From: Hirudinaria manillensis | Lineage: Eukaryota > Annelida > Clitellata > Hirudinida > Hirudinidae | Direction: 5' to 3' | Assembly (NCBI GenBank): GCA_034509925.1 | Contig: CM067529.1 | Coordinates: 13,305,501-13,369,500 of the forward strand | Length of the DNA stretch: 64,000 bases | Shown: positions 1 through 64,000 of the stretch, in pieces | Numbering within the stretch: the stretch's first letter is position 1 | How the letters are laid out: every line of letters starts with the position of its first letter | Position numbers and translations under genes: made by a program | Notes under the pieces: generated by a model | What the model saw: the letters and a program-made list of their open reading frames with translations, nothing else | Databases searched by the model: none | Told to the model about the DNA's origin: nothing

Positions 1-513
1 CTGTAATTATTCATTAAGCAGTAAAGCAGTGGTGGTTGCAGTCTCATAAGCCTGAGTATTGTGTGGATATAAATCTTCAAATTAAAATATTTAACAAATT
101 AATCTAAAAAATAAAATTAAAACAATTTTTAATCCTCCTCATGGCTTCCTTAGTTAAGCTGAACCACTTTCCAGAGGTCAACTTCTTGTACATTCTCTCA
201 TTGAAGAAGCACAATTGATTTTGTGGAGTTGTTTTTTTTTTGTTCATCAGACCAGAACGTCTTGCAAGTTCCGCCTGAAATACCACGAGTTGTAACAAGA
301 AACAAAAGAACAATTTCTTTTAGAATAGTTTCAAATGACTTTAAGTGAGTCTTGCTGATGTAATTAATATCGTCAGTTATCGATTAAGTTTGTGGTCTTC
401 TGGTTACTAAGGAGGGAGTGGGCATAAATTTCTTCAGTTTGACTTTTTTTGGAGGCCAAAATCCTGTTGGTTCCAATTCCAGAATTTGCTGCAGTTCCTG
501 TTAAGGTGGAATT
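1..513. other. 5' flank, no gene seen
   Basis: AT-rich sequence upstream of the lectin gene. Short open frames on both strands have no recognisable domain. The promoter of the lectin gene should lie in the right half, but I see no convincing TATA box. Confidence 0.4.
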
Positions 514-1687
514 ATGTTAAATCCCAGCTTTGTTTTTAGTTTGTTATTTGTGCCTTGGTCTGTCATGAGACCGTGCCATGGTCTGATAGACCTGAATAAA
601 GTCTACCAGAAGAAATTTGAAATAGTCCATGACTGCTACTCTCTGAAGGCGAGCAAAGTGACGAGAGCTAATTCGGCCATCAAGTGCATGTTGAGATGTT
701 TAAACGAGCAGTCCATTACGTGTCTGAGAGTCCAATATTATCCTTATCTCAGAAGGTGCGACTTGCTGCATACCTGGGACCCTTTTGGCTCCACCTATGA
801 TCCTTTCACGGCCTTTTTTACTTTAAATTACTTGGGGCCGTGTGAAGTTTACCAGAAAGTCGGTGAGGATGATAATCGTTATTATTTATGGTTATATGAT
901 GTTATTTGACTTGTTAGTTTGACATTTGCAGTGCAAATCGTAAATTAATTAAATATAAATGACGTGGAATGAATCAAACGCCGACTAATACGTTCTCTCG
1001 ATTCAAATGAAGTTGTATCTAGCTTGTGAGTCATGTGATATCATTAACGATAACATCTACTTATAAACTCTTTAATAACAGATTAAATAATTAATAGGAA
1101 AATATATTTTTTCCCATTCCAGGCATTTGCAGAAGCGATTTCATGATCCTACCTCAGTGGAAAAGTTGCATTTCTCTGCGGATGGGAGCCTGGAATTGGG
1201 ACGATGCCAGAACGATCTGCAACTCCCTCGATAACGCATTTCCAGCCATCGCAAACACCACGGATTCGTTGGATGCTTTCAACTACTGGCTGCAGAAATC
1301 CATATGTATGAATCCGATCGTTTAAATTTCCTGATATGTAAATATTAACGGCTTAATTAATTCCTTAATAATAACTTCACATTCTGTCCAGCCAATCCGT
1401 ACTATGGTCCCTGTTTTGCAATGGACGGTCCAAGCAGTTGTAGAATCTGGATAGGTGGGCAAAGAAGTAACCCGAACGTATTCACTACCCCATTCCTATG
1501 GAAACCAAATTTGGTCGAAAAGTACCCCATTGGAGTCACCGACTGGGGTTTCGGACAGCCGAGTGGAACACCATTTCTCCCTGAAAGTTGTCTTTCATTG
1601 GTCGCTGGGGAGCTTAAGTGGGATGACGTAAACTGCAGTTATCTGAAATGCGTCCTGTGCCAAGCGTTGGCCAATGTTGACGCTTAG
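514..1687 (+). CDS. Secreted PAN/apple-like plus C-type lectin domain protein
   Basis: Three exons, 514-862, 1123-1305 and 1392-1687, joined in phase 1 at both junctions by GT-AG introns, give 275 aa. Residues 1-24 form a hydrophobic signal peptide. Residues about 30-116 hold paired cysteines in a PAN/apple-like pattern, including CMLRCLNEQSITCLRVQYYP. From about residue 118 there is a C-type lectin domain: WKSCISL at the start, RIWIGG in the middle (the WIGL position), GFGQPSG, then LKWDDVNC and the final cysteines. The Ca2+/sugar loop reads QPS instead of the EPN or QPD of mannose- or galactose-binding lectins, so sugar specificity is uncertain. There is no TM segment, so it is probably secreted. 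PAN plus lectin architectures are common in invertebrate defence or matrix proteins; that role is inference. Confidence 0.8.
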
Positions 1688-2680
1688 GCCAAAGTTTCTG
1701 ACGACAATATATTATTGAGGACAAATGTGGATTAATGATCTTTTGGGTAGCATGTTGTTTGTCTTTTTGGGACATGCTTTTGTTAAGAAATGACTTCTAG
1801 ATTTATGAAATCGTCAGTGCCATTTCCAAAAATCAATTCTGAAATCGACAGTAGATGAAGCAAACACATGCCTACAACATTGAGACAATATTTCATTTTA
1901 CCCATCAAGTCTTTTTTTTTTGTTTAAAACTTATTAGGAACGCATTTAAATGTCAAAAGGGAGGCGGAAATTGACATTTTATCGGATAAAGAACAAAAAT
2001 AATGAGGAGTCAAAATGTCGAGCCAAAGTCGCATCAGATGCAACGGTCGATGGTCGACACCGGCCACTCGTCGTCTTCCTCTTCACTTCCTCCTGCCGGG
2101 AGACCACGGCTGCTGGAGCATGTGGTACATCTTCATCATCTCCATCACCCTCTCCGTTGAACAATGTCCACCGAGATTAAACTTGCATCGTCTTTTGACG
2201 AGCCTAAAGTAGTTAATAATATTTATATTAGTAACGAGTTTAGTACTTCATTCTCGTTAAATTATAACCAGTTATAACCTGACTGAACCTAGAAATGATA
2301 ACAGTGGTATAGTATATAGTAAACAAGACTGATATATTGCCATTGGAACTGTCAGGTATTATAGAGTACGGTGCGTCATAGAAAGGTACAAGCAAATTAT
2401 CCTGTGATCCTGTAATGTTTCAAGAATCTGCTTAATTAGATAACGTTCACGTCCATGGCACTAATGTACATCATGGCACATGGTTTAAACGAACTAATGA
2501 TGTCTGAAGTGTTATCATGTTACACCTTAATTAGTCTCAAGTTGTTCTGAAAGTCATCACAAGATAAATCATCAGAAGATAAAATTAAAAAAAAAGGATA
2601 ATTTCCGCATTTATCACTTTATTTAGTTTGAAGATTATTATTTATAAAAAATATAATTACTACTTTGAATAACAAGAACA

Positions 2681-2682
2681 AC

Positions 2683-2717
<35 letters not shown>
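2681..2717. repeat. (AAT)n microsatellite
   Basis: An uninterrupted AAT run in intergenic DNA, which makes an artefactual poly-Asn frame. Confidence 0.9.
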
Positions 2718-2719
<2 letters not shown>

Positions 2720-5480
2720 GTGGATTAGACATGTCGTGCAACGTGGAAATTAAGTGTGAAGATGAAAACCACGGACGGACAGCTGATGTTTTTCCAAGAA
2801 TTAATTCCACATTATCGACTCGTGAGGAATTCATGTCTTATTTCCTTTCGCTTATCCGGTCGGCATGGTTTGTGAAGATTATTGAATGTTTGAATTGTAC
2901 GTAAGTAACAGAGTGGTTTCTAATGAAGCATCATCATCATCAGGAGGTCAAGTGAATGAAAAGTTAATTTCAACAAATCTTTATTTAATCTGCAAATAAT
3001 GATTTAATGGTTTCTATCATGAGAAATAATAATAACATGATTATAATAAAATAATAATAATAATATTATACTTATTATAATAACACGTACAGGGAGGACC
3101 CTCTTAAAATTACAAAAGTAATATTATTAGTCATTGGCTTGTCAGTTGTCCATTGCTGTAAAGCGAAACAGTTCTTCTTCGGCTTTGGAAGGTACTAAAA
3201 CCGCTCTAAAATTGCTATTTCGTGTTCAAAACCCAGCTAAAGATTTACGTGGGGTCATATAACATAAGTGTAACATAAGTGGTCTCATATAACTCTATTA
3301 CTGAGCTATTTAACTTGTAAATAATCCTTATTTTAATCAAGGGTTTCACTTAAACCATACGTCTCTTTAAATCATTCATGACAAGGAAACTATAATTACT
3401 AACAAAGATCAATATTTGAGTTAAGATCAAAATTTGGTTCGGGCTAGAATTCCTATTAGCCATAGGACAGGGGATAGTTTGTCGACCAGAAAAGCCTAGG
3501 CAGGCTCATTAAACAAATCTATTCGCCTTTTTGATAGCCTTACGTAGAAACATGAGCGATTGTGAACATGGTTACTGCTCACAGGAGAGAAATCCATTTC
3601 CAGACAGAACCTCTCATTGGAGCGTTCAGATTAGTCCGGGTCGGCTAGTTTGGCTGATCGAAATAGAGGTAGATGTTTTATGGAACGAATTTGAAAACGC
3701 TCATGCGTGAAGAGATTTTGTCGCACGTGATGGATCTCAAATCATTTTGAAACCGGGAAAGCTGTCCATTGGTTTGAAGGAATTGATTGAAATTATCGAG
3801 ACAATCTTTTTGCATTTTTCCAATTAATTGATATATTTATTATTGTTTTATAACAAAAATTCAAAGTGCATCGGGGATTTTAAACCAAGATATCTGGACT
3901 TTTAAATATAGGGCATTTTCATTACGTAATTTTTGTAATATCGACTTCATCTTAACGTTGAAACAAAGAGATATATAAAAAAAAAGGTTAAACCAATTTC
4001 TATGTGGTAGAGGTTCCTTCTGGAAACAGTAAATAGGTCCTTAGAATGCGCACGTCACATCCTTTCCCTGTGATTGGCACTTCTTCTAAGAGGCAAATAA
4101 CAGGAGCAACAAAATAAAATTAACACTAAGTGATTTTGAGAGACGATGATTACAAAATGATAAAGAAGGTCAATGCCTTTAAGCCGCAATAAATCTGAAA
4201 TTCTTCCATTTCGCATTCAGACGAGCGCTTCAGACAAGATCTGCATATCCAATGGATATTATCCATCCATCCATCCGATATCAGATGCATCATTTATCAA
4301 TTTCTCGACACTTTCGTCAGTTTATTCAAAAATTATTTTTATTCACGTCAAATTCTAAGAGTTATCGAGCATTCGTTCTGCTCCTGTGGAATGATTTATT
4401 CATGGAATTAAGTTAGTAGGAAGTCACAAACTCGACTCAACTTAGCATCAATTTATGGCGGTTTAACGGAACTAATTCCACTGCCGTAAATCACTCCAAC
4501 TTAATGTCTCATCAACGTTCACTAACCACTGAGAACAGTTTACCTTGAGACCAATGTCTATAAACCAATCTGAAAGTCATCACTATAATTATGCCTTGAT
4601 AATGACATCAATAATAATAATGATAATAAAGTAAAACTCAAAAGCAGAACATTCATTGTTCCTTCAACTAATCTGTCGGACAAGGCAGGAATTGAACTCT
4701 GAGAGACTGAATTCGCTTTTCCTTTTCCTATCGATTCTGAGGACAATTTGTCACCAATTAAGGCCACTAATTTCAGTGCCAGTGACAAGCTTCACTGAAG
4801 ACATCACGAAATCCTCTTCGTTTTGATTCTTCCAAGCTTGACAGATTGTTTGGCTGCTTAAGAAGGCAGTCGAAAACCGAAAAGTTTGAACTTATATGTC
4901 TCTGCCCTCTTCCGATATCAGAAAAAATTTAGTCCAAGAGACTTTGTACTTTAGGATTAAGTTTTGAATTCCAATGAATCATGGTACATGTACTGAAGAT
5001 GTAACATAAATATATATAATGTTCAGTACGTAATATACAGTATTGGAAAATAAATGGTATTATTAAAAGAAGATTCATGATGTCAGTTTGAATGCAAACA
5101 CAGAGTCTCAAAGGCGTTGCCAAGTTTTTCCAAAGATAACAGATGGACCATCATCGTGTTATCAGGAAGGGCATTATTTATGCAAAAGACCCTCACTATG
5201 AATAAAAGATACCGCTGGCAGTCTTTTGGGTCAAAGCTAGAATTTGGATTTCTTAGATGTGGCCAATCATAATGGAATTGATTAATAAATGAAGACGGTA
5301 GATCTTTCAGATTCAATTGTGTAAATTTAGAATTGATACATAAGCGAACATTTTCCAATTATAAATAATAACCTCCAGTGAGGTTGTGAGAGATGGCGTG
5401 CAACCATAACAAAGGAACACAAAACATTTCCAGTCAAGTGAAGTCAGTTACAAATGTCTTCGACATAACAGCCAACCTAT

Positions 5481-5556
5481 GAATGAATGAACGAACGAAC
5501 GAACGAAGGAATGAATGAATGAATGAATGAATGATCGAATGAACGAATGAATGGAT
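5481..5556. repeat. (GAAT/GAAC)n tetranucleotide repeat
   Basis: Degenerate tetranucleotide tract mixing GAAT and GAAC units, in intergenic DNA. Confidence 0.85.
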
Positions 5557-5641
5557 GACATCCAATGTCCTAAACACAAGACACCTACTTTTCAATACTT
5601 GATTGAATCATCTGCTTCAGCAATAGAAACCATTTGTCATG

Positions 5642-5796
5642 TTATTTTCCTTTCCGACTAGAATGGAAATTCCACCCTTTAAAGATTCTTTGCCTCCTAG
5701 TGTCTGTGACCTGGCCGAATTGTTGACCTTTCAACCGGACTCCCGACCTTATTCCAGACTGCTCATTGTTCGCTAAAATTGCTTTTCCCAACGTTT
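5642..5796 (-). CDS. Orphan terminal exon candidate
   Basis: A minus-strand open stretch of about 50 codons ending in TAA. It has a basic, polar composition (for example RLKGQQFGQVTDTRRQRIFK) unlike the surrounding AT-rich noise. A possible acceptor, ttaag, precedes it at about 5797. It could be the last exon of a gene whose other exons are at 7692-7898 or 11028-11131. However, the phase of the 7.7-kb exon does not match, so I could not build a model. No family recognised. Confidence 0.2.
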
Positions 5797-5799
5797 CCT

Positions 5800-7691
5800 T
5801 CTTAAATTTATTTTTTTTTTGGTGCGCAAAATGAAAAAAATTCATCTCTGAAATTATAGCTGAACGCGGGGTGTTGCCAAGGTTATAATTAATATATATT
5901 ATTAGTGGTTTATTTATGGTGTAATTTAATATAATCTCCGATATTTGTTTAATATGGTTACATAATTTTTTAAAATATAGTTTTATACCATTATATGTTT
6001 GATTAATATAAATATGTAACTGATTAAATAAAAATAATAAAATATAAATTATTAAATTGATAAAATAATTACTTGAAAGGATTTCTGAAGGTCTTAAAAA
6101 TGGCTTTGTCAAACAAGTGAAGTGAAGTTCTGTGGATTATTTCATCAGTTGCGATTATTTTAAGAAGGGAATTATTAAATTAATGCAAAAATATCGAATT
6201 AATTTAGTCTTATTTTCAAAATAATTGTTTTAAATTTCAATTATTTATTATATATTATTTCTTTATTTATATTATTATGCAGGGTTTAATCTTTTTTTTT
6301 TCTGTTTTTGCAATTGCTTTTCTTCTCAACTTCATTCTTGAATGCTGTTTGGAATGTTGTCGGATAAGAAATTCCTAGTTGAGTTCATCTGAACCTTTGC
6401 ATCCCGGCGTCAGAAACAGAAGAGCATTCTTCTGTGTAACTTAAATTCACTGAGAGTCCAGGCAGGGCACTAGGATAAGTACAAACCCATTTGGCAATAT
6501 TCACCCTCAACCCCAACCCCCAGGGACTTCAAGAATTGAAAATCTCGAAAGATATTCCTTTTAATGAAATTTAAAAATTACTAAACCCAATAGAAATACA
6601 TTCACATGACGACGTGTAAGAAGATGAAATTGCCTTTTCAATTCCCTATAATTAAATCTATTTGAGAACGTTTATAATTCATAATAAAATTCAATTTTCA
6701 AAAAATGCATTTATTTTGAATTTAATTATAAATGCGAATTTAAAAAAAAAGGAAAAAAATGGAATTAATATTTCCGTGGTGTTCGTTAAGGCATTGGAAT
6801 CGAAAAGTTTCAAGTGGCGAGATATTTTTTAATTGTATTTCCAACAGGAAACTCGTTATCTTCTGTTTGATTGTAATGCCTAATGGGGTAAGCCATAAAA
6901 TTTCAGCTTTGCGATTGGTATTGTTAGTGAGTCAGTGGTTTGGTAGGTGAATGAGTGAGTGGCTGGGTAGGTGAGTGAAGGAGTGGCTGGGTGAGTGAGT
7001 GAGTGAGTGAGTGAGTGAGTGAGAGAGTGAGTGAGTGAGTGAATATCTGAATGGGTGGGTTATTGAATGTGTTTAATGCCTTTCAAAAGTTTAATAACGT
7101 ATGCTTCACGTCAAATCCGAACAAAAGTCTACACAATTCATCTAATCTATGGCTATAGTGACGACGATAACGTCCACCACGATGGCGATTGCGTTGATAT
7201 GGTAATGATGACTTCCTGTGATGCTTTGACGGATTATTAATCCACGGCTTATGGGCATCATTAAACCAGCGATGATCAGCCTAATTTCATAACTAGGTTA
7301 GGAACATTAACCTCGACCATAAAGAATGCTTAATAAATTTGATTATCTGAAAGTTAACAGATGATTATACTAAATATATCCGTGAAATATACGAAGAGAG
7401 GTGATTAAAAATAATGAATAAATTAGAATAAATAACATCTGAATTATTAATAAATCTTTTTTAAAAAATAAATTCATATTATCTTACACGATGAGTGATC
7501 AAGTTACAAATGGAATGGAATGGATCTTATAACAACTCTTCAAGAAAAAAAACCGAAAAAAATTAATTAAAAGTATTTTGAAATTGGAAATTTGCATTTT
7601 TTTTCATAATAAAATAGAATTTAACTAAAATAACTCGGAAATAGCATTTGAAATCATTATCACAACCGCACCTCAGATTCTGCGCGGAAGG
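5800..7691. other. Intergenic, AT-rich
   Basis: No gene supported. It contains the GTGA repeat near 6.9-7.0 kb and poly-A/poly-T tracts. Confidence 0.4.
6937..7042. repeat. (GTGA)n repeat
   Basis: Imperfect GTGA tetranucleotide repeat, purest at about 6990-7042, with diverged units to the left. Confidence 0.85.
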
Positions 7692-7898
7692 AAGGTCCAA
7701 CATCTGAGACAATTGACTTCTTTCTTCTGGCGAGAGTTCATTCAGGGCAGAGACAAGGTCATCCTCAGTCACTTGTCTCTCATTGGTCCTCAGGCCGCTG
7801 ACGTCATCGAAGGCGTCCAATGGGAATTGAGAGAGAGCCGTGTTCAGAACTTGCTCCTTGTTTCTATTGTAACTGTCGAGTCTGATAAAAATTTTGAC
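7692..7898 (-). CDS. Orphan internal exon candidate
   Basis: On the minus strand a 207-nt stretch lies between a good acceptor (pyrimidine-rich ...tatcag) and a donor (AG|gtgcgg), open in one frame, phase 2 to phase 2. The predicted peptide is acidic and helix-prone, for example ELSPEERSQLSQMLDL. GC content and codon choice are clearly higher than the flanks. I do not recognise a family. It may belong to a minus-strand gene with exons elsewhere in the 5-12 kb region. Confidence 0.35.
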
Positions 7899-9162
7899 GA
7901 AACCTAACCACGACATCCGACAAAATGGACGCTTTCGTCGTCACTTTTCTCATATTATTTTTATATTTAATACAAAAAAAAATTTATTTTCCGGAAATGA
8001 TATTGTTTGCCACAACTGCACGTTGTGGTAATAAATTAACAATTTAATTGTACATTACCAATTTTATCTGGCAATTATTATTTAACTTTTAGGATTTATT
8101 AAAAATACCAAATAATTTGTGTTCTCCTTTCAAATATAGTGTTTAATAAATTCCATGTGCTTTCAGAAAATCTATCGAATATTAATTCAATAATTTTGTT
8201 TTTAAATTCTTTTAAAAACTAAAAAAAAGATTCTCTTAGAAAAGGAACTGTCGAAAGATGAACGGATGGAATTAGTAGGAAGCAGATGAAACTTGACCCC
8301 TGTCTTTCGTAGCCATGGAGACCGGAAACAACCAATCGCTACTTATTTATTCATCATTATTACCGTTATTATTATTATTATTATTATTATTACCGCTTTT
8401 TTTGAATATTTGCAGAATTTTTTACATGTTTATTATTTTTTCAAACTTCAGAACAAGTTAAATTGGATTTTACGAGTGCACCAAATAATCAGGTGTAATT
8501 TCTAAAGTGGGAAACTATAGTAGTGAATCATACAGATTATATTTATTTATAAAGAAATTATAATTATTTATACAATAAATATTTGAAAATCAAACTACAA
8601 TAATTTTGTTTATAAATTACATTCCAATCTTTAGTTTCATTCTCACCCGGAAACTGACAAATCTCTGCGCTCGATCGGGTTCGAATGAACAGAGTTCAGG
8701 ATTGAAACGACGCCAATCAACACCGCAGACAGACAGACAGTTGAAATCATTGCTTAAGCACCTGTGGTATTGTAACAAATTTACGATTATTTTCATTTTT
8801 CTTTAAAATTAAATCAGAATTTTTCTAATATAAAACATAATTTAAATTCTATTATTTATTCATGTTTGGTTCAGAGCATCATTTCTCTAGTCATCTTCCC
8901 GCCATCATCCTCTCAGAAATATTTAAAAAAAAATAATTTCTAACTTAAAAAGTTTCTTTGGCATCACATTTCTTTCTGATGCAAGACAAACGAACAATGA
9001 ATACCGAATAGGGTTGAAACCGTCCTAAAGAAGACGCGTGATGCGAGAGGTCCTGCTATTTGCATTTTCTTTTTTGCATATTTCCATATTATTTGCTATA
9101 ATCTCCTATTTGCATATTCCATCGGCTGAATGCACCTCTCAAAGAAATTCCTCAGCATGTGC

Positions 9163-9345
9163 TTAACCCTAACCTACAAAGCATTAGCGGTAATCTTACA
9201 TCCAACACTTAACCCTAACCCTAGCCCTAGATCCGACAATAACCCCAACCACAACCGTGACCCTAGGCATAAATCATAAAACATAACCCTCCACATTAAT
9301 CCTAACCCTATCCTTATGTCAACCATTAACATTGATCTTAACCTT
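9163..9345. repeat. Degenerate telomere-like (CCCTAA)n tract
   Basis: Repeated variants of ctaaccctaaccctagccctag on the plus strand, heavily degenerate. It is internal to the sequence, so an interstitial telomere-like repeat, not a chromosome end. Confidence 0.75.
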
Positions 9346-10635
9346 AGATCATACTTTGAATATTACATTACTTGCCAAAATCAAGACTTAAGATAAGTAG
9401 TAAGTCAGTTTGGCTTTCTTTTGACTTTCATAATAAGATGCAACTGGAAATCCCGACTTGTCCTGAGATGGATATGAATATATGAATATAAACGTGTGAT
9501 TATAAAACATGGTGCCGCCATGCATGGGGAGTGTTGTTTTTTTTTTTTTTTGAGTTTATGAGTTTATTAAGGTATCAAAGCAACTGAAAGAACAAATAGC
9601 AAATTGAACATGTACAATATTAAACAAACAATTATGTACATAATACAATGAAACAAATGAGCTTAAAATACAAAATAAACTCATAGGGTCAGTCTTAAGG
9701 AAGCGCAAGCTTCCGCTAGACAGACTGGCCCTGGAAATCATAAGATATATAATGCAACCATGTAAACTCAAACAACTGAAATTACATATTGTATATTAAC
9801 CGTTGGGTAGTTTCAGAATTTTGTCATTAAAGCTTATAAAAAAAATATTGTAAAGGATGTAATTAATTGATTTTAATTTCTATGAAAACTGAAACAAACG
9901 CCTTAAAAAATGTTTGAACAAAATGAAAAATTCTAAATTTTTAAGACTTTTTATTGCAAAACATTGAAAAATAAAATAAATTTATGAAAATAAAATAAAT
10001 TATAAATTATAATCAATAATACCTGCATAACACAATTTTAAATCTCACAGAATTACGCTTCATTACTCTTTATTAGCATCTTTATTGGAACCTTATAAAG
10101 ATGTCAAATAATATGGTAATATGTCTTTATTGCTTATAAACCTCATAAATACCTAATAAAGATGCAATAAATACCTCATAAATATGTCAAATAATATCCT
10201 TAATGTATCCTAAATACATTAAATGTTAATTTTAATTTTAAAAAATGTTCAATATTAAAAGTTAATAATTGTACAATTAAAGAATCAAGTAGACTTTGAG
10301 AGGCCATTTTGTTCTCAATTTCAATCCTCATTAAAAATCTGTCTCAAAAACGGCAGTGAAATTTGTTTCAAAGTCGTAATTTCAGAATTTATTAAAAAAA
10401 AACAAGCTTAATTAATTAAATTTAAATAAATTTAAGTTTTATTTAAATAATTAAAAATAAAATAAGTGAAAATTAAAAATTAATTAAATAATTACAAATT
10501 AACTTGAAATGGAACAAAATAACCTACGAATTGTTGCAGTTAAAATATTAAAAGCTGATTAGTTTTAAAAATAATCGGATTTTAAATTTTATTAAAATTT
10601 AAGAAATAATTTATTAAAAGTAATAAATATTACTT

Positions 10636-10750
10636 CTAATAATAATAATAATAATTAATAATATAATATATAATATAATATAATATAATAAATAATAGTA
10701 ATAATAATGATAATATATAATATAATAAATAATAGTAATAATAATAATTT
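10636..10750. repeat. AAT/TAATA low-complexity tract
   Basis: Mixed trinucleotide and pentanucleotide A/T-only repeat. Confidence 0.8.
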
Positions 10751-10921
10751 CAGAAATTTTCTAAATATAATTTTCTTAAATTGGCACACTTTCAACTTAC
10801 TCAATGAATCATTGAACCCCTCGTAACACTTATAAGCACAATTCCCTGAAGATATTAATTAAATAATTGATGACAATGAGCTTTAAAATTGATTGACATT
10901 TCGTAAAATATTAGTAAAATT

Positions 10922-10927
<6 letters not shown>

Positions 10928-10999
<72 letters not shown>

Positions 11000-11003
11000 A
11001 AAC
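10928..11003. repeat. (AAT)n microsatellite
   Basis: Nearly pure AAT run, interrupted once. It lies directly downstream, in minus-strand sense, of the orphan basic exon candidate. Confidence 0.9.
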
Positions 11004-11027
11004 AATAACAAATTACTTCTCCAATCC

Positions 11028-11131
11028 TCTTCCAAGTTCCGGCCTTGCGACGATAACACGGACCACCTTTTCTTCTCCTCCTTTTATAAACACGGAAGGA
11101 ACTCCTACTGCCTACCACAGGACGTTCCCTA
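11028..11131 (-). CDS. Orphan basic exon candidate
   Basis: On the minus strand, an open stretch after a possible acceptor (catcttag) encodes an arginine/lysine-rich peptide, including RVYKRRRRKGGPCYRRKAG, and ends at a possible donor GAA|gtaatt. Clusters of dibasic sites suggest a processed precursor or a nuclear basic segment. One exon cannot decide, and no start or stop can be assigned. Confidence 0.25.
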
Positions 11132-11319
11132 AGATGACGTAAAGGATCATCATCATAATCATCATCGCCAGCATCGTTATTATTATTATTATTATTATTA
11201 TCATCGTCGTAGTCATCATCATCGTCTTTTGTTCCTGGAGGATTTCTCGAGAAGACTTATCGATGGAAAGATGGTCCTTCTAAAGTTCTGTGAGGATAAG
11301 TGGCCAAGAAATCAAAAGA

Positions 11320-11357
<38 letters not shown>

Positions 11358-12851
11358 ATTACAAATTTTTATTTTTGTTATTAATATTATTGTTAATATT
11401 ACTAACTATTCATATTATTTGTTTTTATTTTTCTCTGTTTCTTTGGTAAAAACCCATTTTAACGGAAAAATGAAACTCTTTGTGTTTCAATCGCAATTCA
11501 TTAGGAAAGATGAGGTTATTTAGTAATCGTTACTTCTATGTTTTGACATGAAATTGTCAGAATCTGTGATCTTTAAAATGCATTTCTCTGAATTAAAAGA
11601 TAATATTATCCAAAAAATTGGATTATGTCTTATTAATGTCATCCTGTTGCAAATTTGTACTAAATAAGTGACCTTATTATTATTATTATATATTAGTTTT
11701 ATATATTATATGTATTAGTTTGGCCTTGAAAAATGGTTTCACAATTTCAACGACCATTGGAAGGTCAATAATCTTCAGGTTTGAATGGACTGTTTATGTA
11801 AAGAAGCAGAAAGATATTTCAGTAATTAAGTTATTGAAACGAATCACCTGAACAATTTCTTGCCAAATATTTTTCTTTCACAGGTTTTAAGACTGCCTTT
11901 AGGCACGCAATGCCAAAGCTGATGTGTGGGGTTAAGAAATTAGTGGACTCTTTCTAATTGGAGCAAATTTGGTTAACTAGGAACCACCTGTTTATCACGG
12001 CTAATGGTTGTTTAGCGTGATCCTAACGATGTTTATTATCAAAACCACCAAGGGATGGTCGCTTCATTGATAACACAAGACCATTTATCATCACCCCCTT
12101 CGTCCAGATGGCTTCAGAGACTGGGACTTATTTAAGGAGAGCACTTCTGTCTCTCGGAAGGAAAACAAAAAAGAAACAGTGTCAAAAAAGAACTGCAATC
12201 GCCAAAGAATTGATTTCGGTCTCTGCGATGAAAGGTGGGTAGCTGTCAATAATTTCGAATTTAAAAATTAATTTAGGTTATAAAATGATTCCCATCGTTA
12301 ATCGGAAGCCTTTCAAACTCAGAGGCAGAGGCTAATCTCAAATGATGTTTTACCAACTTATCGAGACGAGCTATTTTCATTGATGATACTTGTTTATCGA
12401 TTTTGTAATATTTGTCATAATTGTCAATATTTGTCAGCGTCACATCAAACCGTGGGACCTTCATCATGTGTTTATGTGTGTTTGTATGCCCGGGAAAGCA
12501 ATCGGATTCTTGTCTAAAAACCACACGAATCGTTGTTGTTTTTTGTTTGATAAATTTTACAACAATTTAAAGAAATTTACTTGAAATAATGAGCTCGTTA
12601 AAGACTTGCAGATGTATTCTAACGTACATTGAAAGTGATAACTGAAAAATTTCTAATTATCAAAATGATTATATTAGTTTTAAAGTTGTTATTTATTAAC
12701 TGGACAAAGATTTTATGTCCACGACATCAGTGCCTTTGAAATGCTGCGGATCTTTGTCAACCAGGTCGGTGGGAAGATTGATGTTACTATTAATAAGTAA
12801 TTATTATTAACATTGTCTCGAACTATTGGAAGAATGAATGAATTATGCCCG
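11132..12851. other. Intergenic between orphan exons and WE1
   Basis: Contains ATT runs at 11177-11203 and 11322-11355. At 12128 a TATTTAA motif is followed about 100 bp later by ATGAAAG|gtgggt, which could be a promoter plus a tiny first exon on the plus strand. I found no continuing exons. Confidence 0.35.
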
Positions 12852-15800
12852 TTACTTTGTCTCATCAGATATTTGGGATGAAGTTTCCGAGATTGTTGGA
12901 GGTGACTTCCTCTTCGTAGTCAAGTGAAGACAAAAGGATATCAGAGGCAATACAATAGCAAAAATGGCCAGAATGCTCAGGAAAACAAAATACATGATGG
13001 CTAAATCGATTGTATTCTCTGATCCATAAGCGGGACTGGTGAATTCATCAATTTCATCCGATTCAGTGGTTTCGACATTTTCTGCAATGCGTGATTTTTT
13101 TTTTCAATTTTGATTCTATATCGTGTGAAAATCATTATTCAATGACTTTAAACTTTATACTTTGTTGCATTATAATAATCGAGAGTTAAATTCACTTTTA
13201 GAAACGGCACAGCTGAAGTTGTCCGTCTGGCGATATCCTGGCCGACAACCGCACATGTACGATGATCTTGTGTTGACACAAAACGAAGTGGTCCGATTGC
13301 AGATGTCGGTATTGAGACATTCATTAATGTCTAGGAGATAATTTACCTTCTCAGGTTTTCATTCAATGTTTGAAATGGACAATAATAAATAATTATTTTT
13401 TAAACGAGGTTAATGGTTTAAGTCAAGATAATCAAATTCCGTTTATGGGAGTTATTATTTTTTTTTGTTCCAGTGTGTTGAACATTTATTTTTATTCCAG
13501 ATTACCTTCGCAATCAAAGATTTTAAAATATTTCGCCTTCTTCGTTCCTTCTGGGCAAGTGCATTCATATGTCCCTGGTAGATTGACGCAAGGGGTATCA
13601 TCTGGACAAATTGTCTCCAGTAGTTCACATTCGTCAACATCTTAGGAAAAAGTCATAATTAAATAATATCCAATGAATAAATGTAGAAATAAGTTAAAAA
13701 TTATCATAACAGAGAGGCCAATAGATTTATTTTTACTTCAAATTGATTGTATATGAATTTCGAAATAATTTTCAAAATTAATCAAAAAAAGATGGCCGTC
13801 AAACCTGCACATTCGCTTTTGTTATGCATTTCATCGTCCCTTACGTAACCCTCGTTACAAGAACATTCGTAATCTCCAATCTTATTGACGCAAACGCTAC
13901 TGTTTCCAGGACATTTCTCTCCAATTTTGCACTCGTCCAAATCTGTTTGATTTCATCATATTCAAGTTTTAATCCAAAGACCTCCATCTCAACGGTCAAT
14001 CAAGTCAATCAAGTAACGTTCAGTCTTGTAATTTAAACGTAATACTAACGATACAAAGTCAATATTACATAATAATTAATGTTAATAACAGTTAATTTAA
14101 GATAATTCATACGGCGCCATATCGAATTTGGGGCAGCCATTTGGAGGCCTATCCATTATATTCTCACCCTTGCAAATCGTTTGATTGGCTGAGTAAAATC
14201 CTGGATTACATTTGCAAGTTATTTTTCCATGAATATTTTCGCATACTCCATTCTCGCATTCTAAAGTTGAACAATCACGTCCACCTGTGCACGTGCATAA
14301 AAGTTGAATAAAGATTTAAATATGGATCGTCGTAAGTCAAAGGTGATGATAAACCATTACTAGGGAGTTACTAGGGACTGTTAGTGATTCAAACTTTGCA
14401 AAAATATAAATCCATTTTTAATAATTTTTATGAAGTAATTAAATAGTTATCAAAGTGTTCCAATTTCGTTTCAAAGTTGTTTACAGCGGTTTAAGTAATA
14501 AATACTGAGTAATAAATTGCTAAATTCTAGTTTTAGCCAAGAATCAACTTTCTGTGAACCAATTGCGAATAGTTAAACATGTAAAATGTTTAAAATGTGT
14601 AATTATTTTGAGACAGACTCAATTCTGAAATTCTACAATCAAAAAACATTTATTTCTTATGATTTCTTAAATAATTTACTGGAAATTTTGCAATTAGTTT
14701 TAATGACATTTCTTTACTACTAGAAATGTTGAGACTTCACCCTCGAAGGAGATAATTTGTACTCGGACATCAGCAAACATCAAACTAATTATATTGCATG
14801 TCGTCATGAAAATTAATAACCAGCCAAAATAGATAAGCAAATAGTTAAGTACTGCTAATAATTAACCAACAAGTAAAGTAATAATTAGTTACAAGTATGA
14901 TAGGTGACCTTGGCAGTTCTGGTCTTTATCCAGTCTGAACCCAAGTGGACATAAACACACGGCATACTTTAAACCCGTCGTCACCAAATTCAAATTTGCG
15001 CATAACATTTCAGCACAGTTTCCATTGTTCAATGAACAGTCTCAGCAAATTTGGAAATAGAAATTAAATAAAATGCTACTCTAATATTATATAACAATAT
15101 ATCTTCTTTTTTTTATTTATATTATAAATAATAATAATAAAAAGCTTTACGGCTGTTATATTTACGTATATTCATTATATGTGTGTATATATTTTTATAA
15201 TAATAATAATAATAAATAGGTACAGGAATGCAGGTAATTACGTACCATTTTGTTCACAATTAATTCCAACATTGCCAGGCATGCAAGCGGGACATCCAGT
15301 TTGGTCGTAAATACATCGCCAAAGCGATGGAACCAACATACGCTTCTTGGTATAAATGTCTGTGGGATATAAATAAAACTATTTTAAACTATTTTTTTTT
15401 AATATGCCTTTTTTATTTTAATATTTTTCCAATCTTAAAACAAATGAAATCGAATGACTCGAAGTGGCCAATGTTCAATAATGAACTACATCCAACAGAC
15501 TGCAAATCTGCATCAATTAAGACTGGTTCTAATACTTACATGTCTGCATGTCGTGCGTGTTATAAAATTAATGACAAATTTTATTAAATAAAATAATTTG
15601 TTAAAAAATCAAGAAAAACTTCTCGAATAAACAGAAAAAAATTTGGGGGCTCCGCAGAGAAATACAGTGTTATCCGCACATGGCTCATTGCATGAGGTAA
15701 ACTCTACCAATTCCAGTGAACTAAGATTCTCAAGACATATGCATTTTCCATTCTACGACATGAAAATATTATTACTGATTTATTTGATTATATTGTAATA

Positions 15801-16518
15801 AATATAATATTAAAAATTATTAATCAATAGCAATATAATTCCAGAAAACGTTACCGGCTTAATGCCGTAGTAATTAAATGCTTCGCATTTTGAAAAGCAA
15901 TCATCTGGATCTACAGTGTTTATTCCAACCATAGAAGATCTAAAACATCCTACATAGTTTTCTAATTTAAGGCCTTTAAAAAAAAAAGATTAGAAAGTGA
16001 ATAATAATTGAATTTATTATTTCTAAGTTACTAAGTTGCTGGCTGACCAAATGAATTGATTATTATCTTCTTCATTATCCCACTACCTTCCAAAGTTATG
16101 ATTCTGGAAACACCTTCGCATATATAAATGTAGCTATTTAGATTTATCTTTGGAAGGCATTGCTTCGAGCCAAATCTGCCTTTTTCAAATATAGCGATTC
16201 GTACAGTCTTTGTGACTTTAGCTGCTCCTTTTGAACAAAATGATCAATCATCAACAGTGGGCATGAGGTATGACAAAAATTGGTTTACATAAATTCAACC
16301 TGCACCGGGGATACAACCGACTTACCTGCATAAGCTACTGAAAGAGAATCTATATAACTGGTGGTGTTCAAGTCGATGACGACTTTATTGAAGCTTTTTC
16401 CGTAAATTAGCTCGGCGTCGGTGCTTTTACTTTCCAGGCCATCTTCTAAGAAGTAATAAATTTGTGTTTTTATTACACGTGACATCAGCAGCATGCAAAA
16501 TCCGGTAAGCAAAATCAT
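12852..16518 (-). CDS. WE1: discoidin-like/WSC/EGF single-pass receptor-like protein
   Basis: Eleven exons on the minus strand: 16518-16326, 16227-16087, 15973-15855, 15752-15620, 15359-15246, 15040-14909, 14284-14168, 13942-13805, 13640-13506, 13330-13196, 13081-12852. All phases agree, giving 528 aa. There is an N-terminal signal peptide, then a divergent discoidin/fucolectin-like domain (exons 1-2). A WSC domain follows, split between exon 3 (ENYVGCFRSS) and exon 4 (CLCGA-type cysteines ending FFSVYSR). Next come a short four-cysteine EGF, two EGFs, and cbEGFs starting DLDEC, DVDEC and DINEC. The last exon has an acidic linker, a TM helix at about 481-503 and a 25-residue tail. The exon 4 donor (gttttt) is weak. 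Probably a cell-surface adhesion or carbohydrate-binding receptor; ligand unknown. Confidence 0.82.
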
Positions 16519-17211
16519 GCCGGCCCGTGCGGAGGTTTCATAGTAGCCTGTTAAAATTAATATTTAAGTAAAACGAGAAAACACTCGGTACGTTTGTTTG
16601 CGTCACATGCAAAATCAAATGTTTAAAGTGGAATCTAGATGTTGCATTACACTCATACATGTATTTATTTTATTTATTTCCTAACCCTAACCCATTATTT
16701 AAGTTCAAGCGCGGGCCGAACAAGTCGAACAAATCATTGTCATATTTTCTTTTCCGTGGTGGAAATTGAAAATATTTAGTTCATTGAACTTGTTGATTGT
16801 TAGGTTACCTATTACTTATAATGTAGATGAAATTGCATTTCGTTCTTCAGTTGGCTTATTATGACAGAAATTTTTTATTTCATTCGCTAGGGAGTTTACT
16901 GTAAAGGGCGAATTTATATTTCATTCGATAGGATTATTAAACACAGTATTTAATTCGACTTTCGAAGGAAGCACATAACTATTTGTTCGCGTTAAATAAG
17001 AAATTACAGCTAATAACTAATCCATGCGATGTATAACAGCTAATCATAACAGCTATATCGTTAAAATTGCTCTGCAAGCCGATGTTTGAAACACATCGCA
17101 AATCCAAACAGATTGAATGATTTGTTTTATGGTAATTAAAATTGATATTAAACATGTACAGTTAATTTTAACAAACAGTCACAAGAATTTGTTTTTGTTT
17201 CATCGACTTCT
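16519..17211. other. Intergenic spacer WE1-WE2
   Basis: About 690 bp of AT-rich DNA with a short run of telomere-like units (cctaaccctaaccc near 16681). It should contain the WE1 promoter and the WE2 3' end. Confidence 0.5.
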
Positions 17212-20200
17212 TCACGTCGATGAAAGGCTGGTTGACATCGACATCCTCCTTCGAAGTGCTGGTTTGAAAGATTGAATGCAGATCGCAGTCACGATGTTTA
17301 ATAAAACGGCCAAGGTTAGAAGCCCTAGATAGGTTGCGATAAAATTTCTGATTTCCTGATCGTAGTCGGACGTAGTAATGACATCGTAGTCGTAAGCCGA
17401 ATCGTTCGATAATCCATACTCTTTGAATTAAAAAGGGCCTTCCATGAGCTTTTTTGGAACTTTAGATATGATGCTTAATATCTTTTAAATACATACTTTC
17501 CGAAAGTGTGCAGCTGTAATTATCGACTTGATGGTACCCTCTAAGACATCCGCATACATAGGATGACTTTGTATTTATGCAAAATGAGGTTGTCGTGTTA
17601 CAGATGCTAGAGTCAACGCATTCGTCAACATCTTAAAATGTAGAAAATCAGTCGAATGTAGTAAACTTCTGTTATTGAGCCTGCTTTACGCATTATAACA
17701 AAAGTTTGAATTTCATTCGCTAGAGGGCTTTCACCAACGACCACTGCACTTCAATTGTTAAATTAGTTATTAAAATAGGTGAAATCATATTTTATCCTGC
17801 AGTTCTAGTTTGCTTACGGTGCTTTTCATGCAGAATTAAATCACAATTTTCTTTTTAATGACTATTTTATTTATCGTAATGTAATGATTAGTATATCTAC
17901 CTTCGCATTCAATGTGAAATCCATAATTCATTTTAATGGTTCCCCCCGGACACGAGCAATCATATGAGCCTGGCAAGTTGATGCAGTGTTCCTCTTGTGG
18001 ACAGTAATACAATGCAAGACTGCATTCGTCAATGTCTGAAATTAAAAAGCAATGAAAGAAATAGACTTTGGCGATGCCTTTTATTATAAGAAGCAAGATT
18101 CTCATCTGCTAAAAAATTCAACACAAACGTTTATAACCTTCGCATGCACTCTTAGTAAGGGTTTTCATAGCCCTGGTGTAACCTTCCCTGCAAACGCATT
18201 CATAGTCTCCTTGTGAATTCATGCAAATTGTGGACTTTTCATCACAAGCTGATTCCAAAAGGCATTCGTCAATGTCTATGTTTAGTTGCAATGAAAAGAT
18301 TAAATTAATTATCACGATATAAATCTTTTAAAAGCCATGGAAATATTGCTAACTTTAAAGAGAGCTTATAAATTACATGATTTCTCATTTCACTCTTTAA
18401 TTTTGTATTTTCAATATTAGTAGATAAACTACCTTTACAAACATCCAATAAATCCTTTTTGAATCCCATGTTGCATTCGCATTCATAGCTTCCAACCGTG
18501 TTTGTACAGACGGTGTTTTCCCCCTCACATCTGGAGTCGTCTTTGCATTCATCAAAATCTACAATTCAAGAATGCCGCTCTTAATAATTCTTTAACTTTA
18601 AAAAAATCCATAATTACATCAGATTATACGCTTAGTTGAGGTATGAATGTTACAACATTACTCCATAAAAATAGCTAATTGAGTCATTATATTTGATTTA
18701 TTGTAATTCCTCGCAAAGTCTTTGACGTGTAAGGTTTGGTTACTTATGATAATCAAGGGCAAATTTCTGACCTTGACACTGTTTATCGTCAGTAATGTGA
18801 TATCCGAGTGTACAGGTACAAACTCCACCGATCAATTTGCTCGCTAAAAATTTCTCGCACTGAAGGTCCAAGCAATGGCCATTTTCGACAAGACAATCTT
18901 TTAATTATTTCAAATAATTATTAGTAATTGTCATTGCGTCGTTGTTATCAATACGTTATTATTAATTTATCATTAATAATAATGATAATAATATTGATGA
19001 TAATAAATTTAAATTATTAATGTTCAACAGTTACATTAATCGTACTGATAAGTATTCAATATATCAAAAAGGTTGATCAATGACATTCCCATCAAATTTT
19101 GTAATATCATAACCTGTTTTTAAATGAATGGTTAACGCATGTTAACTCCAAACCCCTATCCCCGATATTTTTTTTCTCATCTGACATAAATCTGACACCT
19201 CGATTTCGTGCATTTTCATTAGTATTCACCTCAACTTATTGAGATTTGTTTGAATTAAACCAATGAAAATGCTTTAAACCAAGTCGAAAATAAAAACAAT
19301 CACCTAAAAATTCACAATTGAAGCCTACTCTTCCTTCTGGACATGTAGTGCAACTGGTTTGAGAGACTACGCAGTTCCAAGTAACGTTTGCATTCATCAA
19401 ATATGTTATCGGTTCTGAACATTTAAACAAATGAAGCAAATTTTGTTTATAATCTCTGCAATAGCTCTGTATTTCTCTTTAAAGATTATTTTAAGTTTTA
19501 TACAAATTACATAATACCTGCTGTTTAAGCAAATCCTAACACTAACCCTAACCCCAACAGTAGCATTAACCCAAACCATAACCCTAAACCCAATCCTCGC
19601 CCTAACCCTAACATTGCGATTTGTTCTAGCTCTATGTTAAAGTCTGAAGTATTAAATTTCTATTCTTTAATAAAATAAATGGTGACACCCTTCGAATAGA
19701 CTGAAAAGTATGTGTCACTTCCACAGAGTTGGCGCTGATTTTCTGGGCAAGATTTGTCGCACAGATTCATCGTAACTGGTGCCATCGTAGACAATTTCTC
19801 AATGCAAATACATGATCCATCCTATTGGAAAGATAAAAGTCATGGATTTCCTTCCGTGTTCGACTATTTTATTATCGGATTAGCAGCAATAATTATTGTT
19901 AAAGATTTAAATTTAAAAAAAAAATCACAACACAACGGAAACAGGTCTTCACCATTTTAATGCCCAGGTATGAAGTTCGCTCGCACTCGGCCATACATCC
20001 CTTGACACTTCTAATTCTGGCTCCTTCAACATTTTTGCCTTTATTGTCAAAGCATCCCGCGTAATGCTCCAAATAAACTTCTAATTTAAAATTAATCAAT
20101 CAAAATTATCAGCTGCCACTTCAAATTTCAGAATGTCGTTGTATTTTGTAAATCAATCACTGTGGGCTCACCAGAATGATATATCATAATGTCTTCTATA

Positions 20201-21085
20201 GCATTCGGTGCATTCACTTCTATAACTCTCGCATATTCTTCGCACTTGAATACATAAGTAACATTTGTCGTTAAATCGGTCTCTAATCTCATGCAGATGC
20301 CAAATAATTCGACGACATTTTGGAGAACGTAGACTTGCGGTGGACTCGAGTCTGGACCGTCTTTAAGGATGAGTAAAGCGAAGTGGCATTGTTTACAGTT
20401 TAACAGTTGTTCTTATATATTGAATGGTATTGGTTACAGCTTTTAATATTGTAATAACCCGGGGTCCTCAAACTAATTATAGAAGGTCAGGTTTATTGAA
20501 AGTGTTCGGATGGCTTGGAAGATGTACAATGCTCAAGTGTCTAAGAATTGGAATCTGCTGTTTCTATTACTCTCGCTCTGTTTTTCGAGATAATTCTATT
20601 TGTCTAGATTCATATTATATAGCAAGTAATTCAAGATACAACAATAACCAAAGACTCTGAATAGTACCAATTAATTAATTCTCAAATTATATTGCCACTC
20701 AATTTCATTAATTACTAAATTAATTAATCAGCAATATAATTTTAATTATTCTTCAATTATCTGGATCCAGGGATCCAACAATATATCTATCAATGCATGG
20801 TAACTCACCTTTTTGCCTTACCTTTACCGTATCAATGTAAAGCGTAAAGTTGTAGGCGATAATTAATCTCTCAATGGTCCTTCCCTTCACTTGGTTGAAA
20901 TTAGTAACTGCCATTTTCGTGTCTCCATCACCCTCGAAATAATAAGTTTCAGTTGGTTCCATGTCATAAGTTGTCGTCAGCTTTAAAAAAGTTAATAATT
21001 TAAAAACAAACAAGATGATACAAAAATTGGAACGAAGCATGACGAGACAAAGTTTGATTTGAAAACAAGTTTTGCAATTTTTCAC
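17212..21085 (-). CDS. WE2: discoidin-like/WSC/EGF single-pass receptor-like protein
   Basis: Eleven exons: 21085-20809, 20360-20172, 20080-19953, 19821-19689, 19414-19304, 18897-18772, 18558-18433, 18275-18138, 18035-17901, 17631-17497, 17420-17212. Phases are consistent, giving 568 aa. The start could also be the internal Met at codon 17 (MLRSNF), just before the hydrophobic signal. The discoidin-like domain covers exons 1-2 and the WSC domain exons 3-4 (HYAGCFDNK ... SVYSKG). Six EGF-type modules follow, the last four starting DFDEC, DIDEC, DIDEC and DVDEC. The final exon has a Tyr/Asp-rich linker, a TM helix near 526-548 and a basic tail (LRRRMSMSTS). Intron 1 carries a solo LTR and intron 4 a telomere-like tract. 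Exon phases 1-1 for every EGF module are typical of exon shuffling. Confidence 0.83.
19527..19612. repeat. Telomere-like tract in WE2 intron 4
   Basis: Degenerate ccctaa units on the plus strand, inside the intron between the WSC second half and the first EGF exon. Confidence 0.7.
20450..20780. mobile_element. Solo LTR in WE2 intron 1
   Basis: Begins TGTAATAACCC and ends GGATCCAACA in plus orientation (so the reverse reads TGTTGGATCC...TTACA), flanked by 4-bp direct repeats atat at 20446-20449 and 20781-20784. It matches the LTRs of the element at 38275-40025, the copy at 62666 and the copy at the window end. This copy carries an extra segment of about 35 bp in the middle, related to the short sequence at 60704-60745. 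Confidence 0.85.
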
Positions 21086-21766
21086 GTCATTCGTGTTAAA
21101 ATGAATTAAAAATTAATTCATAATTTCTTGTTTAATTTCATTTTCGCAGTAATTTCAAGCTATAATACAATCAGAAGAGGGCTCGCAATTATCATATCAC
21201 AGAATTAAGTTTTCTATTTATATAATTTCAGCAAAATATTCTTTCAGTTTGGTGGCGAATGTAAATGGACCAGAGGCCATTAAGTAATTATAAGCACAGA
21301 TAAGCTTTTATCATTTGCATATCATAACCCTACGTGATGACTAAAGACAAGATCAGTCCTTCATTCAATCTAACATACGAACTAGATCCCTTGAACCTGC
21401 CATATTTATTACAAACAAATTTGCAAATTCTGTAATGCTGACATTCTCCCTCTTATTATCTAGTTATATCAGGCTTCCTTGTGTACCAGAGATCGGCCAT
21501 GACACCCCTTCGTCTTTCAAAAAGAACCAAGTGAACCCTCCTCGATAAAATGTTCTAAATCCTCTATTGCATCAAATCATTACCAGCTACTGCATCTCTG
21601 GAAATGTCTCCCGAATTGATACAAAATGTCGCGCAACAAATAAAAAATCGTTTGGCAAGATTTTTCCAATATTTTTATTTTCATCGTAATGGAAATTCGA
21701 GAAATAAATGGCTAATTTAAAACAGCGAAAACTATAAAGAAAATATGAGTCATGAAATAGTTTTTC
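21086..21766. other. Intergenic spacer WE2-WE3
   Basis: About 680 bp with no repeats of note. Presumed WE2 promoter and WE3 3' UTR. Confidence 0.5.
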
Positions 21767-24700
21767 TTAAGATATTGTTGTGGCGGTCGACATAGATCTC
21801 CTATTACCCATAGATTGGTAAAAAGTTTGAACAGCCACTGCAAGCGCTACGCTGGATATTATGAACAAGATTAGAACCGCTAAGAAGATTACTAGTACAC
21901 TCGAACTCTCTTCATCCTCTTCAAGAATTGGGGTGGTCACTTTTTGTGTTGTCGATTCGGTTTTGACACTTTTGACAGTTGGTCGATCCACTTAGAAATC
22001 AGATGGGAATCAATTGAATCAAATGAGATCAACATTTTTTTTTATTTCGTTTGATATGTAATCTTTTCTTTTTTTTTCATTCAAACTTACTTTCAAGGTG
22101 TGCGCAGGTGAAATTGTCAACTTGGCGGTATCCATGGAAACAGGCGCACTTGTAGGAATTCTTGGTGTTGATACAAATTGAGACTGTCACGTTACACCTG
22201 TCTGGCCTTGCACATTCGTCAATATCTTAAACATTTAGTGAATTAACTACTTAAATCTGATTTTTATCTTTCAATGAGTTAGACTTCACCAGCTAGATTG
22301 CTCATTATCATTATATTTATTATCATTACATTCATCTCTCACTCAAATGCCCTGTCAGAAAATATTTAATTTATGATGATGATTCTACATGTACCTTGGC
22401 ATTCAGTGATATGTTGAAACTTCACTTTAGAGGTTCCTATCGGACATACGCAGTCGTATGAACCTGGAGAGTTGATGCAATTGCTCTCTTTTGGACAGTT
22501 ATTTTTCGGCAGTACAGGATCGCATTCATCGATGTCTGAAATAAAAATCAGTGAACGGGATAACTTTCGGCATTTACTTTGCAAGAGTTTCATCTGCTGC
22601 AGATTCAACACAAATGCACAAAATCAGTTTGAAGAAATCTAAAATGATATTCCCGCATTGCGTTCTTTCTAACCTTGGCATTTATTCTTGGTGTACCTCA
22701 GGTAACCTTCCTTGCAATTACATTTATAGTCTCCTCGAGAATTTATGCAAATTGTAGAACTTTCATCACAAACATCTCCCAAAAGACATTCATCAACGTC
22801 TACGGTTTGTTTCAAGTAAAAAAATAAATTATGAAATAATTTTAATATTTGAAAATTGAAATAATTTTATTAACACGATAAATCTTTTAAGAGTCCTGGA
22901 GGTGTAGCTAACTCAAAAAAAGATGTCATAAAATGTCTTTGAATGTAAAATATCTTCATTACTTTTTATATTTTTTTGACGTGATTTGAAATGTAAAAGA
23001 GAGCTAAGCTACCTTGACAAAGGCCCGATGCGTCCATTTTGAATCCAGCGATGCAGTAGCATTCGTAGCTTCCAAGCGTGTTTGAGCAAATTGTGGTTTC
23101 CTGTTCACAAGTAACCCCCATTGCACATTCATCCAAGTCTACAATGCAAGAAAGTTATATTAACTTAATTAATTCACAACTTTAAAAGACATTCATCTAT
23201 TCTAGAATTAATATAAACTCAACAAAACGTTACCAATTATCATTATCAATTGATAAATTAAAATTAGTTCATTATAATTAGACTAAATTTCTTACCTTGG
23301 CACAGTCTATCATTATCCATGTAATATCCAGAGCGACAAGTACAAATTCCAGATAGTAATTCAGTTACACTAAGAGCCTCGCACTTCAAATCCATACAGT
23401 TACCATTTTCGACAGAACAATCTTAAATTCACTCGAATTGTAATTGATAACAAAGTTCACTAGGTTCTTGATAATGTTACTCTATTGGATTCGAGAGATT
23501 GCAATGGTCAATTGGTTACAATTAACACTGTCGTATGCAATGCTAATGATCATTTAGAACGAATTCGATATCTGTAAAATGTCTCGAAAGCTTCATCATC
23601 CGATAGGAAATATGGAAAATGAGGTTGCCCTTTAACAGGAGTAATTGAGATGGGGACTTATCCAATTGATGTCCGGCATTAGCAGTTCCGATTTGGCAAT
23701 TATATACATTACTTATGTAGGGCATTGAAATGGCCAAGGACAGGTTCAGCAGGTAATCTCGTAAAAAGAAATCATGAGGAAGAAAAGAAAAAATATTCTT
23801 TTTATTATTTAATTAAAGGAAAATTAATGATTAAAAATAATTTCCTTTTTGAAAAAAAAAGCTCACACGTCATTAAAGGGAGAAAAAGCAATTTAATGAC
23901 CAATTCTTCTGTGATCTTGGAAAGTCTATTTTAGGCAATGAAAACAAAGTAAGGCCAAGGAATATGGAATGTTTCCGTGGCGAATCAGAACCTATTACTC
24001 GTATACAAGTATCATCAGTCCGGTTGTAAGGCAGACTTTTTACGGGCCGTTCCAATAAAACCCCAACATTAATTCGAGTAGGAATTAAATAATCACTTAT
24101 GAATTCACAGTTGAGACCACTTCTTCCTTTTTCACATTGGGGACAATCCAATCGATCGAAGTAACAATCCCAAGACGGTCTTCGATTTGTGATGTGCTCA
24201 GGCGGCTCTTGTAATGAATATTTAGTCGGCGTTTAATATTTGTTATGTTCAACTTATAAAATACTTATGCATTATAAATACTTTTATGTTCAACTTTTTA
24301 CCTTTTTATTTATAAACCACATACTTTACTACCAGACAGCAAATGGGATATACCAAATATGTTACTTTTTTATATATGTAGACATATGAAATTGACATAC
24401 AGTAATATTTCATTAAAGTAATAATTAAATAAAGTTCAGCTAATATCGGACATAAGAGTTAATGACATTATTGATCGAAATCTGAAGGAAATCCTTCGAT
24501 CTGAAACAAATACGCCACCTTTCGAATAGACCGAAAAATATTCGTCACTTCCACATATTTGATGTTGATTTCCTGGACACGGTTGATTGCACAGATTCAG
24601 CTGGACTGGAATCATTGCTGACATTTGTTTAATGCAAGTACATAAGCCAACCTAAAGCAAAACATAGACAATAAAGACGTTTCAATGTGGAAGCACGGAA

Positions 24701-25606
24701 AATATTCCGTCAAAGTGTCATCATTTGTTTGTTATTGACTCTGAGTTCAGTTAACAAGCATTTGTTTTTCACGAATTTCGATGCCTTAACGAATAAAGCA
24801 CAATAGAACTTTAAATAAAGAAAATAATTGGATGGTCACCGCTTTAATGCCCACGTATGAAGTTTTTTTGCAACGGGCAAAACACTTTTTGATGTTTCGT
24901 ACTTCAACATCATCAGCACCGTTTTCATAAAGTTTAAAACACCCCACGTAATTTTCCAAATGCACCTCTGTTCGAAATGGTTTAGTTACGTTTTCTAAAA
25001 TATTCGTTTAAATTTGAATTTCTGAATGGATTCTTATAATTAATCATAAAAAGGTATTTAATATTCATGACGTTCAGGACCTGAATAATGGACCACTACG
25101 CTTCTCATGATATTCCTTAATCCCACTATTGCTAATCTCGAATACTCGTTGCAAAGGTAAAGAAATGCATTTTTATCTTCACGAGGCGATGATGTACAGA
25201 ACTTGATGGTCTTAAGGTCGCTCTTGATGACGAAAACACTCAAACCTCTTAATGTCTCTTCATAATCGGAAACATCTTAGCAAGAAAAAAAAAGGAAATC
25301 AATAAATTTAAATTAAATTGTTCATAAACCGGTATTGAACGTAAACTCACTTCGAAGACTGATTGTAACATTTTGGACGTATAATGTGAAATTATAGCCA
25401 ATGACTAATCTCTTAGGTGTCTTTCCCTTTAGTGATTCGACATTATTAAAAGTCGCTTTTACGTCACCATCCTTGAAATAATAAGTCTCCAACGATTCTT
25501 TTTCGCAAGATGTCATCAACACAAATAGCTTTAAAACCGACAAGACGGAAAAAATGGTGAAAGCAACCATAGCGAGAGGACGTTTAAATTGAAAATACGT
25601 TTTCAC
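21767..25606 (-). CDS. WE3: discoidin-like/WSC/EGF single-pass receptor-like protein
   Basis: Eleven exons: 25606-25351, 25275-25081, 24967-24840, 24651-24519, 24207-24097, 23421-23296, 23138-23013, 22799-22674, 22535-22395, 22225-22091, 21990-21767. They give 566 aa with every phase matching WE2. Signal peptide at residues 1-34. The discoidin-like segment includes TYYFKDGDV and RLVIGYNFTLYV. WSC comes from exons 3-4 (NYVGCFKLY ... CTCIKQMS ... FSVYSK). A four-cysteine EGF (CPQCEKGRSGLNC) and five further EGF modules follow, four of them calcium-binding (DLDEC, DVDEC, DIDEC, DIDEC). The TM helix lies near 525-548 and the tail ends NRRSMSTATTIS, echoing the WE2 tail. This is the best intact long-form member. 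Confidence 0.85.
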
Positions 25607-26417
25607 TCCGTTTCAACGTCATTCACATTTAATGATCGAATTTAAAAATGAATTTCTAATTTCAATGAATGAACAATAACAACCAATTCAAGTTACAAAA
25701 CAATCGGAAGAGGGCGCATTAATATAACTGAAATCTATCAGATATCAAAATGTTGCTTAGTAAATCGACTCGGTTGGAGCTCATCATTAAGGATTGGATG
25801 TGATAAAATACCATACTTTATTACAATAGATATTGTAACAAATCGTGGCTCTGTATATTAGTTATTTATTGCAAGTATTTAGTAACTGAGTCTCTAGGAT
25901 AACTGGAAGATCCGAGATTTTTTGGTAATTATTACAATATTGACGATTTTTGCATCGAAGGATCTCATCAAATTAAATTATAAAGTTGATTAATGTGTTA
26001 TTATATAATTTTAAATATTTAATTAAAGCTATATTTAGGATTACATCAAATTATATTAAAACATGCATGACATAGAATCAACTCTCGTAACTCTTTCTCA
26101 AAGTTTAACATCGCAATTATAATTAACAATAATTATTCATCAGGGTGAGCTAGTTTCTAATTCATCAATGGTGTTGGTAATAGTTTACTATTAGTTCGTA
26201 CTAGTTTATCTTGGCCAAAACAACTTAGGACGATAAGAAAAGCAACGAAAAGCTTTGAATTGTTTTTCATTTATTAATAAACAATTTGTTCTTAAAAGGC
26301 ACTAAATGTTTTAAGCCTTGAATCCAATTTCTTAAAGAGCCTAACAATAAATTAGTCCTAGCAATGCTTCAACTTAAATCAAACAATGTAATTAGCCAAT
26401 AAGTGCTTCTAATCACT
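25607..26417. other. Intergenic spacer WE3-WE4 and left edge of the triplication
   Basis: The left boundary of the first tandem unit is near 25909 (gagattttttggtaattatt), a marker repeated near 30653 and 35049. A minus-strand AATAAA signal (plus tttatt at 26270-26275), conserved in all three units, follows the WE4 stop. Confidence 0.55.
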
Positions 26418-29400
26418 TCAAAGTCGACGACTTTTGTAATAAAGGAAGGACGAAAACATTAAAAGGGTTAGAAATAACAGCAACATGTACAACAAGAAGT
26501 ATTTCTTGCGAGTTTTGCTCTCGTCACCCCAATGCCACAACGTAGTGAAAGAAAAACTCTCTGAAAATTGAAACAATTTTCATTAGAATGCCTGTAAAAT
26601 ATGTAAAATATAATTGATAATGTTTAATCTCGGGTTATACAGCACGAGATTATCGTTTAATTTAGATTATCAATTAAAAATTAATATTTAAAGGTGTTCA
26701 AGATTTTGAATTTATTCGGAATATAATCTCGTATACCTATGCAGGCTTTGTCTTCTAAGCTGACGTATCCAGTTCCACATTTACACTTATATCCTCCAAA
26801 TGAATTGAAGCAAAACTTTTTAAAAAGGCACAATTTTTCATCGATGCATTCATCGATATCTGAAGAAATCATGGAAAAATTATAATGCTGGGTAGCTGCT
26901 TAAGTCCAGGATGAGCAAAACAAGAAAATGGAAAAGCTATTGATGAGATTTGTCATAAATGTGAATAATATTACTGTGAATATATCGCCTAATTAGATAA
27001 ATATTTTAATCTGTTTTAAAAAACCTTTGTTATCGCTATCATCAAATTTCTCCAAAGTATCCTAATTACTAATTAAACTATTTTCTACGAATTTTATGAA
27101 TACTCATACCAATACTCAGAAATTATTAATTAATTAACTTAATTTCATTTCATTTCTGTAAAGTATTTGTACAAATTGGAAAGCATCATTGACCAGTGCA
27201 TGTTCCAGAAGATGTTTCAGTGTAACCAGGTCCGCATGTACATTGGTAAGAGCCAGGAGTATTGAGACAGTATTTTTTCAGGAATTCCTTGCAAGGGTTG
27301 GTACCCATACTACATTCGTCAATGTCTAAGAATTAAGAAAAAATTGCACCTTTATAATACAGAGTTCTTAAATTGTAACTTATAAATTCATATAAATAAC
27401 TACCTAACTATTGCAATTAGACAGAAATAATTCAATACTCGCCAATACAGTTTAGGATGTTATCCATCTTAAAGCCATCCTTGCATTCGCAAATGGATTG
27501 TGTTGATTCAATATCAAACACGTTCTTTTCTCGGCACTTCACCTGTCCACAGTTTCCGTTGTTCAAAGAACAGTCTAAGGCCAATAACCGACGGTTAGAC
27601 TTGTGCCAATATATGCCATGAGATAGAACAGGGGGGGATATTTTTAATTAATTGTAAATATGTGCAATTAGGTTAGAGTTAAGACCAAGGCTTAGTGTTA
27701 GGGTTAGGGTTAGGGTTAGGGTTAGGTTTAGGGTTACGCCTAGGTTTACGGATTGGTTTACGGTTAGGTTTAAGATCTAAGGTTAGGGATAGGGCTAGGG
27801 TTGGGGCTACGGTAAGGGTTAGGCTTAGGGTTAGGGCTTGGGTTAGAGTTAGACTTAAGTTTAAGACCTTGGGCTATGGTATTAAAAGGCGTGTTAGGGT
27901 TAATAATTAAATAAGTTGGAACAAAATATTAATAAGATCATCGGTTCATAACAACTTCCTCTTCTCTTTTCCCAAATAATTTGAAATTTAAGAAATAATA
28001 GATTATATCTGAAAATCACTAATTAGTTTCACCAATTGTTTCACATTTGTATCCTTTTCTGCCTTCTGGACAGATTGAGCATTCGTTTTGTTCGTAGATA
28101 CATTTCCAAGCAGGATTGATCAGATACATATTCTTTTGGAATATTTCTAATAAGTGCAAAAATTTTCAATATTAATTCTTCTGCCCTTTATTTATTAAAA
28201 TCAGAAACCAATGCAAAATATGGTTCCATATAGTAATATTTCGGTTGAATGAATATTTCCTTAAAAACCTTTGATGGTTTCTGCATAATAAACACAAAAT
28301 CAGTAGTTTTGAAACTCTCGCTCGATCGACATCATTAAATCAATTTAAAGAAACTTTTCTTTCTGATTTCGATTAGTTTCATTTTACAATTTTAAATTTG
28401 TTTCTTTTTTTAACCCTACATTGGATCCAACAGCCCTTACTTTGTGAATAGACGCCAAAAACATTCCCCTTCCCACAAAACTGATATCTTATCCCACAAG
28501 TCACGTTGCAATGTACCAAATCGACTTGAAGGAGCGAAGTCAAAGTTGTTACACAAAGGCAATGTTCCTCCTGTTAAAATTTAAATCTATTTAGCTAGGA
28601 AACGTGTAAAACGGACATTTAATACATTTTTCCAAGCAGTGAAAACTGTGAGGGATGCACGTGTTATTTCCATTTACTTCTTTGTTGTTTCGAAAGCAAG
28701 CTTCCGCGGGATTTATAATTTAACTTTAATTCTTTCATTATAATTAACATTCGGTTTGTTGTCTTGTGGTCAGGCTTGTAGCCTGTGCCCTGTTTTTAAT
28801 TGTGTTCATACATTAAATAGTCTATTTTAAATTAAATGAATTTTAATTAAGCATTGCAACTTTGAAAGATTAACCTGTAATACTTTATGTAATAACATAT
28901 AAAAAAAGGTTGATGTATACAAAGGATATAATATATTTTAATAATATACTTATATGAAGATATATTTTCTTGATTGTGATTCAAAACATGATTTATTAAA
29001 AGCTCACCATGTTAAACCCAAAATAAAACGACTTCCGGCATTTTACCGAGCATTCCACAAGCAATGACACAGCGCTCGTTTTTTCTAGATTTCTATTTTT
29101 GAAGCAACCAATGAAATATTCCGCTCTAGTTTCTGAAACTTGACAGCTCTTTGACACTTTTGTGCATGAAGTTGAAAGCATTACAATAGACTTACCATAA
29201 CCTAAAATGTTTATTTTGTCTATTCCACCCCATTTGTCATCTATGACTATAACTCTGCCAAATCTGTTGCAAGCATAACGCTGCTCCTTTCCAGAAATAA
29301 TGAAAGGATCGCATTCTTCAATAACATCCACATATTTGTACAAGAGGATTCTTTTAGATGTTACCTCCGCTTCAAGGAAATCAAATTTCAAATTGGCTAA

Positions 29401-29688
29401 GAAAAGCAGAACAGATATTATTGAAAATAACAATATCTTACTCGTATATGTGATGTAAATGTAGTTTATAAAGTGATGCATCAATAAGTCAATTACTAAT
29501 TTATTCATATTCTTTCCTGCAATTTTACTGAAATTCTTGGTTCTCAAAGATTCCCCGTCTTCCATATAGTAATATTCCGGTTTGACGAATATTTCATATA
29601 AAACGTGTGAAATTCCTTCACGAGATATAAGCAATAAAATTAACATAACAACGTCTGAACAAATTAACAGTTTGATCACTTGTCCCAT
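26418..29688 (-). CDS. WE4: short-form WSC/EGF receptor-like protein, intact copy
   Basis: Nine exons: 29688-29442, 29396-29196, 29132-29008, 28570-28441, 28146-28033, 27574-27443, 27325-27194, 26859-26737, 26560-26418. Phases agree, giving 448 aa. The start is the Met of MGQVIKLLICSD, which directly precedes the signal helix; an in-frame codon 19 positions upstream is less likely. Domains: discoidin-like (about 30-150, including YYYMEDGES and ACNRFGRVIVIDDKWGG), WSC (about 150-234), two EGFs, and two cbEGFs starting DIDEC. TM is at 422-443 and the tail is five residues (KSRRL). Introns 1 and 2 are only 45 and 63 nt and in frame, so the region looks like one 249-codon frame. WE7 and WE8 have stop-bearing introns where intron 2 falls. 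The exon 6 donor is GC. Confidence 0.85.
27669..27900. repeat. Telomere-like (TTAGGG)n tract in WE4
   Basis: Starts with pure gggtta units near 27694 and degenerates to the right. It lies in the intron between EGF exons 5 and 6. The same intron of WE5 and WE6 has a longer, more degenerate version. Confidence 0.85.
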
Positions 29689-30037
29689 GACATAAACTTT
29701 GCTTTCGCGATTAAAGAAGAAATAAATAAACAGAAACGTCACCAATATCCAGTAAATAACGCTTTACGAATGCGACCGTTTCACTAACAACCACACGGAT
29801 AAACCATCTTATGATTCAGTAAAAATTACTTCAAATATTGAAACACACGTACAATATACGTACGTACAACAAACTTTAAATTTATTTCTAATTCAAAATC
29901 ATCCTACTTAATAAGAACAAACACCTCAAAATCAAAACGCAATTCAATTCTGAAGATTTCGAAATCAATCAAACATTTTTTTCCATTTTATTTCCAGAAT
30001 AAACTATGTACAGATTAAACATCATTCATTATATTTA

Positions 30038-30283
<246 letters not shown>

Positions 30284-32247
30284 CTTCTTCTTCTCGGTGT
30301 CTCAGCCGGTGATGAATGAATGCTGAGCACTACCAGTGCTCTCAGCGATTCATCAAAGAACTTTCCGAAGAAATTATTATTATTATTATTACTTATTTAT
30401 TATTATGAGCATCAAGTTGGATGGATAGAAGTTATTCTAAATATTACGGTACCGATGCAGATACATTCCCATTTATTCGGACCAACAATGCTAATGTTTC
30501 TCGTCTAATTGCATAATAGGTGCCATAACAGATTGACTCATCTGAAAACTTATGCCACTTAAGTGATCAACTAATCAATTTGACTATTAACCAAGTAATT
30601 TCCTCAACAAGTTCATTTATTTAAAACTTATCATATTTATTTCATAGGCGAGGATCTGAGATTTTTTGGTAATTATTACAATATTGACGATTTTTGAATT
30701 ATTGTTTATTTTTTGTTTCTATTGTTTATTCAATTGGGATTATACTACTAGTTTATCTTGGCCAAAAAACCATTAGCACGATGAGAAAAGCAACGAAAAG
30801 CTTTGAATTGTTTTTCTTTTATTAATAAACAATTTATTCTTAAAAGGCACTAAATGTTTTAAGCCTTGAATACAATTTCTTAAAGAGCCTAACAATAAGT
30901 GAGTGAGTCCTAGCAATGCTTCAACTTAAATCAAACAATGTAATTAGCCAATAAGTGCTTCTAATCACTTCAAAGTCGACGACTTTTGTAATAAAGGAAG
31001 GACGAAAACATTAAAAGGGTTAGAAATAACAGCAACATGTACAACAAGAAGTATTTCTTGCGAGTTTTGCTCTCGTCACCCCAGTGCCACAACGTAGTGA
31101 AAGAAAAACTCTCTGAAAATTGAAACAATTTTCATTAGAATGCCTGTAAAACATGTAAAATATAATTGATAATGTTTAATCTCGGGTTATACAGCACGAG
31201 ATTATCGTTTAATTTAGATTATCAATTAAAAATTAATATTTAAAGGTGTTCAAGATTTTGAATTTATTCGGAATATAATCTCGTATACCTATGCAGGCTT
31301 TGTCTTCTAAGCTGACGTATCCAGTTCCACATTTACACTTATATCCTCCAAATGAATTGAAGCAAAACTTTTTAAAAAGGCACAATTTTTCATCGATGCA
31401 TTCATCGATATCTGAAGAAAGCATGGAAAAATTATAATGCTGGGTAGCTGCTTAAGTCCAGGATGAGCAAAACAAGAAAATGGAAAAGCTATTGATGAGA
31501 TTTGTCATAAATGTGAATAATATTACTGTGAATATATCCCCTAATTAGATAAATATTTTAAATGCAATTAAAATAAATATTTTAATCTGTTTTAAAACAC
31601 CTTTGTTCTCGCTATCATCAAATTTCTCCAAAGTATCCTAATTCCTAATTAAACTATTTTCTACGAATTTTATGAATACTCATACCAATACTCAGAAATT
31701 ATTAATTAATTAACTTAATTTCATTTCATTTCTGTAAAGTATTTGCACAAATTGGAAAGCATCATTGACCAATGCATGTTCCAGAAATAGTTTCATTGAA
31801 ACCAGGTCCGCATGTACATTGGTAAGAGCCAGGAGTATTGAGACAGTATTTTTTCAGGAAATCCATGCAAGGGTTAGTACCCATACTACATTCGTCAATG
31901 TCTAAGAATTAAGAAAAAAATTGCACCTTTATGATAGACAATTCCTAAATTGTAACTTGTAAATTCATATAAATAACAACCTAACTATTGCAATTATAAA
32001 GAAATAATTCAATACTCGCCAATACAGTTTAGGATGTTATCCATCATAAAGCCATCCTTGCATTCGCAAGTGGATTGTGTTGACTCAATGTCAAAAACGT
32101 TCTTTTCTCTGCACTGCATGTGTCCACAGTTTCCGTTGTTCAAAGAACAGTCTAAGGCCAATAACCGACGGTTAGACTTGTGCCAATATATGCCATATGA
32201 TAGAACAAGGAGGGATATTTATAATTAATTGTAAATATGTGCAATTA

Positions 32248-32585
32248 GGTTAGAGTTAAGACCAAGGCTTAGTGTTAGAGTTAGGGTTAGGATAAGGGCT
32301 AGGGTTGGGGCTATGATAAGGGTTAGGTTTAGGGTTACGCCTAGGTTTGCGGTTAGGTTTAAGATCTAGGGTTAGGGTCAGGGATAGGGCTAGGGTTAGT
32401 GTTGGGGCTATTGTTAGGCTTGTTAAGGTCAGGATTAGGATTATGGCTAGAATTGGGGCTATGGTTAGGGTTAGGGCTTGGATTACGGTTAGCTTTAAGA
32501 TGTAGGGTTAGGGATAGGGCTAAGGTTAGTGACGGGGCTAGTGTTATAGTTAGGCTTAAGATTAAGACCTTGGGTTATGTTATTA
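32248..32585. repeat. Telomere-like degenerate tract in WE5
   Basis: Units related to TTAGGG (gggttagggctaggg and similar) in the same intron as the WE4 tract, longer and more diverged. Confidence 0.8.
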
Positions 32586-33565
32586 AAAGGCGTGTTGTTT
32601 GTTAATGATTAATTAATTTGGAACAAAAAATATTAATAGTATCATCGGTTCATAACAACTTCCTCTTCTCTTTTCCCAAATAATTTAAAAATTAAGAAAT
32701 AATAGATTTTATCTGAAAATCACTAATTAGTTTCACCAATTGTTTCACATTTGTATCCTTTTCTGCCTTCTGGACAGATTGAGCATTCGTTTTGTTCGTA
32801 GATACATTTCCAAGTGGGATTGATCAGGTGCATATTCTTTTGGAATATTTCTAATAAGTGCAAAAATTTTCAATATTACCAATGCAAAATATGGTTCCAT
32901 ATAGTAATATTTCGGTTGCATGAATATTTCCTATGTAAACGTTTGATGGTTTCTGCATAATAATTCAGCATTTTTGAAACTCTCGCTCGATCGACATCAT
33001 TAAATCAATTTAAAGAAACTTTTCTTTCTGATTTCGATTAGTTTCATTTTACAATTTTAAATTTGTTTCTTTTTTTAACCCTACATTGGATCCAACAGCC
33101 CTTACTTTGTGAATAGACGCCAAAAACATTCCCCTTCCCACAAAACTGATATCTTAACCCACAAGTCACGTTGCAATGTACCAAATCGACTTGAAGAAGC
33201 GAAGTCAAAGTTGTAATACAAAGGCAATGTTCCACCTGTTAAAATTTAAATCTATTTAGCTAGAAAACGTGTAAAACGGACATTTAATACATTTTTCCAA
33301 GCGGTGAAAACTGTGAGGGATGCACGTGTTATTTCCATTTACTTCTTTGTTGTTTCGAAAGCAAGCTTCCGCGGGATTTATAATTTAACTTTAATTCTTT
33401 CATTATAATTAACATTCGGTTTGTTGTCTTGTGGTCAGGCTTGTAGCCTGTGCCCTGTTTTTAAGTGTGTTCATACATTAAATAGTCAATTTTAAATTAA
33501 ATGAATGTTAATTAAGCATTGCAAGTTTGAAAGATTAACCTGTAATACTTTATGTAATAACATAT

Positions 33566-33787
33566 TGTTGGATCCCTGACATTAATTAATTAATTGAATA
33601 ATTAATTAATTAAGTTTAGTTAATATTCAGTATCTTTTATTTCGAAGTCGTATCTAGCGATTCAAGTCATTAAGCAATTCCGATCAGGACAAGCAATCGA
33701 CCAAATCGTCCAGCCGTAGTTACCATTAGTTAAATCCAATAAAGATATCCTTACGTTAATTAATTCATCAGACCCCGGGTTACAACA
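33566..33787. mobile_element. Solo LTR, second subfamily, in WE5 intron 3
   Basis: Begins TGTTGGATCCCTGAC and ends CCGGGTTACAACA, 222 bp, with atat direct repeats at 33562-33565 and 33788-33791. The paralogous WE4 intron reads straight through with one atat, so this is a clean empty-site/filled-site pair. Confidence 0.88.
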
Positions 33788-34579
33788 ATATAAAAAAGGT
33801 TGATGTATACAAAGGATATAATATATTTTAATAATATACTTATATGAGGATATATTTTCTTGATTGTGATTCAAAACATGATTTATTAAAAGCTCACCAT
33901 GTTATACCCAAAATAAAACGACTTCCGGCATTTTACCGAACATTCCACAAGCAATGACACAGGGTTCGTTTTTTCTGGATTTCTATTTTTGAAGCATCCA
34001 ATGAAATATTCCGCTCTAGTTTCTGAAACATGACAGCTCTTTGACACTTTCTTGCATGAAGTTGAAAGCATTACAATAGACTTACCATAACCTAAAATGC
34101 TTATTTTGTCTATTCCACCCCATTTGTCATCTATAACTATAACTCTGCCAAATCTGTTGCAAGCATAACGCTGCTCCTTTCCAAAAATTTTGAAAGGATC
34201 GCATTTATCAAAAACGTCCACATATTTGTACAAGAGGATTCTTTTAGATGTTACCTCCGCTTCAAGGAAATCAAATTTCAAATTTGGCTAAGAAAAGCAG
34301 AACGGATGTTATTGAAAATAACAATATCTTACTCGTATATGTGATGTCGATGTAGTTTATAAAGTGATGCATCAATAAGTCAATTACTAATTTATTCATA
34401 TTCTTTCCTGCAATTTTACTGAAATTCTTGGTTCTAAAGGATTCCCCCTCTTCCATATAATAATATTCTGCTTTGATGAATATATCATATAAAAGGTGTG
34501 TATTTCCTTCACGAGATATAAGCAATAAAATTAACATAACAACGTCTGAACAAATTAACAGTTTGATCACTTGTCCCAT

Positions 34580-35358
34580 GACATAAACTTTGCTTTCGCG
34601 ATTAAAGAAGAAATAAATAAACAGAAACGTCACCAACATCCAGTAAATAACGCTTTACGAATGCGACCGTTTCACTAACAACCACACGGATAAACCATCT
34701 TATGATTCAATAAACATTATCTCAAATATTGAAACACACATTATTACTATTATTATTTATTTATTTCTGGAATAACGAATATGGAGATTAAGCATCATGT
34801 ACTTCTATGAGCATCAAGTAGGATGGTCAGAAGTAATTCTAAATGTTACGGCACCGATGGAGATTCTTCCCATTCATTCGGACCACCAATGATAATGTTT
34901 CTCATCTAATTGCATAATAGGTGCCATAACAGATTGACGCATCTGAAAACCTTTTACCACTTAAGTGATCAACTAATCGATTTTACTATTAACCAAATAA
35001 TTTCCTCATCAAGTTTATTTATTTAAAACTTATATTTATTTCATAGTCGAAGATCTGAGATTTTTTGGTAATTATTACAATATAGACGATTTTTGAATTA
35101 TTGTTTTTTTTTTCTATTGTTTTTTGAATTTGGATTATACTACTAGTTTATCTTGGCCAAAAAACTTAGCACGATGAGAAAAGCAACGAAAAGCTTTGAA
35201 TTGTTTTTCTTTTATTAATAAACAATTTGTTCTTAAAAGGCACTAAATGTTTTAAGCCTTGAATCCAATTTCTTAAAGAGCCTAACAATAAATTAGTCCT
35301 AGCAATGCTTCAACTTAAATCAAACAATGTAATTAGCCAATAAGTGCTTCTAATCACT
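34580..35358. other. Intergenic spacer WE5-WE6
   Basis: Copy of the spacer found after WE4 and WE6, with a short ATT run. It includes the junction of units 2 and 3 near 35049. Confidence 0.5.
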
Positions 35359-36629
35359 TCAAAGTCGACGTTTTTTGTAATAAAGGAAGGACGAAAACAT
35401 TGAAAGGGTTAGAAATAACAGCAACATGTACAACAAGAAGTATTTCTTGCGAGTTTTGCTCTCGTCACCCCAATGCCACAACGTAGTGAAAGAAAAACTC
35501 TCTGAAAATTGAAACAATTTTCATTAGAATGCCTGTAAAACATGTGAAATATAATTGATAATGTTTAATCTCGGGTTATACAGCACGAGATTATCGTTTA
35601 ATTTAGATTATCAATTAAAAATTAATATTTAAAGGTGTTCAAGATTTTGAATTTATTCGGAATATAATCTCGTATACCTATGCAGGCTTTGTCTTCTAAG
35701 CTGACGTATCCAGTTCCACATTTACACTTATATCCTCCAAATGAATTGAAGCAAAACTTTTTAAAAAGGCACAATTTTTCATCGATGCATTCATCGATAT
35801 CTGAAGAAATCATGGAAAAATTATAATGCTGGGTAGCTGCTTAAGTCCAGGATGAGCAAAACAAGAAAATGGAAAAGCTATTGATGAGATTTGTCATAAA
35901 TGTGAATAATATTACTGTGAATATATCGCCTTATTAGATAAATATTTTAAATACAATTAAAATAAATATTTTAATCTGTTTTAAAAAACCTTTGTTATCG
36001 CTATCATCAAATTTCTCCAAAGTATCCTAATTAATAATTAAACTATTTTCTACGAATTTTATGAATACTCATACCAATACTCAGAAATTATTAAATAATT
36101 AACTTAATTTCATTTCATTTCTGTAAAGTAATTGCACAAATTGGAAAGCATCATTGACCAGTGCATGTTCCAGAAGAAGTTTCAGTGTAACCAGGTCCGC
36201 ATGTACATTGGTAAGAGCCAGGAGTATTGAGACAGTATTTCTTCAGGAATTCCTTGCAAGGGTTAGTACCCATACTACATTCGTCAATGTCTAAGAATTA
36301 AGAAAAAATTGCACCTTTATAATACAGAGTTCCTAAATTGTAACTTATAAATTCATATAAATAACTACCTAACTATTGCAATTATAAAGAAATAATTCAA
36401 TACTCGCCAATGCAGTTTAAGATATTATCCATCATAAAGCCATCCTTGCATTCGCAAGTGGATTGTGTTGCCTCAATATCAAACACATTTTTTTCTCGGC
36501 ACTGCATGTATCCACAGTTTCCGTTGTTCAAAGAACAGTCTAAGGCCAATAACCGACGGTTAGACTTGTGCCCAAATATGCCGATAGAACAAGGAGGGAT
36601 ATTTTTAATTAATTGTAAATATGTGCAAT

Positions 36630-36960
36630 TAGGTTAGAGTTAAGACCAAGGCTTAGTGTTAGAGTTAGGCTTCGGATAAGGGCTTTGGTTGGGGCTATGG
36701 TTAGGGTTAGGTTTAGGGTTACGCCTAGGGTTAGGGCTTGGTTTACGGTTAGATCTAGGGTTAGGGATATGGCTAGGGTTAGTGATGGGGCTAGTGTTAT
36801 GGCTTTCTAGGGTTATGGTTAGGGTTAGGATTAGGGCTAGAGTTGGGGCTATGCTTAGGGTTAGGGCTTGGTTTAAGATCTATGTTTAGGGATAGGGCTT
36901 GGGTTAGTGTTGGGGAAGTGTTATGGCTTGGGTTAGAGTTAGGCTTAAGGATATGGTATT
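36630..36960. repeat. Telomere-like degenerate tract in WE6
   Basis: TTAGGG-related units in the intron between exons 5 and 6, matching the position in WE4 and WE5. Confidence 0.8.
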
Positions 36961-38016
36961 AAAAGTCGAGTTGTTTGTTAGTGATTGATTAATTTGGAAC
37001 AAAATATTAATAAGATCATCGGTTCTTAACAACTTCCTCTTCTCTTTTCCAAATTAATTTGAAATTTAAGAAATAATTGATTTTTTCTGAAATTCAATAA
37101 TTAGTTTCACCAATTGTTTCACATTTGTATCCTTTTCTGCCTTCTGGACAGATTGAGCATTCGTTTTGTTCGTAGATACATTTCCAAGCAGGATTGATCA
37201 GATACATATTCTTTTGGAATATTTCTAATAAGTGCAAAAACTTTCAATATTAATTCTTCTGCCCTTTATTTATTAAAATCAGAAACCAATGCAAAATATG
37301 GTTCCATATAGTAATATTTCGGTTGAATGAATATTTCCTATGTAAACGTTTGATGGTTTCTGCATAATAAACACAAAATCAGCAGTTTTGAAACTCGCGC
37401 TCGATCGACATCATTAAATCAATTTAAAGAAACTTTTCTTTCTGATTTCGATTAGTTTCATTTTACAATTTTAAATTTGTTTCTTTTTTTAACCCTACTT
37501 TGGATCCAACAGCCCTTACTTTGTGAATAGACGCCAAAAACATTCCCCTTCCCACAAAACTGATATCTTATCCCACAAGTCACGTTGCAATGTACCAAAT
37601 CGACTTGAAGGAGCGATGTCAAAGTTGTTATACAAAGGCAATGTTCGTCCTGTTAAAATTTAAATCTATTTAGCTAGGAAACGTGTAAAACGGACATTTA
37701 ATACATTTTTCCAAGCGGTGTAAACTGTGAGGTGTTCACGTGTTATTTCCATTTACTGCTTTGTTGTTTCGAAAGCAAGCTTCCGCGGGGTTTATAATTT
37801 AACTCTAATTCTTTCATTATAACCAACATTCAGTTTGTTGTCTTGTTGCCAGGCTTATAGCCTGTGCCCTGTTTTTAAGTGTTTTTATGCATTAAATAGT
37901 TAGATTTAAATTAAATGAATTTTAATTAAGCATTGCAAGTTTGAAAGAATAACCTGTAATACTTTATGTAATAACATATTTTAAAAAAAGGCTGATTTAT
38001 ATAAAGGATATAATAT

Positions 38017-38239
38017 TGTTGGATCCCTGACATTAATCATAAATCGATTAGTTAATGTTAATTAAGTTAATATTCGGAATCTTTTATTCGGAAGACGTGT
38101 CTAACGATTCCATTAATTAAGTAGTTCCGATCGGGACAGCAATTGCAATCGACCAAATCGTCCAGCCGTATTTGTCATTGGTTAATTCCAATGAAGTTAT
38201 CCTTACGTTAATTAATTCATCAGACCCCGGGTTACAACA
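38017..38239. mobile_element. Solo LTR, second subfamily, in WE6 intron 3
   Basis: TGTTGGATCCCTGAC...GGGTTACAACA, with atat on both sides (38013-38016, 38240-38243). Same subfamily and orientation as the WE5 copy but at a different position in the paralogous intron. The WE4 intron shows the empty site (ggatataatatatttt). Confidence 0.87.
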
Positions 38240-38274
38240 ATATATTTTAATAAGATACGTATATGAGAGTATAT

Positions 38275-40025
38275 TGTTGGATCCCTGGATCCAGTTAATT
38301 AAGCATTGTATAATGCTCAAATGTCTAAGTCTTGGAATCTGCTGTTTCTCTTACTCTCGCTCTCCTTTTCGAGATAACTCTATTTGCCGTGGTTCATAAC
38401 CAAAGAATCTGAATAGTACCCTGAACATAAATTAATTAATTAGCAATATAATTTTAAATATTCTTTCATTACCTTGATCCAGGGATCTAACACTGCCCCC
38501 TCCTTAAATCTGTTCGTCCCGAACAGACATCTATTCCCATTTTCATTTTCACTCTAGGAATACGATACGATTGACTTCCGACAATCTCATGGCTGCGAAT
38601 CCCAGATCCTTTTGCTTTTCCCTCTCCTGGGATTTCTGTTTCCCCCCTTTAGTTCCTGTGTCCCGCAACTTTCAGTCGCGGAACATCGCCACTTCCAAGT
38701 TCACCCTCCTGCTCCACCATGTCGCCAGATCTCAAACTCTCTACAGTATCACCTGCTCCATTTTCAATGCTAAGCAGTCTCCCATCACTCCCGAAATACC
38801 GAGCACTCCTTTCTGTTATCTCCAATGGATCCGAAACATCCGCAGGCTCCACTGACTTTGCTGATTCCATGCGCTCCGATGGTAATTCCGCGGACTCCTC
38901 CGAAGACTCCACATGTCCAATTGATCTCAAGGGCCCCGCCGGCAACTCCACGTGCCTCATCAGCAACTCCTCGGGCTGCACCAACAACTCCACAGGATCC
39001 ACCGGCAAACCCATGGGCTTCTCCGAAGGCCCCATTTGCTCCACTAACACCTCCATGAGCTTTCTGGGCCCTGATTACGACTCGACCTGATCTGGTAACT
39101 CCGTGGGCTCCAACGGCGATACCTCTGAGTTCGCCATCACGCACAGAATTTCTGGAGACACGCACGCACTGTGGTAGGATGTGTCTTCTAATGACTTCAT
39201 CTCAATGCTACCAGAAACTGTATCTGGAACAACGTATATGATTTGTTCTTCGTTGGGACCTTTTTTGCAGAGTTCCTTTCCTAGTTCCTCGCAACATGGA
39301 AGCACCGCTTTGCCCTCCTCAAAAGGACCATCAGAACACTTCTCGGTAGAGTTTTCAGCTGAAACCAACGAGGCATCCTGACACGGAACCGCTGTGTCTT
39401 CACAAACGCCCCTAATACTCCTTCTCCACTCGGAGAAGATCCCTCTCTGCTCTTTTTCATAAAATCACGAAATTCATCCATTTCTTTATAAAAATGGATC
39501 CTCGAATTCGTTTTCCTCCGGGTCATGGCCATTCTCTGTCAGCCATGCCCCAATTCGCTCTCGTATCTCATCTTTCATGCCTTTCCAATCCAGGCCTCGA
39601 TTTCTCAATTCTTGTCTCAATCGAGGTATGTACAATTCATCCAGGTACAACGTCATCTTTCGCTTTTCAACTAATCAAGCTTCTATGTTAGTTACTCTTG
39701 CATCCCCTCTTTAACTCTAAATCCCACTCCTGACACCAATGTAATAACCCGGGTTCCTCAAACTAATTATGGAAGGTCAGGTTTATTGAAAGTGTTCAGA
39801 TAGCTTGGAAGATATACAATGCTTATATGTCTAAGTCTTGGAATCTGCAGTTTCTCTTACTCTCGCTTAATTAATTATTTAATTAATTAATTAATGTTCA
39901 GATTACTATTCAGAGTCTTTGGTTGTGAACCTCGACAAATAGAGAAATCTAGAAAAGTAAATTATTAATTAATTAGCAATATAATTTTAAATATTCTTTA
40001 ATTATCTGGATCCAGGGATCCAACA
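38275..40025 (-). mobile_element. Nonautonomous LTR retroelement in WE6 intron 3
   Basis: Flanked by atat repeats (38271-38274, 40026-40029). The right LTR is 39740-40025 and the left LTR ends at 38492. Read on the minus strand, the right LTR is followed after one base by TGGTGTCAGGAGTGGG, a tRNA primer-binding-site-like sequence (39723-39738). A purine tract, AAGGAGGGGGCAG, precedes the left LTR. The interior (about 1.25 kb, GC-richer) holds broken acidic minus-strand frames at 39532-39281, 39368-39075 and 39056-38649. The last two share a frame separated by one stop. I see no reverse transcriptase, integrase or protease. The outer end of the left LTR is replaced by an inverted copy of the opposite LTR end. 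Confidence 0.8.
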
Positions 40026-40750
40026 ATATTTTCTTGATTGTGATTCAAAACATGATTTATTAAAAGCTCACCATGTTATAGCCAAAATAAAACGACTTCC
40101 GGCATTTTACCGAACATTCCACAAGCAATGACACAGGGTTCGTTTTTTCTGGATTTCTATTTTTGAAGCATCCAATGAAATATTCCGCTCTAGTTTCTGA
40201 AACATGACAGCTCTTTGACACTTTCGTGCACGAAGTTGAAAGCATTACAACCGACTTACCATAACCATAAATGTTTAATTTGTCTATTCCACCCCATTTG
40301 TTATCTATAACTATAACTCTGCCAAATCTGTTGCAAGCATAACGCTGCTTCTTTACAAAATCAATAGGTCCGCATTCTTCAATAACATCCACATATTTGT
40401 ACAAGAGGATTCTTTTAGATGTTACCTCCGCTTCAAGGAAATCAAATTTCAAATTTGGCTAAGAAAAGCAGAACAGATATTATTGAAAATAACAATATCA
40501 TACTCGTGTATGTGATGTCGATGTAGTTTATAAAGTGATGCATCAATAAGTCAATTACTAATTTATTCATATTCTTTCCTGCAATTTTACTGAAATTCTT
40601 GGTTCTAAAAGGTTCCCCGTCTTCCATATAGTAATATTCCGGTTTGACGAATATTTCATACAAATGCTGTGAATTTCCTTCACGAGATATAAGCAATAAA
40701 ATTAACATAACAACGTCTGAACAAATTAACAGTTTGATCACTTGTCCCAT

Positions 40751-42680
40751 GACATAAACTTTGCTTTCGCGATTAAAGAAGAAATAAATAAACAGAAACG
40801 TCACCAACATCCAGTAAATAACGCTTTACGAATGCGACCGTTTCACTAACAACCACACGGATAAACCATCTTATGATTCAATAAACATTATCTCAAATAT
40901 TGAAACACACATTATTACTATTATTATTTATTTATTTCTGGAATAACGAATATGGAGATTAAGCATCATGTACTTCTATGAGCATCAAGTTGGATGGTCA
41001 GAAGTTATTCTAAATGTTACGGCACCGATGCAGATACATTCCCATTTATTCGGACCAACAATGCTAATGTTTCTCATCTAATTGCATAATAGGTGCCATA
41101 ACAGATTGACGCATCTGAAAACCTTTTACCACTTAAGTGATCAACTAATCAATTTTACTATTAACCAAATAATTTCCTCAACAAGTTCATTTACTTAAAA
41201 CTTATATTTATTTCTTAGGCAATAGTCGAAGGTAACCCCGGTTTGGAAAATAATCATTTATCAATTTTAAAATAATCATATATTAAAACAAAGCCGAGAA
41301 TATTTATTTGAAGATTTTGTATTTATCAAAGTCTTGGAAATATGTGTTTATACAATATCTTTATTTTGGCCTTTTGAACCCATTATGTGGACTATGACTG
41401 AGTCATAGGGAGCCATAGGCTCGCAAGCAGTGACATTGATTTCTTGTTCTGCTGGCTACAATGAACATAAGAAGCAGCATAACATTATATTAATATTATA
41501 ATCACATTATTTGTGTCATTACTACTATTAGTATTTAGTCAGTATTCGATACTAAACTTAGTCGAAAATGACGTGCTTGTTCAAGCGTGCATTGTTTTGC
41601 AGTAAGGAGTTAATTGACATATTTGGTAATGTAGGCACTGCTTTTATGGCAACTACTCTCAAATATGTGCCATTCAATACACTAAAGCACGGAAATGTAC
41701 ACGCGGGTGTACGCATATCCATCATCTGATTAAGTTTTATGAATGTGAATCATTTCGAATTAAAACAAAAATATTTTATGAAGTCCAATAAAAATAGTCA
41801 TAAATACTCGATTGTTTGCGAGGCTCAGAATTCCGTGCATGGTACGTGTATGGGCATCCGCTCCATAACTTAGTGACTATGTTCTCCCAATGGGATTTGG
41901 AGGTTTGAATTGTGGAAGATTAGATCAGATTAGAGCCGACAAACTCAATGAAGTCATAATTGCCTGAAAGCTTTCCATCAGGAATTTCCCAATTGAATTA
42001 TTTTCCAGTGGTCTTGGTTCGCAAACTCCTTGCATACAGGCGTACTCGACGACAAGATTGTATCTCTAGGAATGGATCAATACAAGGGCTGGCTACACCC
42101 TTAGACTAGGTTTGCTTTCGAACAATAGTCAAGGGAGACGGGACTAAAACTCATTTGCATTCTTATCAGGGCATTCTTTCAGATTATTTGCTTCGTTGAT
42201 AAGAGATATGTTAATGAACATTTGATTAAAAAACATTTAACATTTGAAACTCGATTTGCAAAAAAAAAAGGGAAGCCGTTAAATTTTACCTTAGTAGCCT
42301 GAATTATGACCACCTTCAGAATGAATCATTCGCACAATTTGCACATGTTCAAAGTGATCGATGAAGTATTTTATATTTTCGCGTCCTTGTTTTGTGATTT
42401 ACCACTTCAACAACTGCAGTCTCCAGCTGTTCATAATTCTATTAGAATACTTTTAAAATGATTGAATTTGTGGAGCCTTCTGAAATTCCAAAAATTATAA
42501 TAACAATCTCAATAATAATAATTATTATTATTATCATTATCATTATCATTCAAAGCATTTCGTGGCGTCCCTGTCGTTATGGGAAGTTGGTTGTTTAATG
42601 GAGATCAAGGCGTCCTATGGAGACAGCTTGTGAATCATTTCTAAGCAAGGCAAGCAAGCAACGAATGGCCTTAGCAACAA
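40751..42680. other. Intergenic between WE6 and tubulin genes
   Basis: Up to about 41220 this is the unit 3 flank; beyond it is unique AT-rich DNA. Minus-strand WE6 and plus-strand tubulin 1 are divergent, so promoters for both should lie here. A mixed ATT/ATC run is near 42500-42550. Confidence 0.5.
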
Positions 42681-42685
42681 GGCAG

Positions 42686-42692
42686 TATATAA
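42686..42692 (+). promoter_or_regulatory. TATA box of alpha-tubulin gene 1
   Basis: TATATAA about 30 bp upstream of a start region (cgcttcgtcgctactctcac). The 5' leader shares gtgagatagagaa with the second tubulin gene. Confidence 0.6.
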
Positions 42693-42814
42693 TGAGGAAA
42701 GGGAACCGGCTTACCGCTTCGTCGCTACTCTCACACGGCTCTTTGTCGCTAGTAGTGAGATAGAGAACTGAACGTCTTAGGTCCTCTTCAGAAATCTACT
42801 CGAGAAATCTCAAA

Positions 42815-44668
<1,854 letters not shown>

Positions 44669-46068
44669 ATTCCCTGTGCTTCACTTTTCATTTTGAAATC
44701 ACTCTGACACCATTCATTTTTAAAGATGGAATTTGATGCTTCAATGGCTTAAAAATAAAAGTTCAACTGTCTGTTTTTTGTTTATTGCTCTTAATCGTCT
44801 GTTATTTTCCAAATTTCCGGCGTTATTAGTAGCTTGACCAGAGACGAATGTAATGAGTGTTAAACCAGTGCCTTTATCAGAGAAAATTAAGCTTGAGAAC
44901 ACAAGATTTATTGTACAAGAAAATGGAAAATATTAATAAACAGACCGTTTATTAAGCTGCGTGGAGAGATGGGGAAGTCCGGCACTAGCATCATTGCTTG
45001 AGGTTAACAAAGGTGCTCGGAGTTTCAATGATGGGTTTCCTGGGTTATAAATTGAAACGAGTAATGATAACTGAATGTACTTACTTTAGTTAAAACTATG
45101 CGAGCGATGCTGCATTTTGGACCACTTCCTTTGTATAAGCGTTGACTGAATCACAATCGTGCATGTGAACGAGGCATGTCTACTGGTTCAACGATTTAAT
45201 TGAACGCTTCCAAACGAACACATCTTAGGAGTGAAGATTTGGACGTCCAACATGTTCTCCGTCAAAAGTGCTTAGATTTTGAAAACTTATAAACCACTTA
45301 TTTTGACGGAGAAGTCGTTTAATAATATTTGCGATTGTAAGATGCTGCCGCATGCTAGCAGAGATGGACAGCCATGGATCAGGGGCGCATATTTGTTAGA
45401 TTTATTGTTTCAATCGAGATCACGATTTATGATTTATAATATTTTATGCTTTCAATTTTTCAGATTTGCGACGCGCAATTCCCAAAAATTTAATTTCAAT
45501 CGGCAAAACATCAAAATTACCATAAGAGAATTCGACATGTATATTGTTTTATTTTCTATTAATATTATTACATTTATTATATTTATTACATTCATTATAT
45601 TTATGCAAATTTTAAAATAATAACGTTAAACAAAAATTCTTAGCGATGTAAGTAGCAGAAAATTGCTGATATTGTGACATCTTTCGAAATAAACAAAAAT
45701 ATATAATTGACTTGAACAACTTTCGAATATTGGCATTGAAGTATATGACACATTTATTTTAATTCAGGCAAATTTTTTGTTCTCTTAGCTGCACCAAGTT
45801 TAATAAACTTCCACCCAGATTGAGCAATATTGCCGCAAACAAAATAAATCATTAAATTTATTCTGAATTTAAATTGAACAATTTATTTGACACGCCCCAG
45901 CACGTCATTTCAAGCCTGTTCAAGACTTATTGATATTCTAAAAACTTAGCAACGGTTAACCAATGATATTAGAATCTTAAACTAAAAATAAATAGGCGGC
46001 ATAACGACAACCAATGAGGTGCTAAAAATTTTTGCCGCCTATCAAATTCATTCTCTAATTTGCGTAGC
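44669..46068. other. Spacer between the tubulin genes
   Basis: Starts with the copy 1 3' UTR, then AT-rich unique DNA. CTTAGCAAC (X-box-like half-site) occurs near 45945, and also near 42670 upstream of copy 1. No further gene seen. Confidence 0.5.
44754..44759 (+). terminator. Polyadenylation signal, alpha-tubulin copy 1
   Basis: AATAAA 86 bp after the stop codon. Confidence 0.65.
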
Positions 46069-46076
46069 TATAAAAG
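46069..46076 (+). promoter_or_regulatory. TATA box of alpha-tubulin gene 2
   Basis: TATAAAAG followed by gccgccatttt, a YY1-like motif at the expected start region, and then the shared leader gtgagatagagaa. Confidence 0.6.
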
Positions 46077-46219
46077 CAGCGCAGAAGGCCGCCATTTTAG
46101 AAAAAATTTCGCTATACTCGCTGGGCTCCTCGTCGCTCGCTGTGAGATAGAGAAATAAGAGTTAAGCTTCTGCAACAGCGTTTTTTTGTTTCGTTGACTT
46201 GAGCTAAAGATTGTCAAAC

Positions 46220-48015
<1,796 letters not shown>

Positions 48016-48748
48016 GCCCTCTTGGCTCCAGGGACCTGCCTGGTTCAGTGCTTAAAGTCTTATGCTTTATGGACTTGATCTCAATGTTTTTTTCTTGCAG
48101 CTTGTTAGAGTTCTTACCATTGACTTTGAAGTAACAACTTTCGATATATAAAAATGTTGAAACTTTTGACGTTCTGGTTTTCTTTGGGTGGTGTTTTGGG
48201 ATAATTTGAGTGTCAGGGGTCAGTTGGGGTTGCGAGGTGGGGGCTGCAGGGGGGTCGCTCCAGGGCTGAGCGTCGGGTGGGTGTTTTGGGTCGCTAACGT
48301 TTGGGGATTTGATGTTTAGGTGTCATTTGCCTCAAGCAACGCTCTTTGGGGGTTGCTGGTTGAACAAGGGGTCGGATTTTATGTTTGAGTTTAAATTCAC
48401 TTTTGCGATTGACGTCAGTCGGCTGAGATGTAAATAAGGCACTGCACTCGTTTCGGCTGATTATTCTTAGGTTCCTTTGCTTTGATTTTTTGGGTCGGCC
48501 GTGAATATTGACCTCCCACTAATATAGGCGATGCATCGGACATAAGCGCCCGGTCTTTTCAGCAATTGATGTATTTTCAATTGCGCACGAACATCATGCA
48601 ACTCTCTGAATGATTATAAACAAAAGTTCGCTTCTGCTTGTCGCTAGACGGGTTTTTATCGTACGAGGGAACTGGGCGGTTATGATTAGGGAGACTCCAG
48701 TCTCCATATTTTGTCAAATTGGTGGGAAACGTCAAACTCAGCTGTCAC
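48016..48748. other. Tubulin 2 3' UTR and upstream region of the PARG-like gene
   Basis: A G-rich tract lies around 48195-48330 (ggggtcagttggggttg and similar). The frame of the next gene is open back to 48686, so an upstream exon or alternative start for that gene may lie here. Confidence 0.45.
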
Positions 48749-51700
48749 ATGGAAAAGTTCAGGAAGATATGCCTTCCTTGCGACCTTCCGCAATGGTCGG
48801 AGATAAAGAAACTCCTCGCCATGACAAGGTCGGCCTCTACGACGGAAGCTTGGATACACCGCTTGCATAAGGCCTACAATGCAGTGCATCTTTCAGGATT
48901 TCATGAAAGTGATGAATCAAAAGGAGCAAAAGTAAATTTATTATTTACTAATTTATTTTTAATAACAGAAACTATTATCTGGGCATCAATTAGAGATTTG
49001 AATTCTGCAACATATTGAGATGTTCAAAGTAGAGGATTTTAAAACTTTTAATGTCCTTCACAAAATTTATCGTGGCTCTGGTCATTTGGTCTGCCAAAAC
49101 AAAGCTCAACATGTCAAAACTGGTTCAAACAAGTCATTTAATTAGAAGCAATATTAGGCTCTGATATTTGTTTTCATTCTTTTACATAAATTAATTCATA
49201 TTTTATGGCACATTAGAATTTTTATGGAACATTAGAATTTTCTTATTTCTTTAACTTTGTACCTAAACATTTATGGCTCTGTGGAATATATGGAATAAAT
49301 TAAAAAATAGTTCCAAAGCAAAAGTAACGAAAGTAATTTCAAGAGTTAAAAGTTAAGAACCAATCACGCTACAACTTAAGTCGTTTGATTATTAACCAGC
49401 CAAGAGACAATGTTAGAATCATTAGTATGCTGTTGATTAACTGATTACTACCTAATTAGTTACAGTCATCCTTGCTCCATTCTTTCTTTCAGCTCAAGTC
49501 ACCAAGTGTCTTCCAGGGTCTTTCCATCTACCTGAACTCCTACCTGTCTGCAGATTCTAGACAGAGATACCTGAATGAACTCCTGCCATTCTTGGTCGAC
49601 AGGGCTCTTCAGATCGAGACTTTCAGTGCAGAATGCGACTTTGTTGTTCCGGGTATTTTCGTTGAACTTGATTTGGACGATTTAGAAATTTCTTGCTCAG
49701 TCATTGCCTGGTTATTTCAACACAGCTTACAATTATCACAATCGACTCTGTTACCTGATAACCGTATCATCATGTGATTGTTTAGCCTATGCAATTTGAG
49801 CTCTCAACATTACTCATAAGATTTAATCTTATGTCGTAACCCTAACAATATCACCCTATCCTTGCCCTAGCATTAACCCCAAACCTAACCCCAATCCATA
49901 ATCTTTACCTTTTTAAAGTTTTCCATTCATTCTCCTTTTATTATTCTGGTCACCATTTACAGACGGAGACACGACCATCGTTCTGACTAGGGCGTGCGCA
50001 TGCTCCCTGCTGGCCTGCTTGGTGCTTTGCATCTTCCCCGATCAGAATAACCTCTCGACCTCCAGGGCGAGGTCGTTCGCATTTGAGGGTCTCTACAAGG
50101 AGATTGCCAGGTTGGCCTCTTTGCTGCCGTAGATCCTGAAATTTTAGTTAATTTTGTTAAATTATAAACTGGAAAATATATGAACAAGTAAATCATGTTC
50201 CATAATTCAACTGTGAGCTAAAAGATCTGTCTCTGAAAGAACCAATTATCTACCATCATTATCTACTGTGATGTCAACATCAACATACAAGCATATAATG
50301 GTATTAATTAATATACCATTGTTTTTAATAATAATAATTAATAATATAATTTTAATTAGCGTAATATGGTATTAATTAATAATATTAATATTAATAATAA
50401 TGAAGTTCTCTTGAACAATTAGTAAGCTCGTTTATTATTTATAGCGACCAGAACTCTGACGTTGGCCTCCAAAAACTCGACTGCATCTTCCAGTATTACG
50501 AACTCGTGTCCAAGAATCTAGTCGACGCTTCAGAGGAAATCATCTTCGTGAGGCAGGTGGGTGGTCCAGGATTTGGAGGTTGTTGCTATTGTTGTTGCTG
50601 TTGTTGTTGTTGTTGTTGTTGTTGTTGATTCTGCTACTAGGTTGATGTTGTTGTCCTTATTTTTGCTGCATTATATGGAGTTAAATGTCAACCACCAGTT
50701 GTTGGAATTTTGCTTTTCGGTTGGAAAATAATGATGGAAAGATAACGTCATCATTGCCAAAATTATCGTCTGCATCATAATCACCATTGCCATCATCTGC
50801 ATCATTATCATCACCACTCCAACGTCTTCATCTTCCTTCTCATCACTTCCAGGTCCTGAAGAACATTCCAGCACTCGAAACGTGGCTCAACTCTCAGCTG
50901 CCTCTGTGCCACCTACAGGTCGTCTGCTCAGAGGTCGACAAAGTCAGGCACAACAAGAGTGGCCACCTGGTGATTAGGATGATGATGATGATGACGATGA
51001 TGATGATTATGACGATGACCATGACTGTTAATGTGTTTGTAATGTTTTGCAGGAATATTGGTTTAAATTCTTTTAAATAATTGATTTTCAATGTAGATAC
51101 TTTTTGGAGAAGAGTCATTTGGATCCCACGTCCTTGGGAAAGGAGGCGACGAGGTTTTGATGATGATGGTTTTGGTGATGATGGTAGTGATGCTGAGAGT
51201 ATCAGTTATTTTTTTTTAATTTAGGTGCTGATAGTGATGTTGGCATTGAATTTATCGTCACAGGTTCACGTCGATCGTGATTTTCTTTTCAGATGGAAAT
51301 CTGTTTTGTCGAGAATCCTGAGCTGATATCTGCGATGGTCTTCTTCGATCCTCACGTGGAAAACGAGGTCGTCATGGTTCGGGGTGCCACTCGGTTCACG
51401 ACCTTTCCTCCCCGACCTTCGACCTCGGGTCTGCACTCGTCTGGAGGGAAAGCCTGGAGATCTCAGGTGATCGATCGATTGATTGATTGTTTGATCGGTC
51501 ATCATGTCATCGGACCCTTATTTGAGATTTTTTCAGGTGTTGGAGTTTGGTATGGGTTTCTCTGCTGACAATTGGCAATTGGCTGTATTTTTGGAAATGT
51601 TGGAAAAACTTTGCGAATTTCAGAAATTTGATTCTGAAACTTCAATCCATCGCTAGAATTTCCACCTTTCTTGACAGTCTGTTGATGTATCACTTATCAT

Positions 51701-54700
51701 TCATTGCATAAGCCCATTACCTCTTTACTATCACTATCATCATCATCATCGTCATCATCGTCGTTGTCTTCATTGCCCTCATCAGCAACCACACGACCAG
51801 CCCACCGTCTGCTGCGCCGTCCTGCCGCACGCCTCTTCCGATCGCAAGAGCTTCGCGTACCGACACAAAACCGTCGTCCGAACGTCAGGAAAGATGCTCT
51901 CCGCTTTCCAGCAACTTTCGATGGACAAATCCAGGTTCGAAGAGGAAGAGGAGGAGGACGACGACGAGGAGGACAGGGCCCTCCCGTCCAAAATGGAAGT
52001 CGACCCTGGTGGGCCAATGATACCTGCCAACGACGGTCTGAAATTTGAACATTGATTTTAAAATCTTTTGTGATTAGTTGTATGATGACTGTTAAATCAA
52101 TTTTAACAAGTCAGAGTTCTAAATTTTTTCTTGAAAGCCAATTACAAATAAACTAAATAATAGATAATTAGTTAGATAGAAATTGGCTAACTTATTGTAG
52201 TCAGAAATAGTATAACCCAGCTTTTTTTGGTTTAGTATTAGATTAGGATTAGGTCCAACACTCTAATTTTGTTGTGGTTAGAGTTACGGCTCTTTGAGCT
52301 CCAACAAGCAGATCCTTACCCCCAATTAATTTGACAAAGCACATTAAACAGTTAAATTAGCAAAAGCTTCTTCGCTAATCCCGACTGAAAATCCCGAACC
52401 TGCGTTCCGTCCTTCAATCCGATCGTTAACTTTGCATCCCCGCAGACACCCGTCCTCCCTCGCTCAGATCCCAGGGAAGCAGAAGGATGCAGCCCTGGAG
52501 GTCCCAGTCATCCACGGGGTCGAGTGGTTCGGTGGATTGGACCAAAGGGACCTTGTCCTTCGAGCTCGAGAGCTCCGTCGACGATCGGAACTCGTCCGCT
52601 TCTTCGGGGTCGTTCGGTGCGATCGGGACGGAGGAAGTTGGTGGATCATCAGGGAGGTTTCGAGGCGTTTGTTTTGTTTTGTTTCATTGTATTTGTCGTT
52701 CACGGCTTTATTTTGTTGCCAAAATGGAATAACGAGTTGTTTGTTGATGGTCATGTAATGATAATGTCGATGATTACTTTTATAATTGCTAGCGACCAAC
52801 AACTAAAACTGGCTTGTCATTCATTTTTTTTTATTATTATTCATTTATTTAAAAAATTATTCATCTAATAATTTAATAATGGTTAATCGACTTTAATCGG
52901 TTCGCCAACTCCGGCCGGTCAAGTTAAGTCGTTTTGATTACGAATATTTAGCAGGAGGAGGAGTTCTGGTCTCCACTCGATAAGCAGGAGAAGTTCTGGT
53001 CTCAGCTACCAACTATCAGAGGAGGGAGGGGCTTATTCCAGGAGGCGGAGTTCGGCCATGAGCGAGACGTCGCAGAAAAGCGGCTTCAGCACCAGTAGCA
53101 GTAGCAGCAGTGAGATTTCTGTTTAAATTTCAAAAAATTATTCATTGATTATTATTCTTAAGTTTAAAAATTAAATTAATGTAATTAACGTTAATACGGC
53201 TTTTTGTCAGACTGTTTCCAATTCCTTTTTTCAGTATTTCAGTCTATTTTTTCATTCCAAATCATATCAGTGGAAACTATTTTATTATTAATTATTTTTA
53301 AAGATTGTTTTTTTGTAATTTGACTCCATTGAATGCTTTTAGGCGGAAAGCGAAGTTCGACGGATTACAGCTCCGAAATGGAGGAATACTTTGACTCCTT
53401 CCAGAAGAGGATCAGTATCAAAACCTCGGTGATCGAGGAGGAAACTTCCGGGCTTCTAGAGGAGCAGGGAAAGTCGACCCGCGGCGCGACGAAAGAAAAG
53501 TCCGAGGATCAAGCGAGACGCCGGCAGGTGCTCCCCTCTCAGCGATCGCTGAGGCGTTTCGTGGGGGATCAGCCCCCGGACGCGGTCAGGCCGACCCCCG
53601 TCAAGTACTCGAGCCTCGATTTGCCGATGATGGCCGTCGACAATTTCACCGACAATTTGATCAACCAAGTGGCTCAAGATTCCAGGGAGGAGATTGCTAA
53701 GATGGTCGCCAAGGAATCGGAGCGGAGGAGGATTCGAACCCAAGACCTCCAGCGCGAAAGGGTTCTTCTCGGACCTCCTAAGTTCCTGAGGCGTGGACAC
53801 AGTGCTGACCTTTTCAATTTCAAGACCAAAGAGGTAAGATGTTCTGTTCCAATTTTTGAGGAAAGCATCAGTTTGATTTGTTTGTTGTAATATATATTAT
53901 TATTAATATACTGTATGTAATACATATTATTATTAATATACTATATATAATACATATTATTATTTATATACTAATACTGTATGTCATTATTGTTACCATT
54001 GTACAAGATCATTGCAATATTCAACACGAGATAAACATGAATTTTCCCAATCTCAGATTTACAGAAAACCCAAACAAACCTCTCCGAGGTGGGGAAGTTC
54101 AGTCGAGAAGTTCGCAGATGCAGTTTCGAGATGCATCGTCGCCTCTGCAATCTCCGAGATGATGGAAAAGGTCAATAGCAGAGGAGAAGGAGGAGCCAGA
54201 GGTTCGAGCTCCATTGCCTACGAAACGCCAAAGTCTTTGGAGGAATTTGCAGGCTCCTTCGTCGAGGGCATCTTCGGGGAGGCCTTTGCGATCGTGGGGG
54301 GACGGGACGAGTCCTCGGGTCGCCCCCGGGTTTCGAAAGCCGAGCGGAGACGGAGAGGTTTCTTCGTCGATGAGAGGCAGCTGAAGGTCTACAGAAGGAA
54401 GGAGGGGGACAAGAGGCACGTCTGCACCGGGTCGATCTGCTTTGAAGAGGAAGAAGACGACTACGAAGATTTCGAGGAGGAAGACGACGACGACGACGAG
54501 TGCGTACGAGCCGAGAAGGCAGAAGGCGCATTCTCGAGCAGAGGAGCCGTCGTTCCGTCCAGGCCGATTGGTCGAAGTCTGTCGTCGGGTTTCAGAGATC
54601 CGGTGCTGTCGGATTTCGAGGACCTTCTCGTCCGCAGCTGCATCAACAGCCCAGGGAGGATTGCGTTCGCTTCCGGAGAGGGTTCCGCCTGCGGAGGGAA

Positions 54701-55743
54701 CGAGGGAACCGTACGACCGGAAAGGTCGCAGAGGAAACCGTGGGAAGCGGAAGTGGCGGCCGTCTGTTCCGGGTGGTTTACCGGGACCTCGGGAGGCGGT
54801 CCGTACGACGGCTATGCGGAGCGTTTTGTGGCGGAGATCTTCCGGAGCGCCGTGTGCCAGCTGCTCGACGGCCAGACGACGACGTCTGCTTCTCGTCCCT
54901 CTCTCGGCTTCGGAGCGTCCTGGCAGACGTCGGTAGACGATTACGCGGCGAACCTCGTCCAGTGCATCTTGGAGGGGGTGACGATCGACCTGGAAAGGAG
55001 GACGGCATCCTCTGTCGGCGCGGTGGGTCCTCGTGGACCCTCAGACATGAAGGCGCTCGCCATGGGCAAAGAAGATGTGAGTGATTGGTTTCCATTGAAC
55101 TTGTTAGACCGTCAATGAGCTTCATTTTCAGTGGTCCGTTGGACTAGGAGATCCGGCCCTCGTTGGTCACTACAGGGTCGGTATCTACGGAGACGACCCG
55201 GAAATTCAGGCCCTACTCTACTGGTTGTGTGCCTCCTACATGGGTCTGCCATCGCTCGTTTATTATTCTCACGGAAACGTGCAGATGAACAGGGTGAGCA
55301 TTGGCTCGGCATCCCTTTAGATCCGTCGAAATTCTGCTTTTGATTTTTAAAGTTTGGAATCGATTTTTGTTTTGGTCGTTCTGTAGAATGTAGATTATGT
55401 TCTTGCTTTAATTATCCTCTGGATGGCCTTATATCTTGATAAAAGAAAGAAAATTAGACAATAAACCATTTAAAAATTTTCAACCAAGGATTAGATTTTA
55501 AAACCACATAACATTTGATGATTATAATTAAGATTATAATTGACTTATTATAGACATTAATATGCTGTTCGTTCGTTTCCCTCTTAGCTTTCCCTCCTGG
55601 CAGAAGCGGTGCTGTCGCGTGATTGGTCGATTGGAACCCTCTTCTCCGAGCTGCTGCTGTGGTGTTCCACCCGAGTAGACCAATCGCAGGGCAGCATCAT
55701 GGAAGGTCTCATCGACTTTCTGTTGCTCAGGAGACTGAAGTGA
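48749..55743 (+). CDS. PARG-fold pseudoenzyme with AKAP11/SPHKAP-like insert
   Basis: Fourteen exons: 48749-48931, 49493-49652, 49963-50128, 50445-50556, 50853-50969, 51097-51153, 51293-51466, 51786-52035, 52446-52656, 52952-53109, 53343-53833, 54057-55076, 55132-55293, 55588-55743. All phases agree, giving 1138 aa from the first in-frame ATG; an upstream exon is possible. Residues 1-323 follow the PARG catalytic domain: KICLPC, the helical SLLACLVLCIFP segment, VENPELISAMVFF. Residues 1034-1138 match its end (VGIYGDDPEIQALLYWLCAS, WSIGTLFSELLL). The signature GGG...QEE is GSH...EME (exon 6/7), so catalysis is probably lost. Residues about 407-1033 are a Ser- and Glu/Asp-rich insert with three basophilic RRxS clusters, a FFAT-like EYFDSFQ (544-550) and amphipathic helices near 628-651, 709-730, 754-770, 946-963 and 986-1004. 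Likely a PKA scaffold at VAP-marked ER; function inferred. Confidence 0.75.
50581..50629. repeat. (TTG)n microsatellite in intron
   Basis: GTT/TTG run in intron 4 of the PARG-like gene. Confidence 0.9.
50979..51032. repeat. (GAT)n microsatellite in intron
   Basis: Imperfect GAT/GAC run directly after the exon 5 donor. It would read as poly-Met or poly-Asp if the intron were missed. Confidence 0.85.
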
Positions 55744-57856
55744 AGCGTTCGTTAGGAGTTTTTAATGTTCCAAAGGTAAATGGAGACTTAAAAGACGAGG
55801 AATTTCATTTTTTTCCCTTTTTTGTCCGTCAGCCTGCAGTTTTCGTTGGTTTTTGTTTGTTGATGCCAAGGAATTATTTATTTTAGCCACTCATTTTGTT
55901 GAACACGAATCGTGGATTTCATGAAATTACGTGGGAGTTGAACGATTGTTCTCGTAACTCGTCGTTTCTTTGAGAATTTTAAAATAAGGTCTTGTTGCAA
56001 AATCCATTTGCCAAACTTTGTATTGTTCACATCATCTTCAATCAAGTGCTACATAAATTGTTGGAATTTTGTAATCATCTCGCATTTTGCAAGTATTCGA
56101 ATCACGAGACGGTCGATTGTGGGGTCTTATGAGTCAATGCGGAAGGCAAAGCTGCAACCCGACGTACCCAATATTAAGGAGTTCTTTTTTTATGTGAGTT
56201 AGAAGAAGACCGTTCTTAATCTGATGAGCTTGTCGTGCTGAAAACTTAATTTGTATGTATGTTTTTTTTTTTGTATTTTGCTGCGTCGTGGGTCTCTGAA
56301 GACCGCAGCCATGGCTTCTTTATTGTGTAGACGTCACGGTCGATTAGCATAATTTATTCGTGCGTGGCACCCGTTTTTGAGTTTCCGACGTCCCCGCGTC
56401 CGTAGCCGATTCGGTTCAAATTTGTCAAAGACCGTCGTCGACGGCGACGCGATAACGACTTGCGATCGGACTCGAGTTTTCACTTAACGACCTTTGGTCT
56501 CAGAAGGGCAATGGTTGAAAGGAAATAGACGAGTGCCGAAGGCCACGTTCTGCCGAAAAAGTGAATTTTTTGGAAATATTTATTTTTGATTTTTTTTTTT
56601 TTGGTTTTTGATCTTATTGCAAAAGTGAGATGGAATAGACAACTTTGGAATACCTTTAGAATCAGTATGGAGATACGATATAATATATTAGTGCCAGTGC
56701 TGCTACTGCTACAGTTCTGAACTATTAACCATTTGTCCACGTTTATAATCATGGTTTGTGCTGGTGGATTTGTGTTGCAAGCTGCAATGTGAAGGTAAAA
56801 GTCATGTGCTGTTCCCATATATTACATCTGCTTACGTTCATTATAATAGAATAATTATGATATTTATTATCTATTATAATGAATTATGATAGAGTATTAT
56901 GATATTTATTATCTATTATAATGAGTAATTCTTCATTTTCTGCTGTGACTCGTTTCGAGAGATCCTTTCGTTAATCAGAGTTGCATTTTGTGAGACTGAA
57001 TATCCACTGATACTATTAGAGTGCTGTTGGACTGAACAGCCTTCCTTAACCTTCTCTGTGTTATTTCATCTATTTTTAACTCTTTTTTGTGCTGACTTCC
57101 TGATGAAGAAGTTGTGGTTGTGAATTGTAACTTTTGGCTAATCTTAAACCCTGAAAAAACTCAATAGCCAATTGGTTGTGGTTTCACTTGTTTGTTTATT
57201 TATTTATCTATGTTTGGTATTATTCAAAATATTGTACAAAAGTGTTATCGTAAACTAAGCTGGATTGGGCATACACATTTCGTTTGCTGAGTCCAGAAAT
57301 ATTTCAATAGTGACTTCTTCTGAGTTGATGTCGTGTTTTCGGTGAAAGTGCACGAGTATAGTTCGACCGTAGAAGTAGAAGAAGTTAGAAGGGGAGTTGT
57401 TCTTTTTTGTTTGAATTCGTAATTACATTCGTTATTGCGATCTGCATCCAACGGAATTCGTGTAATGGTAATATTATTTGAAGTTTATTCAATTTAAAAT
57501 GAGAGTTCACGCTCCCCTAGACGAATTTAGTGCTGTTTATTGATGTTCTACTTCGTTGAAATGGGGATCGAGATGGCCACGGTAGATTGGTGAGTTAATG
57601 TTTGATTATTAGCATGATTGGATAATCTGAGAATAGACTTTTCAAGGTCTAAATATAATTTGATTTAAATAATGCGTCGAAAAGTTAGAAATGTTTAAAA
57701 TTTAGCTGATAACAAATGCAACGAGTAGGCAAAAACTTTCTGCAATAATCGCTTCCCATCTGAAAGGTACTGTTAAATGACGTAAAACTCTGAATGTTTT
57801 GTTAACACGTTCTAACTGGAAATTAAAATTATAGAACTGCAGGCTGGGCCTTCAAA
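55744..57856. other. Region between the PARG-like gene and WE7
   Basis: Begins with the 3' UTR of the PARG-like gene. A GC-richer patch at 56285-56480 contains acgtcacg (CRE-like) and the near-palindrome accgtcgtcgacggcg; it is not open over a useful length. The expected WE7 signal-peptide exon should be in the right half, but none could be joined in phase. Confidence 0.45.
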
Positions 57857-60800
57857 ATGTCATCTAGAGACTATATTTATTCTCCTTTGGATTTCAAAGG
57901 ATCAACTTTCTACTACGAAGGCGTTGGAAGATCTTTCGAGCAGACGAGAAATTTCGATGAAATCATTGGGATTCAAGTCAAAAGATTGGTAATCGAATTG
58001 TATTCGATATTTTTCATAAGCAGGATAACAGCAACCACTAAGGGTTCGCTTACAAATTTCAAAATTCCATTTCGGATATCAATTTAACTTTATTTAGTTT
58101 GGTTATTGATTGACTTTTCGATTTGAAGAGGGAGAACCGGATACTCTCTCCTTTTTCTTAAGCAGTGGTTATGTCAAGAGTGATTGTCAAGAATCTCGCC
58201 TCGATTTCGATTCAGAGCGAAATTACAATTGCTTTAAACTTAGCAGATTCATAATATTTAGCGGGAATACCGTATTTAAAAGTTTAGAGGCATCGGGACA
58301 CGGTTAGTCACTTCCAAAATATTGCTAAACCCGTTAGAAAGTGTCTTACAATTTAATCGCAGATACGAAATTGGACCATTATCTCGGTTGTTTCACGGCG
58401 CGCCACATTCCACAAGGAGTGGAGCGAATAAGTCTGTGGGATTGTTCGGATAAATGTCCTGATTTCTTTGGATTAAGATCGGTGCGTGAATAAGACTATT
58501 GGCGGGTCTAGAATATTTTGGAAGGGGAGAAATATTCGGAAGAGAAAGAGACTATTTCACGGGGCCAATGTTAATGATTAAATCCTCCCTTGTCGCTAGA
58601 CGTAAAAATTCTGTTCTTTATAAATCACCGGGAATAGGGTCAATGCCATCCTAAAGCCCTCTAGTGTTTCTCCTTTCTAATACTTCTCTAGCCTAGCGAC
58701 TGCTTATGCGTGGCCAATTTGACTGAAATGATCCCGGTGGCGTTGGAATTGTGTTCCGCTTCGAAAGACGACCAGAAACTTCATGAAGGACACTTTTTTG
58801 TCATGTACTCGCAAAGTAACCATTTCTGCTTTTAATGAATCTAATTCTATTTTTTCTATGAATCTAAAAATAAACAACATATAATTTCTTGTGAAGAGTA
58901 GAACTTCATTTACATCATTGATTAAACTTTCATTTATCTCTAGAATGGCCAAAGCAGGAAAATGCTCCTGTTAAATGTAGATTTTTCTTAGTTTTAATGT
59001 AATTAATTGCAGTAGAAAATAGATTAGGTTCAAATATGTTATAATGAGGAGACGGGGCGATTACCTTGGAGAGGATTCTATAGCCTGGAAAAACTCTTAA
59101 AAATGGCGACCAAACTCTTTAAATTTTAAATTTAAAAACGCCTCTTAATATCAAAATAAAACTAATTCTGGAATAATTTATTCGTAATAATTTTGTGACA
59201 ATTTAAAGATATATTGAAGAAAAATTATCAACCAGTTGCCTTTTCGTGGGAGTGCATTTGGTCTGAAATTGATTGTCCGACGTGTGTGGATGGGAGGATT
59301 GGACAGCGCTGCGAAGATATCGGCAATATTAATTATTACAATACTACTACCACCACTACTACTACTACTACTAATAATAATAATAATAATAATACAAATA
59401 AAGTATTAACTAATTAAAACAATTTTATTTCCAAATATTTCGCGACAATGCTTATTGTCTTAGATTGCTCGAAAAATAATGGAAATTGCGACGACATGGA
59501 ATGCCAAATAATGACCACAGCTGGTATGGACATTTTTAAAGTTGCAATTTGTTCTTGCAAGCAGGGCTACGTATCTGACAACAACCTGACCTGCACCGGT
59601 ATAAAGCCTTTATCATTTTTAAATTAAAACTAATCATATTTGCTTAGTTAGGATCATCGTGTGCTCTATTTGGTCAATAAATCTTTTTTTTTCTTGAACC
59701 GACAAATTATTTGATTGGAATAGTCCATAAAAAGTCATCCACACAAAGGGTTGGGACCAAAAGTGGAACACTTTGACAAACAAGAGGGAAGGGAGGTCTA
59801 GCAAATTATGGATTTCAGCCAATTCCAACGGGCACAAACAGTTTTGTTGATTTGATGTCAAAATGACTTTTGCGAATGAAGAGGTTTGCGTATGACACCC
59901 TTTAAGGGTTTAAGGTGTTAAACTTTAAGGGATTAAACTTAAAGGTTTATTGATAACGTTGGTACTTAAAAGAAAATCTCTTCCCTCCCTCTGACCACAA
60001 AGAAAACAGCCAGGAGATGCTAGTGCTGAATTACTAAAGCACCTTTGATAGATAAATTTGTACTTTGAAATATATAGATAATATATAATATATAATATAT
60101 AGTATGTAGATAATATGTATTCTGACCAATTCAAGTTTTGTTCTTTTCTTTGCCTTAGACATCGACGAATGCCTCGATCAACACAAGTGCATTGAAGTTG
60201 TATTTTGTCGCAACCTTCCAGGAAGTTATATGTGCCTATGCAGTGATGGCTTTTCTAACGTCGACCACAAAACTTGCGCTGGTTTGCCATTGCAAATCAT
60301 CACCGGACCACTTCTCTGATACTAGCATTTAAAATATACATATTTAAAATTACACATAATTTAAAATATTACTTATTCATTTGTTGCTTGCATTATTTAT
60401 CTCCTGTAGTTAGTTTTCGTTCCAAACTTTTCGGAACTTTTCGAGGCAGATGTCGACGAATGCATATCGTCGGAGGCATGCGATTCCGACACCACCAACT
60501 GCGTAAACATCGAGGGAAGTTACTCGTGTCAATGCAAGGAAGGTTTCGTTAAGACTGCCGGCATGTCTACCACCTGCCAAGGTTTGATCTGACAGATATT
60601 TGATTCTTAGATCTAATGAGATTTTAAAAAATTCGAAATCAAAAGATTAAAAATATCAATGATTGCCCAGTCTCTATTTCAGAATATATATATATATATA
60701 TAGTGTGTGTCCTTGATTATATAGCAAGTAATTTAAGATACAACATATAGGATTAAATGTTTTGAAATTAATTTTTACTAAAAATATTTACTCCCTTTAA

Positions 60801-61799
60801 TCGGCCGAAATGTTTTATAAAAAGCTATCAAGTATTTCAAGCATTTTATTTGAAACAAGTCTTTTCAGAATCAAACACATAAGAAGATGCCAACGAACAC
60901 AATCATTCCTGTTGTGTTTGGTATTTTAGAGTCTAACTGCACAGCTAATCTATGTTGCGGAAACTATGTTAAGAATAATTAATTAATTAATTGATCAGTA
61001 ATTACTGGCATTATTGAAATTATGGTAAAGACGAAGATGAATGCGAATCCAACAATATCCAGTGTCCTCCATCAGCTTCTTGCATCAACCTGCCTGGAAC
61101 CTACGATTGCCTTTGTCCTGAAAACACCAGGAAGATGAAATATTTGTACTTAATTGAATGCGAGGGTATATTATAGATTTGTATCTCAATGAAATGCATG
61201 AACAGGTCATGGATTAAGCATGGATTAATATTTATTGTTACCATTAATTATGACATTATTAATATTATCATAAAATCAAATCAATTCTTTCAGACATAGA
61301 CGAGTGTTTGAATGCCGATATTTGCAACAACACCGTTTCCGTCTGCATAAACATCCCGACTTCCTATGTGTGTATTTGTCAATACGGATATGTCAATGTT
61401 GATAACTTCACGTGCGCCTATAAGAAAGGTACTTTAAAATTTCAAGGTCTGAAAGCGATTATTGTTACTATTCAAAAACTCGAAGTTCTTGAAGCCTCAA
61501 AATATCACGTCCAAACCATCTCTAAAGGATCATCGCATAATCCTACCTGTTCCGACTAATATTTTCTCTCCAACTTTTTTTGTGTTTCAGAGGAAGATGC
61601 AGGAATTTCACATAAATTTAGCAGCACGAGTTCGTACGACTCTGAAGAATCCGGAGAGTTCGATCTTATTGGCTTGCTTTACACGTTCTTCTTCCTCCTT
61701 TTCATTTTATTATTATTTATTTGTCTGGTTGGCAATCTTCGTGCAAACTCCTCTCACTCTTCATCTTCCGCTTCCAGAGAGTCGGGCATGAGCTTCTGA
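57857..61799 (+). CDS. WE7: discoidin-like/WSC/EGF receptor-like protein
   Basis: Eleven exons: 57857-58043, 58129-58302, 58363-58481, 58692-58815, 59209-59322, 59464-59598, 60159-60281, 60450-60581, 61031-61165, 61294-61428, 61591-61799, with phases identical to WE1-WE3. Product about 528 aa as modelled. Domains: discoidin-like (FYYEGVGRS; YNCFKLSRFIIF), WSC (HYLGCFTAR ... CLCVANLT ... FFVMYSQ), six EGF-type modules with cbEGF starts DIDEC, DVDEC, DEDEC, DIDEC, a Ser/Glu-rich stalk, one TM helix and a Ser-rich tail ending RESGMSF. Oddities: no signal peptide at the modelled start, so an upstream exon is probably missing; the first donor is weak (gttcgc); the fifth would be GC (gcaata). An AATAAA follows at 61905-61910. 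Confidence 0.75.
59341..59394. repeat. (ACT)n/(AAT)n microsatellite in WE7 intron 5
   Basis: Trinucleotide run directly after the weak GC-type donor of exon 5. Confidence 0.9.
60704..60745. mobile_element. 42-bp LTR-like fragment with target duplication
   Basis: TGTGTGTCC...GATACAACA flanked on both sides by tatag (60699-60703 and 60746-60750). The 3' part, tatatagcaagtaattt, also occurs inside the LTR at 20450-20780. It could be a deletion remnant of a small mobile element; it is too short to be sure. Confidence 0.4.
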
Positions 61800-61904
61800 A
61801 CTGGCTTCGTCTTAGTATTTAGATTTTCATTTTTACATGCTTGAAAAATTGGTCCTCAAAACACGATGTTTTAGTTTGGTTGTAGACTTTTGTAAATTTT
61901 GCCT

Positions 61905-61910
61905 AATAAA
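61905..61910 (+). terminator. Polyadenylation signal, WE7
   Basis: AATAAA 106 bp after the WE7 stop codon. Confidence 0.6.
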
Positions 61911-62360
61911 TCTGATTTGTTATTTCTTTTTATCAGAAACACGTTTTGAATTTCAAATTGTTTTTTATATCGAATGAAGCCATTTATAAAATGAAAATAA
62001 AATGCTGTTAACACGATGTGATATTTTGAACGTTTGCTTCCTTTTTACAATCTGCAGATTAGGGTGCCAATTAAAATTTTTTTTTCGAAATTGTTAATTC
62101 CCGTTCCAGAAATTTGTTCCTTTTACATTTCTAAGGCTATACAAAAAATTTTAGATAAATCAAACGTCATTTAGAACTGTCTATAGCACGTCTTGAACAT
62201 CCCACAGTGCTTAAACATTGCGTATAATAGCGTATAATTACATGTTGCGCACATTTTACATGGTTAACTTCGATAGCAAGAAATATTTTAGTTTTTTTTA
62301 ATAAATATTTTTAATTTAGTAAAACTGCAGTGCAGATTTTAAGAAATTTAGTAGTATAGA

Positions 62361-62559
62361 ATTATATTATATTATATTATATTATATTATATTATATTAT
62401 ATTATATTATATTATATTATATTATATTATATTATTATTATATTATATTATATTATATTATATTATATTATATTATATTATATTATATTATATTATATTA
62501 TATTATATTATATTATATTATATTATATTATATTATATTATATTATATTATATTATATT
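62361..62559. repeat. (ATATT)n pentanucleotide satellite
   Basis: About 200 bp of near-perfect 5-bp repeat with a single trinucleotide slip near 62434. Confidence 0.95.
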
Positions 62560-62665
62560 CTTCGAAAAACAAAACTAGTTTGAAAAGATCTCTTAAAAAG
62601 CAGCAGCTGCTCAAAAAGTAACATTTCCAGTGAATCACTTTCAAAGCAAAACGTAAATAGAATAT

Positions 62666-62924
62666 TGTAATAACCCGGGGTCCTCAAACTAATTATGGAA
62701 GGTCAGGCTTATTGAAAGTGTTCGGATGGCTTGAAATATGTACAATGCTCACATGTCTAAGTCTTGGAATCTGCTGTTTCTCTAACTCTCGCTCTGCTTT
62801 TCGAGATAACTCTATTTGTCGAGGTTCATAACCAAAGACTCTGAATAGTGCCCTGAACATTAATTAATTAATTAGCAATATAATTTTAAATATTCTTTAA
62901 TTATCTGGATCCAGGGATCCTACA
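62666..62924. mobile_element. Solo LTR between WE7 and WE8
   Basis: TGTAATAACCC...GGATCCTACA, matching the LTR at 39740-40025. The left flank is atat and the right flank ataa, so the target duplication has one mismatch. Confidence 0.83.
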
Positions 62925-63066
62925 ATAAGATATTTGCGACTAATGACGTAAAAACTCGATGTTTGTTTGCCTGCTTTGTTTTTTTTAAATCGTTATCTCT
63001 TAAATAACATTTGTGCCTTTCCTTCGAAAAACACGAATCAAAAATAATGAAAAAAACCCCACTAAA

Positions 63067-64000
63067 ATGCTATTTATGAGAACCTATATCAGCTACCTCA
63101 TAACAAGTCTGGTGATGCAAGGAACGGAAGAAACATTTATTAACAGATATCTTATGGAGAACGATGGTGAGCGTTTAAATACCACTTCGTTTTCAGATAT
63201 TTCTGGAAAAGCCTTCGACAGTTTAGTCATCGAGTTGATTTCAACGCTTTACATTAAACAACTTCAGATCACCAGTGAGTGTTCGTATCGTGACACCTTA
63301 TCATCCCGATAGAATTTGTATCTATTTATTTTTTAAATTTCAAAGCAAAGGGTCCACCTAAAAATGTTTACTTGAGCTATTTGAAAGACGTCAATTTGGA
63401 CAAAGACTGCCAAACTGCTGATATCGAGAAGCAAACAAAAACGTACACTTGTGAAGGGTTTGCAAGATTGATAAAAATCACTGGTAAAGCAATATTGGAG
63501 GAACAAATGCACATACATGGATATGGTAGGGCAGTAGTTAATTTGAAATCGAAACTTTAAAAATGTCATAATAGCAGGAAATTTTACAAATTTTACAATC
63601 CTTTAGATACGAAATCTGAATATTACATTGGATGTTTCGAGAAGCATAACGCTCAGATACAGTTCACGATGATGAAATCTGTAGATGAGTGTCAGAACAA
63701 ATGCGGACCTAACGTGCCATTCTGTGGAATTGATTACGTAAATAACTTTTCAATATTGTTGGATCCCAGGATCCAGATAATTGAAGGATAATTAAAATTA
63801 TATTGCTGATTAATTAATTTAGTAATTAATTAAATTGAGTGGCAATATAATTTGAGAATTAATTAATTGGTACTATTCAGAGTCTTTGATTATGAATCTA
63901 GACAAATAGATTTATCTCGAAAAGCAGAGCGAGAGTTAGAGAAACAGCAGATTTCAAGACTTAGACATTTGAGCATTGTACATCTTCCAAGCCATCTGAA
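63067..64000 (+). CDS. WE8: WSC/EGF receptor-like gene, 5' part
   Basis: Three exons are visible before the window ends: 63067-63274, 63346-63525 and 63607-63737. The start is the ATG of MLFMRTYISYLITSLVMQ, a good signal peptide. Exons 1-2 give the discoidin-like domain (KAFDSLVIELISTLYIKQL; YTCEGFARLIKIT) and exon 3 the WSC first half (YYIGCFEKH). Phases 1, 1, 0 match all other members. Intron 3 receives an LTR, and the rest of the gene lies outside the window. Confidence 0.8.
63757..64000. mobile_element. LTR in WE8 intron 3, cut by window end
   Basis: Starts TGTTGGATCCCAGG after atat (63753-63756), in the opposite orientation to the copies at 20450 and 62666. Continues to the last base, so it cannot be told whether it is a solo LTR or a full element. 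Confidence 0.8.

Follow-up and report, generated by a model that had tools for sequence, protein, structure and literature searches.

A probable PARG-derived pseudoenzyme scaffold in Hirudinaria manillensis, likely of the AKAP11/SPHKAP family, with a long insert in its macro domain

What protein is encoded at positions 48749-55743 (plus strand) of the 64,000-nt stretch of Hirudinaria manillensis DNA that we analysed (the window), where a sequence-only reading had proposed an AKAP11/SPHKAP-like scaffold built on a dead PARG fold? We assembled a spliced model of the gene by hand, running from an ATG at 48749 to a stop codon that ends at 55743 and comprising 14 coding exons that encode 1131 amino acids (aa) plus stop in an open frame, in agreement with the coordinates and the exon number proposed earlier (Table 1). 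The introns have GT-AG borders at 13/13 and there are 0 internal stops, features that do not amount to independent proof of the model since the exon bounds were picked to preserve the frame. The model is credible because its product aligns with PARG across several splice junctions. The earlier reading gave a length of 1138 aa, the difference being a few residues of splicing. For exon 10, a second possible acceptor lies just upstream of the modelled start, at a distance of a few bases.

Table 1 Features of the gene in window coordinates
Feature	Positions	Strand	Basis
Exons 1-5	48749-48931, 49493-49652, 49963-50110, 50445-50556, 50853-50969	+	hand-made model
Exons 6-10	51097-51153, 51293-51466, 51786-52035, 52446-52656, 52955-53109	+	hand-made model
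Exons 11-14	53343-53833, 54057-55076, 55132-55293, 55588-55743	+	hand-made model
PARG helical domain (aa 80-188), exons 2-4	49547..50517	+	PF20811 PARG_cat_N, E 3.9e-14
Macro domain, first part (aa 210-363), exons 5-8	50877..51923	+	PF05028, profile 2-155 of 207
Degenerate PARG signature block (~aa 240-265): D242L, N245E, GGG->GSH, QEE->EME	50967..51310	+	alignments with PARGs
Scaffold insert (aa 364-1026), between PARG_cat_C profile 155 and ~168	51924..55076	+	Pfam gap, gene model
Three RRxS (PKA-type) sites, aa 471, 482, 500	52955..53051	+	motif scan; not significant
FFAT-like core EYFDSFQ (aa 537-543), predicted to bind VAP	53384..53404	+	5/7 letters shared with EFFDSFD of human AKAP11
Candidate amphipathic helix (aa 621-648, FTDNLINQV...)	53636..53719	+	by eye and post hoc pattern; fails strict consensus
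Candidate amphipathic helix (aa 700-727, FADAVSRCIVASAISEMM)	54096..54179	+	by eye; fails strict consensus
PKA-docking-helix consensus match (aa 746-768)	54234..54302	+	consensus pattern
PKA-docking-helix consensus match (aa 935-959)	54801..54875	+	consensus pattern
PKA-docking-helix consensus match (aa 978-1000)	54930..54998	+	consensus pattern
PARG domain, last part (aa 1027-1131), exons 13-14	55132..55743	+	PF05028 168-206; 8adj 468-562; weak AKAP_110

Comparison of the whole protein with Pfam revealed both domains of PARG. The helical domain, PARG_cat_N (PF20811), matched aa 80-188 over profile positions 2-108 of 118 (E 3.9e-14) with 53.3 bits, above the cut-off of 25.6, and the macro domain, PARG_cat_C (PF05028), matched in two stretches (E 6.3e-13; 49.2 bits versus a cut-off of 26.3), the best of which aligned aa 210-363 with profile positions 2-155. 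When the insert was left out, PARG_cat_C gave a single alignment over profile positions 2-205 of 207 (E 9.3e-16, 58.5 bits). The C-terminal 105 aa taken alone matched PARG_cat_C weakly at 168-206 (E 0.014), thereby covering profile positions absent from the N-terminal half, and gave a weak match to 468-562 of the PDB PARG 8adj (E 0.031). A PDB search with the joined halves and an E limit of 10 retrieved 15 distinct sequences, all of them (15/15) named PARG, with 8adj the best at 6e-14; the N-terminal half alone (297 aa) gave 17 matches, comprising 15 to PARG (best 9.3e-9) and two unrelated ones (E 0.98 and 1.9). A PDB search with only the first 108 aa returned no PARG and a single weak lipoxygenase match (E 0.06). 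The sequence-only reading had aligned the first 323 and last 105 residues in order with the PARG catalytic domain, including its helical region; the in-order homology held, and the limits of the first part moved at both ends, as PARG-like sequence reaches about aa 363 and PARG alignments start at aa 68-86 rather than at aa 1, with the first ~67 residues devoid of PARG support.

The two halves complement each other in collinear order; the ~660-aa insert therefore occupies one gap of the macro domain, near profile positions 155-168 and just ahead of the PARG ligand loop (GNWGCGAFGG in PARG). Identity of the window protein is 23.8% to the genome's own PARG, 25.0% to 8adj and 23.6% to 4n9y, versus 42.0-50.3% among these three, of which we take 8adj to be fly and 4n9y to be mammalian PARG. 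Its domain order is the same as in eukaryotic PARG (PF20811 followed by PF05028; PDB 8adj, 4n9y and others), with both domains near full length, but the window protein differs from these enzymes in its changed active-site residues and in the macro-domain insert. We conclude that it almost certainly descends from PARG.

In the signature block, 26 letters of 8adj correspond to L-ILFGEESFGSHVLGKGGDEMEICF in the window protein. The block aligns without gaps from ILFGEESFG to MEICF, as had been claimed from the sequence, with one gap immediately ahead of it, and alignment with PARGs bore out the earlier list of substitutions: the motif Asp is Leu, the Asn is Glu, GGG has become GSH and QEE has become EME, so that the first catalytic Glu is Met and the second is retained (E261). 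The window protein thus lacks the GGG-X(6-8)-QEE signature and the motif Asp and Asn of active PARG, residues that we take to be the catalytic and ADP-ribose-binding ones. Across the 123 columns that are invariant in three PARGs (the genome's own, 8adj and 4n9y), from which the column of the first catalytic Glu drops out because 4n9y has Gln there, the window protein keeps 45 and has gaps in five. Retention is 17/35 at aa 80-209, 3/6 at 210-238, 9/18 at 239-265, 5/12 at 266-292, 6/24 at 293-370 and 5/23 in the C-terminal half, which holds the ligand loop; in the loop itself (ATGNWGCGAF-G, aa 1036-1047), 2/11 invariant positions are kept. The changes D242L, N245E, G250S, G251H, Y300R, N1039H, G1041R, C1042V, F1045Y and G1047D fall on residues that, from PARG structures, presumably line the site. 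Judging from these residues, the protein is very probably without PARG catalysis.

Searches of the genome itself, covering 23 contigs and 148 Mb, identified, on contig C10 (about 7487586-7490872, minus strand), a PARG with VDFAN, GGG and QEE all intact, for which we built a model of 12 exons that does not include the 5′ part. One intron, between aa 240 and 241 of the window protein, is common to the two genes in both position and phase; this is the one exact coincidence between 9/13 window introns (the four inside the insert were left out) and 11 PARG introns, has a chance of about 0.07 and is suggestive only as a sign of descent from PARG. The joined protein gave 12 matches in the genome, ten to the window gene and two weak ones on contig C1 (E 0.19, 38% identity), and no second close copy emerged from this search, which also missed the C10 PARG, so that distant copies could escape it. 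Probing the whole genome with the AKAP_110 profile yielded no match, an uninformative result as 14 control genomes yielded none either. On viral contigs, three stretches matched a pattern and 0 were confirmed as relatives.

The sequence-only reading had also described a long insert with FFAT-like and A-kinase-anchor-like features. The insert is present, and it has a FFAT-like core and candidate docking helices whose binding is predicted. EYFDSFQ sits after a Ser/acidic stretch and agrees with EFFDSFD of human AKAP11 at 5/7 positions, Ser5 and Phe6 included, an agreement reached by 28/2000 shuffled inserts and 43/2000 shuffled whole proteins; its Tyr at position 2, Ser at 5 and Gln at 7 are non-optimal for FFAT. 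A custom FFAT pattern, written with the sequence known and with Gln permitted at position 7, matches the protein once and 1/500 shuffled proteins. For the SPHKAP-type phospho-FFAT, the sole match in the protein lies at aa 77, outside the insert, and 109/500 shuffles reach one. The PKA-docking-helix consensus of the AKAP literature matches the insert three times versus 0.35 expected (38/5000 shuffles reach three); with seven matches in the whole protein, four of them in the PARG-like part, it is not specific. The [FY]A helix patterns (0/500 and 0/5000 shuffles) were dropped as circular, having been written after the helices were seen. In an unbiased search for internal repeats, the best score of 35 was not above shuffles (mean 32.7, 95th percentile 40), which leaves an internal-repeat origin of the helices unsupported. 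The best pair in that search consists of two of the candidate helices. The three RRxS sites are at chance level (shuffle mean 1.3; 70/500 shuffles reach three), as are RVxF (PP1) and LIR motifs when compared with shuffles. Searches of the genome gave seven matches to RIIa docking domains and five to MSP/VAP-type domains, matches that do not assign the domains to particular proteins; the partners required by a PKA/VAP model therefore exist in the genome.

The isolated C-terminus matched AKAP_110 over profile positions 609-677 of 690 with E 0.38 and 9.4 bits, below the cut-off of 25, and AKAP_110 was absent from the Pfam results for the full protein, the last 262 aa and the joined halves. As a control, the C-terminal part of the PARG on C10 gave an AKAP_110 match at 590-641 (E 0.13), in register with that of the window protein and slightly better; the 8adj and 4n9y C-termini gave no match to AKAP_110, and three shuffled C-termini matched nothing. 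After the ligand loop was trimmed, the remaining 82 aa of the window protein matched AKAP_110 only (E 0.37) and no longer PARG_cat_C, whereas the corresponding 86 aa of true PARG matched PARG_cat_C only (8.8e-8). These results support a general link between PARG and AKAP_110, and they weakly favour an AKAP-like character of the window C-terminus. Moderate support for AKAP11/SPHKAP identity comes from the architecture together with the FFAT-like core and docking-helix pattern, and from an AKAP_110 match that is sub-threshold but consistent in register; we regard AKAP family identity as likely rather than proven.

A link between PARG and AKAPs, which the sequence-only reading did not know to be described, has already been reported. 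In the available part of PMC11377751 (Nat Commun 2024), the C-termini of AKAP3, AKAP4, AKAP11 and SPHKAP are described as homologous to the PARG macro domain, the N-terminal PARG portion appears lost in those AKAPs, PAR-contact residues are reported as well conserved in the human proteins, and it is suggested that these AKAPs bring PKA to PARylated proteins. The available part of PMC8901789 agrees with this link: its Robetta model of AKAP3 lists 27 templates, including 3uek, 6hmk, 6o9y, 6oa0 and 6oa3, and these 5/27 are PARG entries by our PDB match list. What remains of the earlier interpretation is a PARG helical and macro domain whose active site is broken and which a long insert interrupts, together with a moderately supported AKAP11/SPHKAP identity, and not the novelty of the link.

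Set beside this family, the window protein has the PARG-like C-terminal segment that AKAP11 (AKAP220), SPHKAP, AKAP3 and AKAP4 share (PMC11377751, available part). Also comparable with this family are the candidate amphipathic PKA-docking helices in its long middle part and the FFAT-like EYFDSFQ, against EFFDSFD, the FFAT motif that, with its flank SDSEVS, is described in the available part of PMC3261905 as giving human AKAP11 moderate targeting via VAP. According to PMC10460453, in the part available, AKAP11 is a paralogue of SPHKAP, each can bind two PKA holoenzymes, and the VAP co-localisation of SPHKAP requires its phospho-FFAT motif. The window protein departs from the human AKAPs as described in PMC11377751, in so far as available, in that it clearly has the helical domain and the first macro part and in that the PAR-contact residues reported as conserved there are not so here; its match to the family profile is below cut-off. 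The same part of PMC11377751 offers a parallel in the pseudo-PARPs TASOR and TASOR2, in which the dead fold of an ADP-ribosylation enzyme is likewise reused in a non-enzymatic protein, but these derive from PARP rather than PARG and no PKA anchoring is described for them there. A family member that retains the N-terminal PARG portion was not found described in a literature search outside whose scope lay most subscription papers and all of bioRxiv, and in which, going by titles and the openings of abstracts, PMC11377751 was the one relevant paper. In the available parts of the AKAP family literature, the AKAP11 N-terminus is not mapped at residue level and no invertebrate AKAP11 occurs. To the PARG-AKAP link, itself partly published, our analysis thus adds a homologue in which the N-terminal part of PARG is retained and the scaffold lies within the domain. 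If the window protein belongs to the AKAP family, the published N-terminal loss would apply to no more than some members, or else the N-terminal half would be too diverged for the methods used.

Could the model instead have merged a PARG fragment gene with a separate gene downstream? Its exon bounds were set by hand, but exon 8 (51786-52035, aa 318-400) carries PARG-like residues up to aa 363 followed by the acidic start of the insert, and the N-terminal half and the insert are therefore one gene. In addition, the C-terminal piece starts at profile position 168, shortly past the end of the N-terminal piece at 155, and exon 13 lies in phase (phase 0) 55 bases downstream of exon 12, which makes such an artefact very improbable in our view. 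Even less credible is a diverged PARG that is still catalytically active: the second catalytic Glu (E261) would be in its favour, against which stand the Met in place of the first catalytic Glu, GSH in place of GGG, Leu in place of the motif Asp, and a separate PARG in the genome with these residues intact.

An independent PARG paralogue that is a pseudoenzyme with a long insert, unrelated to AKAPs and with FFAT and helix patterns due to chance, is a more serious alternative, although we consider it unlikely. It fits an AKAP_110 match that is sub-threshold and is also given by true PARG, a docking-helix consensus that matches the PARG-like part four times too, and the negative internal-repeat test; it fits less well with a FFAT core that shares 5/7 letters with human AKAP11 (28/2000 shuffled inserts), with an insert that matches the docking-helix consensus three times versus 0.35 expected (38/5000 shuffles), and with a loop-trimmed C-terminus (82 aa) that matches AKAP_110 and not PARG_cat_C, the reverse of true PARG. 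More doubtful again, and compatible with the AKAP reading, is a poly(ADP-ribose) reader, in which the dead PARG fold would bind ADP-ribose and bring PKA to PARylated proteins. The ten changed residues that presumably line the site (D242L to G1047D) and a ligand loop with 2/11 invariant positions kept count against it. For it count PARG homology that spans the macro domain, the kept second Glu of QEE, and the suggestion made, along with the reported PAR-contact conservation in human proteins, in the available part of PMC11377751.

The reading that we prefer, with a probability of roughly 0.7, is that the gene encodes a PARG-derived pseudoenzyme scaffold, most likely belonging to the AKAP11/SPHKAP family, in which the PARG domain has been retained whole. 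In such a protein, the N-terminal ~360 and C-terminal ~105 residues would pair as one PARG helical-plus-macro domain, probably unable to hydrolyse poly(ADP-ribose), from which the ~660-aa insert, presumably flexible, would exit at one loop. The insert has a FFAT-like motif, a predicted ligand of VAP on the ER, and several amphipathic helices, predicted docking sites for PKA regulatory-subunit dimers; the protein would thereby hold PKA at ER contact sites. For the family as a whole, we put at even odds a history in which PARG was duplicated and a disordered scaffold able to bind PKA and VAP then grew within the macro domain of the duplicate, giving rise to AKAP11, SPHKAP, AKAP3 and AKAP4. The halves would still pair, so that the scaffold forms a closed loop; the lineage seen here would have retained the N-terminal part of PARG, which may also persist unnoticed in human AKAP11.

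The window gene thus suggests a route by which a PKA-anchoring scaffold family arose, through a link already published in part. If, in the AKAP11 family, a scaffold splits a PARG domain, the two termini may form one folded unit. Truncating AKAP11 variants are linked with bipolar disorder and with schizophrenia in the available part of PMC11952666, and AKAP11 truncations would, if this is true, destroy the folded unit of the paired termini. For AKAP11, of which a full high-resolution structure does not exist according to a 2026 review (PMC13303681), mutagenesis could then be planned on the PARG structure. The family would, moreover, offer a clear example of an enzyme turned into a signalling scaffold by an insert growing inside its fold.

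Within the window, the uncharacterised minus-strand sequence that is present in three tandem copies takes the form of a single ORF of 255 amino acids in the copy at 28996 and of two overlapping ORFs in each of the copies at 33886 and 40060. Scanning of the ORFs at 28996 and 33886 returned no Pfam match for these two at E 0.01. The score of the PAN-domain ORF barely exceeds the cut-off for that domain, which is 21.4 bits.

Features of the window and their coordinates
Feature	Window position	Strand	Remarks
Uncharacterised sequence, three tandem copies	28996-29763, 33886-34654, 40060-40825	minus	
Long trinucleotide array	30022-30396	minus	one frame reads poly-Asn
Two tandem tubulin genes	43523-44668, 46879-48015		both in the same orientation
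ORF with PAN domain	505-909		21.9 bits, E 1.6e-4

The listed ORFs of the two tubulin genes, compared by eye, are apparently identical across their common approximately 378 amino acids. Elsewhere in the genome, locus L009 (G000:C9:9353414-9353647) weakly matched PARG_cat_N, the helical domain of PARG (E 0.27), in a frame that holds one TGA; this match may reflect chance or a remnant.
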